From Thraustochytrium sp. TN22 (lineage: Eukaryota; Sar; Bigyra; Thraustochytrida; Thraustochytriidae), in NCBI GenBank assembly GCA_013306675.1, contig JABLUY010000100.1, forward strand, positions 55,714-119,713: DNA of 64,000 nt, written 5' to 3'. A program made the translations under genes and the position numbers. The notes under the pieces are model-generated. The model worked only from the letters and a program-made list of their open reading frames with translations, made no database searches and was not told the origin of the DNA. Positions 1 through 64,000 of the stretch are shown in pieces. Within the stretch, counting starts at the first letter, position 1. The number at the start of each line of letters is the position of its first letter.

Positions 1-2016
1 CTCAAAGCGGCCGAACTTGCGCAGCACCTGCTGGTAGAAGAGCTCCTGCGTCAGCACGACCGCGTCCATCACGTAGAGGCCCGTGTTCACCTGGACCAGG
101 CACAGGTTCTCGTCGACCCAGCCCACGAAGACGAGAGCGCGCAGCAACTTCTGCATGTTTTCGTGGGCACGGCCCTCGAACTCCGCCACGAGACCTTGCA
201 CGCTCGCCAGTGAAAAGGCCTCCTCGGTCAGGTCGTCATTGAACTTGTGCGCGGGATGGATGCGCTCTGCGCTGGCGCCCACGACGGCCGGCGCTTGCGA
301 CGCACCGTCGTCCGCCTCGCCGTCCAGGTCGCTACTACTGCTCGCCCGCTGCCGTCGGGCTGTCTTGGCCGTTGCCTTGGCCGAGGATGACGACGTCGCG
401 CCCTCCTCGCCCTCGTCCGCCTCGCCGTCCGAGCGCGCGCGCTTCCGAGCGCTGGCGCTGGCGCTGCGCTGGCTCAAGAAGGCGTCCAGCCCGCTGGATC
501 GGTGGTCGGTGCGCACGAGGCGCTCCGGCCGGTACGCCGGCTTCTTGGACGCGGACGTGAGGCGCGAGGCGGAGCTCACCACGCTGGCGGCGTCGTCCTG
601 CAGGTCCGACGGCCGGCGCCGCACCTTGCGCAGGGGCGTCTGCGAGGCGCTGGCCACCGAGGCCGCGTCCGCGCCCGTCTGCACAGCGTCTGGCGCCGCG
701 CCCGTGTCCGCGGCCTCTGTGTCGTCCTGGCCCTCGCTCGCGCCCACGGCGACCTCCTCGTCGTCTTCCTGGTCTTCCTGGTCGCCGTCCCTGCTGCGCT
801 GCGAGGCGCCGACGCGCAGCGTCTGCTGCGTATAAAAGACGCGCGAGCTGTTGGCGTTGGCCAGCTTGTCGCGCAGGCCCTGCACGATGCGGCCCACGAC
901 CAGGTCCTCATCCAAGAAGTGGACCTCGCGCTTGGTCGGGTGCACGTTGACGTCAATGCGCGGGGCTGGCAGCTCGATCGACAGATACACGAACGGGAAG
1001 GTGCCCTTGGGCAAGAACTCCGCGTACACCGCCTCGATGGCGCGCTTGAGGCTCGAGCAGTGCACCAGACGATGGTTGATGAAGAACACATAGGTGCTCT
1101 TCTTGCGATTGTAGTTGGCGTTGGACACGTAACCATCGTAGGACCAGGCCGGCGCTGGCGCTGGCGCTGGCGCTGGCGCCACCTCGGCTGCCTCCGTCTC
1201 CGCATCCGCCGGCGCCGCGGCGGGCACGTCCTCGTTCCCGCAGTCCTCGCGAAGGTGGACCACCTCCTGGGCCACGTACGACCCGTACACGGTGCGGATA
1301 TTGTCCAGCTTGGAATCGGTCTCGCGCGTGTGCAGGTCCGGCGCCGTGCTGGGCAGCTTCTTGCACACGAAGCCAACGCCACGGTGCACGGGCTTGCCGG
1401 CCTCCTGGTTCTCGCGCTTTTGCTCCTCGGACAGACCGCGGTGAATGGCGTACCTGGAAACCACGTCCAAGATGCGCGAGTACTCGTCGGCGGCGTTGCG
1501 CAGCGCGCGCTTGCGCGCCGGCACGTTGAAGAAGAGGTCGTCCACCAGCACCGTGGTGCCGACGACGCCGGCGAGCGGCCGCGGCGCCGCCTTCTTGCCC
1601 GGCGCCGGCGCCACGATCTTGCCGTCCGCATACACAGCGCGGTACGCCACGGGCTGGCCGGCCGTCTTGGACGTGATGGTGACACGTGCAACGTGCGAGA
1701 TGCTCGCCAGAGCCTCGCCGCGGAAGCCGTAGGTGCCAATCTGCTCCAGGTCCTCAAACTCCTTCAGTTTGCTCGTGTAGAACCGCTCGCACACCACGGG
1801 CAGGTCAGCCAGCCCAATGCCCTTGCCATTGTCCTGGATGGACAGCTGCTTGAGCCCACCCGTGGCGGCCTTGACCGTCACGCTCGTCGCGCCGGCGTCG
1901 ATCGAGTTCTCCAGCATCTCCTTGACGGCCGACACTGGCCTGTGGATCACCTCGCCTGCCGCGATGCGGTTCACCACCTCGTCGCTCAGCCGCGCGATGC
2001 TCGCGCCCGCCGCCAT
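1..2016 (-). CDS. MLH1: DNA mismatch repair protein MLH1 (C-terminus runs off the window)
   Basis: MutL-family ATPase that pairs with a PMS-type partner in nuclear post-replicative mismatch repair. Reading from the ATG at 2016, the frame stays open to base 1 (672 codons). The GHKL ATPase motifs are present: NRIAAGEV (about residues 16-23), the catalytic Glu in KEMLEN (about residue 33), DNGKGIG (62-68) and TYGFRGEAL (95-103). The transducer domain follows, with FINHRLV and VDVNVHPTKREVHFL. A long acidic, Ser/Thr-rich linker comes next. The last visible part, near VQVNTGLYVMD and ELFYQQVLRKFG, matches the start of the MLH1 C-terminal dimerisation domain. There is no intron in the visible part. 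The MLH1-specific FERC tail lies outside the window. The transducer and C-terminal matches favour MLH1 over PMS1/2. Confidence 0.95.
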   Translation of the reverse strand, partial: MAAGASIARLSDEVVNRIAAGEVIHRPVSAVKEMLENSIDAGATSVTVKAATGGLKQLSIQDNGKGIGLADLPVVCERFYTSKLKEFEDLEQIGTYGFRGEALASISHVARVTITSKTAGQPVAYRAVYADGKIVAPAPGKKAAPRPLAGVVGTTVLVDDLFFNVPARKRALRNAADEYSRILDVVSRYAIHRGLSEEQKRENQEAGKPVHRGVGFVCKKLPSTAPDLHTRETDSKLDNIRTVYGSYVAQEVVHLREDCGNEDVPAAAPADAETEAAEVAPAPAPAPAPAWSYDGYVSNANYNRKKSTYVFFINHRLVHCSSLKRAIEAVYAEFLPKGTFPFVYLSIELPAPRIDVNVHPTKREVHFLDEDLVVGRIVQGLRDKLANANSSRVFYTQQTLRVGASQRSRDGDQEDQEDDEEVAVGASEGQDDTEAADTGAAPDAVQTGADAASVASASQTPLRKVRRRPSDLQDDAASVVSSASRLTSASKKPAYRPERLVRTDHRSSGLDAFLSQRSASASARKRARSDGEADEGEEGATSSSSAKATAKTARRQRASSSSDLDGEADDGASQAPAVVGASAERIHPAHKFNDDLTEEAFSLASVQGLVAEFEGRAHENMQKLLRALVFVGWVDENLCLVQVNTGLYVMDAVVLTQELFYQQVLRKFGRFE

Positions 2017-2621
2017 GGCGGCCTCGCGCGGATCCGCGCGGATCCGGTCCGAGCGGGGCGAGCTGCGCGGATCCGCCCACGCCGCGCCTCGGCCCGCCGG
2101 GCCTGCGCGCGGGCCCGCGCGCCCGTTGCGCGCCGCCGCCCGCCACCGCGCGCGCGCGCGAGCGAGCGCTCCCGCGACGCGAGTTGACTCGGAGGAGACT
2201 TTGATTTGGGTTTTGCGCGGCGGGCGGTGGTTAGGCTCGCTTGGACGCGGACCAGGACCTGCAAAAGGACGGCGAGCTGGCGAACACGATGCGAAGCGAA
2301 GCAGCGCCAAAACGCAAAAGGGCGCTTTGGAGAGCACGAGCGAGGGCTCGAGCGAGCGCTTGACTTGAGAACGAGCTGGTCGCGGCCTCGTCTCGCGATT
2401 TGCGTGGCTCAACCATTCTCTTCTCTGTCTTCCTCTCTCCGCCTCTCTGTCGCCCACCCTTGGTCTCTCTCCTCTCCTCGTCTCTCCTCGTCGTTGCCTT
2501 TCTTCTCTCACTCTTCGTCTCTCTCTTCTCTCTTCATCCCTCTTTTCATCTCTCTCTCTCTCTCTCTTTGTCTGCGTCGTCCTTGTCGATGGAGCCCCCG
2601 TAGTGCTGGCGCGGTTCAACG
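2017..2621. other. Intergenic spacer with a CT-rich tract
   Basis: Lies between the MLH1 start and the 3' end of the succinyl-CoA ligase-like gene. Bases 2420-2575 are a nearly pure pyrimidine tract of TCTC/CTTC runs on the plus strand. It probably falls in the 3' flank of the downstream gene and the upstream flank of MLH1. No gene is visible. Confidence 0.6.
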
Positions 2622-4091
2622 TCAGGCCTGGGTCTGAGAGCGCTCGGAGAGGCCCTGGAGGGCGTCGACGACGCGGTCAATGGCATCTTCGAGGTCATCG
2701 GCGGGGGTCTCGGGGACGGGGCTGGCCTCGAGCGCGGCGTAAGCCTCCTCCGCGAAGGCGCCGTCGATTCGGACGATGAGGGGGAGGTCAAAGTAGGACT
2801 CCTCGTCGCAAGCGATGAGGGCCTGCGCGACGTCATCGCAGCGCGTGAAGCCACCGAAGACGTTGACGAGGATGACCTTGACCTGGGGGTCGTCGCGCAG
2901 CAAGCGGACGGCGGTGCGCATGGCCTCGCCGGCGTCGACGCGGTGCGCGGTGCCGATGTTGACCATGGGGCCGGGCGTGACGCCGGCGTCGAAGAGCATG
3001 TCGCGAGTTGCCATGCCGAGGCCGCCGCCGTTGACGATGCAGCCCACCGGGCCTGGGAGTGGGATGAGGCCGAGACCGGCCTCGCGCGCCTCGCGCGCGG
3101 CCGGGTGCATGTCGTCGTTGGTGTCGACGGCGCGCGCGGTGAGCTCCCGCTGGCGGAAGGCGGCGGCGTCGTCGAGCTCCATGTGCACCTCGAGGCAGGC
3201 GACGTCCTCCTGGTCGGGCTCGGCGCCGCTGTGCGTGGCCTTGACCTCGGCGAGCGAGTCCGTCTCAAGCAGGAGCGCGTCGGAGCCGATGAACATGCAG
3301 TAGAGGTACTCGATCTGCGCCTGGGCGGCCGGGACGTTCTCGCGCTTGAAGCCCATGGCCTCGGCCAGGAAGGAGGTCTGCGCTTCGGATGGCCCGTGGA
3401 TGATGTCGATGGTGTCCGAGAGCACACGCACCTCCTCCTCCCGCGGCAGCGTCTTGACCTCGGTCGGGTCCGCGGCGCGCTGGTTCTCCTCGGCGCCGAG
3501 CTTGGCCGCCTCGGGCGTCTGCTGCTCTTCGGCACCAGGCTGCGCGGCGTCCGGTAGTCGCCAGGCGCGGATGCGCGGACCGGTCAGCTCCGCCTTGAGC
3601 TCGATGGAGAGCCCGAACCGCGTGCGCGGCCGCACGAGCTCCTCCAAGACCACCTTGGCCGGCGGCGCGGCCTGCTTCTTCTCCTGTCCGTCCCCGGCCT
3701 CGGCCTCGGGCGGTTCGAGCCACGCTTGGACGCGCTCCAGCACCTGGGCCGGGTCGTCCGACACGAGGGTCTCCTCGCCCTCGCGCGACGCCCTGAAGCT
3801 CGCGCCCGGGTGGTCCGCGAGCACGTCGTCCAGGAAGCCCTGCGCCTCGTCGACCTTGGCGACCCAGGCCGTCCTCGGTGCGTTCACGTTGTACCGCTGC
3901 ATAAAGTCGCGGCTCACCAGGCCGTCCACCTGCAGGCCGCGCGTCTGGCCGGTCCCGGCGGCTGCGGCGGCCGCGCCGGCCTGCGTGCTCCACCGCGCCG
4001 AGGTGCCCTTGAGCGGCGCGACGCGCCAGCCCGAGGCTCTCGCCGCCGCCATGCGCAGCCGGCCCAGCCCGCTCCGCCACACGCTCAGCAT
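2622..4091 (-). CDS. Divergent succinyl-CoA ligase (succinyl-CoA synthetase) beta-subunit paralogue
   Basis: 489 aa from the ATG at 4091. That start was chosen because it gives an Arg/Ala-rich, mitochondrial-type leader (LSVWRSGLGRLRMAAARASG); the 67 extra codons upstream are low-complexity. The ligase-CoA domain is clear: VNGGGLGMATRDM, ILVNVFGGFTRCDDVAQAL and LPLIVRIDG correspond to NGAGLAMAT, ILVNIFGG and PLVVRLEG of the family. The ATP-grasp half is degraded. The glycine-rich nucleotide loop (GGRGKG-type, with its Lys) is not present, EVNP reads ETDS, and LDVGG reads VNIGT. LDDAAAFRQ is kept. I infer a non-catalytic or re-purposed beta-like subunit in mitochondria rather than the standard TCA enzyme. 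The family is certain, the activity is not. Confidence 0.82.
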   Translation of the reverse strand: MLSVWRSGLGRLRMAAARASGWRVAPLKGTSARWSTQAGAAAAAAGTGQTRGLQVDGLVSRDFMQRYNVNAPRTAWVAKVDEAQGFLDDVLADHPGASFRASREGEETLVSDDPAQVLERVQAWLEPPEAEAGDGQEKKQAAPPAKVVLEELVRPRTRFGLSIELKAELTGPRIRAWRLPDAAQPGAEEQQTPEAAKLGAEENQRAADPTEVKTLPREEEVRVLSDTIDIIHGPSEAQTSFLAEAMGFKRENVPAAQAQIEYLYCMFIGSDALLLETDSLAEVKATHSGAEPDQEDVACLEVHMELDDAAAFRQRELTARAVDTNDDMHPAAREAREAGLGLIPLPGPVGCIVNGGGLGMATRDMLFDAGVTPGPMVNIGTAHRVDAGEAMRTAVRLLRDDPQVKVILVNVFGGFTRCDDVAQALIACDEESYFDLPLIVRIDGAFAEEAYAALEASPVPETPADDLEDAIDRVVDALQGLSERSQTQA

Positions 4092-4925
4092 GGTGCCCGG
4101 CGCTCGCTCCGCTGCGTGCTCCGCTGCGTGCTCCGCGCCGCCCTCCGCCGCCCTGCCCCGCGCGCGCGCGGCCGCCCGAGTCGTAGGTTCGGGCTTTGCG
4201 TTTGCGCTTGGTCGGGGCGGGACGCTACGGCGTACCTCGCCTCGGTGCAGCACCAGCACCTGCACCAGCACCAGCACTAGCAGCACGAGCACCAGCTCCT
4301 GCAGCGTCTCTTCTTCGTGCAGGCAAACTAGCTAGCTAGAGCCGTGGGAGCCCTCTCCAGGCTGTCTGCAGTGCTGGCAGCCTTGTGAGGAGGCCGCGGG
4401 GCAGAAAACGCAGCAGGGACTGCGCGGCTCTGCTTGTGCTTCGCTTCTTTGAAGTCACGCTTTTGGCGTACCTTGCCTCGGTGCAGCAGCGGCGGCGGCA
4501 GCAGCGGCAGCGGCAGCAGGTGTTCTCCGTCGTGCAGGCAAACTAGAGCCACGGGAGGCCACTTTGGGCCTACCTGCTGACAGCCTTGTGAGGAGGCCGC
4601 AGGGCAGAAAGCGCAGCAAGGGCCGTGCGGTTCTGCACGTGCTTCGCTTCTTCGACATCATCGGACCGGCTTGCTCGACAAGCGCTTCGTGTGCAGGCGC
4701 TTCGTGTGCAGGCGCTTCGTGTGCAGTCGTTCTGACTCTGACACGGCCTCATTCACTCATCTCACCACTCAAGGAGGACTCGGACTCGGAAAGAAGAAGA
4801 AAAGGTCACAAGGTCGACGTCTTGCGGCGGCTCACACTGCATCGATTCTTTATCAGAAAGGGAGGGCGAGGGCGAGAATACGTGTTCATAGGGGACGAGG
4901 GCCAAGTAGCACCCATAGACCTCCA
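4092..4925. other. Spacer with an old 236-bp tandem duplication and a 15-bp triplet repeat
   Basis: No convincing gene. Copy A (about 4229-4464) and copy B (about 4465-4657) are diverged direct repeats, alignable through GGCGTACC, GCCTCGGTGCAG, GTGCAGGCAAACTAG, CAGCCTTGTGAGGAGGCCGC and TGCTTCGCTTCTT. A perfect 15-bp unit beginning GCGCTTCGTGTGCAG occurs three times at 4682-4726. Confidence 0.7.
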
Positions 4926-5744
4926 TCAAAGGGCAGGGCCGACCTGCGCCTTGCCGTCGATGCCCTGCAGAACCGAGGTGATGCGGCCGTCGGGCCCGTT
5001 CAGATACAACTTGGCAATGGTCTCGCAGGCGATGTACACAGGCGGCACGAACCAGAGCAGGTGCACAGGGACCTGCTGGCACATGTTGGCCAGTACGGGG
5101 AGCAGGCCGATGGTGAGCACAACGTAGGCCGCCACGGCGACGAGCGCGGCGACGAGCACCCAGCGGCGGTGCACCGTGCCTTGAGCGCTAGGCCAGGTAG
5201 CCACGAAGATGGCCGCGAGAGCGGCGATGTAGAGCGCAGCCGCGGCGTAGACGACGACGTTGGGCTCGATGCCGATCTCGCCCTCCTGTTGCAGCAGCGC
5301 CCCGATGACCACGTAGGCGGTGAGGAGCTGGCCGCGCGAGAAGAGAAAGAGCAAGACTCGGGGGTTGTCGTCCGCGCCAAAGGTCCTGATGTCATAGATG
5401 GTGGACAGCGCGCCGACGAACAAAAAGGCAAGCGAGAGCCCTGAGTCCCAGCTGATGGTCGTGCAGGAGTCCTCGCCCGGCTTGTACACATACCAATAGA
5501 CGATCTGCGCGAAGGTGGACAGGTCCTCGTTCAGATGCTGCGTGACTGGGCGCTTGACCAAGGTGAGCAGGATGCCGAGCGCGCCGAAGGCGATCGACAC
5601 GCTGCCCCAGAGGTACGGGTTGCGCGTGCCTGTGATATTTTCCTCGTCCACGGACGCGATCTTGGCGCCCACGCCCACGCCCCACGCCAGCTCCAGCAGC
5701 TGCAGCGCCTTGAACGCCAGCGCGAACCCCTTGCGCGCCGCCAT
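4926..5744 (-). CDS. Polytopic membrane protein, about seven TM segments, unknown function
   Basis: 272 aa from the ATG at 5744, the first Met that opens directly into a hydrophobic helix. About seven hydrophobic stretches are visible: around residues 8-30, 48-67, 103-120, 128-148, 163-185, 193-218 and 225-245. Connecting loops are short and the tail is polar. No signature motif is visible. A Cys-Thr-Thr stretch after YWYVYKPGEDS may be a lumenal loop. It is head to head with the membrane-protein gene at 6604 across an extremely GC-rich spacer. I do not recognise the family; a GPCR-like or lipid-sensing fold cannot be argued from sequence alone. Confidence 0.75.
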   Translation of the reverse strand: MAARKGFALAFKALQLLELAWGVGVGAKIASVDEENITGTRNPYLWGSVSIAFGALGILLTLVKRPVTQHLNEDLSTFAQIVYWYVYKPGEDSCTTISWDSGLSLAFLFVGALSTIYDIRTFGADDNPRVLLFLFSRGQLLTAYVVIGALLQQEGEIGIEPNVVVYAAAALYIAALAAIFVATWPSAQGTVHRRWVLVAALVAVAAYVVLTIGLLPVLANMCQQVPVHLLWFVPPVYIACETIAKLYLNGPDGRITSVLQGIDGKAQVGPAL

Positions 5745-6603
5745 GCTTGCCGCGCCGCGCGCAGGCGCTCCCGAGATTGCAGTGCCGGCGATTCCAGCTT
5801 TGCCTGCCTGCCTGCCTGCCTCCCTCCCTCCCTCCCTGACAGAAAGGGCACCAAAAGGCGGCACTGCAAGGCTGCGCGGCAAGGCTCCGAGTCGGAGCCT
5901 CCCTCGGCCAGCAGCTCGACGCAGCTCGAGTCGAAAGAGTGCATTCCAGCGCGTGCCACGTTCTGTGGCAGCAGGCTGTGGCACTGACAGCAACACACCC
6001 GGTACCTTCGCATCCGTCGTCTCCGGGTGCGTACGCCCAACCAACCTCAGCTGTCGTCGGGTCGACCTCCAGACCGAGAGGAGGGTGACGAGTGACGACA
6101 GCGACTTCAACGCCGCCAACTTCTGCTTCGAGCGAGAGAGGCCAAGCGCCACGCAGCGCGCAACCTGAGTCGGCGTGCCCGCCCGCCCGCTGCAATGGGC
6201 GAGCACAAGCTGCGCGGGTGGGTCCCTGTTTTCGGTACCGGTACCCGCACGCGCGCGGCGCCGCCGCGGCCCGGCCTGGCCGCCCCGGCCCCGCCCCGCC
6301 CAGCCCCGCGCGCGCGGCCTGGCCCGGCGGCCCGCGCGCGCCCCGCCGCGCGGGCCCGCCCGCGAGCCGCGGCGGCCGGCGCGGGCCGCGTGCGTGCACG
6401 TGCGCGGACGCACAGTCAACTCCATGTGCCATGTCCATCCGCTGCTTGCGCGCGCCAGGCGAGCAAACCCCGAAGAGCCGAGCGCGTGAGGCGGCGCGCG
6501 CGCGCGCGGCAGAGCTCGCAGCGGCGCGGCGAGGCCGGGCGTCGCGGCTGCTGCCCCCGGCCGTGCCCGACCGCGTCGCCTCGCCTGAAGGCGGACGGCA
6601 GCC
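5745..6603. promoter_or_regulatory. Divergent intergenic region with a GC extreme
   Basis: Separates two head-to-head genes and so presumably holds both promoters. It contains TGCC and TCCC tetranucleotide runs at 5800-5838 and an almost pure G/C block at 6240-6400. No TATA-like element stands out. Confidence 0.4.
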
Positions 6604-8016
6604 ATGTCGGAGGAGGAGGCGGAGTCGTGGTCCGAGGACCAGCGGGGCGTGCTGGTGCTGCAGTACATGCTCATCGCCTTCCTGTGCGTCTCGGTGACCA
6701 GCCTGCTGTGGCTGGACCTGTCGGAGCGCTGCGGCGGCCACGGGAACGGCTGGCGCTCGTTCAAGGAGTTTCCAAGGGCGCACGCTGAGGATGGACTGCA
6801 GCCAGCCGACCCGGAGGAAGGCGACGAAGGCCTCGTGGTGGCCAAGCTCGCGGACAGCGGCCAGGGCGCTTCCTCGACGAGCGTGGCGGCGCCAGCTGGC
6901 CGGCGCCGGCGCAGGCCTGAGCTGAAGCGCATCATTACGAGCCCGCGCACGCCGCAGCGCATCCGCATCTTCGTCAAGGTGCTCATGGGGACCTGGGCCA
7001 TCTTTGGCATCCTCGCGTCCGGCATCCTCATCGCCAACTTTCTGCGCTACGTGCAGGACAACGCGCTGCTGGAGTCCCACATCATCGAGATTGTCGAGGA
7101 GAATCGCGGCGTCTCCTCGGAAGACTCCGACTTTTTGATCGGGTCCTCCACCTTTCTCATCCCTGGCCCGCTCTTGTCCGAGGTGCTCGTCAATCACTTC
7201 TATGACGCCTCCGAGTTGGAGTCCTTCGAGCTCTACGGCATCGACTGGATTCAAACTGTGTGCTCGCAGTACGAGTGCCAGGGCGTAGACTTTTACCAAA
7301 GCGCGGGCGCCACCGATACGGGCTTCGAGATCATCTTCGTGGCGGCACCCTACGGCACCAACCCGACGCTCATGATCCTCCTGGTCGTGGCGCTCGTGGT
7401 CGACGCCTGGACATTTTCCGTTTATGCCTTCTTCGTCTGCGTGCGCTACCGCACCGTGGAGAACGAGAAGACGCGCCGTCCCGCCATGGTGTGCGAGTTC
7501 TTTTTGGTCGCCTCCTCGCTCGCCCTCTTCGGAGTGCTCATCTACCTGGCGCTGGCGTACCCGATCGCCTACGACCACATCGCCTTCATTCGCGAGATTA
7601 GAGACACCACCAACCTTGTCCCGGTCATCGCCAAGAGCAGCGCGCTGTTCACCGACGCCTATAAGTACGACTTGGTCTTTGAGGCCGTCACGGCCGAGCA
7701 AAAGCTCTGGTGCCCCACGACAGAGGCACGCACCACTCTCCTGAGCGACTACTCCATCGACTTTCTCACGAACAACTCCATGGCCGACGCTATCAGCGAC
7801 CACATCCTCACCGGCCCCTACGAAGATGCGGTGGCCGGCTGCAAGTACGTCGGTGGCATGCGCCACCGGTCCATTGTCAGCTACGCGTCCTACTGGGCGC
7901 CCGTCATTGACTTCATCCAGGACCAGGTTGTCAATCAGGGCGTGATCATCGACGGCCTGCTAATCGCCATGGACATTGTCGTCCTCGTCGCCTCGTACCT
8001 CTTCATCGTCGTGTAA
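6604..8016 (+). CDS. Multi-pass membrane protein of unknown family
   Basis: 470 aa from the ATG at 6604, which follows a GC-rich leader and opens with an acidic N-terminus. Hydrophobic segments lie near residues 17-38, 118-140, 258-283, 297-325 and 450-470. A basic, low-complexity cytosolic-type loop (about residues 45-110, with a GRRRRR cluster) follows TM1. The loop between TM2 and TM3 (about 145-255) and the one between TM4 and TM5 carry Cys pairs (VCSQYEC; LWC...GCKY), as expected of a disulfide-bearing extracellular or lumenal face. No recognisable domain and no intron. Confidence 0.78.
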   Translation: MSEEEAESWSEDQRGVLVLQYMLIAFLCVSVTSLLWLDLSERCGGHGNGWRSFKEFPRAHAEDGLQPADPEEGDEGLVVAKLADSGQGASSTSVAAPAGRRRRRPELKRIITSPRTPQRIRIFVKVLMGTWAIFGILASGILIANFLRYVQDNALLESHIIEIVEENRGVSSEDSDFLIGSSTFLIPGPLLSEVLVNHFYDASELESFELYGIDWIQTVCSQYECQGVDFYQSAGATDTGFEIIFVAAPYGTNPTLMILLVVALVVDAWTFSVYAFFVCVRYRTVENEKTRRPAMVCEFFLVASSLALFGVLIYLALAYPIAYDHIAFIREIRDTTNLVPVIAKSSALFTDAYKYDLVFEAVTAEQKLWCPTTEARTTLLSDYSIDFLTNNSMADAISDHILTGPYEDAVAGCKYVGGMRHRSIVSYASYWAPVIDFIQDQVVNQGVIIDGLLIAMDIVVLVASYLFIVV

Positions 8017-8325
8017 TCAACGGCGCGACCTGGCTTGTCTCGTTCACAGCTGTCCGCATTCGCGGTCCGGGCGGCCTCGTGTCTTGACAACATTCGACGT
8101 CGAGCGCAATTATAGGGCAGGATCATGTGTTTGTTTGTTTGTTTGTTCTTTCTTTCGAGAAGTTTGCTCTGGTAGGAAGATGATGATACCATGGTACTAT
8201 AATATCGAGCGAGATGACGCTTGCTCCGTCTCCACGATGGCGCGCTCCGCCGAGATGACGCTTGCTCCGTCTCCAGGACGGCGCGCTCCGCCTCGCTCTT
8301 TCAGATCAGCCAAACCCCCGGTCCC
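8017..8325. other. Convergent 3' spacer with a 41-bp tandem repeat
   Basis: Lies between two convergent genes. It holds a TTTG run (8130-8147) and a 41-bp unit (8211-8251) repeated once at 8252-8292 with three mismatches. Confidence 0.65.
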
Positions 8326-9048
8326 TCACCACGGGAGCACGGCGCCGCCGGTGGTCACGTCCAGAAGACGGCCCTGGTGCTTCTCGATGTCAAGCGCGTG
8401 GATAGTGCGCATCCAGCCCTCGATGCAGGCCTCGACCGAGATGGCGTTCGGGTCATTGCCCGTCATCTCCGTGGCAACGTAGCCCGGGTGCACCATGGCC
8501 GTGAGCACGCCGCGCTCCGCAAGCTCGACGCTGATGTTCTTGGCGATCATGTTGAGCGCCGTCTTGGACGTGCGGTAGCCCGTCATGCCGCCGTCGGACG
8601 CGCCCACCGAGCCCAGGTACGTGCTGGTGAAGAGGAGCTGCGAGCCCTCCACGAGCTTGCCCTCCAGCGCCTGCGTCACGCGCAGCGGGCCCAACGCGTT
8701 CACCGTGATCTGGTTCGCGATGTCCGCAATGTCCGCGTCCTTGAAGGACTCGAAGCTCGGCGACACCGTCGCAATGCCGGCGTTCACCACGAGCAGGTCG
8801 ATCGCGTCCACCGCCGCCAAGCCCTCCACGAGAGCCTTGCAGCCACTCTCATTCGTCACATCGACGCCGTCCACAACCTCAAAGTTGGCCGCCTCGCGCA
8901 GCTTATCGTTCACCTTCCGCGCCGTTCCGAACACCGTGTAACCGGCGTCATGCAGCTTGTTGGCAAGCTGCAGCCCGATGCCGCGCGACGCGCCCACCAC
9001 GACGGCCAGCTTCTGGCCAGCGCCCGTCGCTGCAGCGATGCCAACCAT
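8326..9048 (-). CDS. Short-chain dehydrogenase/reductase, sniffer-like carbonyl reductase type (copy 1)
   Basis: 240 aa from the ATG at 9048, chosen because the Rossmann strand begins about 13 residues later; in-frame codons continue to 9300 but look non-coding. Motifs: GASRGIG nucleotide loop, VVNAGIA (NAG), the catalytic Ser in FTSTYLGS with YRTSK supplying Tyr and Lys, and MVHPGYVATEMTG. The C-terminus ends GGAVLPW, typical of the C-factor/sniffer carbonyl-reductase-like subgroup, which reduces small carbonyls with NADPH. It is the first of three tandem paralogues on the same strand. Substrate unknown; no targeting peptide is obvious. Confidence 0.9.
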   Translation of the reverse strand: MVGIAAATGAGQKLAVVVGASRGIGLQLANKLHDAGYTVFGTARKVNDKLREAANFEVVDGVDVTNESGCKALVEGLAAVDAIDLLVVNAGIATVSPSFESFKDADIADIANQITVNALGPLRVTQALEGKLVEGSQLLFTSTYLGSVGASDGGMTGYRTSKTALNMIAKNISVELAERGVLTAMVHPGYVATEMTGNDPNAISVEACIEGWMRTIHALDIEKHQGRLLDVTTGGAVLPW

Positions 9049-9968
9049 GATGTCGTGTAGGCCCTGCGAGAAGGAGATTTGCAGTTCTGCACAAGGCGCG
9101 ACCGGTGCCGCGTTTCCGGCGCGCGGTGCTTGCGCGGAGCTCCGCTCGCGGCATTCCGCCAAGCGCTGACTCGCTCCTGGAAGCAACGGAAGAGACTCGT
9201 CTTTTGTGTCGAGTAGCCAGGCGAGCCCCGCCAGGCTGCGAGCCGAGCTGAGCTGAGCCAGGCGAGCAGCCAGGTGAGCGTAAGCGTGCAACCAAAACAT
9301 GGCCGCCGCAGCTTCTTGCCTGATCTCGTCTGGTTGTGAGTTACGAGCATGGCGTGGGAGTTTCCCTGTCGAACTTCGTCTTCAGCTGGCCCTGATTGAA
9401 CAAATGACTTCGTGGGCACCAAGGGCGGGCACCACCTCTGGTGATGGCCTGAGGTGTGCGACCAATTTGTGGCCCGCGCGAGAAGACGTGGACGGTGGAC
9501 CGCACAAGTCGTCGAAGTCGAGTACTATCTTAGCAAAGAGGCAAGACGAGGCAAGACGAGGCAAGACGGCTGGTGGCATTTGCGCAGCGTCATCAGTGCA
9601 GCGATCGTGTGACTGCCCCTGCCAGTGATGATGTCGGGTCTCGCAGTGAGCACGGCCGTCACTGATCAGCGGCAGCCACAAGTGAGGCCTCATACTGCCT
9701 TGTGGCGGCAACACCGGGAGTACAGCGAGTCCGCATGGAGTCCGCGCGGCGGGCGCGCGCGGTGGCGCGGCGCGGCGCGGCGCACACGCAGCCGTACACT
9801 GCATCCCTCAAGACAGACCTTCATGTTGAAGTCTCTGCAAGGCGCGGCCACAAGACGCTGTTCGGCACGTGCGCCAGCGCACGCAAGCTGCCGGTAGTAA
9901 AGAACTTTGAAAAAAACTTTGTTTGGTCTCCGCTGCAAATGCAGCGGTGCCTGGCAAGGAGATCGTGA
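9049..9968. other. Spacer between SDR copies 1 and 2
   Basis: Contains the 5' flank of SDR copy 1 and the 3' flank of copy 2. A 10-bp unit AGGCAAGACG is repeated three times near 9540-9568, and GGCGCGGCGC runs lie near 9765-9785. No supported gene. Confidence 0.5.
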
Positions 9969-10673
9969 TCACCAGGGAATGACAGAGCCGCCGGTGGTGA
10001 CGTCCAGGAGGAGACCCTGGTGCTTGCCAATGTCAAGCGCATCGATGGTCCGCATCCAGCCGTCGACGGACTGCGTGACCGGGATGGCGTTCTTGTCGTA
10101 GCCGGTCATGTCGGTGGCAACGTAGCCCGGGTGCACCATGATGGTGAGCACGCCGCGCTTGGCGAGCTCGAGGCTGATGTTCTTGGCAATCATGTTGAGC
10201 GCCGTCTTGGACGCACGGTAGCCCGTGAGGTTGCCCTCCGTGGAGGCGAGCGAGGCGAGGATGGTGCTGGTGAAAATGAGGGTGGAGCCCGCGCCCAGCT
10301 TGCCCTCCAGCGCCTGCGTCACCCGCAGCGGGCCCAGCGCGTTGACCTTGACCTGGTTGGCCACGTCGTCGATGTCAACGTCCTTGAAGGACTCAAAGGC
10401 CGACGGGACGGTGGCGACGCCCGAGTTGACGATGAGCAGGTCGATGCGGTCCACCGCGGAGAAGCCGTCCGCCAGAGCCTTGCGGCAGTCCTCGCTCGTC
10501 ACGTCCACACCCTCCACGATCGTGAAGGTGGCGGCCTTGCGAAGCGCCTCCGTCGCCTTTCGCGCCGTGCCGTACACCTCGTAGCCCGAACTCTGAAGGC
10601 GGTTGGCCAGCTCCAGCCCAATGCCACGCGAGGCACCCACCACGACGGCCAGCTTCTGCTTCGGGCCGCCCAT
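9969..10673 (-). CDS. Short-chain dehydrogenase/reductase, sniffer-like (copy 2)
   Basis: 234 aa from the ATG at 10673; an 18-codon in-frame upstream extension is possible. Close paralogue of copy 1 with GASRGIG, FTSTILAS...YRASK and HPGYVATDMTGYD, ending GGSVIPW. The conserved NAG motif reads NSG (IVNSGVATV). The Asn that supports the proton relay is kept and the change is conservative, so activity is probably retained. Same strand and spacing as its neighbours, consistent with serial tandem duplication. Confidence 0.9.
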   Translation of the reverse strand: MGGPKQKLAVVVGASRGIGLELANRLQSSGYEVYGTARKATEALRKAATFTIVEGVDVTSEDCRKALADGFSAVDRIDLLIVNSGVATVPSAFESFKDVDIDDVANQVKVNALGPLRVTQALEGKLGAGSTLIFTSTILASLASTEGNLTGYRASKTALNMIAKNISLELAKRGVLTIMVHPGYVATDMTGYDKNAIPVTQSVDGWMRTIDALDIGKHQGLLLDVTTGGSVIPW

Positions 10674-12219
10674 TGTGCTAGTTGTGTTCTTTCCGGCTAC
10701 GATGCACCCGGGCAGGCAGCTAGGCATGCGAATGCGAATGCCTTGGCTTGGCTTTGGTTGCTTTGCTTTGCTTTGCTTTGCTTTGCTTTGGCTTGGAAAT
10801 TACGGGTCTGCTGCTGCTGCTGCTGCTGGCGGGCCTCGGTCGCGACCTTGCCTTCGACCTCAACGCCCTCGGCTCGGGCCCGCGGCGTCTCTACGGTTTT
10901 CGTGAACTTCGGGGCCTCGGCCGCGGAGTCCGGGCACCATCAGCCGGGCCCGAGCGCCCGAGCGAGCGAGCAAGCACGCAAACAAGTGACTGGGCGAGTC
11001 GGCGAGCACGCAAGCTGGCTAGCCAGCGAGCAGGAACGAGGGCCGGGCTTGCTCTGGAGAATCGCCGCGCTGCATCCCAAGACATGCACGGGTCCGCCGG
11101 AAGCTGGTCCTTCCGCTGGCAGTTGGCTACAGTCCGTCTCTTGCGCGGACTAGGCGAATTGGCGAGCCCGCGAGTTGCCTAGCTCGCAAGCAAGCGGAAG
11201 AAACGAGGGCCGGGCTTGCCCTGGAGAATCGCCGCTTTGTCTCCCATGACATGCACGTGTCCGCTGGAAGCTGGTCCTTCCGCTGGCAGTTGGCTACGAG
11301 TTCGTCTCTTGCACGGACCACCACGGCTCCCGCGGGCTTGCGCCTCTCGCATTCGCCGATTTCCGAAGATCCGCATCACCATCATCGCCTCACCATCATC
11401 GGGGTCACGTGCAGTGGTGCAACCGAGACTTCCAACAAGCTCGGCTGGCACTGGTACAGGGGTTCAGGAACGAACAAATGCACGTCGGCCGTCGCTCACG
11501 GATACAGACGTGTCTCGATCCGAGCCTGAGCTCGCAGCAGCCCTCTCAAGCAGCTGCGCCCCTGGCAGGAATAGCAGCTTGAACCCTTTTCCCCACCCGC
11601 GCGCGGCTGCGGTCTCAGCGCGCCTCGGCTGCTTCTGCGCAACGCGCCGGTGTCCGGGACGCCGCCGCGGCAACCTCGATTGCGCGGCTTCGCACGTGGC
11701 CATGCTGGCCGTGTGCCAATTACGCGCGGCGCTCGGCGTGCGGCGCTCGGCGTGCGGCGCAGAGCGTCCGAAGACGCGAGACCCGAAGCCTCTCGCTCGC
11801 CGAGCTGCCAGCCGCGCTAAGGATCAAAGAGCGCTCAATCTCGCCTCGCTTCAAGACAATCTCGCCTTGCATCAAGATTCACAGCTTGCAAGATGCCGGT
11901 GCCAACACTGTCCATGCCGAGCGCATCGATGATTCGCTCGGAGCTGCGTGGTGACATTCTCTCGCCGGGCTCGTGCCAGGATGCCAGCGGTCGCGGAGCT
12001 TGGATGTTGGCCAAGAAAATCTCGTTCGTTATGTCAGGCTTCGCAGACAGTCAAAGTCGTCCGGTGCGATGGTGACGAGCCCGTGAACGGCAAGCGGTCT
12101 GCCTTGGCGGAGCTGGTCATTCTTGCCGCAAGCTTGAGCTCTGCAGCCGGCCGGCCTGGCAACCACCTCGCCCGGCTCCTGAGCGTGATTCGAGATTCGT
12201 ATAGTTCACAGCGGTACCA
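10674..12219. repeat. Gene-free spacer with a 160-bp direct duplication and microsatellites
   Basis: Between SDR copies 2 and 3. It contains a GCTTT pentamer run (about 10760-10793) and a CTG run (10810-10828). A diverged direct repeat occupies 10991-11150 and 11151-11318, recognisable by CGAGGGCCGGGCTTG, TGGAGAATCGCCGC and the shared block GGAAGCTGGTCCTTCCGCTG. No open frame with coding character was found. Confidence 0.65.
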
Positions 12220-12927
12220 CTACCAAGGCATGGCAGCGTCGCACGTGACGTCCCAGAGGACGCCGTTGTGCTTGTCGGCGGAGATCGCGGCGAGCAGACG
12301 CATGTAGCCGTCCACTGACTCGGTGGGCGAGATGCCCTTCGTATCGTGGTCGGTGAGGTCGGTGCTGACGAGGCCTGGATGCACGGCCGTAGCAACGATG
12401 CCGCGCTTGGCGAATTCAACGCTGAGCGTCTTGACCACCATGTTGAGCGCCGCCTTCGACACGCGGTAGCCCATGCGCCCCCCCAACTCGTTGGCGCCGA
12501 TGGACCCGAGCTGCGAGCTGGTGAAGATCACCGCCGCGCCCTCGTGCAGCTTGCCATCCAGCGCCTGCGCCGCGCGCAGCGCGCCCAGCGTGTTGATGCG
12601 GAAGTGCTCGCCGACCACGTCCACGTCAACCTCTGCCAGCTTCTCATCGAAGTGTCGCGGCGACAGGTTCACGCCGGCATTGCACACCAGGAGGTCCACC
12701 CGGTCCACCTCGGCCAGCGCCTTTTGCAGCGTGGCTTTGCACTCGTCGCTGCCGACGTCAACGCCCTCCACGACTCTGAAGCTCGCCGCCCGGGTCAGCT
12801 CGTCGGTCTCCTTGCGCGCCGTGCCGTAGGTTTGCCAGCCGAACTGCTCCAGCCTGTTCGCCAGCTCCAGCCCGATGCCTCGCGAGGCGCCCACCACCAC
12901 GGCCACCCTGCCGTCGCCCTTGTCCAT
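12220..12927 (-). CDS. Short-chain dehydrogenase/reductase, sniffer-like (copy 3, most diverged)
   Basis: 235 aa from the ATG at 12927. Motifs: GASRGIG, LVCNAGVN, FTSSQLGSIGA with YRVSK, and HPGLVSTDLTDHD; the end DAAMPW is a variant of the LPW tail. It differs from copies 1 and 2 through most loops, so it is probably the oldest duplicate or has a different substrate. It starts immediately downstream of a 2.4-kb gene-free stretch. Confidence 0.9.
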   Translation of the reverse strand: MDKGDGRVAVVVGASRGIGLELANRLEQFGWQTYGTARKETDELTRAASFRVVEGVDVGSDECKATLQKALAEVDRVDLLVCNAGVNLSPRHFDEKLAEVDVDVVGEHFRINTLGALRAAQALDGKLHEGAAVIFTSSQLGSIGANELGGRMGYRVSKAALNMVVKTLSVEFAKRGIVATAVHPGLVSTDLTDHDTKGISPTESVDGYMRLLAAISADKHNGVLWDVTCDAAMPW

Positions 12928-15383
12928 CCTGGCCGGCAGCTGCGCAACTTGACGGCTCGGCTCGGCCGCCTTGCGAGGTCCGGGTCACGTCCTTGGTCGC
13001 TCTCGGCCTTGACTGTGAGTCCCGGCCAAGTGATTGGGTTCTGCGCGCCTCGACGGGTCGTGCGGTGGCCGGCCCAGGCCGGAGGTTGGATCCTGGCCGT
13101 GGTCCCGCCGAAGCGCAGATCCTCGTCGGGCTGCGCCTCACTGGGCGCCGCCTGGCAGGCGGGCTGGCCGCTGTGCGACCGTCGCTGACTGCGCTGCGCG
13201 CCACGCGGAGCCCCGGCTGCGCCGCGAGACCGCGCGAGCCACGAGACGTGAGGCTCGGAGAGCTGGCACCACTGCCGCGACTTGGAGTTGACGCGACGCG
13301 ACGCGACGCGACCCGCGGTCTTGCGCGCCATGGCGTCGCGACATGGCCAGGGCAGGCGTCCGAGTCCGCAGGGCGGCAAAAAGGCGCAGCCGCCCGTCGG
13401 GGCAGCCTGCGGTCACGGTCGGGCTCCGAGTTAGTCTTGGCCAGCGCTGACTCGACCGTGTCCGTGACCATGACTTGAACACGGACTCGGACTCGGACTC
13501 CAACTCGACCCCGAGCGGCGCTACTTGCAGGCAAGCCAAGGCAAGCCCTTCCACGGCGGCTCCTCAGCAGCGTCACAGTGCGCAATGCGAGCACATGCAG
13601 TGGCAAAGCCATGGTTGCGCCGACACGTCGGAGTGCTTGGCAGGCGCGCGCCGGCTCAGGCTCGCACAGCCGGCAGCGAAAGGAGCCATCACAAGGACCA
13701 CTCTGGCGATGCAGTGCTGGACGTGTATCAACGGCCCAGACTCTTGCCCGGACGTCGTGGTTCATAACAGCCTGGCGTCGACCTGCCTTGCTGTAATGTC
13801 GCCGCCTTGTGGCGCCTTGTGGAGCTCGCCAGCACCTGCTGCGTGGTACGCTTCGTCCTCACAGTCAACTTCGTTCTGGCGGCCAAGGAGAAGACGCCAT
13901 GTCGTGACCCGCGTCCACCGCTGCTAGGCTACGACGACTTTCGCTGATGAGAATGAACCCTTCTGCGTCGCGCATGGCGGCGGGCGGCGCTGCCAGCACC
14001 CTGGCTGCGCAAGAGCGGTGCGACGGGGCGACCGTCTCCTCTGCGTTGTACACGTTAGCCCTCGGTGCTGGAAGACGACAAACATTGGCCTGCAGCTTTG
14101 CTTCTTTTCCAAGCGCAGAGTCGAGCTCGATCGCAAGCCAAGACGTCAGACCCTCCGAACGTTGGTTCGTCGGTGAGATCTTGGTGGTGCGGGCTCTGGG
14201 CCTGAGCATCCGTGGTATCGTGTCCCTGACCCTCCGTCGTGCTGCTTCACGGTTCAGAGGCCAGGAGACCGCCAATCGGCCCCGTATTCGGATGCGCTTT
14301 CGCGTGCGCGGTCAGGCCGGGCCAATTCTGTTTTCCAAGCTGACGAAAGCAGGCGAGTGGCATCCATTGCCGAGAAGACGCTCGGCGCCTCTAGAAGATG
14401 CCTGATCCTTTACCTCGTCGGTAGCCTTCTCTCTACGCTCGTGATGAAGCGACCGGGGCGAGGAAGGCCGCGCCGAGGAGCGCGAGGAGTACCTGCACGC
14501 CAACTTCCCCTCGCCCAACTTAAAAAAAAAAAAAGACTGGCCCAGCCTGAGTGGCAAGCGGAACATGATAACCCTGCTTGCAGTGACTCTCGTCAACCAC
14601 AACATCTTGTCTGCTCCTGCTTCACCGACGTGGAAAAAGAGCAAGCACGTCTCGCCTCGCGCCACGACTCAAGGTGGCGTAGCCGTCGCCTCGTCTCTCG
14701 CCACGCCAGCAGAGGCATCGCTTCCAGCCGGCAGCTCCCCTTCGCCGCGACGAGCCGACGACGTCTGGCCTACCGTCTAGCTAGCTAGGCCTTCGATCAC
14801 AAGCTTCGCACCAGGATCGCCGGCTCTCACACTGGCAGCTCGCGGCCACCCGGCTCCGCCGTCACCGTTCGGCGATCACTCGGCCCGCGTTGTCGATCAT
14901 CGACGGCATCGCAGTCAAGTTGGACGGCCCTTCAAGCCCGCGCCGCGGCGACCTGCGCTGCCAGTGCCAGTGGGGCTCGGAGCCCGCGCGACGGACCTGC
15001 CTGGCCGCTGCGCGCCCGAGGCGAGCCCGAAAGCCGGCAGGAGGTGCCGTGCGGCGGCCGCGCGGAAGAAAGCGGGCGCCGGGCGAGGTGAGGACGCGCG
15101 AAACAGCCAGCGCCGATAGAGGTCAACTCAGGAGAAGTCTCCTCCTTGCGCGAGACTCGACGGGACGACCCGTGGCCAGCGCGAGCGAAGGGCAGCAGAT
15201 CGTGAACGAAAAGGCTCGGGCCGTCGAGCTTCGAGCGAGGCTGCCTGCATCGCTGTGCTGCAGACCGCGCGAGATCGATCTGGAGGGCGGGCTCCGAGTC
15301 CGTCGGCGATACGGACTGGTGTGGGCTCCTGCTGCTGCTCGGCTTGCTGGCGTACGCCGAGAGCCAAGACTGACAGTGAGGCG
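12928..15383. other. 2.4-kb gene-free region
   Basis: No open frame here has recognisable domains or consistent codon bias. Features seen: a GCGAC pentamer run (about 13290-13312), an isolated A13 tract at about 14522-14534 (striking in this GC-rich context, possibly a retroposed cDNA tail), and a CTAGCTAGCTAG run at about 14778. It presumably includes divergent promoters for SDR copy 3 and the armadillo gene. Confidence 0.5.
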
Positions 15384-17171
15384 ATGATGGCGGAGGCGAT
15401 GATGGCGGACGCAGAGACGCCGCACGCACGTACGGAGATGGTGGAGGGCGAGGCGACGGCGACGGCGACGGCGACGGCGCCAGCGACGGCGACGCAGAAG
15501 GAGCTGGAAGTGGTCGTGCAGGAGGTCGTGCGCGCGCTGGAGGACGCGCCGCTGTGGAAGCGGGAGGCGCTGCGGCTCGCGAGCCAGTTGACAGAGGCGG
15601 GCAAGAGCGCGCGGCACGGGCCAGAGCGCGGCAAGCTGGTCGCGCTCGTGCAAGACAAGATTCGCCGACTGCTCATGCCGTTTCTAGCGCAGAAGCGGAG
15701 CCAACTGCGCATCATCCTCGACGCGAGGCAGATGCGGAGCGCCCTGCTCAGCGCAGAGAGGGCGTTGTGCAACCACGTGAAGGAGATGGCTCTTGCCGTC
15801 CCACTGAGCGCCCCCCCCTCGGCGCAGAGCGGCGAGGGGGCGGCGGAGGGCGAGCCGAAGGCGAGACAAGCGCCGCTCAAGCATCGCCCGAGCGGCTTCA
15901 CCTTCGTCCGCGCCCTCAACACCTACCCCACGGCTGCCGTGGAAGACTCGCTGCAGGAGATGCGCAAGGAGCTGGAACTGGCCAGCGAAAGCGACGACGA
16001 GGCGAGCCGCACGCTGCGCGCCAACATTCTGGCGCGCAGTGTACCGGCCATCATCCAGCGCGTGCTGGAGCGCGAGACGCGAGCGGAGGTGCTTATCGAT
16101 GGGCTCTGGGTCCTGCACTACGCGCTCACGGCGAGCGCGCCCGAGGCCAAGACCTTCTCGACCTTTGCGCTCGGCCGCACGGTGGCGGTCATTCTCGACG
16201 CGCACCGCGCGAATGCAGCGCTGCAAACTGTGGGCTGCAGGGTGCTCGCTGCCTGTGCGCGCGAGCGCGCTCAGGACTTGCAGGTGCTCGGGACGAGCGA
16301 GGCTGTCTTTCGCGCGCTTAAAGACCACGAGCAGGATGCTGCGCTCACCGCCGCGGCGCTTGACGCGCTCCAGGCCTTTTTGTCCAGCGACGTCAACCGT
16401 GGCGTGCTCGGGGATCGGGCCGCAATCGCCGTGTGCGCCGCCATGAAGGCGCATCCCACTTGCGCCGAGGTGCAGACCCGGGCGTGTGCCGCCATTTGGG
16501 ACCTCACCGCCTTTCACAAGGACAACAAGATACTTCTCGGGCAGACGCTCGAGGCTGGCCTCCTCATCCTTGCCGCCATGCGCGCTTTCCCTGACAACGC
16601 CGACCTCCAGGAGCCGGCGCTCGGCGCCCTATGGAGCCTCGCCCTCGACCCCTCCAACGAGCGCGAGCTTGCACAGCGTCTCGCCGCGGGGGATGCCGTC
16701 TACAGCGCCATGAAGCGCCACCGCCGCCGGCCTTCGATCCAACGCAACGCCTGCGGCGCCATCTCGAACCTTGGAACCAGCGCGCGCAGCCTCGACGTTC
16801 TCGGCCGCGACCCGACGGACGTCGAGGAGATCCTCTTCGCCATGCGCGAGCACCAAGCGGACGCCGACGTCCAGCAGCACGCCTGCCGCGCCCTGTGGAA
16901 CCTCTCGGTGAACGGCGCGATCCGCCGTACCATCGGGCACGACCTCCGCGCCGCGGAGCACCTCATTCGCGCCATGCGCAGCCACCCGGACCACGAGGGC
17001 GTTCTCGACAACGCTGCCGGCGCTCTCGCCAACCTCGCCCTCGACTGTGCGCTCCACGCTGACATCCGGTCGCTTGGCGCTCTCCACGTGCTGCAGGGAG
17101 CCCATCACCGCTTCCCCTCGCTGCAGCAGCCGGCCCGTGCCCTCCGCACCCTCTCCCCCGCTGCGTGCTGA
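15384..17171 (+). CDS. Armadillo-repeat protein
   Basis: 595 aa from the ATG at 15384 (MMAEAMM). The open frame extends upstream but into low-complexity sequence. After a Thr/Ala-rich N-terminus, residues of about 240-590 form a helical solenoid. Repeats of about 42 residues share the pattern AxxAMRxHPxxxxVQxxACxALWNL, for example VQTRACAAIWDL, LQEPALGALWSL, IQRNACGAISNL and VQQHACRALWNL. This ALWNL-type ARM/HEAT repeat is common in protist scaffolds. Role unknown; protein-protein interaction is the only safe inference. No catalytic domain and no intron. Confidence 0.8.
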   Translation: MMAEAMMADAETPHARTEMVEGEATATATATAPATATQKELEVVVQEVVRALEDAPLWKREALRLASQLTEAGKSARHGPERGKLVALVQDKIRRLLMPFLAQKRSQLRIILDARQMRSALLSAERALCNHVKEMALAVPLSAPPSAQSGEGAAEGEPKARQAPLKHRPSGFTFVRALNTYPTAAVEDSLQEMRKELELASESDDEASRTLRANILARSVPAIIQRVLERETRAEVLIDGLWVLHYALTASAPEAKTFSTFALGRTVAVILDAHRANAALQTVGCRVLAACARERAQDLQVLGTSEAVFRALKDHEQDAALTAAALDALQAFLSSDVNRGVLGDRAAIAVCAAMKAHPTCAEVQTRACAAIWDLTAFHKDNKILLGQTLEAGLLILAAMRAFPDNADLQEPALGALWSLALDPSNERELAQRLAAGDAVYSAMKRHRRRPSIQRNACGAISNLGTSARSLDVLGRDPTDVEEILFAMREHQADADVQQHACRALWNLSVNGAIRRTIGHDLRAAEHLIRAMRSHPDHEGVLDNAAGALANLALDCALHADIRSLGALHVLQGAHHRFPSLQQPARALRTLSPAAC

Positions 17172-17611
17172 CCGACGACCCGCAGCCCCCTGTTCTCCCC
17201 CGTGCCCTGTACGCAGGTATCTGTGTATAAAAGAAGATGTACCGTTGGTCTGAAAGCCCTGCCGATTCCTCCATCTCGTCCAGGTCCTCTTTCGGGTCCT
17301 CCCCCACGATGACGATCGCCGCTACTATGATCATGCTCGTCCGGATCTCGGCCTCAGCGACCTCCAGAGCTCCATTTCGTGCGATGGCTGTTGCTCGAGG
17401 CGGCACCAGCTAGAGGTCGACGGGGTGCCGGCCTGCTCGCCTGCTCGCTGCCGGGGTAGCAGCCATCGTGGGTGGCGGCCGCGGCGGCGCCGAGCGCGAC
17501 TGCCGCCCAGGGCCACGACGGACGTTAGGTTATAGCCTGCTCGTCCTTGCTTCCCGCGACTCGGCGGCAAAGCCCCAACCACGGGCGGCGCGGCGGGCCG
17601 CGCGCGCGAGG
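17172..17611. other. Spacer between armadillo and CEP162-like genes
   Basis: Tandem-orientation spacer. GTATAAAAGA lies at about 17223-17232, downstream of the armadillo stop and about 380 bp upstream of the next ATG; it could be a TATA-like element or part of the 3' UTR. Nothing else was recognised. Confidence 0.35.
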
Positions 17612-19694
17612 ATGGAGGAGAGCTTCGAGAACTACCTGGCGGACTCGGACCAGGGCGAGGGCTTCCTGTCGAGCCGCGGCAACGCGCGCTACGGCGCGGC
17701 GCACGTACGGCAGGGCGCGCGCGGCGCCGAGGCCGGCCATGATGGCGGCCTGCACGAGGACTACTACGCCGCGCGCGGGCTCAGCGCGTACGGGGACGAG
17801 CCGCTCTCGCCGGGGCTCGGCACGGACTCGCTCCTGCAGTCGCCGCCGCTCGGCGCTGCGCCGCTCGATGCCGGCCTCGGCAGCTGGGACAGCTACGAGC
17901 ACGAGGACGACGCGCTCGCGGCCGCCGCGCTTGGCCGCCACTCGGCAGTAGCCGCCGCCGCCGCCACCGCCGGGGCCGGGGCCGGCGGAGACGCCGCCTA
18001 CGACTTCGACATCGACCTCAACAAGTCCTCCGCGAGCAAGGGCAAGAGCAAGAAGAAGAAGAAGGCCGCCGCCAAGCAGAAGAAGCGCGACAAGGACCTG
18101 GAGCGCCAGAATCGTGAGCACCGCGAGCGCCAGCTCCAGCTCAGCACCGAAGAGCGCATGGACCACCTCCTGGGCCGCGTGCGCGACGACCTTGCCAAGG
18201 ACAAGGAGCGCATGCTCGAGGAGGAGCGCGCGCGCGACCTGCGCAAGCTCCGTGAACAGGAGGACGCCGCGCGCCGCCTCCGCGAGCAGCAGGAGCAAGA
18301 GGAGCAGGCGGCCGCCGCAGCCGCAGCGTACGGCGACGACGACGACGATGATGATGACGACGGGCTCATGACGGATTCACTCGAGATGTCCTCCGCCGAC
18401 TTCAAGGTGGGCGGCTACGGATCCCGTGCCGAGACAGCCGCCGCTTCGGCCGGCCGCGGCGCGCGCGCCGCTTCGACCAGCGACGTCGAGTACAAGGACC
18501 ATGGCCAGGAGAGCGCGGACGAAGCGCACGAGAACCGCGACGCCGCGAGCGCCGACCCGGTCGAATCACTCCGCCGCAAGATTTCCGCGCACATGGACAC
18601 CGGCATTCTGCCGGATGAGCTAGCCAAGGAGATCTCCTTCGGCGACCTCTCGCAGCTCATGCAAGCCAAACACGGTCAGAATGGAGACAATGACGACGAC
18701 CTCGATGAAAGTGACGACGCCGCGCGTCGGCCGCCCCGCGGCCTCCTCAGTCCGGATGACGCAAGCGCGGGGGCCGACCGAGACGAGGGCGGCGAGGGCG
18801 GGGACAGCGCGGACCAGGATGCTGAGCGCATATACCGCTCTTTTGAAGCGGACGCACAGGCCGAGGATGATGACGAGTATGGCGATGACGACGAGTATGG
18901 CGATGGCGACGACTACGGCGACGACGACTTCGAGCGCGAGTCTCCCCGCCCGTCGCCGCGCCCCGATGCAAGGTCGGATGACCATCTCGAGACGGAGGCG
19001 TCAGCACACGTTGGCCCGGAAACCGACACGGACCACGAGGATGCAAAGTCACCGGCGGCCGCCCGGCAGCTTCCCGACGGCTTCGTGGAGGGCGCCCGCA
19101 TCCGTGCTCGTCTCTTCGATTGGCGCCAGCACTACCCGGGGCACATTGCGCGCATCCATGGTGACTGCCTCTTGGATCTAGTCTTTGATGACGGGGATGA
19201 AGCGGACCGGATCGACCCGTCCGACGTTGAGCTCATGCCCAAGGACGACGATGTGGAGTCTGGTGATGCTGCCGGCCGCGACGATGCTGGGCCAGGAAAT
19301 GTCCGTGAGACTGACCAGCATCGTCTGGAGGTGCACGTGGCGGATGAGCAGCATGGTCTGGAGGCGGACGTGACGGCTGTGCCTCGCGCGCAAGAGACCG
19401 GGATAGACGATCCCGAGCCGCGGGAGCGTGAGTCGCCTGCGTCAGAAAAGCCCGCGTCGCCAGAGTCGCCCGCGCCGTTAGAGCACGAGTCGCGAGCGTC
19501 GGGGGCTCTCGTAAGCGCTGCGGCCACCGTGAGCGCCCCGCAACCTGGTTCGCCTGAAGCCTCCGCGCAAGAGACTCACCAAGAGCCGCTGGACCGGCCT
19601 GTGACTCCGCCGTCGCCCGTGCCGACGCCGGTGCCTGCCTTCGACGTGGATAGCCACGAGATGAGCGACCATGATAAGGACTACAAGGATGACG

Positions 19695-19725
<31 letters not shown>

Positions 19726-22447
19726 CGAGCACGAGCAGGAGCACGAGCAGGAGCACGAGCAGGAGGCGTCTGCGAGCGCGCCAGCGGCGCGGGCGGATGC
19801 CATAAAGGCACTGTTCTGGGACCCGATCGCTTCTCAGATGTCGGCGCCGCCGCCTCCGCCAACACCACCGCCGTCACCGCCGCCGTCGCCACCACCAGCT
19901 CGGCGCACGGCGGGCAACAAGGACTTGAAACCTGGGCGTGTTTTGCGGCGCGAGTCGCGGACGGCAGGATCGAGCCGCGCGGCGTCGCCGCCGCCGCCGC
20001 CGCCGCCGCCTCCGGCCAGCCGGCGTAGGCACAAAGAATCCAAGGAATCCAAGGAATCCAAGGAATGGAAGGAGGAGGCCTCCTTTGAGAGCAGCTACAG
20101 GCTCCCGAGCGAGGCGCCGCGGACGCGACAGGGCCTGCAAGCGGAGAATGTGCGGCTGCGTCGCGAGCTGCACGCACTGCAGCTCCGGTACACGGCTCTG
20201 GAGGAAGCCGGCAAGGCCGCTGCACGTGAGCTGGAGGACGAGCGCGCGCGCGTCGCGGAGCTGGCGAGCGCTGCGGAGAGGCAAGAGGCGGAGGTCGTGG
20301 GCGTGCGCGCGGAGCTGCAGGAGGTGCTGACGACCAATGCGGTGCGCGGGTCGCTGCGCACGGTGCTGCGCGAGGGCTCGGACGCGGCCGTGTCCGGCGA
20401 GGAGATGGCTCGCATCGAGCGCGAGATGGCGGAGCAAGACCGCCTGCTGGAGGGCTACCAGCGTGAAAACGAAAGGCTCATGGCGCAGGTGCGCGAGGCA
20501 GAGGCGCGCGCCGAGGAGGTCCGCCAGCAAATGTACCGCACGTCGATGCGCGTCGGCAAGGACCTCAACGCGCAGGCCGAGGGCGGGCGGCCCGCGGACG
20601 CCGAGAGCCTGCGACGCGCGCTGTCGGCGGACGAGGAGGCGCGAGCGCTGCGCGAGGAGCTCGCGGAGCTGCGCGAGGCCCACGCGCGGGAGCGTTCCGC
20701 CCTGCGCGAGGAGTTGGAGGCCGCGCGACGCAACAGCAACGGCGGCAGCCAGCGTGGTGGCGACGACGAAGAAGGCCACGAGCCTGGGGCGCGCGAGCTG
20801 GTGCAAGAGCTGCGCAAGGAGCTTGCCGAGGCGCGTTTTGAGCACCTTCGAGAGGCCAAGGCGCTCAAGGAGAAGCTCGCGTGGTACGTGGAGAACCAGG
20901 AGCTCCTAGAGACGCAGGCGGCGCAGATCGAGGAGCAACGCGAACGCATTCGTGCGCTCGAGAGCGGTGGCAAGCAGGGCGACAACGCAGTGGGCCTGGG
21001 CGGCGTGCGGCGGCCGAAGCAGTCCACGTCAGGCGATCTCAAGCGCATCCGCGCATTGGAGAAGCAGGTGAGCGAGCTGGAGGAGGCGCTGCGCAAGCGC
21101 AACCCGGATTGCATCGCCAACCTTATCCTCGCAGCCGGGCCGAACGAGTCCGAGAAGCAGACGCGGCGCGAGCTACGGGCCAAGGCAGAAGCGCTCCAGG
21201 AGGAGCTCGATCACAGGACCAAGGCGCACGCGGCGCGCATGCGGTCCCTTCGCCAAGAACACGAGCGCGTCAAGATGCGCTACGAGCGCCTGCTGGAGGA
21301 GAAGACCGCAGCCAGCGGCGGCCACGGCGGCAACGGCGCGAATGCTCAGTACGCCTCGGCGTCGGGGCTGGAGCACTTTCGCGACGACGGTGGCGCAGGT
21401 GCTGGCGAGGGCGCCGGCGTCAGTACCGGCGCCAGCGGCGCGCACGGCGAGGCGCGCGTCCAGCAGCTGGAGCAAGAGCTGGGGCGTGTGCGCGAGTTTT
21501 ACCGCAAGAAGATTGAGGATCTGTCAAAGAAGTCGAGCACCGCGCTCCGCGCCGCGCGGCGCGAGGGCCCTGTGTCGGCGCCGGCCGCCTCGGCGCAGCG
21601 CGACATGGACAAGCTTCGCGCTGCCAAGACGGCGCTCGAGGCGCGCGTGGAGGAAATGGAAGCCGCCATGAGCAAGAGCGGCGCACGGCGCGCGCTCGCC
21701 GCGCTCGAGGCCCGTGTCGCAGAGCTGCAGGAGGAGAATTCTCACCTCAAAGCAGCAGCCGAGCGCGCGGATCGCGCAGAGCGAGACCACGCGCGCTCCG
21801 AGAATCCAGCTGCGGACGAGCCAGAACCGTCCACACCTGGTGCAGCGAGCCACGCGCTGCGGGACGCCGCGCGGGACGACGCGGACGACGCGGACGACGA
21901 GACCGCCGAGTTGGTGGCTCTGCTGCATGGCGGGCACAAGCAGCAGCCAGCATCCCCGTCGCCGCGGTCGCGGTCGCGGGCCCGGTCGCGGTCGCCAGCG
22001 GCGCAGAGCACCAAGAAGGTGCGCGCTCTCGAGGCCAAGGTGGAGGCTCTGAGCGCAGAGAACGAGCGCGTGGCGGAGCGCTGGACCGCCGCGCTGGAGC
22101 GGTCCGAGGAAGCGCTGCGCAGGTTGCGGCGCGAGAACGCCGAGCTGGAGGCGCGCCTGGAGGAGGCCAAACACCAGCTCGAGGAGCCCGCCACGCCGTC
22201 CATGATCCAGCAGCAGGCGCTGACGCGCCGGCTGAACGAGATGGAGGCACGCTTTCAGGCGCGAGAGCGCGAGCTGGAGCTCGTCGTACACAACGTCAAG
22301 CACCGTGCGGACATGGACCTTCGCGCGGCGCAGTCGTCCTTTGAGGCGGCGCTGGCCGCCAAAAATGCCGAGATTCGGCACTTTCGCGACGAGCTGGACG
22401 CAATCTTGGCCGCTGTCAAGGGCGCTACCGCGGCGCCCGGGAGCTGA
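17612..22447 (+). CDS. CEP162: CEP162-like centrosomal/transition-zone coiled-coil protein with an embedded Tudor-like module
   Basis: 1611 aa from the ATG at 17612. CEP162 binds axonemal microtubules and promotes transition-zone assembly at the ciliary base. The C-terminal half matches the family. KRNPDCIANLILAAG (about residue 1163) corresponds to the HPNSLPALILAA signature, MEARFQARERELELVV to MRHAQREQELQQII, and AKNAEIRHFRDELDAIL near the end to KNRELEKFRTELDSIL. About 700 residues of heptad-rich coiled coil precede the end. The N-terminal half is acidic and low-complexity (poly-D, poly-E/Q, poly-P). It also contains a Tudor/Agenet-like module near residues 489-545 (VEGARIRARLFDW, YPGHIARI, LVFDDGDEADRI), which I do not associate with animal CEP162. 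The protein stops about 10 residues after the last conserved motif, and the stop lies within a 93-bp tandem duplication. Confidence 0.78.
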
Positions 22448-22613
22448 CAAGGCGAGATCGACCAACTCACCTCCAAGAAGAGTATCAAGCAAAAGTGAAA
22501 AGAGGCAGGTCCGTGATGAGCCGCGGCGCCCGGGAGCTGACAAGGAGAGAGATCGGCCAAGTTACCTCCAAGAAGAGTCCCAAGCAAAAAGGAAAGGAGA
22601 CAGGTCCGTGATG
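22428..22613 (+). repeat. 93-bp tandem duplication across the CEP162-like stop codon
   Basis: Copy 1 (22428-22520) holds the last codons and the stop of the upstream gene. Copy 2 (22521-22613) repeats it with scattered changes; anchors are CCGCGGCGCCCGGGAGCTGA, CTCCAAGAAGAGT and CAGGTCCGTGATGAG. Confidence 0.9.
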
Positions 22614-22742
22614 AGATTTGTAGTAGCGTACCATGATGAAGATGTATCGTCGAAGCGCGCGCAGCAATCCCAAAAGGGAGCGCAGCAGCCCCGTGGCAAT
22701 CCTTGAGAGTGAGCCATTTGCGTGAGTTCAGGATTCACATTG

Positions 22743-23777
22743 TCAGTTGCCTTCCGCAAGCGCCTTGATGAGCTTGTTGGGCTGTGCGCGGCCCTCATAC
22801 GCCTCGAAGGCGTCCTTTTCGACGCGCTCCGCGAGCCGCGACGAGGTCTGTTTGCCTGCGAGCACGAGCGCCTTGACGCCGCGCAGACGCGCGTTTAGCA
22901 CCTGTAGCTGCGCAATGGTGCCGTCGACGGTGGAGTGAAAGGCCTGGTCCAGCTCGGACGGCTCCTGCCGCTGCTGGTCTTGCTGCCGCTTCGCTTCGGC
23001 ATCGGCGGGTCTTGCTAGGCCGGGCCGTGGCGGCGCCGGCTGGCTGGACTGGCTGCAGCGAGCGTCCTCGACCTGTTTCCACTCCTGCAGCTCGCGTTGG
23101 TACTCGGCAATGAGCGCGTTAAGCTCGGCCTCGCGCCGGCGGAAGAGCTGGTTCTTTGGGTTGGCCTTGGGCTTTGGGCGCTCGATCTGGTCGTCGAGCG
23201 CTGCGCCCTTGGTGCCCGTAAGCTCCTTTTCCACCCTGCGCAGCACCTTCTCGCTGGACTGGCGCAGGCCATCCACGACAGTCGCGTATTCGCCTGTGTA
23301 GACGTCCTCTAGCGCCTTGAGCTCGTGGTCCATGATCGTCTGCAGCGCGCCGTGCACCCACTGGCCAAGCTTGGGGCCGTCCGACTCCAGCGCGGCCTCA
23401 TCGACCGCGAAGGCGATCCCTTTGGGGTATTTTGGCTTGTGCGTTGGCTTGCGCGTGCGGGCAACCTTGCCAGCGCGCAGCACCTCGGCCGCCGTCTTGC
23501 GCTTGCGCGTGTTCGCCGCTGCGGGGCCGCCGTTCTCCTTCTTCGCGCCTGCCCGCCGCGTCTGCGTCTGCGTCTGCTCTTCGCCGTCGCTGTCCACGTC
23601 GCTAAAGCTAAATTCCTCGCCGGCCGCCGGGTCCTTGTGCTGCGACTGCTGCTGCTGCTGCTGCTGCTGCTTCACCTCATCGTCCTCGGCGCCGCCGCTG
23701 CTGCTGCTGCGCAGGCGCGCCGACCGCCGCTTCACCTGCACGTTGCCCGGGAGCAGCACCACCGCCTCGCCGCCCAT
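22743..23777 (-). CDS. Basic, coiled-coil-containing protein; possible DSN1/MIS13-like kinetochore subunit
   Basis: 344 aa from the ATG at 23777. The N-terminus is basic and Ser-rich, followed by a poly-Q run, an acidic patch (FSDVDSDGEE) and Lys/Arg clusters (TRKRKT, RTRKPTHKPKYP) typical of nuclear proteins. After about residue 125 it becomes helical. VDEAALESDGPKLGQWVHGAL resembles the short helical motif before the LLxWC element of MIS13/DSN1, and the C-terminal helix carries a run of leucines and ends in LAERVEK. The similarity is weak, so the kinetochore call is a suggestion only. The gene is convergent with the CEP162-like gene. Confidence 0.55.
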   Translation of the reverse strand: MGGEAVVLLPGNVQVKRRSARLRSSSSGGAEDDEVKQQQQQQQQSQHKDPAAGEEFSFSDVDSDGEEQTQTQTRRAGAKKENGGPAAANTRKRKTAAEVLRAGKVARTRKPTHKPKYPKGIAFAVDEAALESDGPKLGQWVHGALQTIMDHELKALEDVYTGEYATVVDGLRQSSEKVLRRVEKELTGTKGAALDDQIERPKPKANPKNQLFRRREAELNALIAEYQRELQEWKQVEDARCSQSSQPAPPRPGLARPADAEAKRQQDQQRQEPSELDQAFHSTVDGTIAQLQVLNARLRGVKALVLAGKQTSSRLAERVEKDAFEAYEGRAQPNKLIKALAEGN

Positions 23778-23975
23778 GCTGCCCGCGCGCGCCCCGCCGC
23801 CCCCGCGCGCCGCGATCGAGACTTGCGTTGGACTTGAGAGTTGACCGAGCGCGAGACCTCGTCCTCGCGCGTGCAACCGTCGCGCAACCCTTTTCTGCCT
23901 TTTGCGTTGCGCTGGTTCGCAGACCGCGAGCCCAGCGGCGCAATCAAAACCTGGAAGGCCGCGCCATAAAACAGC

Positions 23976-25179
23976 TTAGACGCGCAGGAGGTCGCGCAGG
24001 TAGGCGCGGAGGCCGCGCAGGACGCGGAGCGCGTCTTCGCGGGCGAGCTGGTCGAGGTCGAGCACCTCGAGGCGCGCGAGCAGCTGCGGCAGGGAGAGGT
24101 CGGCGAAGGCGGGCGCCCTTTCGGCGTTCCCCGGCGAGGCTTTCTCGTCGGCCTGGCGCAACAGCTCCTCGGTGCGTGCGAGAACCGTCGCTGGCACTTC
24201 GGCGAGGCGGGCGGCGTGGACCCCGTAGGAGTTGTCGGCGATGCCCTGCTCGACCTCGTACAGGTAGACGAGCTCGCGCGTGGCCGGATCCAAGGCAGAG
24301 TTCATCTTGATGAGCTCGACGCGGCGCGAGTCGGGCTCGAGCAGCGCAGGGAGCTGGTGAAAGTGCGTAGCGAATAGCGTTCGACATCCAATGTCGACGA
24401 GCGCTTCAAGCACTGCCTGCGCAATGGCGCAACCGTCGCGCGTGGAGGTGCCGCGGCCGATCTCGTCCACGATCACGAAGGAACGCGCGGTAGCGCGGCG
24501 CAAAATGGTGGCGGTCTCCTCCATCTCAACCATAAAGGTGGACCGGTCCGCGATGAGCTCGTCCGAGGCGCCGACGCGGCAGAAGAGGCGATCCACGATG
24601 CCGAGCGTGGCGGAGCGCGCGGGCACGAAAGAGCCGATCTGCGCGAGAATGACCAGATGCGCGTTCTGCCGCAGGTAGGTGCTCTTGCCACCCATGTTGG
24701 GTCCGGTGATGAGCCATAGAGCAGCCTCCTGCACGTCCCCGTCCACGTGCTTGTCCGCATCCGTGTCCGAGTCTGAGTTCGAACTTGCACTTGCACTTGC
24801 CGCGAGCGAGAGCGGATTCGGTACGAATACGCGTGGCGCGCCAGCTTGACCCTTGCTCTGCGTTTCCACCACCAGGTGGCGGCCCTGTGAGACGTGTGCG
24901 ACGGGCTCGTCCACGAGAACTGGGCGCGCCAGGTGCATATCCTCGGCGAGGATGGCGAGCCCGCACACCACGTCGATTTCCGCAAGGGCGTCCGCGACCT
25001 CGCGCACGCGGGCTGCGTCGGCGCGCAGCAGGGAGAGGAAGCGTTTGGTGAGCGCGGACTCCATTGCCTGCACGTCGTCGGCTGAGCGCAGCATGTCGGA
25101 CTCTAGCTCGACAAGCTCCGGGTGCCGATATCGCGAGCGGCCGCGCAGCTCTTGGAATTTGCGAAGCCCACCGCTGGTA

Positions 25180-25225
<46 letters not shown>

Positions 25226-27173
25226 CGGGGCCCGCCGCGAGCCCTCGTTCCAGCGCTGGCACATCTTTGGAGGGCACCTCCAGGTACAGCATGCCATTGC
25301 GGCGTGCGCCAATCTTGAGGCGTTCAATGCCAAGATCTGCACGCAGGGCAGCCTCCTTGGCGAGCACAATGCCGCGCTTGTTGGAGCGTAGCTCGCGACA
25401 GGCATCGAGGCGCGACGAGAAGCCCGGACGCACATCGCCAGGCACCAGGTTCAACCGGGTGTCCGCACCGTCGTCTTCGTCGTCATTGCCGCCGTCGTCC
25501 TCTGATGCTGTCCCGTCGCCGGCGTCGCTGGCGGCGCCGAAAACCACGGCCATGGTTTCCGTCACGACGCCGCGCCTGAGCTCGTCAAAGAGCTCAGCGG
25601 CATCGCTCTCGAGATCGCGCAGGCGGCGCAGGCTGGCGTGGATCGATGAGCGCTCGAGCGCCGCGACGTCGAGGCCTCCGCGTTCGAACTCGGCGTCGAT
25701 GATGCGGAGTAGGTCGCGCGCCAGAGCGCCGGCCTGGTCGAGCGTCTGCGCCACCACGGCGAGGTCTCGCTTGAGCCAGGTGGCGTCGAGGATGCGCTGC
25801 AGGCTGCGGTGCAGATCGGCGATCTCACGAAGGTGCTGCCGCACGACGTGGCGCGCCTCGGGGCAGTCGACGAGGAAGGCTACTGCGTCGAGGCGTGCCT
25901 CGATAGCCGCACGGTCAATCATGGGCGCCTTGAGCGCAGTGGCGAGCAGGCGCGCGCCACCGGGCGTGGCAGTGCGATCGATAGCGTGAAGGAGCGAGCC
26001 GCGCTTGCGCCCAGACGCGGCCTGAACGACCTCGAGGCTCTTGAGCGCGGCCGGGTCGATCTCGAGCGCCGTGGCACGCGCCGCAAAAAAGTCGTTGCGC
26101 TGACACGCCGACACGTGCGGCACGCTCTCGCGCAGCGCAAACTTGCCGTAATTCAGTGCGCCAGCCAGCGCGGCGCGCTCCGCCCGCGTGAGTGCATCGA
26201 TAGGCACCATGCCGAGCGCGCCGCTGGCGTCCAGGAGCTTCTCAAGCGCGCCGTTGCTGTCCTCAAAGGTGTCATCGGGCCGAAAGGTAGTGCAGCAGTT
26301 TCCAAGAGGAGGACAGCGCACGAGGTTGAGGTCGTATGGCTCGAACGATCCGAAGAACGGCTCTAGGTGTCCTTCGTCGCCGTGCGCTCTCCCGGCGCGC
26401 ACCGCCTCGTCCACGGTAAGCACCGGCAGGTCTGCGAGCGCGCGCGGAAGCACGAGCTCCTTGGCGGTGAAACGCGACAGGTTGGCGGCCAGCTCGCGCG
26501 CCGATCCAAGCGGCGCGAGCGCCACCTCGCCCGTAGAGAGGTCCATCTGCGCAAGCCCGTAGGCGGGCGCGTCCCGTGTGCCGTCCGAGGCGACGCTCAC
26601 CAGAAAGTTTGGCTCGTTGGCGTCAAGGAACTCGTCGTCCGTGACGGTTCCTGGCGTGAGCACGCGCTTGACCTCGCGCACAACAATCTCAGACTTGGCG
26701 TTCTCAGGCACCTTCTCCTTGCGGCCTTTTTCGTCCTGCTCGCAGATGGCCACGCGCACGCTCTGATCCATGAGCAGTTTCAGGTACCTGTTGAGCGCGG
26801 TGTGCGGAATGCCACACATGTACTCATCGTAGCGACGGCCCAGCGTGATCTGCAAGAGGTCCGCGACCTGCTTGGCGTCGTCGAAGAAGCTCTCGTAGAA
26901 GTCGCCCATGCGGAAGAGCACCACGTGATCCGGCAGCTCCTCTTTGAGCCTTAGGTACTGCGCCAGGATGGGCTTGGCGCCCTCGCGCAGTGCGCGCGCC
27001 TCCTTGCGCGCGCGGTCCGCGCGCGTCTCCTGCGCGCGCACCACCTGCTCCACCGGCGACGCCGCCGCGCGCCGCGCGCCGGCGGGACCAGCGCGGCCGA
27101 CGGGGACGGCGGGGCCGGCAGGGCCGCGGGCCGCCGCGGCGGCCGCCGCGGAGCGCGCCAGCCCGCGCCGCAT
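23976..27173 (-). CDS. MutS mismatch-recognition ATPase, bacterial MutS1 type, probably mitochondrial
   Basis: 1065 aa from the ATG at 27173. It resembles bacterial MutS more than eukaryotic MSH2-6. The mismatch-binding Phe-x-Glu is present in [12 protein letters not shown] (F92, E94), followed by [19 protein letters not shown] and [16 protein letters not shown]. The lever and clamp domains follow. The ATPase has Walker [10 protein letters not shown] (from about 824), the signature [12 protein letters not shown] and Walker [13 protein letters not shown] (Asp at about 903). The N-terminus ([16 protein letters not shown]) looks like an organelle-targeting leader. No C-terminal endonuclease domain is present, unlike plant MSH1. 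A poly-Ser tract at about 650-665 is encoded by a CTG/CAG microsatellite (25180-25223). It shares a 184-bp head-to-head promoter with RNF113. Function is inferred as mitochondrial DNA mismatch repair. Confidence 0.92.
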
Positions 27174-27357
27174 CTGCCCGCGCCGGGCTCGAGCGGGGTC
27201 TGCGCGCCGCCTTGCGCGCTCTGCTCATGGCGCGCCATGGCGCAGCAGCATAACCATCATCACCAACTCGCCCTTCAGGTTGGCAAGGCCGCGCGCCACG
27301 GGCGGCGCGGGCGGCGCGGGCGGCGAGGGCGGGCAGGCGGCGCCGCGCGTCGCCGCC
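27174..27357. promoter_or_regulatory. 184-bp bidirectional promoter (MutS / RNF113)
   Basis: Two genes begin head to head, with start codons at 27173 (minus) and 27358 (plus). The spacer includes both 5' UTRs and GGCGGCGCG repeats. No TATA-like motif was seen. Confidence 0.5.
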
Positions 27358-28224
27358 ATGTTCAAGAAGCGGCGGAAGCGCGCGCGAGAGGAGACCGGCG
27401 CTGGCGCGGGCGAGGCGTACTCCGTCGCTGCCGCCGAGGGCGCGGCCGCCGCCGCCGCCGCCGCCGAGGACGCCGAGGACGCCAAGGCCGGGCCCGCTGC
27501 GGCGGAGGACGGCGTCGTGGTGGGCGCTGCCCGCGGCCGCCGCGCTGCTGGCGCCGTGGCCGCCAGCTCGGGCGAGACTTCGGCGCTGGCGTCGTCGTCG
27601 TCGTGGTCGTCGTCGACAGCGGCGACCTCGACTTCGTCGTCGGCAGCGGAGCCAGCGTCTCACGCGGAGCACAAGCGCGAGCTGGACGCGGCTCGGCGCG
27701 CGGAGGACGAGAAGGAGAAGCACAAGAAGCCGACGAGCCGCTACGGCCCACGCAGCGCGAGCAGTAGCGTCAAGATGACGGTGCTCGTGGACTACCAGCC
27801 GGACATCTGTAAGGACTACAAAGAGACCGGTTATTGCGGCTACGGCGACAACTGCAAGTTCATTCACGACCGCGGAGACTATAAGGCCGGCTGGGAGCTG
27901 GACCGTGAGTGGGATGCCAAGGAGCGTGAACGCCAGGAGCGCGTGCGCCAGGGCCTTCCGGCGGACCCTGAGGCCGCCGAGGCCGCCGAGGCCGCGGGTC
28001 GCGGCAAACGCGCGAAGACGGCGGCGGTCCCGTTCGCATGCCACCTGTGCCGGCAGCCGTTCACGAACCCGGTCGTAACGCTCTGTGGCCACTATTTTTG
28101 CCGCAAGTGCGCCTTCGCGCACAATGCGAAGAGCCGCAAGTGTGCTATTTGCGGCAAACCCACCAAGGGCATTTTTAACGCTGCGGATGAGGTCGTGGCG
28201 GCTTCAAGTGCTGCCGCAGAATAG
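27358..28224 (+). CDS. RNF113: RNF113/CWC24: CCCH plus RING-finger spliceosome protein
   Basis: 288 aa from the ATG at 27358. Cwc24/RNF113 joins the activating spliceosome near the 5' splice site and carries a RING E3 module. The N-terminal 110 residues are Ala/Glu-rich and disordered. The diagnostic core is [20 protein letters not shown] with DNCKFIHDR (one CCCH zinc finger), then GWELDREWD. The C3HC4 RING runs from [10 protein letters not shown] through [10 protein letters not shown] to [13 protein letters not shown]. This order (CCCH, then the KxGWELdxEW segment, then RING) is specific to the family. The last 17 codons and the stop lie in a 68-bp tandem duplication. Confidence 0.95.
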
Positions 28225-28309
28225 AAAGCCTTACATGATGGTTTAACGCTGCGGATGAGGTCGTGGCGGCTTCAAGTGCTGCCGCAGAATAGAAAGCCTT
28301 ACATGATGG
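28174..28309 (+). repeat. Perfect 68-bp tandem duplication across the RNF113 stop codon
   Basis: Copy 1 is 28174-28241 and copy 2 is 28242-28309, identical as far as I can read. The unit contains the final coding bases, the TAG stop and ACATGATGG. Perfect identity implies recent origin. Confidence 0.97.
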
Positions 28310-28332
28310 TAACAGGGTTTGTGAACGTCTAT

Positions 28333-28673
28333 CTACGCGCGCGTCTTCTCCTCCACCGCCGGGACGTCGATGTGCTTCTCGCCAGCACCGGCGCCGGCGG
28401 CAGCGGCCTCCTTACGAGGCGCAGCAGCGTTTGGCTTGGCATTCTCGGCGCCGACCTTGGCTTGTTGCGCCGCCTTCTTCGCTTCGCCCTTGGCGCTGCC
28501 GTTGCTGCTGTTGTTGTTGCGGGGTGGCCGCTTGGACTTGACCTCGCGCGATCCGGTCGGCTGGCCGCGCTCTTGCTCCTTTTCTTTCTTGGCAGGGCCG
28601 TCCACGCGCGGGACTTCGTCCGACGGCATGGCTCCCGTCTTGGCCTGCGACTTGCCACGGCGCCCGCCCTTGG

Positions 28674-28717
<44 letters not shown>

Positions 28718-30489
28718 GGTTGTTGCTGCTGCTGCGGCTGCTTCTGCTGCGGCTGAGGGCCGGCCTGCTTTGGCTTGGCGGCAGCGGGCTTGGCAGCGGC
28801 GGGCTTGTCAGAAGGAGTCACGGTCGCACTCGAAGCAGAAGCTGCCGGCTTGGCGGCAGCAGCAGGAGCAGTAGGCTTGCCCACAGCGGGGGGCTGCTCG
28901 GGCTGCTCCTGAGCCTGCTGCTGCTGCTGCTGCTGCTGCTTGGCACGCTGCTGGCGGCGCTGCTGGTTGCGTGACTTCGTCTTGGCCTTGGGCGCGTCCT
29001 GCTGCTGGTCGTCCGGCTGCGGCGCCTTGGCCTGCGCGGGTTGCGCTGGAGGCTGCGCAGCGGGCTCCTTGGCAGGTGCGGGCACAGCGGGCTTGGGCTT
29101 GCTGGACTTGGACGTGGCAGAGGTATCGGCTGGTGTGGTCACCGTGACCTTGGTGGGCTTGACCGTGTCAGACTTGGCGGACTTGCCCGCGCCGGTCTTG
29201 GGAGCGTTGTTGGGCTTGGCGGCGGCCGCGGACTTGGCCTGGCGCGCCGCAGGCTTGTTGGTTGTCGCAACGTGCGCAGGCTGTGCAGGCTGTGCAGACT
29301 GTGCAGGCGCGGGGCCAGGCGCAGGCGCAGGCGCAGGCGCCGTCACGGGCGCGGGTGCCGCCGCAGCAGGACCGCGGGCGGGAGCAGGAGCAGTCGCTTG
29401 GCCCTTGGTCTTCGCCCGGCCGGCGGGCTTCTGCGGAGCGGGCGCGGGCGCGGGCGCGGGCGCGGGTGCGGATGCGGGCACCTTCGCCTGGATCTGATTG
29501 TGGTTCTGCTGCGTGTGAGTCTGAGCGTGCGGGGCGGCCGCCGCATGCGGGGCACGCTTGGGTTGCGCGGCGTGCGGGCGCGGTTGGCGGCCGGCGCCTC
29601 GCGCGGCGCTCTCAGTGTGCGATGCAGTGCTGGCGTTGCTGGCAGCGTCACTGACACGACCAGCGCGCACACCGCTAGACTGGCGCGACCGCGCATGGGC
29701 CGGACCAGAGCTGCTGAAGTCGCGATAGTTTGCGTCGATGCGGGAGAGCTGGCGCTGGATATTGGCCTCTTCGTCACGCAGCGAAGACATCTTCCGCTCG
29801 TACTCGAGTTGCGTCTCAACGAGCTCCTTCGCCAGGTCCACGGCACGCTTGGTCCCGACGATGCGCAGGAACCGGTCGCGCTCGACCGCAACGCTGACGC
29901 AGCCAGACTTGCGCGCGATCTCGGCGATGTTGCGACTGCGCTCGCCGATGACAGCGCGCGCCTGGGCCGGGTCGAGCGCCATGGCCACCTCGACGTACTC
30001 GAGCATGTCGCGCGCGCGGCGCACGGCCTCCGGGTCGCGGCCACGGATGCGCACCACGCGGCTCTTGGGGTCCACGACGACGCGGTCCACGCCCGTCTCC
30101 TCGCGCACCTTTGAGAGGCGGCCGCCGCCCTTGCCGATGACCAGCCCAATAAGCGCCTCCGGCACGGAGAACTCCACGCGCTGCCCGGACTCAAACTCCG
30201 CGTTGGTCGCGCGCAGGTCCTCCTCCATCTTCTCCGTCTGCTGCTTGCGCTGCTGGTACTCCACCTGGAACGAGAGGTGCACCTCCAGCAGTGACCTCGC
30301 CGCGCGCAGGCTGTCCGCGGTCCCCGCGACGATTTGAAAATTCGCCTTGCCGGGCCTCGGCACCGCCAGCTCCACGCTCGTCGCGCCGGTGCGCTCCCGC
30401 ACCTTCTCGCGCAGCGCCGCCGCCTCCTCGGACGTCACCCACTCCAGCAGCTCGTACGGCACGCCCACGGCGTCCACAAGGTCCGCCAT
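28333..30489 (-). CDS. FMR1/FXR-like tandem-KH RNA-binding protein with Q/A/P-rich tail
   Basis: 718 aa from the ATG at 30489. KH region at about residues 104-230: first KH FSVPEALIGLVIGKGGGRL (GxxG = GKGG, 119-122), and second KH with the loop replaced by GERS (182-185) in ARAVIGERSRNIAEIARKSG. The next segment, FLRIVGTKRAVDLAKELVE with an LRDEEANIQRQLSRID helix, resembles the FXR block VGTKDSIANATVLLDYHL followed by the LRLERLQIDEQLRQIG helix. An N-terminal segment (about 36-95) looks like a third, degenerate KH-type module. Residues after about 260 are low-complexity: Pro/Ala/Gln/Lys-rich, poly-Q at 28675-28716 and 28917-28940, and RGG-poor. I infer a cytoplasmic mRNA-binding, condensate-forming regulator. 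A general multi-KH protein is the alternative. Confidence 0.7.
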
Positions 30490-31223
30490 GGTGCCGCGCC
30501 CGGCCGCCCGCCGCTCCTCCCCTCCTCGAGCCGAGGCCGGGCCGGCCCTCGCGGCTCGCGCCGTTGCCGCGCTCGCGCTCGCGCTCGCGCTCGCCGCCGC
30601 CCGCGCGCTCGGCCCTTTTTTTCTTTCTTCTTCTTTCCTTTCGTTCTTTGTTTGCTTGCTCTTGCTCGCTATCTCCGCCGTCGTTAGCCCGCCGGGTCCC
30701 GTACAGCCCAGTTCCCCCGACCGCGCGCCGAGGAGGCGCCGCCAACGTACGCTGCGCCCGCCGCTGCTCGCGCCCGCATCGCGCGGGTCCGGTACGAGCG
30801 GGATCGCGGCAGGTTGCCCCGAGGGGGGCGGCACGGGCCGCGGCGAAACCTCGCCCCTCACCAGCCGCCTCATCATGTTTCGCCGAGCCCGGAGCGAAAT
30901 GGGTTGCGCAGATACGGCACCTGGCCGGAGCGCGGCGGGAATGAGATCATGGTGAGGTCCATGGCGGCTGCAAACGGCGCCAAGGGCGTCTGCAGAGATG
31001 CGCCGCGGAGCTGCCCTGCCTGACGTAGATCCACGGCCTGTGGAGCCGGGCTCGGGCCCGGCCAGGGATCACGGCGCTTAGCTACGGAGTGGTGCAAGGT
31101 CGCCTCGCTCGCCGCGACCTCGAGTCGTGCCACCGCAGCTGTGCGCGAGCAGAACCCGAGACAGCTGGCCAGGCCTCGAGCGGGCGTGCAGCAGCCCCCA
31201 GACCCCGCACGGTCACGGCGACC
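30490..31223. other. Divergent spacer
   Basis: Holds the upstream flank of the FXR-like gene, with GCTCGC hexamer and CTTT-rich runs at 30565-30650. It also holds the 5' flank of the spliced secreted-protein gene. No independent gene is supported. Confidence 0.45.
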
Positions 31224-31975
31224 ATGGCGCGGGGCATGCCACGGAAGCTGCTGCTCGCGCTGGTGGCGGCGCTCGCGGCGGTCTGCACGGCGGCGGCCAG
31301 CAAGGCCGCGGACGACCTCGCGAACGAGGGCCTCGTGCACAGCGCCGACGCACTGCGCCGCGCCGAGGAGGTAGGTCTGCGCCAAGGACGGGGCGGCGGG
31401 CGGCGGGGAGGCTGACGACGTGGGCCTCGGCGCTGGCGCTGGTGCTGCTGCTGGTGCTGCTGGTGCTGCAGGATGCGGACGTGGTCAAGCGGAATAGGTT
31501 CCGCGCCTTTCGCTTCGCGCTGCGCGAGTGGCGCGAGGACGATGGCCGCGTGCTCAGCGGCCGCCCGCTCGGGCGCGTCCAGGGCTACGTGAAGCGGCGC
31601 GCCGACGAGGATTTCTGCTTCGGCTGGACGCAGTCTCTACGCGGACCGTATCAGTATGTCACGGGCGAGGTGCGCTGCGGCCTGCACGAGGGCGAAGCCT
31701 TTGAGGCCTGGCTCCGAGAGCACGCCGGCGCTTCCCTGGAGCTGCTCGTCTACGAAGACACCAAGATCAAGCTGCACTTTCCTGCCTTCGAGATTCTTGA
31801 TCCCTCGCGCAGTACCTGCTTCGAGTCCCCGCCGCATGCTTGTGCGGCCGGCGACTCGCCCGCCGCGCGTCGAGTCTCGCCTGAGATTATCTGGCCCAAC
31901 AGCGAGGCAGATGCCGGAGATTCCTGCGCTGAGGACGACACGGTGTGTCGCGAGATCGGCGGTGGCGCTCCATAA
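31224..31975 (+). CDS. Small secreted cysteine-containing protein (two exons)
   Basis: Exon 1 (31224-31370) encodes a signal-peptide-like N-terminus (MPRKLLLALVAALAAVC). A 101-bp intron (31371-31471) has a GTAGGT donor and a CTG-rich tract ending TGCTGCAG. Exon 2 (31472-31975) continues in phase, giving ALRRAEE joined to DADVVKRNRF and a 216-aa product. The mature part has about six Cys (FCFGW, VRCGL, STCFE, HACAAG, DSCAED, VCREI), consistent with disulfides. No TM anchor and no recognised domain. The unspliced frames both stop or lack a start, which supports the intron. A lumenal or extracellular protein of unknown role. Confidence 0.6.
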
Positions 31976-32450
31976 CGCGAGCTCGACGATGATACGAGCT
32001 TGCACGTGTCTTGCCGCTAAAGGCTCGTCGGCCAGCTTGTCTGCAACTCAGGCTGCGTGTGTGAAGGCAGTGCTGGCGCGTAAAATGATAGTTCAGTATC
32101 TTGAAGGCTCCCGTTTACGATTTCCAGCGAGGGCAAGCAAGCAAGCCCTGGCGTGCGCGCGGGCGCGCTCCGCCACGAGACGGGTCACCACGGCCACAGC
32201 CAATCGACATGAAAATCAAGCAAACCGCTTCAGCGACCTGCAGCAAGAGCGTGAACACGGCACTCGCAGCCAAGCTAAGCAGCGGTCCTCGGGACTTATG
32301 AAGAAGCACTCGACCGTGTCGCCTCACCTGCTGCTTCGGACGCCACCACGTGAGACCCAGGAGTTGATGCATAGTAGGCTAGACTTGATACTGAGCGCGA
32401 CGCCAGTGCAGAGCGGCATCGTCGAGTCGCGCGGCGGCGGCGCCGCCGCG
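31976..32450. other. Spacer, nothing recognised
   Basis: Between the secreted-protein gene and EAF6. No coding character and no long repeat seen. Confidence 0.4.
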
Positions 32451-32965
32451 ATGGAGTCCATCCGCGAGCGGCAGCAGCAGGTGCAGGCGGCGCTAGAGGC
32501 GGTGCAGCGGCAGCTGCTGGACCTGGAGAATCGGTAGGTTTGACGGCGGCGGCGGCGGCGGCGGCGGCGCGCTCTGCGGCGGCCGCAACGGTGGGCATGA
32601 CTGAGATGCTGACGCTGGCGGCGGCCTCTCGACGCGCGAGCAGCTACCTCGAGGAGACCAGCGCGACGGGCAACGTGGTGCGCGGCTGGGAGGGCTACAT
32701 CGATAGCAAGCCGCGCGGCACGCTGACGACGAAGAAGGAGCGCAGGCTCAAGCCGAGCGAGCGGATATTTTCCTTCTCCGCCGCCACCTCGCCCGACGAC
32801 CTCGGCGGCGGCGGCGGCGGCGGCGATGGCTACGCTCGCTCGCCCAGCCCCGGCTCTGTCAAGCGCGCACAGCGAAGCATCGCCGGCTCCACGGGCACGG
32901 CGGGGCGCAAGCGCACCGCCAACAAGCGCAAGCGCCTCAACGACGACGACGAGGACTACCGCTGA
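32451..32965 (+). CDS. EAF6: EAF6/MEAF6, NuA4-type histone acetyltransferase subunit (two exons)
   Basis: Small non-catalytic subunit of NuA4/MOZ-type acetyltransferase complexes in the nucleus. Exon 1 (32451-32533) encodes an N-terminal coiled coil (RERQQQVQAALEAVQRQL). The intron starts GTAGGT at 32534. Exon 2 begins at 32641 or 32644, because the acceptor reads GAGCAG, a NAGNAG site; the two choices differ by one Ser. Exon 2 carries the family signature SYLEETSATGNVVRGWEGY followed by KKERRLKPSERIFSFS, matching YLEDT...GNIIRGWDRYL...F..AERLFS of EAF6. The C-terminal tail is basic (KRTANKRKRL), NLS-like, with an acidic end. Product about 133-134 aa. Confidence 0.88.
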
Positions 32966-33559
32966 CAAGGCTCCACGTCAGGTCACGTTCAAGTGCAGCG
33001 GGCCAGCTCGCGCAGCCTTGCTTCGCTGCCGGCCGTCATTTCCTCCCCTCCATCATGTATGTACCAGTAGCCTTTCCGCCAAACCTATCCTGTGATTTGC
33101 CACGGCCCGCGCCGCGCGTTTCTGCTCCCTCTCCTTTCCTCTCCCGGCCTCCAAGAGGCTAGGCTTGGGCGGACTCGGCCTTGACGCTGGCGGCCGCGAG
33201 CTGGCCGGCCGGCGAAAGTTTCGCACTCTCGCTCAGGCTGCCTGACTCTGCCCAGCCTGCCTTCCTCCCACCTGCAGCACTGCGCGGCCCCTGCTTTGGG
33301 GCGAGGCTTGGTTCGCAGATCCGTGCTGGATCGTCGGCCGACAATCTTGCTCGCGTATGCAGCATTGCAGGCGCAAGTGAGCCCGGGTGTTTGGCGTGTT
33401 TTGTGCTTTGATTGCTGACAGACATGCGGGTCTCACTCACAGTCAGTGACACTCACTCACTCACAGTGTGAGTTGGCAGCAGCGCGTGCAGAGATCTCCC
33501 TCCGAATCCGCACGCGCCAGCGGCGGCCAAAGCAACAAACAGACGCGGAGGCGCGGGCG
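32966..33559. other. Spacer with CACT/ACAG direct repeats
   Basis: Short CTCACTCA/ACAGT repeats at 33434-33470 lie about 90 bp upstream of the next start and can fold back on themselves. No gene seen. Confidence 0.4.
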
Positions 33560-35506
33560 ATGGCGGCCAGCGCGCGGGCGAGCGTGGGGCGCGCGGCGCG
33601 GCGCATGAGCCACGCGGCGAGCGGGCTCCTGCGACGGCTCGGGTCTGTGCAGGCCGAGGAGGTGCAGCTGACCCAGTCCAAGGGCGTGAGCGTGGCGGCG
33701 CTGCGCAGGTTCTACGAAGACCTCAACGAGGGGACGCTCGCGCCGGACGTCGAGCTGTATGTGCTCTTGGACGACGTGGAGGACGGCGAGGTGGTGGCGC
33801 GTGCGAGTGAAACCGTGGCGGTCCGCACTGAGGATGGGAACCGGGACGATGGGCTCATGTTGGGCCACCTGACGCGTAGCGAGGGCACGATCTGCTTCGC
33901 GCCCGCGCAGGCCTCCCGAAAGCTGCGCGAGTACTGGACCATGGAGGACGTCTGCACACACGTCGTGCTCCCGGCAATGAAGGCGGCGGGCGAAGGAGCA
34001 GCAGCAGCAGCAGCAGCAGAAGGACCGGAGGAAGAGGGTCCCGCGGCGCGTTTTTACGTGGACGTTTGGCGCGAAGAGAGCGCCCAGGCGGTAGGGCCGC
34101 CGTTTGGTGGGGCCTTCGTCTGTCACGCGCACTCGTGCTCCTTCGCCGAGCTCGTGGATGCGCTGACCGCCCACTATCGAGCGCGGCGGCACGACCTTCG
34201 AAGTGCTTTCGTCTGGCTGGACATCTTCTGCGCGGACCAGGCCGCGCTGAGCGCGGACGATACGAGCATGGCGCCTGAGGTGCGGCGGGCGCGCGCGAAC
34301 CTACTGGCGCAGGACCTGCACGAGGCCGTGGCTCGCTTCGAGGAGCGCTTGGTCTTTTTGAACGACTGGGACTGCCCCGAGGGGCCGGAACCCATGTCGC
34401 GGCTGTGGTGCGTGTGGGAGATGTATGGCGCGCTGCGCTCTGGGGCGCCCTTGGACCTTCTACTGGCGCCGCTGCAGGGTTGGCGCTTTGTGCGCGAGAT
34501 GCGCACGGGCCGCATGGACATCTTCGTGATGCTGACAAACGTGGACTTCGCCCAGGCGGAGTGCCGGTCGGCGGAGGAGAAAAGAGTCATCCTGGAGGCG
34601 GCACGCGCGCTCGACGGCGGCCTACAGGAGATGCACCGCACCGTGCTGGGCCAGCTGCGGGAGTGGCTCGCCGAGATGGCGCGGCGACACGTGGCTGCCG
34701 CGGATAGCTCCCTGGCCAACGCAACCCGCGTGCTACACAACACGGGCAAGATGCTCTACGACCGCGCGCTCTATGCGGCGGCCGCCGAAATGTACGAGCA
34801 AGCGCTGGACGTTCTCGTGGATCGGTACGGCCCTGCGCACACAGACGTGGCGGTCGCGAAGCAGGGCCTGGCGCTTGCGCTCCTGGCGCAGGGCCTGCCC
34901 GAGCCGGCGCAGACGCACCTCGAGGAGGCGCTGGACGTCTTTAGGGCGAACCTTGGCCCAGTGAACTCCATCGTCTCGGCAGCTCTCTGCGAGATCGCCC
35001 GCGCCCTCCACGAGCAGGGCCAGCTCGAGGCAGCGCTGGCGCAACTCGAAGAGACGCTGCGCATTGACGAGGAGCTCGAGCTCGCGCCGGACGACGCTGG
35101 CGTCTTCCATGTCAAGTACAACATGTCGCTGGTCCTCTCGGATATGGAGCGCTTCGACGAGGCCCTGTCGCTTGCGGACTTCGCCTGCGCCAGGCTCCAC
35201 GAGCTGCTTGGCAAGGCTGCCTCCGAGTATCCTATTGTGGGCGACGCCGCACTCGCCCAAGGCCGCGCCCTGCTCGGTCTCGACCGCCGTGCAGAGGCCG
35301 TGTCCAGCTTGCGCACCTCGCTCGACATTCAGGAGCTTAATTGGGGTCCCGACCACCCTGCGACCGCGCTTTCTCTCTTTTGGCTCGCCGAGGCCGCGCA
35401 GGACGCAGCGTTGTCCTCACGAGCCCACGCCACGCGCCTCCTCGTCCTTGGTGCTGACCACCCACACACCAAGCTTTCTGCGGCCCAGCTGTCCTCGCTC
35501 TCCTGA
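33560..35506 (+). CDS. TIR-like domain plus kinesin-light-chain-type TPR protein
   Basis: 648 aa from the ATG at 33560; the upstream in-frame extension is low-complexity. Residues of about 185-330 contain a TIR-like or CHAT-like signalling fold of the kind found in protist TPR proteins: FGGAFVCHAHSCSFAELVDAL, then FVWLDIFCADQ and LWCVWEMYGAL, reminiscent of the VSHAW...VWLDIF...CLWE pattern. Residues of about 395-640 form 42-residue TPRs of the kinesin light chain type (LYAAAAEMYEQALDVLVDRYGPAHTDVA; LDIQELNWGPDHPATA; LVLGADHPHT). No NB-ARC or kinase domain links the two. By analogy this is an effector/sensor layout, but function is not established in protists. Confidence 0.72.
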   Translation: MAASARASVGRAARRMSHAASGLLRRLGSVQAEEVQLTQSKGVSVAALRRFYEDLNEGTLAPDVELYVLLDDVEDGEVVARASETVAVRTEDGNRDDGLMLGHLTRSEGTICFAPAQASRKLREYWTMEDVCTHVVLPAMKAAGEGAAAAAAAEGPEEEGPAARFYVDVWREESAQAVGPPFGGAFVCHAHSCSFAELVDALTAHYRARRHDLRSAFVWLDIFCADQAALSADDTSMAPEVRRARANLLAQDLHEAVARFEERLVFLNDWDCPEGPEPMSRLWCVWEMYGALRSGAPLDLLLAPLQGWRFVREMRTGRMDIFVMLTNVDFAQAECRSAEEKRVILEAARALDGGLQEMHRTVLGQLREWLAEMARRHVAAADSSLANATRVLHNTGKMLYDRALYAAAAEMYEQALDVLVDRYGPAHTDVAVAKQGLALALLAQGLPEPAQTHLEEALDVFRANLGPVNSIVSAALCEIARALHEQGQLEAALAQLEETLRIDEELELAPDDAGVFHVKYNMSLVLSDMERFDEALSLADFACARLHELLGKAASEYPIVGDAALAQGRALLGLDRRAEAVSSLRTSLDIQELNWGPDHPATALSLFWLAEAAQDAALSSRAHATRLLVLGADHPHTKLSAAQLSSLS

Positions 35507-36415
35507 CCTGCCATGTCAACAGCTGTCAACAGTGCCCAGCAAGCCGGCCATGCTCCGATTCTCCACTCACACACGAAAGGAGCCCTGTTCCATTTTCTAG
35601 CCTCAAACCAATCCCTCCAAGTCGTTCATTTGCTTTCTGTTCGCGAGGGCGACCCAACCCTCGGCGCAAACCACCCTGGTGTTCACGCTCGGCGGAGCCA
35701 GGTCAGCTTCGACGCCTCCGCCAGCCTGAGCCTTCACATGCCCTTTTTCAGAAAGGCTTGGCATGATGGCATGGCACGGCTTGGCTTGGCTTGGCTTGGC
35801 TTGGCTTGGCTTGGCTTGGCTTGGCTTGGCTTGGCTTGGCTTGGCTTGGCATGGCATGGCATGGCATAGCATCCCTTCATACAGTGACTGAGGCTGAAGT
35901 CCCTTTGGGGCGTCACCAGCAATACCGGCCAGGTCGTCCCCGCCGCCCCGCCACTGCTTGACGCCTCGTGTATCCGTTGCCCCTGAGGCAGCCCCCCTCT
36001 CTCCCCTCTGCAGGTTGTCTTCCCGTTCATTTAGCGAAACTTTTCACCGATCTCCTCCCGTCCACTGGGCCTCCCTTCCCCCGGATCTCACTGAAAAACC
36101 AAAAGGGGGGAAAGGTTCCCCTCTCCCCTCAACCGGGCGCCAGTGTGCAAGGGGGGCAGAGGGGCGGCGCGCGGCTCGCGATGAGAGCAAGTCCGCAATC
36201 GCAGAGTCGAGGCCGCTCGCGACCAACGTCCTCGCGCGCGGGTGCGTCGCTCGCTCGCTCGCTCGCTCGCTCGCGCGCTCGCCCGGCAGGCCGGCCGCCC
36301 GCGCGCCGCCGCAGCCGCCGCCGCGCGCCCGCGCAGCGCCGCCCGCCCGCCGAGAAGAGGAGAGCGCAGCGGCAGCGCGGCGCAACTCGCCGCGTACGAG
36401 CGCGTGGCCGCCACC
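35507..36415. other. Spacer with TTGGC pentamer array and GC-rich 5' flank of SSNA1
   Basis: Contains the pentamer array (separate entry), a GCTCG run at 36247-36275 and very C/G-rich sequence up to the SSNA1 ATG, probably its promoter and 5' UTR. No additional gene supported. Confidence 0.5.
35781..35850. repeat. TTGGC pentanucleotide microsatellite, 14 perfect copies
   Basis: Fourteen uninterrupted TTGGC units. Degenerate ATGGC units flank it on both sides (about 35756-35875). Confidence 0.98.
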
Positions 36416-36926
36416 ATGGCGCAGCAGGGCGCCTCGCTGCAGAACTACAACAATGAGCTCGTCAAGTGTAGGTTCGTTGACGCCTCTTCCGGCCGGCCCT
36501 TGCTGCCTGTATGCCGGCCCTCGCTTGGCCGGGGGCCAGGGTCGCCCGAGCCCGCCTCGGCGGTTGTGCTCGCGGTCCATGATGATGTGTTGCACACATA
36601 CGCTCACACGGAAGGATGAGACTAACGACTTGAGCGCGACAGGCATCGAGGACCTGCGCAGCAAGCGCGAGGAGGTGAACCGTCAGATCCTCAAGGATGA
36701 GGAGCAGAAGGCTGCCATTCAGAAGGACCTGAGCATCCTCACGGACCGGCTGTCCAAGGTGAACGAGTCGCTGGCCAAGCACGTGCAGGCGCGCAAGGAG
36801 TACGACACGACGATCCAGGAGACCGAGGCGGCGTACATGAAGATTCTGGAGTCCTCGCAAACCCTGCTCAACGTCCTCAAACGCGAGTCCATCAACCTGC
36901 AGAAGAAGAAGCAGAGCTCCAGCTAG
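36416..36926 (+). CDS. SSNA1: SSNA1/DIP13, centrosome- and axoneme-associated coiled-coil protein (two exons)
   Basis: 111 aa. SSNA1 (DIP13 in Chlamydomonas) forms fibrils on microtubules and acts at basal bodies, axonemes and branching or severing sites. Exon 1 (36416-36467) encodes [17 protein letters not shown], nearly identical to the human N-terminus. A 175-bp intron (36468-36642) has a GTAGGT donor and ends GCGCGACAG; the split codon gives the conserved Cys-Ile-Glu. Exon 2 encodes a single long helix: [30 protein letters not shown], then [20 protein letters not shown], the most conserved block of the family. Length matches the usual 105-119 aa. Confidence 0.96.
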
Positions 36927-37317
36927 TGGAGCGCTTGACCCGGACAGGATGGAGGGTGGCAGCCGCCCGTATGCAAGCATGGGCCCCTTTTCTTTCTTTA
37001 CCGTCCGGTCCGTTCTTCTTCTTCCTGCTTGCTTGCTTTCTTTCTTTCTTTCTTCTTTCTTTCTTTCGTCGTAGTCGTGTAAGAGAGAGTGTGAACTTCA
37101 TTGGCGTGGCTCTTGTGGGTCATCACATTTGTGTGCATATGTTCGATCAGAAGCAAGTTGCCTTTGATGTGCAAGTCTCGATGTGCTTATTAGGCTAGGT
37201 GTTGGAGTGTGAACTCCGGGGGGCGCGGGGCTCATGTGCGTCACCACATTCTCGCGCATGTCTTGGATCAGATTGCGATTTGCCTGCTCATTATGCAAGC
37301 CTTGATGTGGTGCACAA
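36927..37317. other. Convergent 3' spacer with a diverged direct repeat
   Basis: TTCTTT-rich tract at 37015-37075. A roughly 100-bp diverged direct repeat (about 37087-37190 and 37205-37300) shares GAGTGTGAACT, CATCACAT/CACCACAT, CGCATGT and GATCAGA anchors. No gene. Confidence 0.5.
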
Positions 37318-40300
37318 TTACAAGAGCATTCGAAAGGACCGCGAGTACCAGGCCGGCGCAGAGCGCGTCTTGGACCGCAGGCGCGGTGCGAGCACGTTTG
37401 GGTCGCGTGGGCGCAGCGTCGCTGTATACGTGCTGCCGGCTTTGAAGAGCGAGGCAGGCAGCGCGTGACAGAGCGTGGACCATTCGGTGATGCGCGAGCG
37501 CGGCTTGAGCACCTGCAGGCGCTCCATGACGAGGGGCGCGGCGCTTGGCGAGCCAGCGCCGGCGGCGCCGGCACGTACCTCGAGGTCCAGGTCCGGGTTG
37601 ACGGCGTTCTGCTGACCGCCCCAGAAGAGCCCAACTAGTTTGACGTGCGACGTATTGGTGGGAAGGTGGCGCCAGTGTTCCACGCGCGTTAGCGTGGCAG
37701 AGAGGCCTTGCTTGGCGTGCCAGCCGAGCGCCGAGGCGGAGGATGCGCTCTGCATGTGCACGCGCGTGCGGAACTCGAGCATCTGACTCGTGGGCCGCGT
37801 GCGGCGCGCGTCGACGAACTCAACCGCGCGCACCCACTTGATGCACGTGCAGCCGTACCAATTGGGCACCACCAGGCGCACGGGGAAGCCGTGGTCTGGC
37901 GGCAGGGGCTCGCCGTTGAGCTCGGTGGCAAAAAACATACCGGTCTCCTGAACCTGCGCCCACGTGAAGACCCAGCTGGCGCCCTTGGTGCCGCCTGCTG
38001 TCTTGATGTGGTCGTCGTAGCCCTCGATCAGAACGTCGCGTGGGCCGCTGGCCGGGACGAGGTCCGCCAGCAGGTCACGCAGCGGCACGCCGCGCGTCCA
38101 GTGCGCCTGCGAAAGCAGACCAAAGTGCCAGGTGCGCGTGTTTCCGGAGCACTCCATGACGCCAGCGCCCATGGGTTTGCCGGCGTCGTGAATGGCCTGC
38201 GCCGTGAGGACGCGAAGGGGGGCCGCGGCGCCGGCAGCGCGCACCTCGACCATCCAGTCCTCGCGTGAGAGCGCGTCGGGGCGAAGCGTGCCGGGCAGGC
38301 CGGTCCGGATGTAAAAGGCGGACGCCGGCGTCTCTTCCAGGAGATCGGGCGTGAGGAGCGCGAGGTCCACCGAAAGCCGCTTGGCCAGCTCGGCGCTTCG
38401 CACGACGCCGAAGGTCTTGGTGCGACCCGAGGGAAACTTTTCGGCAAAGGGAGATACGGACTCGAGATGCCATCCGCGCGCACCCGCAGAGGACAGTGCT
38501 GAGGACGAGGACGAGGACAAGGAGGAAGAGGAGGACTTGCGGCCTCCGGCCGAGGCGCGCCCGGCAATGAGGCCGTCCGGCGGACCAAAGCAAGGCTGGC
38601 CCTGGACGGGCTGGAGAAAGATAGGCCGTCGCAGGCCGAGCTCATCGTCGGCGTCCAGTTCGTCGGCCAGGTCGCCCGCAGGCGGCTCGCGCACAACGTC
38701 CTCCAGCGCAACCTCGCCAATTTTATACACTTGCGTCATCTGCCGCGCCGCCTCTGAGTGGCCCTCGTCCAAGAAGGCCTGCGTGCCGTTGTACCCGATG
38801 TAGGGCAGGATGGCCTCGACGCCGCCAGGGTGGAGGTTGAGCCACTGCGTGACATCCAGAACGTCTCGCCCCAGAACGAGCCACGCGCTGTCGGCGGTGC
38901 GGTGCAGGTCCAGATCGGCCGCCGAGATGTAGCGCGGGCCGGCGGGCGGGGCCACAGCCCCGCGCGGCCGCGCCGGCGCTTGGTTCGGCGCGCGTAGCTC
39001 GAGACTGCCTTTGGAGGTCGGCCGCGTCGTGGCGCGCTGGTTTTGCTGCACCTGGCCGGCGAGCACGAGCGCGACGCCGAGCACGAGCGCCGCGAACGCT
39101 GTCCCCCGGCGGCCGCAGCGCTGCAGGCAGGCGCGCGGCCAGGCGCGGTCCTCGGCGTAGAGCGCGGCGCGCGGCGCGAGGCTCCACAGGCCGCCCAAGC
39201 CGAAGAGCCAGGTCGCCACGAAGCGCTGCGGCACGATCAGCAGGAGCGTATTGGCAAGCGGGTCGGTCCAGCCGGACAAGAAGGCAAAGTTGCTCGCGAA
39301 GGTGGTGTGGTGCACGTTGTGGTGCGCGCGAGACAGCAGAACGAGGTCCAGGAGCGCGAAGTTGTAGGCTTCGCCCGCGTGCGAGTACCAGTGGCCGACG
39401 TAGGCGAGCGCGAAGAAGGCGCTCGCCAGGAGCGAGAAGAGCCAAAGCCGGCGCTCGCCCTGCGCGGCCGCCAGCAGCGGTATGAGCAGCCAGAACGGTG
39501 GCGCTGACAGCGACGCAGGGTTGATGTGGTGCTCCTGGAAGCTCACGGCGCTCTCGCGCAGGAGTGCCCAGCGCTGCTGCGCGGCCGGGTTGTCCAGCAC
39601 CACGTGCGAGATGGCGCTGGCCATGTCCGCCCACAGGTACGCGGTGCAGGCGGCGAGGAGCCAGCGGCGGCGCGGCGCGGCGGCGTCGCGCTCGGCGCGC
39701 GCCGCGTCATCGACCTTGACCTTGACTCGCGACACGCCGGCCGGCAGCAGCGCGAGCACGAGGCCTGGGTCTGCGCGCGCGAGCAGCACGAGCAGGCGCG
39801 CGAGGAGCAGCGCCGCGACGGCATTGAGCGTCGCGTCGACGCTTACGACGACTGCCGATGTTGGGCTGCTATTCTCCGTGGCCAGGTCCGCCGACGCGGC
39901 GCACCCCTCCTCTGCCGCCGCCGTGCAGTCGTTCGGCACGGACGGGTCCGTGAGCCCCGTCGTGCGGCGCGGGATCTCGCCTGGCGCCCACTCGCAGTGC
40001 GGGTCGCCGAGCTCCTCGCCGTTCGTGCGGCCGTCGCCGTCGGAGTCGCGCTGGCACAGGCAGTCGGCCCTGGTCGGCTCGTCGGTCAGTCAGTCTCCCC
40101 GTTCACCCCTCCCTCGCTGTCGAGCCTGCGCGCGGCCTGCCGCTGCGGCTGGCGACCTCCCTCGCTCTCGCGCGTCGCGTCCGCCACGTACCAGTCGCCC
40201 TCGCACGCGAGGAAGTCCTTGCCGAAGGCGGAGAGCGGCCCGCCGCCCAGGCCGTCCCTGTGGCCCAGCGCCGCGAACTCGCGCCCGTTCGGCACGCGCA

Positions 40301-40382
40301 GCACGAACAGGGGCAGGCCGCTCGCGCCCGCCAGCGCTGCGGCCGCCGCCGCCGCTGCGGCCGTCGCCGCCGCGCCGCGCAT
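37318..40382 (-). CDS. Four-module fusion: temptin, PEDS1/Kua lipid desaturase, cytochrome b5, sulfite-oxidase-type molybdenum domain
   Basis: 980 aa, two exons. Exon 1 (40192-40382): signal-peptide-like poly-Ala start, then the temptin pattern (VPNGREFAALGH, FGKDFL). Intron 40070-40191 (GTACGT donor, GACCAG acceptor, phase 2) restores a Trp codon and the rest of temptin (CLCQRDSDGDGRTNGEELGDP). Exon 2 is open for 917 codons. Residues of about 195-340: lipid-desaturase domain (PF10520; TMEM189/CarF) with its His set SHVVLD, FQEHHINP (244/245), GHWYSH (290/294) and HHNVHH (313-318). Residues of about 445-515: cytochrome b5 with heme ligands H477 (HPGG) and H501 (GHSEAARQM). Residues of about 600-980: sulfite-oxidase fold with the molybdenum Cys C704 (MECSGNTR), DHGFPVRLVVPNWYGCTCIKW and a dimerisation-like domain. 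Each domain is known; this order in one chain is unfamiliar to me. I infer an ER-membrane enzyme with the b5, Mo and diiron sites on the cytosolic face. Confidence 0.88.
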
Positions 40383-41829
40383 CCTCCCTCCTCGCCGCTT
40401 GCCTGTCTGCAGGCGCCTGCAGCGCCAAGCCGGAGCCGAGGACTGCGAGCTTTCGTCTCTTACTTAGCCTATGAGTACCAGTCACCCAGGCACCTGTCAT
40501 GTGTGTCATGTGTGTCACGGTCGCTGCACGTTGCCAAACGCTGTCCAGAGCTGCAAGAGAAAGGCTCCACCGTCAAGCCAACTGCGCAGCCAAGCCAACT
40601 GCCCAGCCAAGCCAAGCGAAGCTCGGGAGCGAAGACTGCGAGCGTTCGTGTCTCCACGTCGAGTCACCAAGGCGGGCACCTGTCAAAGTCGCGGCACGTT
40701 GCCAAAGAAAAAGGCTTCGAGGCCTGCTAGGCCAAATCAAGCCAAGCTCGGCCAAGTCTTGTATCAAGTGCAAGGGCATCAAGGCGAACGTGAAGCTCTT
40801 CATGGACGGCCGCACCTTCCACGACGCTGTGCTCGGGTCCGGCTTCGAGTATGGCGTGACGCCCGTGCCTTCAAACAGCAGTCGTTCGTGAATTACCAGC
40901 GCACGACGTCGGACAAGTCTTCGCACACCAAGTAGTTGCGCGACAACGTCGTGGGGGCCCCTCTCGGAGCACTTCAAGAAGAAGAGCATGCCAGTGCGCC
41001 TTACGGGCGGGCAGATTGCGGCGAAGTCTTTGTGTTTCGTCAACATCCGCGTCAAGAAGCCGCGCTTCACGCGTCAAATCTTTGTGTTCGTCAACATCCA
41101 CGTCAAGACCGCACGCTTCATGCGTCAAACCAAGGTGGAGCTCTCATCCGGGCTCCTGGAGCGCCTCAAGGATCGGCCGAGCATCAAGACGAACCCTGCG
41201 GCGCAGAGCAAGCTCAGCGCCTCGGGCAAGCGAAGCCGGACGACGGACGCGCGCTCGCCCGACACTCTCTGCCCGTGGTCCAACTCGTAACTGGTTAACT
41301 GTAAAGGCGGCTCCGCCGCGACGTCGTTGGTCCCAACGATGTGTGCATCAGCGCCCGGCGCGGTCCAGGCCGAGCGCTCCCAAGTCCCGTATCTGCTCCA
41401 TTCTCAGGCGCGGCAATCGCGGCAAGCAGCGCGGGGGCGCGCGATACGGGACTTGCGCGGCCCTCGCGCAGGCGCGGCGCGGGGCCTCGAGGCCCATGCC
41501 CGCCACGTCGATGCCCGCCACGTCGATGCCTGGCTCGGAGCTGCGCGCGCGCGAGCACGAGCGAGCAAACCCGATCGACGTCGATCGCCCTCGCCGGCCG
41601 GTCGAGGTCGGTCGTCCGAGGCCGGTCGATCGAGGTCGAGCGCCGCGGGCGCCGCGAGCGCCGCGGGCGAGCGGCTGCGCTGGCCCCGGCGGCCTGGGGC
41701 GCAGAGCGAGCGCGAGGCGGCGCGCGCGTACGAGCGCGGCGAGGCGAGGCGCGGCGGGCAAAGGGGCGAGGCAGGCACGCAGGAGCTGAGGAAGAGCGCC
41801 GGCCTGGACGCGGAGGCCGCGCTGGGAAA
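40383..41829. other. Divergent spacer between the fusion gene and UGM, with coding-like debris
   Basis: Presumably includes both promoters. Between about 40760 and 41260 there are coding-like stretches in shifting frames (separate entry). A 15-bp unit CGCCACGTCGATGCC is repeated at about 41505-41530, and AAGCCAA repeats lie at 40574-40620. Confidence 0.45.
40760..41260 (+). pseudogene. Coding-like fragments of an unrecognised protein, with a 51-bp internal repeat
   Basis: Three short stretches in different frames read like protein: CIKCKGIKANVKLFMDGRTF with HDAVLGSGFEYGVTP, then FKQQSFVNYQRTTSDK, then FKKKSMPVRLTGGQIAAKSL with LLERLKDRPSIK. Two copies of a roughly 51-bp unit (41027-41078 and 41079-41129) encode FVNIRVKKPRFTRQ and FVNIHVKTARFMRQ. 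No start, splice sites or family could be established. It could be a decayed gene or a mis-read multi-exon gene. Confidence 0.3.
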
Positions 41830-44385
41830 ATGGGCATCGAGCGGCGGTCGCGAGGCGAGAGCCACGGCGCGGCCGGGTTGAAGCTGCCGACGACGAGGGC
41901 AACGACGCCGACGCGGCGACAGGGCCTGGCGAACATGCAGCAGGTCTCGACGTCGGGGAGGGCGCCGTGGCGCGCCAAGCCGATCACGGTGATCGGGCTG
42001 ATGCTGTGCGCGGCGATCGCAGCGTGGACGCTGCGCGGGCTGGTGGACGAGAATCCGGGGGATCGCACGCCCACGACCGCCGCGACGCAGCAGCTGTCGC
42101 GGCCACGCAAATTCGTGCCAATGGAAATGTCGCTGAGCCCGGAGCACCAGAAGAGGAGCAGCGATCAGGACCTGCGCTTCAAGGCGAGTCTCGTGGAGGA
42201 GGCGAGCGTGGAGGAGCTGCCGGTGCCCTTCACACAGCGTTTCGAGGGCGCGGATGCCGACACGGTGGACCTGGCGTCCGACCAGTTTCCAGACGTGGCG
42301 CACCTGCAGGAGATGGGCGAGTACGACATCCTGATTGTGGGTGCCGGTCTGTCCGGCACTGTGCTGGCGGACATGTACGCGCGCAAGCACGGCAAGAAGG
42401 TGCTCATTCTGGAGCGGCGGCCACACATTGGAGGTAACTGCTACGACTTTCGCGAGAAGCGTACGGATATTCTGGTAAATCTGTACGGCGCGCACCTCTT
42501 TCACACGAGCAAGGAGGATGTGTGGAAGTACGTGCACCGTTTTTCGGAGTGGACGCCGTACGACCACCGCGTTGTGGGCCGTGTGGACGGCAAGCTGGTC
42601 CCCATCCCGGTGAACATCGACACGGTGAACAGTCTCCTGGGCGAGAACATCGGTTCGGTGGCGGAGATGGAGGAGTGGCTGCAGCGCGAGCGCGCCAGCA
42701 GCCCCCTGAGCGCAGAGCAGATCAACAACCCGCAGAACTCGCGGGAGGTGGGCATGGGCCGTGTGGGCGAGCGGCTGTACGAGAAGCTCTTCCGCGAGTA
42801 CACTAAGAAGCAGTGGAACGTGTACCCGGAGGACCTCGGGCCGGTGGTGCTCTCGCGCATCCCGGTGCGCGCAGACTGGGACGACCGGTACTTTCCCAAT
42901 GACCGCTTCCAGGCGCTGCCGGCGGACGGCTACACGCAGTGGTTCAAGGAGGCGCTGGACCACCCCAACATTCGCGTCTTCACATCGACGGACTACTTTT
43001 CGATGATGAAGCACGACCAGTTCAAGAAGCTAAAGTTCGAGAAGACCTTCTTCACGGGCCAGATCGACCAGTTCTTTTTGGATCGCGGCGTCGACCTCAA
43101 GCCGCTGCAGTACCGCTCCATCAAGTTCGAGACGCTCATCGTGAACGAGCCGGCCGTCTCGCAGCCGGCCTTTGTGGTGAACTTCCCGCAGTTTCGTGAT
43201 GGTTCCCACACGCGCACGGCCGAGTACAAGCACATGTATCATCAGGACTCGCAGCGGTCGATCTTGATCCGCGAGTACTCGACGGATATCAAGGACGGTG
43301 CCGAGCCGTACTACCCGTTCCCGACGGAGGAGAACCAGCGGCACTTCGACAAGTATCGCGCGCTGGCGGTGAAGGAGGAGAAGGAGAACAACGTGCACTT
43401 TGTGGGTCGTCTGGCCAACTACAAGTACTTCAACATGGACGATGCGATCCAGAACGCGCTGGACCTTTACGAGCGGCTGGAGGGCCGCACGCTCCTGGAC
43501 GAGGCGCTCCAGGAGGGCGCCAAGGCCATTCCTGCTCCGGGCAGCATGCGGGTGCACTACGTGGTCGCGCAGCGCGAGGGTGTGAGCACGTCATCCTGGG
43601 TGGGCGCGATCTGCGGGTCGGCGTCCTGGACCACGGCGGGCGCGCACACCACGGTGGAGAACAAGATCTTCATCTACAACATGGACCGCGCTCGTGATTC
43701 GAGCATTTTGAACGAGGTGCGCTCTGCGCTCAAGGCCAAGCGCTGCGCCCACGACGACCGCCTCGGCAAGGGCATCATCGTTCGCAACATCGCGCCCGCC
43801 AGCAACATCGAGCTTGTCTGGCTCGAGCACCTCTCCGCGCAGAGTTTCGCCTTTGGCGACGCCAACGTCTTTATCGATTCCGCCAGCGCCTCCGAGATGG
43901 CGCCCTCCTTGCCGGTCGCGCTCGGGCTGCAGGCCGACCGCCTCTTCGTGCGCCAGCGCACGCGGGCCGCGGACCCGGCCATTTTGGGAACCAACCTGCG
44001 CGCAGTGCCGCGCCTGCAGCCCAGCAGCGACTGGCAGCTCACCAAGCGCTTCCAGGAGATCGAGGTCGGCTCGTCCGCCGAGAACCTGTTGCACCTCCTG
44101 CCGCTTAGCGACATGCCTTTCAGCTTCTCTCAGCCTAACCTCAAGGGCGCGGATGCGGCGAAAGCACTGGGGCGCCTGTTTTCTCCCCAGGAAAGCGCTA
44201 GTCGCTGCCCGATCATGTCTACCAAGGGTTTCTCCGCCACGGACGCCATTCTGCGCCGCATGCTTTCCATCCATCGCACCACTCTTTATGACGACTTCAT
44301 CCCGAGCATGCGCAGCACACCATCGAGCGGCTTCGCGGAGGCGATGCATACCCACTGGTACTGTCTCTTCTTCTCCTTTCAGTAG
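41830..44385 (+). CDS. UDP-galactopyranose mutase, membrane-anchored, with a long C-terminal extension
   Basis: 851 aa from the ATG at 41830; the ATG at 41935 is an alternative that gives a shorter cytosolic tail. UGM is an FAD enzyme converting UDP-galactopyranose to UDP-galactofuranose. A hydrophobic segment (ITVIGLMLCAAIAAWTL) forms a type II signal anchor, suggesting the Golgi, whereas most UGMs are soluble. The core (about 166-556) is bacterial-type: DILIVGAGLSGTVLA, HIGGNCYDF, LYGAHLFHTS, YTKKQW, RIPVRADWDDRYFP, YRSIKFET, LIREYS, EPYYPFP and VGRLANYKYFNMDDAI, keeping the Arg/Tyr residues of the active site. Residues of about 565-851 form an additional domain I do not recognise, starting VHYVVAQREGVSTSSW. 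Head to head with the fusion gene. Bacterial ancestry by transfer is likely. Confidence 0.93.
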   Translation: MGIERRSRGESHGAAGLKLPTTRATTPTRRQGLANMQQVSTSGRAPWRAKPITVIGLMLCAAIAAWTLRGLVDENPGDRTPTTAATQQLSRPRKFVPMEMSLSPEHQKRSSDQDLRFKASLVEEASVEELPVPFTQRFEGADADTVDLASDQFPDVAHLQEMGEYDILIVGAGLSGTVLADMYARKHGKKVLILERRPHIGGNCYDFREKRTDILVNLYGAHLFHTSKEDVWKYVHRFSEWTPYDHRVVGRVDGKLVPIPVNIDTVNSLLGENIGSVAEMEEWLQRERASSPLSAEQINNPQNSREVGMGRVGERLYEKLFREYTKKQWNVYPEDLGPVVLSRIPVRADWDDRYFPNDRFQALPADGYTQWFKEALDHPNIRVFTSTDYFSMMKHDQFKKLKFEKTFFTGQIDQFFLDRGVDLKPLQYRSIKFETLIVNEPAVSQPAFVVNFPQFRDGSHTRTAEYKHMYHQDSQRSILIREYSTDIKDGAEPYYPFPTEENQRHFDKYRALAVKEEKENNVHFVGRLANYKYFNMDDAIQNALDLYERLEGRTLLDEALQEGAKAIPAPGSMRVHYVVAQREGVSTSSWVGAICGSASWTTAGAHTTVENKIFIYNMDRARDSSILNEVRSALKAKRCAHDDRLGKGIIVRNIAPASNIELVWLEHLSAQSFAFGDANVFIDSASASEMAPSLPVALGLQADRLFVRQRTRAADPAILGTNLRAVPRLQPSSDWQLTKRFQEIEVGSSAENLLHLLPLSDMPFSFSQPNLKGADAAKALGRLFSPQESASRCPIMSTKGFSATDAILRRMLSIHRTTLYDDFIPSMRSTPSSGFAEAMHTHWYCLFFSFQ

Positions 44386-44848
44386 GATAAAGCTTATAAC
44401 AACGCGCCGTCATAGGCGCAGAAATCGAACAAACAGTCCAAGGCGACGACATCCTCATTGGGCGCAGAGCCAAAGCCCAAAGGCGATCGTGCGGTGTTGT
44501 CGGAAAAAAGACGAGACCACGAAAACAAGGTTTCGCTCGAGCTTGCGGCGAGTCAGCGAGACGCGATGCTCGCCCGCCGGCGAGCATGTCAAGAAAAGAC
44601 GATATGTACGAGGAGACGGCCGGAGGCGAGGACATCAGACTGCCGGAGACGAGAGTTGCTCCGGGAGACGAGAGTCGCTCCGAGACCAGACGCCCTCCTG
44701 CGATGTTGAATTGAAATTGGATAAAAAGACTACTACTTACTTTGAACAAGCTACGGAGACTACCTTTTGCTCGGGCTTGCGGCGAGTCAGTGAGACGCGA
44801 TGCTCGCTCGCTCGCCCGAGCATGTTGATTTATATGAAAAGACAATGT
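44386..44848. other. Convergent spacer carrying a second copy of the RING gene 3' end
   Basis: Mostly the repeat described at 44531-44895. The remainder, 44691-44764, is relatively AT-rich and unremarkable. Confidence 0.5.
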
Positions 44849-44895
44849 TTACAGGGAGACGGCCGGAGACGAGGGCCGCTCCGGAGACGCGGGTG
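44531..44895 (-). repeat. Near-tandem duplication (234-bp offset) of the 3' end of the RING-H2 gene
   Basis: Copy B (about 44765-44895) spans the native stop (44849-44851) and the last codons. Copy A (about 44531-44690) repeats it further downstream of the minus-strand gene. Anchors are GCTTGCGGCGAGTCAG, GAGACGCGATGCTCG, GAAAAGAC and GGAGACGGCCGGAG. Confidence 0.85.
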
Positions 44896-45982
44896 GGGCA
44901 TCGCTAGGATCCCCATCCTCCACAGTCTCGGCACCGGCATCCCTGCTCGCCCCGTGCGAGCTGGCTTCGCCGTCAGACTCGGACTCGGACTCGGAGCTGG
45001 AGCCGGAGCCGGAGCCGGAGCCAGAGGCGGGCTCCCCAGGCTTGGCGTCGGGGTCCGCGCCGGGCTTGGCCGTGCGAAAGGGCGCGCGGCAGGACGGGCA
45101 GGTGGTGTGGTGCGAGAGGAACCACGGGTCGATGCAGTCCTGGTGGAAGGTGTGCTTGCAGGGCAGCATGCGGACCGCGTCGCCGGCCTCGAAGTCGAGC
45201 AGGCAAATGGCGCACTCGGCAGCGGCGTCGTCCTGTGTGAAGCTGCCGCGCGGCACCGCGGCGTCCACCTCCTCCTGCGTCACGACGGACTCCGGATCGG
45301 GCTCGGGCTCCGGCACGCTCTGGCGGATGCCCAGCACATAGCGCAGCGGCACGAGCACGAGCCAGATGGGAAACATGAGGCCGACCGTAGCCGGCACCAC
45401 GATGGACATGAGCGCTTCGTACCAGCCGAAGCACACCAGGTACTCCGCGAAGATGACGATGAAGAGCACGCCCATCTCGAGCGAGATGGACCCCAGCGTC
45501 GACAAGACCACGGCCATGAAGCACACGCCCGCCACCACGCCGGACAGGTAGGTGAGCGCCAGCAGGCAGTTGAGGTGCGTGTCCGAGGGCACGTAGCCGC
45601 GCTGGCGCACGCACACCAGCACGGCCGTGCGGTACGTCTCGGCGGCCATGAGCGCCACCATGATGGCCAGCAGCGCCACCACATGGGGCGCCGCCGGGAA
45701 CATGACCGCCAGCGCCGCGGCCGCGGCCGCCGTGGCCGCCAGCAGCACGGCCTGCGCGCCCAGCTGGCCCTCGGGCTCCAGGCACAGCGCGAACACGTTG
45801 CGCTGCGCGCGCTTGCCCTCCTGCGACACCTCATAGAAGCGGTCCTCCTGCGTCGCCTCCGCCTCGCTCTGCCCGCTCTCCAGGTCGCCGCTCGACGCGC
45901 GCGCCGCCACGGCCGTCACCGGGCTCCACGTCCACGACAGCGTGCCCACCTCGGCGCCCCTCGGGCTGGCCCTGCGCGGCAT
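44849..45982 (-). CDS. Transmembrane RING-H2 E3 ubiquitin ligase
   Basis: 377 aa from the ATG at 45982. The N-terminal half is cytosolic (about 1-75), then 4-6 hydrophobic helices (about 76-235, for example [36 protein letters not shown] and [19 protein letters not shown]). A RING-H2 finger lies at about 285-327: [27 protein letters not shown] and CPSCRAPF give C-x2-C...C-x-H-x2-H-x2-C...C-x2-C. The tail is a Gly/Ser/Glu-rich low-complexity segment. This layout is typical of endomembrane E3 ligases. The stop lies in a near-tandem duplication. Confidence 0.9.
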
Positions 45983-46526
45983 CCTTGCCTCGCCCTCGCT
46001 CTGTCCCTGTCCCTGGGCTCGTACGCGGCCGTGCGGTCCCCCTCGCGCCCATCCACGGCCTCCGCCTTGACGACCTTATTATGTATGTGTTGCGGTTCTG
46101 CCGCCGCCGCCTCGCTCGCCTGCGTGCGTGCGTGCGGCGGCCGCGGCGCCGGCGAGCAGCGCCGGTGTGCGTGACGCCGCGCGAGTTCGTTCATAGACGG
46201 GAGCGCGCGAGCGATCGAGATCGCGCTGCCAGGTGAAAGAAGGCTGCGAAGCGGAAGCCGCCCGTCAAGTCGCCCTTGGAAGAAGGCTCCCAGCTCCCAG
46301 GCAGGCAGGCTGCGCTGCGGGCGTCGCCTCGCGCTCCGATCGAGCCGCGGCCCGCCGCCCGACCGAGCCAGCGACCGGCCGGGCGAGCCTGACGAGAGCA
46401 CGCCGGCCGACCTGCCGAGCGCCGCGCAGCCGCGACCTAGCCGAGCTCTGAGCCAGGAAACGCTAGCTAGCTGCCGCACAGACTCGGCTCGGAGCGGACA
46501 CGCGCGCAGTCCGCGTAGGGTGGAGC

Positions 46527-46550
46527 GCGCCACCCTACGTAGGGTGGCGC
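46527..46550. repeat. 24-bp perfect palindrome, copy 1
   Basis: The centre is CACCCTACGTAGGGTG, and the symmetry extends four bases further on each side. Its core recurs 588 bp downstream. Confidence 0.95.
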
Positions 46551-47114
46551 AGGTCTTCTCCTAGGGTGGCGCGGGGTCTTCTTCCATCCACCCCGCGCCA
46601 CCCTAGCTAGGCTACCACCATGGTCCCAGCCTGCCTCAGGCTGCCTGCCCAGCCAGCAGCGCCAGCCACCACAAGCCCGCCTTCCACGCCGCGCTCCAGC
46701 CCGTGGCGCCGCCAACCTCGGCCTGCCCGAGGCTCGCCGAGCGCCGCCGCGCCGCCAGCCCTGACCGGTGCCGCCGAAGCGCGCCGCGGCCAGCGGCGGC
46801 CGAGGCGAGCCGGCCAGCGCGCCCGCCGTGCAGCTGCGCAACTGCGGCACCTGCCAGCGGCGGCGGGCGCGTACTTTCCTCGCGCGCGGCCCGGACGCCG
46901 CGACGAAGGACGCCCGCGCGCCGCGCGATCCTCGCGGCGGCCTCGAGAGCCCGGCGAGGGGGGCCAGCCTGCCTGCCGCTCGTCGTCGCAGCCTGCCTGC
47001 TGAGCTCCAGCGAGGAGGACGAGGAGGAGGAGGACGAGGCGAGCGGCGCCGGGCCAACGGCGGCGGGCTGCAGGCCGCCTCGGAAAGCGGGACCGGCGGC
47101 GCGGCGCCCGCCCG

Positions 47115-47136
47115 CGCCACCCTACGTAGGGTGGCG
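47115..47136. repeat. 22-bp perfect palindrome, copy 2
   Basis: Same core as the 46527 copy (CACCCTACGTAGGGTG) with three symmetric flanking bases on each side. Confidence 0.95.
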
Positions 47137-47969
47137 GCTGGAGGAAGAAGGTGGGGGCAAACTAACTGACGTGGTAGGGAGGCGTCGCGCGGAACGATGA
47201 TCTTGATCGCAGCGCCGCGCGGCGCGGGAGCTCGCGCAACCCGAACTTGGAGCGTGGCGCTGGCGCCCTCGCGCTGCAACGTCCTGGAGGGCGGGCTGCG
47301 CAGCTGGCAGGAAGAGCAAGGCAGAGCAAGACGCGTGACGACGGCCCAGGCGGGAGGCGCTCGGAGGCGGGAGGCGAGCCGGCAAGTTGCCGGCTACGCC
47401 CGGCTACGGGGCTGCTGGCCGCTGGCGGAGCACATGAGGCACGGGTGGAGGTACAACCATCCAACGCGCTAGCTAGCTAGCTAGCTACCTAACGAGCGAG
47501 CGAGCGAGCGAGCGAGCGGCTGAGGGCTGGCCTACAGTGCACGCAGCACTGCTTCAAGTTGACGGTCCGGGCAGCTGAGCCAGCTTGGAACGACGCCTGA
47601 CCGCGCGTGCCCGCGCGCGTGCCACGCTGTCTTCTCGGAGACTCGGGCCCAGGACACTGGGGACAGCGTCGCGGGCCCACCTGTGCACGTGTCCATCTCG
47701 TTGCGCAGAAAGTCTGCGCATTGACGCAGGGGCGCAAGCGCTTGCCCTGCTGCGGCTACCACGTAAACCAGCAGCGCAGACTCGCCTCGGCGCCACCCCA
47801 AAGCTTTACGGCTTGCGATTGCTGCGCAGTCTCGCATTGCAGCAGCAGCCAGCGGCTCGCAGCGCATCAGCAGCCTGTTTGACTCAGCGCACGCACGCCT
47901 GACAGCAGCTCCACGGCCGTCTGCACCAGTTATTGCATCGCCGGCGTCTCGTCTCGACACCTTATGATG

Positions 47970-48052
47970 CGGGCCGTCTTGATCCGCGAGTACTTGACGG
48001 ACATCAAGGACAGAGCCGAGCCGTATTACCCGTTCCCGACGGAAGAGAGGCG
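47970..48052 (+). pseudogene. Displaced fragment of the UDP-galactopyranose mutase gene
   Basis: About 80 bp encode LIREYLTDIKDRAEPYYPFP, matching LIREYSTDIKDGAEPYYPFP of the intact gene about 4.7 kb upstream (43265-43335), with a handful of substitutions. Homology begins and ends abruptly. It abuts the minus-strand membrane-protein fragment. Confidence 0.9.
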
Positions 48053-48743
48053 CGGGAGGGTTGTGTTGCTCCTCCTTGGCCTTGTTCTTGGCCAGCCACT
48101 TGTGGTGCTTCTCGCAAATCTTCTGCTGCTCGCGCTGGGCGTCCGCGACGCACTGCCGCGGAGTTTCGGCCTGCAGGCGCTCTGCCGAGCTACGCGAGAC
48201 GCCGTTAAAAACGTCGAGCGCAGTCATGGACTCGCCGTAGCGGTAGCGCAGGATCAGGAAGCGAGCGAGGATGACCACGAGGCAAAACACAAAGCCTCCA
48301 AAGACCTAAGCGACCGACACGTGGTCCACGTCCTCGGTGAGAAACCACGGCATTCTTACTTGCATACCACACTCGCTCGCCGGGGCTTGCGGAGAACTCT
48401 CCTCGCCCGTTCCGACCGACCAGTCTCTGCTGTCGCCGCCTGACCGGGCCTGAGTGAGTTAGGTTTTGGTCAGACCCCGTTCCTGAAGAAACTGTTGACC
48501 TCGTCTCGGATGAGCAAGTAAAGATCGCAAAAGACCATGAGCAGGATGAGCAGCACGACCAGGACGATGAGACCAACGGTCGAGCGATGGTACCAGGCCC
48601 CTCTCGCTTCTCCACGGCCTCGAGCGGTCATGCCCTCAATGCCGCCACTGCCGCCACCGCCCGAGCGGCGCCTCCGTATCGCTGGGGCGTTGGCATAGAT
48701 GGGAAGAGGACCTGCACCATCTCGCTCTCGCTCTTGCTGCTGT
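48053..48743 (-). pseudogene. Broken or chimeric spliced membrane-protein gene
   Basis: Reading the minus strand, three coding-like blocks are visible. Block 1 ends in a TM helix (STVGLIVLVVLLILLMVFCD). Block 2 (48360-48449) is an in-phase 30-codon exon after CTAACTCACTCAG (branch-point plus acceptor) and before a GTAAGA donor. A 54-bp intron (48306-48359) follows. Block 3 starts VFGGFVFCLVVILARFLILR and continues SMTALDVFNGVSRSSAERL and CEKHHKWLAKNKAKEEQ. The frame then runs straight into the antisense of the UGM fragment at 48052. The donor joining blocks 1 and 2 is unclear, and the native 3' end is missing. It may be a two-TM protein truncated by rearrangement. Confidence 0.4.
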
Positions 48744-48962
48744 CGTCACGTGAGGGAGTGAGAGACTTCTTTCTCCGCACCTTTCGATGCGCCGCGCCAC
48801 TTCTCTACGACCGACGAGACGAGGACGTCACTCGGCCGGCTGACTCACATTTCACTCTTACTCGGCAGAGGCAGAGCAGCCAACAATGGTGGTGGCCCTG
48901 TCAGCCAGACGACAAGATCGTCTCGGCCGGCGCATGCAGCGCACCGCCAAACAGGGTCGGCA

Positions 48963-50135
48963 TGGCCAATCGCCGAGTGGTACGATGACGCGTGTGTCTT
49001 TGACACCGAGGGCGGCAAGTCCTATCTCGTGACTCTGGACCCGGACTTTGAGATTGACACGCACCATAACGCCGAGATGGAGGTCGAGCTCATCGAGCGC
49101 GGGCTCGTCATCTTGGAGAAGCACGCCAACCGCTTCGAGAACACCCTGGTGGTCGAGTCGGGCCCCGCGATGGCCGCTGACTCCAACCCTTTCGCGCTCG
49201 TGGAGGAGCTCGACCGCATCGACTGCGTCGCCGTGCGGCCGCGCATGGCATCCGAGGGCAATGTCACCACCTTGGTGCCAAGCGTCGACCGCATCACGCT
49301 CGTGGAACCCGGCGGGACGTGCACGATCGAGAAGGCCTTCCATCAGGAGTCTACGCTCGACGCCATGAAGACGGACCCCAAGTACCTGGGCAACCACGGC
49401 GGCGGCACCATCGTGGTCGTCTGGAACTTCTTCCCGGAGGAGGAGACCCTGGCCGGAGTGACTGAGCTCGTGAGCCACCAGGGCGGCGCGCCCATCCTGG
49501 TCAGTTTCGAGAACCTCCTCGTCCACGACCACGGACTGCGGGTCGCCTCCGCGTGCTGCGGCAAGTACGCCGGCCTGACGCGCGGCGCCACGCTCGTCCC
49601 GATGGGTTTCACCACCATCAGCGCCGGCCTGGACTACATCGACCGCATTTGCACCAGCAGCGACATGCCCGTGGTGGTCAACGTGTGAGCTTTACCGCCG
49701 AGTTGGCGGACCTCGACACGAACCAGGAGGAGGCCTCGGCCCGAGCCTTCATCGAGACCATCGACGACCTCGTGGAGACGCCCAAGGCCGAGCACCCGCG
49801 GCTTATCTTCGTCGCGGCGGCAGGCAACGAGAGCCTCAATACCTGCGACACCACCGAACCCCAAAGCTGCGAGGACTGCACGAAATGCATGTTCTGGCCG
49901 CAGTCCAGGTTCGGCGCCACGCCCTACGACTTCACCGTTGCGCCCGTGCTCCTCACCGGCGCGGTCAAGTGGCGTGACGAGGCCTCGCAGGCCTCCTCGG
50001 GTCTTCACCAACCACGGCGCCTGCGTGCACGCCTTCACCCACGGCAAACACGTCTGCACAGCCGACCCTGTCTCCGGGACGGGCACCTTCACCGCCGTCG
50101 CCGGAGAGCGACGCGCCGGCAGCCAACTCTTGGTT
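48963..50135 (+). pseudogene. Subtilase (S8 peptidase) relic
   Basis: Three frames in series carry S8 landmarks. Frame 1 (to 49688) holds a prodomain-like region, then VHDHGLRVASACCGKYAG (catalytic-His region), LTRGATLVPMG, SAGLDYID and PVVVNV. After a frame break at about 49684, SFTAELADL and IFVAAAGNES (oxyanion-hole Asn) and YDFTVAPVLLTGAVKW follow. After a second break near 50000 come FTNHGACVHAFTHGKHVC and SGTGTFTAVAG. The last motif is where SGTS(M/F)xAP should be, so the catalytic Ser appears replaced by Gly. Two frame breaks plus active-site loss argue for a dead gene, although indel errors could account for the breaks. Confidence 0.75.
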
Positions 50136-50234
50136 AGGTGGGAGCCTACACGCACTCGATGCTTGCCAGGACGCGCGAGTTCGATCCGTGCCTGCAGCTG
50201 GAAATTTTTCACATTATCTAACTGTAGTAGGCAC

Positions 50235-51294
50235 CTAACGGTCGTCTAGCGGCAGTGAGGCTGCGTCACACATCTTGAGGACATGCATCATACCCGGTTT
50301 ATCGAGGGCGTACACGGTGTCAGCACGGCGGACACAGAACCGGAGGTCAGAGTCAGCTGTGAAGCCGACCTGGCCATCGCCAGGCATAATCTGGACTTCG
50401 TTCGTGACCTCAAGGTCAACGGGATCTGCGGGTGCCGGGTCGCGTCGAAGTGGGTCGGCGCCTGCAGGTGCTCGCGTCGCCCGTCTCGGCGCGGCGCGGC
50501 CACCAGGCGCTCGCCGTTCTGACTCTCCTCGAGCCGCGGATGCTGCTTGAGGACCGGGTTGACCGCGCCGGGAGGCGGGTCCTGCGTGTGGATGGTCTGC
50601 GCGTTGGCCTGCGCCACGCGCGGCTCCTGCGGCGCCCACCGACGCGCGTGTGCGCCCTGCAGCTGGTCCACAACGCAAAAGTACTGGTCCGAGTCGTCCA
50701 CGTTGCCCAGGTGCTTGCCGAGATTGGCCGCGAAGGGCATGTAAGGGTGCGCCGCCGACACGGGCGGCGGCGCGACGCCGTTCATGCGGTCCATCATCTC
50801 GCGCTGCTGCGCCTCGCTAAGCCGCGGCGGGGCCGTGCTGTCGCCGCCCGCAAGGTGGCCCAGCCGCGCGTCGGGCGCCACGGCGAGCCCGCCGTCCGGC
50901 GCCCCGAAGCCCGCGTCCTCGACCTCCTTGGCAGACGCCTGCCGCGCCGCGAGCCCTTGCCGCCACTACGCGCCCACGCCTTGGCGCCCTGCGCCGCGCG
51001 CTCCTCGCGAGTCGTGCCAGTATCGCCGCCGCGGGCCGCCTTGGTCCCGGCCGCCGCGCCGGCGCCTTGCTGGTTCTCGCTGCCCTTGAGCGCGACCTGC
51101 TCGCGCTGCTGCCAGCCGGCGACGCCAGCCAGGCCCAGGAAGACCACCGTCACGGCCAAGTAGGCCAACTCGCCGCCTTCGCGCCGCGACACGCTGCAGC
51201 GCTTGAGCGCCACCAGCGCGAAGATGCCAAAGACGACCAGCGCCGCAAGGTCACCACGCTCCGTCGCGCGGATGTACGCCTTCTCCTCCTCCAC
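50235..51294 (-). pseudogene. Frame-broken gene for a two-TM membrane protein
   Basis: Minus strand. Block 1 (51294 to about 50945) has two TM helices (LAALVVFGIFALVALKRC; LAYLAVTVVFLGLAGVAGW) and an Ala/Lys-rich coil. Block 2 (about 50925 to 50435, other frame) reads SAKEVEDAGFGAPDGG, LSEAQQREMMDRMNGVAPPP, YMPFAANLGKHLG and DSDQYFCVVDQLQG. Block 3 (about 50425-50238, third frame) reads VDLEVTNEVQIMPGDGQVGF, RRADTVYALDKPGMMHVLKM and a stop. No GT-AG pair with the right phase joins the blocks, so I call frameshifts near 50930 and 50430. Family not recognised. It lies beside the subtilase relic. Confidence 0.45.
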
Positions 51295-51479
51295 TGCCCG
51301 GCATCATCGCCGCGCTGCTGCAGCTGCTGCTCGCCCGCCGCGACGTCGTCCACGGCGACCGCAAGCTGCTCGTACTGCTGCGGCGGCAACTGCGTCTGCT
51401 GCGGCAGCTGCTGCTACTGCTCAGTCGCGTAGAAGAATGCCTCAAACGCACTCGCACCACTGTCTCATCTCGTGGCGAT

Positions 51480-51831
51480 GATGCGGCGATACAACCTTCT
51501 CAAGAGGCCTAGGCTAGGCCTAGGGTCAGGCCTACTGCAGCTCCTCGCTCATGGTGCTCGTACCTCTGCAGCATGTGCGCCCTCGATTCGAGATGCTGCA
51601 GATGCTGCTGCAGCTGCTGTCGGTGATGCAGCTGCTGCGTGCCGAGCTCGGCGGTGGCGACTCCAAATCAAGATGCGGCGAAAGGCCTAGGCCTAAGGTC
51701 AGGCCTACTGCAGCTCCTCGCTCATGGTGCTCGTACCTCTGCAGCATGTACGCCCTCGAATCGAGATGCTGCAGATGCTGCTGCAGCTGCTGCTGATGAT
51801 GCAGCTGCTGCGTGCCGAGCACGGCGGCAGA
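51480..51831 (+). repeat. 173-bp-offset direct duplication just upstream of the polyQ gene
   Basis: Copies of about 135 bp (51524-51656 and 51697-51829) are nearly identical, from GGTCAGGCCTACTGCAGCTC to GCAGCTGCTGCGTGCCGAGC. The second copy ends four bases before the downstream ATG. Confidence 0.9.
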
Positions 51832-51835
51832 CAGC

Positions 51836-52089
51836 ATGGCGGGGCCCGAGGGCGCGCGCGCGGGCGGCGCGGCGCGGGCGGGGAGCGCGCGGTCGCTGGC
51901 GTCGGTGGCGTCGTCGACGTCGGCGGGGCCCGCGCCGCCGGCGCCGGCGCCGGCCCATGCGGCGGCGAGGACCTCGGCCGCGGGCGCTGCGCGCGAGGGC
52001 TCGCCAGCGCGCAGCGCGGCGCGCGGCGTGGGCTCGCCGCTGACGAGGCTCGACCTGCCGCCGCGCAGCGGGACGCGGCGGCCGCTGGC

Positions 52090-52131
<42 letters not shown>

Positions 52132-53986
52132 CCTGCAGCAGCAGCAGCAGCTGCAGCGGTTGCAGCTCGGCGCGGAGCCCAAGGGGCCGCAGCTGCTGCG
52201 GCTGGAGCTGGACGACAATGACTCGGACTCGGACTCGGAGGAGAACGACGAGCAGAACGAGGACCGCGGCGGAGCCGGCGCCACGCACACGAGCGCGCGG
52301 CGCGACAGGGACTTTGACGAAAATGGCCAGTACGTGGGCGCGCAGGACGCCGCGACGCTGGCCCAGCTGCGCGCCGCGAGCAGGCACACGCTGAGCCGCA
52401 CGCGGACGGCGAGCGCGGACGCAGCGAGCTCAGGACGGACCTCGGAGGCAAGCTCGGAGCTGCGCATCCACCACACGCGCAGCGAGGGCGCGCACGCGGA
52501 GGAGAGCGAGGAGGCGCGCCTGCTGCGCAAGGAACGCAAGCGCGAGAAGAAGGAGAAAAAGGAGCGCAAGAGAAAGGAGAAGAAGGAGCGCAAGCGTATG
52601 CGCGAGTCCGCCTCGCGCGCCAGCACCGTGTCGGGGCTGACAGACCCAACGTCGCCGCGCTCGTTCGGGCTCGCCAGCTTGGGTGCCAGCTCGGCGCTCG
52701 GCCTGGGCCGCGATGCAAGCGGCATCGCCGTGCCGCCGCTGCCACCCTGGTCCGCGCTGGGCGGCCGCCCGCCACGCCACGGCGTGCGCAGCGCGCCCGG
52801 GAGCGCCACCAAGCCCGCCCTGGCGGCCGCCGGCGAGGCCGTGGGGCAACCGTCGATGCAGGCCGACCCCGGCGCGGAAGCGGCCGGCCGCAGCGCGCGC
52901 CTGTCCGGCCTCGCGGGCCGCCAGGCCTCGACCATTTCCGCCGCGTCCTTCGCGCCCGGCCCTGAGCCTGAGGCCCAGGCCGCGCGCCTCTATGCACTGC
53001 TGCAGGAGCAGCAGGTGCTCCGCCTGGACGAGCGCGGTTTCTTCGAGGACGAGATGGAGGCCGTGCTGGCCGAGTTCGAGCGCGTGGTCGCCGAGAACGC
53101 CAAGCTTTCGCAAGCGCTAGTCCGCGCGGAGGCATCGGCGTCCGCGGCCGCGGCCGCAGGAGTGCCGCCTGGTGGTGCAGTCTCGGTGCCGGTCCTGGCG
53201 TCGGCGTCGGCGCCGGTTGCGAGACCTGCCTTTCGTGGTTGGTTCGAGCTCGCCGTCACGGCGCTGCCGACCGGGCCCAGCGAGACGCCGCCGCCGCCTC
53301 CCGGGACGCCGCCCGCCACCGCGGACTCCTCCTCCACCGCCAGCAGCGGCGTGGAGCCCGCCTGGATCGTCTGCACAGGCCACCTCCTTGTCGCCTACGC
53401 CACGGACCTCGAGCAGGCCGTGAGCCGCTGCCTCGTGCTGGAAGAGCCCGTTCAGGTCACGCTCGCCTCGGCGCGCCTCGGCGCCAGTGCTGGCCGTCAC
53501 GAACTCGTCGTCGATGTCTCTGGCAGCCATTGGCGCTGGACCATTGCCAGCGCCGAGCGCGACCAGATCGAGACGCTCGCTCATCACGTGCAGGCCCAGG
53601 CCATCCATCTGCAGGACGTGCAGGCGCGAAGTGGCCTCGCGGCCACGCGTCGCGCGCTCATTCGCCGCCGCGAGATCATCAAGCGCCAGGCCGACTTCCA
53701 GCGCTCGCTCTCGCGCACGGTCGCCTCCGTCTGGAGCTGCTTGCAGCAGGCGCAGCGCTCCCAGGCCGGGACCCCGCCCACCGGCTCGCCCTCCGCCCTG
53801 AACCAGCTCTCGCCGCACTGCGACTCCACGCCGCCCTCGCGCTTTCTCTACGACCACTTCCGCAAGCTCGAGGACCTGCAGCGCGCCTTCGCCGACCTTA
53901 CCGTCGTAGAGAACGCCGCTTCGGATGGCGCCCTTTCGGACCTCGCGCGCTCCGCCATTGCCTCCGAGTCATCTCAGAGACGATGA
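51836..53986 (+). CDS. Large low-complexity protein with polyQ tract, unknown function
   Basis: 716 aa from the ATG at 51836, the first Met after the upstream duplication. Residues 1-85 are Ala/Gly/Ser-rich. A Gln tract (bases 52093-52140) is followed by an acidic stretch (LELDDNDSDSDSEEN). A Lys/Arg/Glu helix (RKERKREKKEKKERKRKEKK, about 235-260) looks like a charged coiled coil or NLS. About 390-440 is a coiled coil (LLQEQQVLRLDERGFFEDEM). About 470-590 looks globular (FRGWFELAVTALPTGPSE, EPAWIVCTGHLLVAYATDLE, RHELVVDVSGSHWRWTIASA), with the alternating beta pattern and terminal helix of a PH-like fold. This is inference from pattern only. Confidence 0.7.
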
Positions 53987-55113
53987 CTAGCTAGCTCGCT
54001 TCAGCATCAAGCTTTCATGTACATTTTCTGACTCTGATCATGGTGACTGCGTCCTGCGCGGCCGAGCTGCAGCCTAAGTAGGCCTAATACCAGTAGACGC
54101 ACCTGCCACGCCTAGCTAGTAGCTAGCTGACGGATCCGCGGAGAACCAAGGATCGGTGCGCTCCTCGCCTCTCCTCCGTCAGAGCTTCGTCTCAACATCA
54201 TTGCCTTCTCGCTCTGGCAGCGCACAAGCGCGACGCACGCACAGCCACGCCGAGCTGCAGGCCCAGGCCGTCCGAGCCGCGTCGGGTCGAGTCGAGTCTC
54301 CAATCAGTCGGGTCGAGTCGAGTCGAGTCGAGTCAAGATGTTTCGCGGCGCCACTGCGCGCCACTGCGGCTTCGCGCAAGTTCGCGGGCGGCTGCAATGT
54401 CGCTGCACGCCTGCAAGCCTGGCCTCCTCCCTCCGCTCCCTGCCCACAGCACCGTGTCCGAGTCCACGGATCAGCCCATCAGGGATGATCAGGTTCAGGC
54501 TGGCCGGACAGCCTGACGTGCGTGAGTGCACACGACGACCGACGTCACGATGGAGACTCTCAGGCTAGTTAGTAACCTGTTGCAGATCAGTCGCCCGGCA
54601 CAGTGCCGTCTGCAGGCATGGGCAGTGGAGGCTGCGAGCGCTTGACTGCCTGCTGCACAACTTGAGGTTGAGAGGCTTCGCCGCGCCGTGCGACTGGCGG
54701 GCGGCCGCCCGCTCGCTTTGCATGCTTCGCCGAGGCAGGCAGCTGCGCCGGGCCCTCCCTGCGTGGCGTCTGGGCTCCGGACTCCACGCATCGATCGATG
54801 TCTGCTCGCCTACCCTGCCCAGGCGGCTGCGAGATCATTGATTCATCGCGGCTCAACCCTGCGGCGCCGCGGCGAGCTTGGATCCGGCCGCTTGCCAGCC
54901 GGAAACGGCCGCGCGCGCTGAGGCGACTTGCGGCGAGGCGTATACCGACTTGCGCGGCGCGGCGCAAGTGGCGGCGCAAGTCGGGCTAGCGCTGGCCGGG
55001 CAGTGGCCGGTTGCCGCGGTGGCCAGGAGCGACTCGGGCGAGGCGAAGGAGGCGCGCGCAGAAGAGCAAGCGGCGCGCGGCGGAGCGGCAGCAGCGGCAG
55101 CAGGCCAGGCACG
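53987..55113. other. 1.1-kb spacer with AGCT and GAGTC repeats
   Basis: CTAGCTAGCT runs at 53987-53996 and 54111-54128. A GAGTC pentamer run lies at about 54288-54335. No supported gene; the last 150 bp are probably the GCSH promoter and 5' UTR. Confidence 0.5.
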
Positions 55114-55788
55114 ATGCTCGCGGCGGTGCGGTCCTCGGCGGCGCTGGCGGCGCGCGCGCCGGCGGCGCGGCTGGCGGCGGCGCGCGCGCTCTCGGCGGCC
55201 GGCGCGACGCGCGCCATGTCCTCGTACAAGTACCTCGACTCGCACGAGTACGTGCGCGTGGAGGACGGCAAGGCCGTCATCGGCATCTCCGACTTCGCGC
55301 AGACGCAGCTCGGCGACGTCGTCTACGTGGATCTCCCCTCGGTACGTCTGGGTGAAGCGCCAAGGATACAGACAGCATCCTAGCGCCTGGCAGCTGCGCG
55401 ACAAGCTAAGCTGCGCTGCGCTGCGCGACAAGCTGCGCTTCGCTTCGCCGCGCTGCGCTGCGCTGCGCCGCGGCGCGCATCTCATTCCCGTCTTCGCTCC
55501 TTGTGTTCCTTGCTAACGCGCCTCGCAATCGCTCAACCACAGGTCGGCGACTCCTTCGACAAGGGCGAGGCCTTTGGCTCCGTGGAGTCCGTCAAGGCTG
55601 CCTCGGATGTCTACGCGCCCGTCTCCGGCAAGGTGATGGAGGTGAACGAGAAGCTCGTCGACAGCCCTGAGCTCGTCAACTCCGACGCCATGACCGACGC
55701 TTGGTTCATCAAGATGGACATGAGCGACCCGTCTGAGATTGACAGCCTCCTCGACGAGGCCGCTTACGAGAAGCTCACCCAGGAGTAG
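55114..55788 (+). CDS. GCSH: Glycine cleavage system H protein, mitochondrial (two exons)
   Basis: 157 aa. H protein carries the lipoyl arm that shuttles the aminomethyl group between the P, T and L proteins of the glycine cleavage complex. Exon 1 (55114-55341) encodes an Arg/Ala presequence (about 34 residues), then [20 protein letters not shown] and [13 protein letters not shown] 201-bp intron (55342-55542) has GTACGT, a GCTAAC branch-like site 28 bp before the acceptor, and CCACAG. Exon 2 (55543-55788) encodes [20 protein letters not shown]; the Lys in SVKAASDVY is the lipoylation site. It continues with [18 protein letters not shown]. Length and order are canonical. Confidence 0.97.
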
Positions 55789-56652
55789 AATGTTTCTTCC
55801 CCTTCTTTCTGCCTCTCCCTCCTCCATCTCGCGTCATCCATCAGTCAGTCTGCTCTGCCCGTGTCGTCACATTACACGCCCCATCATTCATTTATCTGGC
55901 TGAGCCTTCTTCCTTGCTTCATTACAAGTGCGCCCGGACAAGGAGGCGAGACGCGGGCGAAGCTCGCCAGCCATCAGCAAGGAAAGCTCCGGCAAGCAAG
56001 CTTTCTCCGGCTTCATACACGAGCAACTACCACCGAATGGAGGGTCCCAATCCAAGCGATGCCAGACTCGCCGTTCACAGTCAGCAAAGCGTTTGTCGCC
56101 CGCGTGGTCCAGGTCGTTCGAGCATCAGGATCCGCGTCACCCCCGCGCCAAGGTGGCTTGACGTCAAAAACAGCGACGCCAAATCCGCCGGCGCGGACTT
56201 GAAGAGCTTGTTTTTGAAGCCCGGCGACCCTATGCTCGCATGGTGTACATCTCACGACGAGGAGCAGGCCTGGCAAGTTAGAGGCCCTCCCCGCTTGCAA
56301 GGCTTGCCTTTCTTGCTAGCTAGCTAGGGCCACATGACCTCCAGGTTGATGGGTCATCCCGCGTACTTATAGTTAGAGCTCTGGCTCTACCATGCTGCAG
56401 CCAAGAAGGAAGCTTTGTGCACCACTGCAGCGGTCGCTCTCCTTCTTCGCCTCCAGCACCAGGTCGTTGAACGTCTACGCGTCGTCTGCGCAGCGTCGCG
56501 GCGTCAACAGCCCCGCCGCCGTCACCGCGACCGCAAGCAAACCACGAAAGTCGCCCGAGCGCCGTGGCGGCTGGGGCGAGGGCACGCGCGGGCGGCGGCG
56601 GCGGAGGGCACGGCGCGGCGCGGCGCGGCGCGGCGCGAGCCCGCAACCGACC
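55789..56652. other. Spacer, no gene recognised
   Basis: GCTAGCTAGCTAG at about 56318-56328. The in-frame extension upstream of RPB4 (to 56392) is basic and low-complexity and probably untranslated. Nothing else supported. Confidence 0.45.
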
Positions 56653-57096
56653 ATGGAGGACGCGTCGGAGCTGCGGCTGGGCGATGAGTTCAAGAACGAG
56701 CCGTGCATGTCCAACGCCGAGGTGGCCATCGCGCTCCAGGAGGCGCGCGAGCAGTTCGAGAAGGAGGACAAGTCGGTGCCGGAGATCTTTGAGCAGACGC
56801 TGGCCTACGTGAACCGCTTCAGCCAGATCAAGGACCCGGTCGCCAACAAGAGTGTCGTGGAGGAGCTGCAGAAGGAGCTCGAGGCCAAGGAGTGGGAGCG
56901 CACCGACCAGGAAGGCAAGACCCAAATCGTCAAGCTCGCCGAGTTCGAGCTCGTCTCGCTCATCAACCTCAAGCCCGAGGAGTACGACGAGGCCTGCTCG
57001 CTGATCCCCAGCCTGCAGGCCAAGCTGACCGAGGACGAGGTCAACGAGATCCTCGACAAGATCAACCGCTCTGCGGGCCGCACCTTTACGGGCTAG
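56653..57096 (+). CDS. RPB4: RNA polymerase II subunit RPB4
   Basis: 147 aa from the ATG at 56653. RPB4 pairs with RPB7 to form the stalk of RNA polymerase II. The N-terminus (ASELRLGDEF, CMSNAEVAIAL) and the HRDC-like C-terminal domain match the family: EIFEQTLAYVNRFSQIKD, KLAEFELVSLINLKPEEYDE, ACSLIPSLQAKLTEDEVNEI and LDKINRS correspond to VFMKTLNYTARFSRFK, KFELACLANLCPE, ALIPSLEGRFEDEELQQIL in other eukaryotes. No intron. The 3' half is duplicated immediately downstream. Confidence 0.95.
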   Translation: MEDASELRLGDEFKNEPCMSNAEVAIALQEAREQFEKEDKSVPEIFEQTLAYVNRFSQIKDPVANKSVVEELQKELEAKEWERTDQEGKTQIVKLAEFELVSLINLKPEEYDEACSLIPSLQAKLTEDEVNEILDKINRSAGRTFTG

Positions 57097-57945
57097 TGGA
57101 TTTGAGATGCATCCTTTGTAGTAGTACGGCTGCGCGGGGGTGCAGGGGAGCTTTCGCAGTGGTCGTGTGAACGATTATTTCTTTCTTCGTTTCTCTCAGG
57201 CTGTTTGTCCGCGTCGAGTCATCCTTGTAACCTCTCATCGACGACGGCAGGGCACGCTCTGCGCCAAACAAGGCAATGCCAGGGAGGCGATCTCATTCTC
57301 TTGCTCTCTTGAATCTCTTGTCTCGCTTGCTCTCTTTCAATCTCTCTCTCTGTGTCTCCGTTTTTTACTCTCCATGCTCGCACACGCGACCAGGAAGGCA
57401 AGACCCAAATCGTCAAGCTCGCCGAGTTCGAGCTCGTCTCGCTCATCAACCTCAAGCCCGAGGATACGACGAGGCCTGCTCGCTGATCCTCAGCCTGCAG
57501 GCCAAGCTAACCGAGGACGAGGTCAACGAGATCCTCGACAAGATCAACCGCTCTGCGGGCCGCACCTTTACGGGCTAGTGGATTCGAGATGCATCCTTTG
57601 TAGTAGTACGGCTGCGCGGGGGTGCAGGGGAGCTTTCGCAGTGGTCGTGTGAACGATTATTTCTTTCTTCTTTTCTCTCAGGCTGTTTGTCCGCGTCGAG
57701 CCATCCTTGTAGCCTCTCGTTGACGACGGCAGGGCACGCTCTGCGCCAAGCAAGGCAATGCCAGAGAGGCGATCTCAATCTCTTTTCTCTCTCTTTCAAT
57801 CTCTTCTCTTCTCTCTTTCAATCTCTTCTCTCGTTTGCTCTCTTTCAATCTCTTCTCTCTCTCTTTCAATCTCTTCTCGCTTTTGCTCTCTTTCAATCTC
57901 TCTCTCTTTCCGTCACTTACTCTCTATGCTCGCACACGCGCACTC
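56905..57945 (+). repeat. 483-bp tandem duplication covering the RPB4 3' half and 3' flank
   Basis: Unit 1 is 56905-57387 and unit 2 starts at 57388, running to about 57945. Identity is high through the coding part, the stop, the 3' UTR (GCATCCTTTGTAGTAGTACG) and flank (GACGACGGCAGGGCACGCTC). The TCTTTCAATCTC microsatellite is much longer in unit 2. Confidence 0.95.
57388..57579 (+). pseudogene. RPB4 3'-half pseudogene
   Basis: Repeats the codons for DQEGKTQIVKLAEFELVSLI through the stop. One base is missing (GAGGATACG against GAGGAGTACG), which shifts the frame after LINLKPE. No start codon or promoter was copied. Confidence 0.93.
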
Positions 57946-57989
57946 GCGCGCGGCGGCAGGCTCCTACCTTTACGCCACCTCACGCCACG

Positions 57990-60254
57990 CTACGAAAAGA
58001 GCTCGAGCATGTCCTCGAGCCGGTAGTCGTTGAGCACCTGCGAGAGGGCTGCGTGTGCCGCAGGATTTCGGGCGTCACGGCCCGCAAACTTTTGCACATC
58101 CACGTAGAGGTCGCCGACGACGCCGTGAAGTGCGCGGTGCGCGGCCGCGAGGCGCGCAGGGCTGTCCGCGTCGGCGCGCTTGAGCATCGCCCGGTGCTCG
58201 GGCGCCAAGAAGGCGCCGCCGGCGCCGTCGGCGTCCGCACAAATCTCTTGAAGGGCGTCTGCGAGCTGGGCGCGCCGCGTCTGCGCAGCGTGACGCTGCA
58301 GACGGCCGTCCAGCTGACGCAAAAAGTATGGTACGGTCTCCGGATGGATGTGGAAGCGCATCGACACGTTAGCCTTGCGGCGATTCGCTTCCGCGGTGAT
58401 GGCCTCTCGCGCGATGGCAAGCGCCGACACAAAGTCGGACTCCAGGACCACGAGCCCCGCGCGGTAGCGCACGACAAGCACGCTGCCGACGAGCGGGTTA
58501 CGAAAGACGAGCCGCGCCATGGGCTCCTCGCTTTCCGGGGCCGAGGCGTCGTCAGAGCCGGTCGGCGCCGCGCCCTCTGCGAGGCGCGGCACGGTCGACG
58601 GCACGCCCGGCAGGCACGCCTGGATCCACTCGTGGACTTGGTGCAGCGAAAAGGACCCGGAGAAGCGCACGTGGCTGAGCGGGACGGACGCCAGCCCTGG
58701 CACCTCGGCGCAGCGCTGGTGCAAAGACAGCGGCTTGACATGCACGGCAATCTGGCGCGCAACCTGCGGCGAGGTGGCCGCCACGACCGTAGCCTTGATC
58801 TCCCCGTGCTGGCCCTCGATCGTGCGGAGGCGCACCTCGACGCGCTTGCACGCTTCCTGCGGCCGGTAGACGGCGTGCATGCCGCCCGAGGCCTGCTCCG
58901 CAGCCGTGATGACCATGCTCTGCGCGCCGGCGCGCGCATCCGCCTCGGCCGCTTCGGCGTCCACCAACGCCAAGGGCATCTCCGAGCGCAGCACCACGAG
59001 CGCGATCGGGACGGCCATCTCCAGCGAAAGCACGTGCTCGCCGGCCTGTGGCGACAGCTCGAAGCGATGATTGATTTGCAGCTGGTCAAAGTTGATGGCG
59101 CGCTGGCCGGTGCCGCTTTCCGCCGCGGCAGCGCCCCCCGACTTGGCGGCGGTCTTGGCCAGCTTGGCGCGCGTCGCGTCAATCTGCTTCTGCAGCGCCT
59201 CGAGGTCCTCCCGCAACCGCGCCACCTTGCCCTCGTCGTCCACGACCGCCTTGGATCGCCCACGCTTGTCGCCCTCCTCCGCGGCGTCCAGCGCCTCGGT
59301 GCTAAAGCTGACCAGGTTGCCCGAGTACGTGCAGAGGACGACCTCGTCAAAGCCGGGCGTGCTCACCACGCCGGCCTGCACGGCGCGGATGCTCTCATCC
59401 ACGTGACACTCAAACTGTAGCACCGCGCCGCCCTCGCGTGCCGCCGACAGCCCGCTGCCCTCTTCCTGGACGCGGTACACCTCCAGGCTGCCGTCGTCTC
59501 GGCCCACGATCACGTCCGGGACGTCGTCCTTGCTCAGGTCATGCGTCGTGATGCAGTTCACCGCGCCGCGGCCGTCTCCCGGCTCGAACCACAACGGCCG
59601 CAGCGAGTCCTCGCCGTCCAGCCGCGCGAGCCCCAGGCCGCCGGCTGCCGTGCCGTACACAAAGGCATCCTGCCCATACGCCTCGATGCTCGTGGGCGCG
59701 CCGTCCGTCCCAAGCGCGGCCCGCTCAACGCCCTCGCGCACCGCACGGATGCTGCCGTCGCTCCCGCCCACAAGCGCCGTGGGCTGGGCCGCGCCACCCG
59801 TCACCGCCAGGCTCGAGATCGGGTCCTGGAACGTCAAGTACTCGCGCTCCGCGGCGCCAACGAAGGAGGTGTACGCGAGCTCGCCGCTCACCCAGAAGCA
59901 GCCGTCCGGCCCAGCCGCCAGCTGCTGCACGGGCTCCGACAGGTTCGTCTTGTACATCTGCGCCACCTTGCCCTTGCGATTCAACCCAAGCACGTTGCGG
60001 CCGGCCGCCGCGAAGACGGCCTCGCTGCCGGCGCCGCCGAGCGCCAGCGCCGCCACGGGGTTCTCCTCGTCCACCCTAGTCTTGAACACCGCCGCCGTCT
60101 CGCCTCGCTTCGACTGCAGGCACGTCACGAACCCTGCATTGTCGCCCACCACCACCTTTTGCCGCCTGCTCTTGCTCCCAAACGGCAGCACCTTGAGCGT
60201 GTTGCGCGCCGCCACGGGCCCCACGCTCGCCAGGTCGCTCCTGCTCAGCTCCAT
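57990..60254 (-). CDS. BBS7: BBS7, BBSome subunit
   Basis: 754 aa from the ATG at 60254; upstream in-frame codons are a poly-Gly microsatellite. BBS7 is a beta-propeller subunit of the BBSome, which moves membrane proteins in and out of cilia. Matches to the family: KVVVGDNAGFVTCLQSKRGE, VFKTRV, VAALALGG, LNRKGKVAQMYKTNLSEPVQ, VIVGRDDGSLEVYRV, FDEVVLCTYSGNLVSFSTEA. The coiled coil (LREDLEALQKQIDATRAKLA) follows the propeller, then the GAE/platform regions (VRLRTIEGQHGEIKATVVA, KPLSLHQR, FSGSFSLHQVHEWIQACLP) and the C-terminal helical part. Slightly longer than the roughly 715-aa animal protein. No intron. Shows that the organism builds cilia. Confidence 0.95.
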   Translation of the reverse strand: MELSRSDLASVGPVAARNTLKVLPFGSKSRRQKVVVGDNAGFVTCLQSKRGETAAVFKTRVDEENPVAALALGGAGSEAVFAAAGRNVLGLNRKGKVAQMYKTNLSEPVQQLAAGPDGCFWVSGELAYTSFVGAAEREYLTFQDPISSLAVTGGAAQPTALVGGSDGSIRAVREGVERAALGTDGAPTSIEAYGQDAFVYGTAAGGLGLARLDGEDSLRPLWFEPGDGRGAVNCITTHDLSKDDVPDVIVGRDDGSLEVYRVQEEGSGLSAAREGGAVLQFECHVDESIRAVQAGVVSTPGFDEVVLCTYSGNLVSFSTEALDAAEEGDKRGRSKAVVDDEGKVARLREDLEALQKQIDATRAKLAKTAAKSGGAAAAESGTGQRAINFDQLQINHRFELSPQAGEHVLSLEMAVPIALVVLRSEMPLALVDAEAAEADARAGAQSMVITAAEQASGGMHAVYRPQEACKRVEVRLRTIEGQHGEIKATVVAATSPQVARQIAVHVKPLSLHQRCAEVPGLASVPLSHVRFSGSFSLHQVHEWIQACLPGVPSTVPRLAEGAAPTGSDDASAPESEEPMARLVFRNPLVGSVLVVRYRAGLVVLESDFVSALAIAREAITAEANRRKANVSMRFHIHPETVPYFLRQLDGRLQRHAAQTRRAQLADALQEICADADGAGGAFLAPEHRAMLKRADADSPARLAAAHRALHGVVGDLYVDVQKFAGRDARNPAAHAALSQVLNDYRLEDMLELFS

Positions 60255-60777
60255 GCCGGCCTCGAGCTCGCCTCCTCCTCCTCCTCCTCCTCCTCCTCCT
60301 CCTCCTCGCGTCTCTCGCGAGCCCGGACCCCTCGGGCCTCTCCGATGCGATGTCGCTTTGACTGCGAGAACGGTGCTTGTCCCATCACCACTGTCACGAA
60401 ACGGCACTGGAACCGCTGGGCGTCAGGGTCCCTTGAACCGGTACCGCGCGTCGCCAGCGCTGATACGGCTTCGCATCAAACCCGCATCGCGCCTTCGGGC
60501 TCGCCTCTGCCCTTGGCGCCGCGGGGCCGCGCCGCCGTCGTCGTCTTCGTCGTCGCCGCCGCCGCCGCAGCAGCAGCGGCAGCCGGTTCCGCGCCGCGCT
60601 GGCGGTTCCGAGCGCGGACGCCACCACGCGGCGCGGCGCAGAGCGGCTGCTCGACGCACGTGAGCACGCGCTCAAGGGCCGCAGGGACGAGAGCACGGCG
60701 CGCGCCGGCGCGGTGAGGGCCGGGCGTGGAGACCCCGAGCGCAGACCCTGGCTTGCGTGAATTCCAGCGGCGGAAAG
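60255..60777. promoter_or_regulatory. Divergent spacer between BBS7 and a two-pass membrane protein
   Basis: Starts with a CCT-type triplet run (about 60270-60306) directly upstream of the BBS7 ATG, and has CGC/CGT triplet runs near 60535-60585. Presumably a shared promoter region. No RFX-type X-box was identified with confidence. Confidence 0.4.
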
Positions 60778-61536
60778 ATGCTCGCGGAGCAGGACGAGGC
60801 CGTCGGCGAGCACGGCGACGCACAGCCGACGAGCTCGCACGGGCTGCTCCAGGGCGAGGACCAGGGCGAAATCGGCGAGGTGGAGGACCCGGATGACGTG
60901 CTGGGCGCGCGGCGGCTCAGAAACGTGGGCGTGACCAAGCTGCCCTTCTTCCTTGGCAGCGTGCGCCAGCTTGTCGCGGGGCTTGCAGCCTCGAGCCTGC
61001 TGGGGTTGGTCATCTGCCTGGTTGTGGCGGCGCTGGAGGATGCCATCTTCACGGCCTCGGGCCTTATTAACCCGGACGAGAGTGACGAGGTGATGGAGTC
61101 CATGACTCTCTCTCTTGTGCGCATCATGGTTTTCGTCTTCTTCTTCGACCTCATCGTCGCCCTCATTGTGCGCCTCATGCCCCCAGTCTTGGAGATCAAG
61201 CTCTCGTTAGACCGGCCCGCGGAGCTCCGGATCAAAATGATGTGCTTCACGATCTTTCGTGTCGCCAACTTCGGGCCCGACACGGTCCAGATTCGCCTCA
61301 TCCGCACCTCGCGCCTGCAGCGACTCTTGCTCGCGAATTTTAGTGACGCGCCCTTCGCCATCCAGCTCAACAAGAAGAGCTTCTCCTGCGACTGCTGCTG
61401 CAGCACCAAGATGCGCTTCGTGCTCAAGGACACCGCCACCTTTCTCGAGGCCTGCCGCCGTCTCCACATTCGCGTGCTTGACGAGCACCACTTTAGCGCC
61501 AGCACAGAGCTCGCTGCTCGTGTTGGCGACGTGTAA
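60778..61536 (+). CDS. Two-pass membrane protein, unknown function
   Basis: 252 aa from the ATG at 60778. Acidic N-terminus, two hydrophobic segments (about 68-92, LVAGLAASSLLGLVICLVVA; about 112-136, MVFVFFFDLIVALIVRLM), then a C-terminal globular domain with a Cys cluster (FSCDCCCSTKM) and a basic face. The Cys cluster may bind metal or be palmitoylated. No family recognised. It shares a divergent promoter with BBS7, which might hint at co-expression. Confidence 0.7.
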   Translation: MLAEQDEAVGEHGDAQPTSSHGLLQGEDQGEIGEVEDPDDVLGARRLRNVGVTKLPFFLGSVRQLVAGLAASSLLGLVICLVVAALEDAIFTASGLINPDESDEVMESMTLSLVRIMVFVFFFDLIVALIVRLMPPVLEIKLSLDRPAELRIKMMCFTIFRVANFGPDTVQIRLIRTSRLQRLLLANFSDAPFAIQLNKKSFSCDCCCSTKMRFVLKDTATFLEACRRLHIRVLDEHHFSASTELAARVGDV

Positions 61537-61688
61537 CAAATTCAGAAACAACCTCCTCAAGCCCCCATTACCTCGGCGGCTGACCCTTGGCGGCTCGGCT
61601 TGTCCTGGCTGTTGTGAGCGAGACGCACATTCTCAGCCTGAGACACGGCAGATCAAATCTGTTTCATCCAGCCATTGACCCGTTGATC

Positions 61689-62561
61689 ATGGTGGACTAC
61701 TCCAAGTGGGACCGACTCGAGGATAGCGATGATGAGCAGGACGAGGCCACCGCCGCCGCGCCTCGCGTGACGCGGCTGGATGCCCCGTCGAGCGTCACCT
61801 TCGGTGGTGGCGGCGCGCGCGATGGCAGTGGCGATGGCCATGGTCGTGGCCACGGCGCCGCGCCCACCATCGAGATCCGGACGCCCGACCCCGCGCCGCC
61901 AGCGGCAGCTGGGCCGGCGTCGCAGACCAGCGCGCCGCCGCCGCCGACGCCTGCTCCGATGCCGCCAGCGGCCGAGGCCGACCGCGAAGAGAGCGCGGGC
62001 CAGGCCACGGGCGCGGCCGGCAAGGAGGCGAACAGGGACGTGGCCAAGCTCACCAGGAATGGGCAGCGCGAGGCGACCTTTTTGTGGGCGCAGGACCTCG
62101 GCTCGGTGGCCGTGCATGTGCCAGTGGCCGCCGGGACCCGCGCCAAGGACGTGGCCGTGGACCTGGTGGCCGACGGCACGCTGGTCGTGCGCGTGGCAGG
62201 CCATGACGTGCTGCGTCGCGAGCTTGCCGGCGACGTTTGGGGCGCCATTCGTCGCGCGCCGCAGCCGCTCGGCAGCAAGCAGGAGCTACAGACGCAGCTC
62301 GAGGAGAAGGAGATGCTCTGGGAGCTGCAGGACCTGCCCGAGGCGGCGCGGCCCAACGCCGACCTCACGCGCTGCGTGAGCGTGACGCTCACCAAGTATT
62401 TCCCCGCGGGCCTGCGCACCATATGGTGGAAACGCGCTTTTCAAGGCGGCCAGGAGCACGACCGCGACACGGCGACGCTGGAGGACGTCAACGCTGGTGG
62501 CGGTACCTTTAAGAAGGTTTGGGAGGAGTCCGTGGCTGAGTTCGCCAAGCGTGTGGCCTGA
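61689..62561 (+). CDS. CS-domain (p23/NudC-like) protein
   Basis: 290 aa from the ATG at 61689 (MVDYSKWDRLEDSDDE, a common opening in protist CS proteins). A Pro/Ala-rich linker (about 50-120) precedes a CS fold (about 130-260): ATFLWAQDLGSVAVHVPVAA, DVAVDLVADGTLVVRVAG, MLWELQDLPE, VSVTLTKYF and TIWWKRAF. The paired Trp near the end corresponds to the EWW motif of NudC/p23-type CS domains. I infer an HSP90 co-chaperone or NudC-related adaptor. The end of the gene recurs in degenerate copies downstream. Confidence 0.82.
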   Translation: MVDYSKWDRLEDSDDEQDEATAAAPRVTRLDAPSSVTFGGGGARDGSGDGHGRGHGAAPTIEIRTPDPAPPAAAGPASQTSAPPPPTPAPMPPAAEADREESAGQATGAAGKEANRDVAKLTRNGQREATFLWAQDLGSVAVHVPVAAGTRAKDVAVDLVADGTLVVRVAGHDVLRRELAGDVWGAIRRAPQPLGSKQELQTQLEEKEMLWELQDLPEAARPNADLTRCVSVTLTKYFPAGLRTIWWKRAFQGGQEHDRDTATLEDVNAGGGTFKKVWEESVAEFAKRVA

Positions 62562-62662
62562 GAGAAGTCCGCGGCAGAGTTTGTCAAGCAAGCGTGTGGC
62601 CCGAAAGGACATCATGCCAACAGAAAGCTCGTCAAGCGTCTGGCCTAAGAGGACTTCATGGC
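62525..62662 (+). repeat. Degenerate repeats of the CS-gene 3' end
   Basis: The native end (62525-62563: GAGTCCGTGGCTGAGTTCG, CCAAGCGTGTGGCCTGA) is followed by a second copy (about 62564-62606, AAGTCCGCGGCAGAGTTTG, CAAGCGTGTGGCCCGA) and a third partial copy (about 62624-62662, GCTCGTCAAGCGTCTGGCC, TAAGAGGACTTCATGGC). Identity is moderate. Confidence 0.75.
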
Positions 62663-62769
62663 TGACTGTGAGTTCGCCTCCCGTATGACCTGATGAGAGC
62701 AGTCCATGACCTGAGCTCGTCACCGCGTGACGCCGAGGAAATACGCATACTCTCGTTTTACCACCCAGT

Positions 62770-63918
62770 CTACCTCTTCGACATCTCCTCGCGAATAGCT
62801 TCGTCGTGCTCGCCAAGGCGCGGCACGTTACCGAGCGAGGGCGGCGAGGGCTGAATCGCGGGCGCCGGGACCTCAATCTCGTTGCCCTGCTCCGTGCGGT
62901 ACGTGACAGTACGTAGCTGCGGGTGCGAGACGAGACCCTTGACGGTGTTGAGCTCGCCAAAGGCAATGCCAGCATCGAGCAAATTCTGGGTGAGCACGTC
63001 GGCGTCGCGCGCGCCAAAGGCGTCCTGCACGAGCGCGTCAAGCGCCTCACGGTTCGCGACGCGGTCTGTGGCGTTCGAGAAGCGCGCGTCCGTGGCAATG
63101 GAGGCATCGCCCAGGACCTCGGCGCAGAGCCGCGTCCACTCGCGCTCGTTTTGGATGGAGATGAGGATCTTCCGGCCGTCGCGGGACGCAAAAGCGCCGT
63201 AAGGCGCGATGCTCGGGTGCTTGAGGCCGACGCGACGCACCTCGTTGTCGCTGTACTTGGTCTGGATAAATGGAACGTTCATAATCTCCGCAATCGTGTC
63301 AAACATCGAGACCTTGTAGCCGCCGCCGCGGCCCGTGCGCTCGCGCTCATAGAGCCCCTGCAGAATGGCGCTGTAGCCGTTCATGCCCGTGGTGATGTCG
63401 CACACGCTAACGCCGACGCGGCCTGGCTCCTCCGGCGAGCCAGTCACGTCGCACAGGCCGGCCTCGGCCGCCACGAGCAGGTCGTACGCCTTGTACGTGC
63501 TGCGTGGGCCTTCGTCGCCGTAGCCGGAGATGTCGAGTGTGATGAGCCTCGGGTTCAGCTCGCGCAGCGCCTCGCTGCCGAGGCCCGCGCGCTCCGCGGC
63601 GCCCGGCGCCAGGTTCTGCACGAAGACGTCCGCCTTGCGCGCGATGTAATCGCGCAGTGCGTCCCGGTCCGCCGTGTCCTTGATGTCCGCCGTCAGCGAC
63701 TCCTTGCCGCGATTCAGCCAGGCGAAGTAGCTGCTGGCGCCCGCCGCGTTGCGGTCGTACTGCCGCGCGAAGTCGCCGTGCGGCCGCCGCTCCACCTTGA
63801 TCACGCGCGCGCCCTGGTCCGCCAGCTTGCTCGTGCAGAAGGGCGCCGCCACGGCCTGCTCCAGCGACACCACCACCAGCCCTCCCAGGAGCCCGCCGCG
63901 CCGCGCCAGCCCGGACAT
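62770..63918 (-). CDS. Class III CoA-transferase (CaiB/BaiF family)
   Basis: 382 aa from the ATG at 63918. Moves CoA between carboxylic acids through an aspartyl-CoA thioester; eukaryotic members include SUGCT, and bacterial ones formyl-CoA transferase. Motifs: VVVSLEQAVAAPFCTSKLAD, GARVIKVERRPHGDFAR, FAWLNRGKESL, VFVQNLAPGAAERAGLG, LITLDISGYGDEGP, the catalytic Asp in YKAYDLLVAAEAGL, then GVSVCDITTGMNGYSAILQG. The C-terminal lid includes HPSIAPYGAF and HPQLRTVTY. Length is typical (about 380-445). A weakly hydrophobic N-terminus could be a poor organelle leader. A GCC/CCG triplet run lies directly upstream. Confidence 0.93.
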   Translation of the reverse strand: MSGLARRGGLLGGLVVVSLEQAVAAPFCTSKLADQGARVIKVERRPHGDFARQYDRNAAGASSYFAWLNRGKESLTADIKDTADRDALRDYIARKADVFVQNLAPGAAERAGLGSEALRELNPRLITLDISGYGDEGPRSTYKAYDLLVAAEAGLCDVTGSPEEPGRVGVSVCDITTGMNGYSAILQGLYERERTGRGGGYKVSMFDTIAEIMNVPFIQTKYSDNEVRRVGLKHPSIAPYGAFASRDGRKILISIQNEREWTRLCAEVLGDASIATDARFSNATDRVANREALDALVQDAFGARDADVLTQNLLDAGIAFGELNTVKGLVSHPQLRTVTYRTEQGNEIEVPAPAIQPSPPSLGNVPRLGEHDEAIREEMSKR

Positions 63919-63946
63919 GCTCTCGCGCCGCTCCGCCGCCTCCGCC

Positions 63947-63949
63947 GCT

Positions 63950-64000
<51 letters not shown>
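63947..64000. repeat. CCG/CGG triplet microsatellite at the window edge
   Basis: Uninterrupted CCG units reach the last base. It lies about 30 bp upstream of the CoA-transferase start, thus in its 5' UTR or promoter. True length unknown because the window ends inside it. Confidence 0.95.

Follow-up and report, generated by a model that had tools for sequence, protein, structure and literature searches.

A thraustochytrid gene that joins a Kua-type desaturase domain, cytochrome b5 and a sulfite-oxidase-fold molybdenum domain in one chain

In the present study, we analyzed a 64,000-nucleotide stretch of Thraustochytrium sp. TN22 DNA (the window) and found that desaturase, cytochrome b5 and molybdenum (Mo) modules are fused in a single protein. 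On the most economical reading of the sequence, b5 would be a shared wire between the Mo domain and the desaturase. The proposed layout is a temptin domain, a transmembrane Kua-type diiron desaturase, a cytochrome b5 and a sulfite-oxidase-fold Mo domain. The Mo domain would oxidize a small substrate, with sulfite as the leading guess, and would, like animal sulfite oxidase, deliver single electrons to the neighboring b5. The b5 would then swing on two linkers and reduce the diiron site, which would use O2 to desaturate a lipid, the leading guess being an ether phospholipid. We give the whole reading, a single-chain membrane enzyme in which b5 relays electrons from Mo to the diiron site, an even chance of being correct; within it, the architecture and its recurrence, the metal and heme ligands, the sulfite-oxidase fold and the presence of ether-lipid genes are observed, whereas we infer the electron direction, both substrates and the membrane side.

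The gene occupies 37318..40382 on the minus strand, as do all features below, and consists of two exons and an intron encoding 980 aa. Exon 1 (40192..40382) encodes an Ala-rich, signal-peptide-like N-terminus and the first half of the temptin domain, and exon 2 (40069-37318) is a 917-codon open frame. The intron (40070..40191; 122 bp, GT...AG, GTACGT...CCAG) was predicted from the genomic sequence alone, and its junction was placed by the GT/AG borders and the temptin match that spans it. The sequence reproduced what an earlier note had reported: a single frame of 917 codons, a spliced product of 980 aa, and the residues H477, H501 and C704. Pfam analysis of the product revealed four modules over their cut-offs (Temptin_C, Lipid_desat, Cyt-b5 and Oxidored_molyb) and an FA_hydroxylase match under its own cut-off. 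Thus, the desaturase, the b5 with both heme ligands and the Mo domain with its Cys, which the note had placed in one chain, were recovered by Pfam, and relatives keep the chain; its module list had overlooked Temptin_C and the signal-peptide-like start. None of 200 simulated 11-kb sequences, generated by a second-order Markov model that had been trained on 30001-64000 and read in the three frames of a single strand, reached a 917-codon run, the longest being 708 codons, and the third-position GC was 0.76-0.97 in all tested segments, including the linkers. These results indicated that the frame is not a product of chance.

Two further sequences show this architecture. In the thraustochytrid Hondaea, one protein carried the same four modules in the same order (53% identity across 98% of the query), and an MMETSP transcript ORF, which begins mid-desaturase, joined half the desaturase with b5 and Mo in the same order from there (56% identity, 73% of the query). 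The note had named separate genes in orthologues as evidence against a fusion; in both relatives inspected, the modules were joined. Separate genes or a frame artefact were discounted as explanations in view of the relatives, the transcript ORF and the coding bias. The Hondaea model has about 700 additional N-terminal residues without a Pfam match, possibly a gene-model fusion in itself, and its source labels the protein 'Nitrate reductase NADH'.

The desaturase domain (Kua/CarF/PEDS1/FAD4 superfamily) was matched by Lipid_desat at residues 208-336 (39253..39639; Pfam 5e-8, 33.7 bits against a cut-off of 26.4). FAD4, the plant branch of PF10520, desaturates phosphatidylglycerol at the trans-delta-3 position in plastids. 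In the alignment, its diiron-type histidines were H219 (39604..39606), the pair H244-H245 in FQEHH (39526..39531), H290 and H294 in GHWYSH (39379..39393), and the HHNVHH stretch (H313-H318, 39307..39324). All eight histidines universal to Kua/CarF/PEDS1 were aligned (H219, H244, H245, H290, H294, H314, H317 and H318), and the equivalents of the essential Asp and Phe of PEDS1 (human D99 and F117, placed on the bacterial alignment by motif) were kept as D223 and F241. The eight conserved pfam10520 histidines are reported to be required in PEDS1/CarF (PMC7149458); the roles of the Asp and Phe are described in PMC9131029. The metal-binding histidines were kept in relatives wherever the sequence covers them, so the diiron site seems to be under selection. 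The ninth, PEDS1-specific histidine (CarF H113, mouse H131) was Pro in the window protein and in Hondaea, the two fusion rows covering the site (the MMETSP row stops short of it); it was present in 11 of the 14 bacterial rows compared, the column being assigned by the TRHDF motif. The ETNGxN stretch was also missing from the fusion desaturase in the alignment. The PEDS1 label of the earlier note therefore agrees with the universal histidines, Asp and Phe, but the identity is unproven because the ninth histidine is lacking.

Nearly as probable as an even chance is a divergent Lipid_desat branch in which the same chain and electron path serve another lipid or position, such as an acyl chain or a sphingoid base; it overlaps the preferred reading except for the lipid. 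Besides the absent ninth histidine and ETNGxN, this explanation is favored by the identity of 18-27% to the 13 bacterial relatives compared, and by a 17-row tree that separated the three fusions, together with L098 and L102, from 12 others (99/99); of the three bacterial rows lacking the ninth histidine, L098 and L102 are two. In addition, PMC9131029 describes plant and alphaproteobacterial homologues without the ninth histidine that failed CarF complementation. However, the same paper describes the mouse His mutant as strongly reduced, not dead, and L097 also lacks this histidine yet falls across the split from the fusions, L097 and L098 both having long branches. Moreover, the genome contains ether-lipid genes, namely a frame that fuses FAR with DHAPAT and a gene for AGPS (448 bits against 4bby, E 5e-133), and its single Lipid_desat match is the fusion. 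No plasmalogen reports for thraustochytrids were found in the available literature listings. With the fusion-desaturase profile, matching genes turned up in 14 of the 188 bacterial genomes; no stand-alone desaturase-domain relative was found at E 0.001 among 8000 candidates scored, none was confirmed in viral contigs and none was found in the PDB at E 1. By eye, the region of L102, a bacterial desaturase resembling the fusion, contained no b5 or Mo neighbor.

The N-terminal part of the chain bears on the membrane side. Temptin_C covered residues 22-107 (8e-24, 84.5 bits against a cut-off of 27), its second half (residues 65-107) lying at 39940..40068. Transmembrane helices were predicted by hydropathy at residues 136-163 (TM1, 39772..39855; AF2 helix 141-163, low confidence), 334-369 (TM5 region, 39154..39261; AF2 helices 334-342 and 346-369, low confidence) and 384-406 (TM6, 39043..39111; also in the AF2 model). 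Two N-glycosylation motifs were common to all three proteins: N491 in b5 (38782..38790; NGT, and NAT in both relatives) and N869 in the C-terminal domain (37648..37656; NTS, NAT and NST). PEDS1/CarF has four helices and cytoplasmic histidines, whereas the loop charges and N-glycosylation motifs of the fusion hint at the opposite side; the structure model had low confidence. Together with the signal-like start, these features suggest that the redox modules may face the lumen or the outside, opposite to CarF. On that face, beyond NADH-cytochrome b5 reductase, the Mo domain would be the only nearby electron source. We regard a self-powered desaturase on the luminal or outer face, whose Mo domain oxidizes sulfite or another extracytoplasmic substrate, as less likely than not. 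Another protein of the genome, L010 (temptin, copper monooxygenase, b561), also has a signal-like start followed by temptin.

The Mo domain was matched by Oxidored_molyb at residues 664-820 (37801..38271; PF00174, 9e-29), with the Mo ligand C704 at 38149-38151, in agreement with the sulfite-oxidase-fold domain and Cys that had been claimed. The C-terminal beta domain (residues 829-980, 37321..37776) appeared to be of a divergent sulfite-oxidase dimerization type: it had no PF03404 Pfam match, hhalign gave 99.5% over 290 columns, and AF2 and Foldseek related it to chicken sulfite oxidase and SorT. Seven sulfite oxidase (SO) active-site residues, drawn from PMC5856855, were compared: four match (C704 = Cys185, R652 = Arg138, R709 = Arg190, W711 = Trp204), Tyr322 and His140 are not kept, and Arg450 is ambiguous. 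Sulfite as a stated substrate is thus unsupported. The NCBIfam equivalog cut-offs for SorT, SorA, SoxC and MsrP were missed (57, 54, 50 and 28 bits against 570, 600, 420 and 207). In a 36-row tree, midpoint-rooted and with a very long-branched L005 row, the fusions lay among bacterial rows, and L002, L003 and P0003 formed a separate branch (99/98). L003 is an ordinary sulfite oxidase (b5-Mo-dimer) encoded separately in the genome, and L002 is a true nitrate reductase encoded elsewhere; the b5-before-Mo order of the fusion is that of L003, not of L002. The fusion was therefore not taken to be either the sulfite oxidase of this organism or, as the Hondaea annotation would have it, a nitrate reductase, since a separate copy of each is present and the tree separates them. 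The sequence comparisons indicate that the Mo domain is not an ordinary sulfite oxidase and clusters with bacterial proteins that share its fold.

These bacterial molybdopterin oxidoreductases are single-domain proteins (P0004-P0123; L014-L093, whose sources include Acidobacteria, Myxococcota and Planctomycetes); where aligned, they were 34-45% identical to the fusion, the alignments covering 67-99% of its Mo and C-terminal region. The Trp204 equivalent was absent in 60 of 60 relatives counted and an Arg in 22 of 60. By eye, many begin with an RR-type export signal. In the 80 loci retained out of 87 confirmed ones, the desaturase and b5 profiles gave best E values of only 4.2 and 1.7 among 5255 ORFs. 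A motif scan matched HHxxHH, HPGG or Kua-like patterns within 6 kb in 26 of the 80 loci, which we took as chance because the profiles had found nothing. At 5 of the 80, an ORF with CxxCH was present no more than 1.5 kb away, and Lipid_desat occurred somewhere in 5 of 20 genomes chosen out of them.

It is also conceivable, and we consider it unlikely, that a cytosolic NADH-b5 reductase reduces the b5, which would feed both the desaturase and a Mo domain acting as a reductase. Electrons flow from b5 to Mo in nitrate reductase, the Hondaea protein bears that enzyme's name, and MsrP-type reductases are remotely related (28 bits). However, Pfam found no flavin/NADH domain in the fusion, nor an FAD/NADH reductase domain after b5 in the Hondaea protein; NCBIfam and Foldseek placed the domain nearer to sulfite dehydrogenases/oxidases (1e-17), with nitrate reductase not far behind (3e-14); a true nitrate reductase is encoded elsewhere; and the luminal signs would separate the fusion from a cytosolic reductase.

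The b5 domain comprises residues 447-517 (38710..38922; Pfam Cyt-b5, 1e-13), with heme ligands H477 (38830-38832) and H501 (38758-38760). In the alignment with relatives, the desaturase-b5 linker was weakly conserved, and the b5-Mo linker carried the conserved motif LGL.R..F.QP.QG.PCFGPP (38578..38643). This pattern would fit modules that share no electrons, with b5 serving Mo alone and the desaturase-like part being an anchor or having its own donor. We hold this to be still less likely, since the metal-binding histidines are kept in relatives and mobile b5 domains commonly sit on tethers that vary. In the AF2 model, block pLDDT was about 33-74 for the desaturase and b5, too poor for inter-center distances. 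Finally, adjacent genes wrongly joined by assembly or GC-rich read-through are highly improbable and already largely refuted: GC-rich DNA favors long open frames, as the longest simulated run illustrates, and the Hondaea model may itself be fused, but the same order occurs in three sequences, one a transcript, and coding bias extends within the linkers.

Membrane desaturases normally depend on NAD(P)H via a reductase and b5. If the preferred reading of b5 as the relay from Mo to the diiron site is true, a Mo oxidase on a shared b5 would free lipid desaturation from its dependence on pyridine nucleotides and tie it to the oxidation of sulfur or other compounds. The fusion may also bear on whether thraustochytrids, organisms used for omega-3 oil, make plasmalogens. 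If the luminal placement is true, a molybdenum enzyme would lie inside the eukaryotic secretory pathway, for which we know of no precedent and no cofactor-loading route. One protein, one possible donor and heme reduction as the readout would make the electron path cleanly testable.

Compared with known systems, the fusion resembles b5-fusion desaturases (Ole1, front-end desaturases and Scs7) and L010 in joining an oxygenase to its own electron carrier; to our knowledge, neither these nor L010 has an electron-producing molybdenum domain. With PEDS1/TMEM189/CarF (PF10520), it shares the eight universal histidines, the essential Asp and Phe equivalents and a multi-helix membrane domain, and it differs in the ninth His replaced by Pro, two more predicted helices and the attached b5 and Mo domains; relative to CarF, its membrane orientation may be reversed. 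The signature ECSGN / DHG.P.RL..P.W.GC / QM.E...R is common to the fusion and the bacterial single-domain Mo proteins; the chains of the latter have no b5 or desaturase, with none found nearby in the 80 loci. Like animal-type sulfite oxidase (L003), the fusion has the b5-then-Mo order, the Mo Cys, the Arg138, Arg190 and Trp204 equivalents and a probable dimer-type C-terminal fold, whereas it groups with another Mo subfamily, does not keep Tyr322 and His140, carries a fused desaturase and, by eye, starts with a signal-like rather than a mitochondrial-type sequence.

The fusion gene lay on the minus strand (37318-40382), and its second exon formed an open frame of 917 codons including the stop (923 from stop to stop). 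Exon 1 (40382-40192) joined exon 2 in frame across a predicted 122-bp GT-AG intron, and this two-exon splice exactly reproduced the 980-aa protein with H477, H501 and C704 given in the earlier note. Four Pfam domains were detected above cut-off, namely Temptin_C (residues 22-107), Lipid_desat (208-336), Cyt-b5 (447-517) and Oxidored_molyb (664-820), and the predicted splice was supported by the Temptin_C match, which spanned the exon junction. With an order-2 Markov model trained on the gene's half of the window, none of 200 simulated sequences contained a run as long as 917 codons, and the longest reached 708. The GC pattern typical of coding sequence persisted across both the desaturase-b5 and b5-Mo linkers. 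Elsewhere in the window, an open frame adjoining the fusion gene contained a UDP-galactopyranose mutase domain (41341-44385, plus strand), and a MutS homologue carried domains I, II, III and V (23976-27173, minus strand).

We searched 5.8 billion proteins, scoring the 8000 candidates with the most shared words, and the full chain gave three matches at E ≤1e-3. The first, from Hondaea fermentalgiana, was 1670 aa long, had all four domains and showed 53% identity over 98%; judged by this match, the source organism is probably a thraustochytrid. The second, an MMETSP transcript ORF of 698 aa, began within the desaturase and extended across the b5 and Mo domains (56% identity over 73%). The third was a protein of the usual b5-Mo-dimer type (27% identity over 17%). 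Pfam confirmed the domains of the Hondaea and MMETSP chains, with Lipid_desat slightly below threshold (24.6 and 23.9 versus 26.4), and the three fusions could be aligned over their whole common length. The Hondaea model carried about 700 residues without a Pfam match ahead of its temptin domain, perhaps a neighbouring gene joined by annotation.

No close stand-alone relative of the desaturase domain was found among the 8000 scored protein candidates or in viral contigs. A fusion-derived profile run against 188 bacterial genomes detected Lipid_desat genes in 14 of them, and alignment with 11 bacterial genes indicated that the fusion kept all eight universal histidines, together with the Asp and Phe reported to be essential in PEDS1 (PMC9131029). 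The ninth histidine, confined to TMEM189 proteins according to PMC7149458, which describes the other eight as universal, was Pro in the fusion and His in 11 of 14 bacterial rows. PMC9131029 reports that CarF function requires this residue, that its loss in the mouse enzyme strongly reduced plasmalogen production without abolishing it, and that plant and alphaproteobacterial homologues lacking it did not complement. In a 17-row tree, the fusions formed one group (100/100) and clustered with two bacterial rows lacking the ninth histidine (99/99); a third such row fell on the opposite side of the split, and branches were long. As judged from sequence, the domain is a Lipid_desat superfamily member; the "PEDS1" label of the earlier note held at superfamily level (eight His, Asp, Phe), but PEDS1 membership itself was not supported, since one defining residue was replaced.

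In the 37.9-Mb genome, we found AGPS (448 bits to 4bby) and a single frame that combined domains of fatty acyl-CoA reductase with those of a DHAP-acyltransferase type, and a six-frame search, which an intron-split gene could escape, returned the fusion as the sole Lipid_desat match. These three observations favoured an ether-lipid substrate. The reductase-acyltransferase frame (L109/L110; G000:C407:10913-13144; 1328 codons, open) contained NAD_binding_4, Sterile and a DHAP/glycerol-phosphate acyltransferase domain, and is a fusion of the two enzymes initiating ether lipids; a comparable fusion in Tetrahymena is described in PMC3143110.

The nearest relatives of the Mo domain were bacterial-type proteins of 337-463 aa, not animal sulfite oxidases; among 8000 scored candidates, 550 matched at E 1e-3, and the best 120 of these, the ones listed, showed 34-45% identity. 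Their genes occurred in Acidobacteria, Myxococcota and Planctomycetes, among other groups. In a 36-row tree, the fusions and the database protein P0004 formed one group on the bacterial side (100/100), and the genome's nitrate reductase, its sulfite oxidase and the database protein P0003 formed a separate branch (99/98). A profile comparison with the latter three extended over 290 columns (99.5%) and covered the dimerisation domain. The AF2 model was confident solely in the Mo and C-terminal part (blocks mostly 85-98), and Foldseek with the whole model ranked chicken sulfite oxidase first (1e-17), followed by SorT, SorA and nitrate reductase (3e-14); 1xdy/1xdq, which we take to be YedY, was much weaker (2e-7). 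Among active-site residues named for sulfite oxidase in PMC5856855, equivalents of Arg138, Cys185, Arg190 and Trp204 were present in the three fusions and P0004. W711 aligned with residue 204 of chicken sulfite oxidase, and both R709 and W711 paired with the genome's sulfite oxidase; in 60 counted bacterial rows, the Trp equivalent occurred in none and the Arg in 38. Tyr322 had no equivalent at the aligned position; about 13 residues beyond, Hondaea and MMETSP had Tyr and the window protein Leu, and the His140 position was Gly. The sulfite-oxidase-type assignment was supported by the fold. The active site gave a mixed picture (four residues kept, Tyr322 and His140 not, the Arg450 equivalent ambiguous), and the tree placed the domain on the bacterial side; sulfite is a plausible substrate. 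P0004 (340 aa, on a contig of 101,875 bases), at 45% the closest non-fusion Mo relative among the matches listed and the only carrier of the Trp204 equivalent seen among 62 aligned, resembles a single exon of a gene from another protist. The genome also encoded L005, a short PF00174-only protein (G000:C95:22533-22985) that starts with a hydrophobic, signal-like stretch and contains the motif WNCVTGWS; it may be a second extracytosolic protein with a Mo domain.

The fusion began with an Ala-rich signal-like stretch immediately followed by temptin, an arrangement shared with the genome's L010, in which copper type II monooxygenase and cytochrome b561 follow temptin. L010, another oxygenase fused to its own electron carrier, adjoins L011 (G000:C214:6454-10484), which also starts with temptin and is similar by eye. 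Hydropathy indicated TM1 and TM2, a hairpin of TM3 and TM4, a TM5 region and TM6, with which AF2 helices coincided at low confidence. Provided that TM5 spans the membrane, the crossing count would put every His box on the same side as temptin, b5 and Mo. With loop limits chosen by hand, the longer opposite-side loops were net positive (TM1-2, +2, +1; TM5-6, +3, +5, +4), the 7-residue TM3-4 loop was neutral (0), and catalytic-side segments were mostly negative (-5, -9; -1, -2; -2, -2, -2; after TM6, +6, -3, -6). In 10 of 11 bacterial CarF-like rows, a readable TM1-TM2 loop of 9-16 residues held 0-1 Lys/Arg (a crude helix caller gave at least five windows in 7 of the 10), fitting the cytoplasmic histidines established for CarF. 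The region common to the fusions contained exactly two N-x-S/T motifs apiece, both coinciding in all three with a variable middle letter (N491 in b5, N869 in the C-terminal Mo part). Two control motifs had a single shared site each, and a third control had none. The window's third motif, N130, had no match in Hondaea. Combined, the signal-like start, loop charges and shared motifs point to redox modules facing the lumen or the exterior, opposite to the arrangement in CarF. Against this orientation, the numbers are small, the stretch after TM6 is positive in the window protein, and no molybdenum enzyme is known to us from the secretory pathway of eukaryotes.

Electron flow from Mo through b5 to the diiron site is the most likely reading of the sequence. 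The Mo domain would oxidise its substrate and pass electrons to b5, which would shuttle to the desaturase and reduce its diiron site for O2-dependent desaturation; sulfite is a sufficiently strong reductant. A shuttling b5 would fit the fusion alignment, in which the b5-Mo linker held a conserved motif and the desaturase-b5 linker was variable. Animal sulfite oxidase likewise has b5 ahead of Mo. Fusions of b5 with desaturases and with Mo domains have both long been known, and partners of these kinds are named in PMC8655872; all three in one chain were not found in the open-licence literature. The modules are familiar, and the electronic circuit that they would form is unfamiliar.
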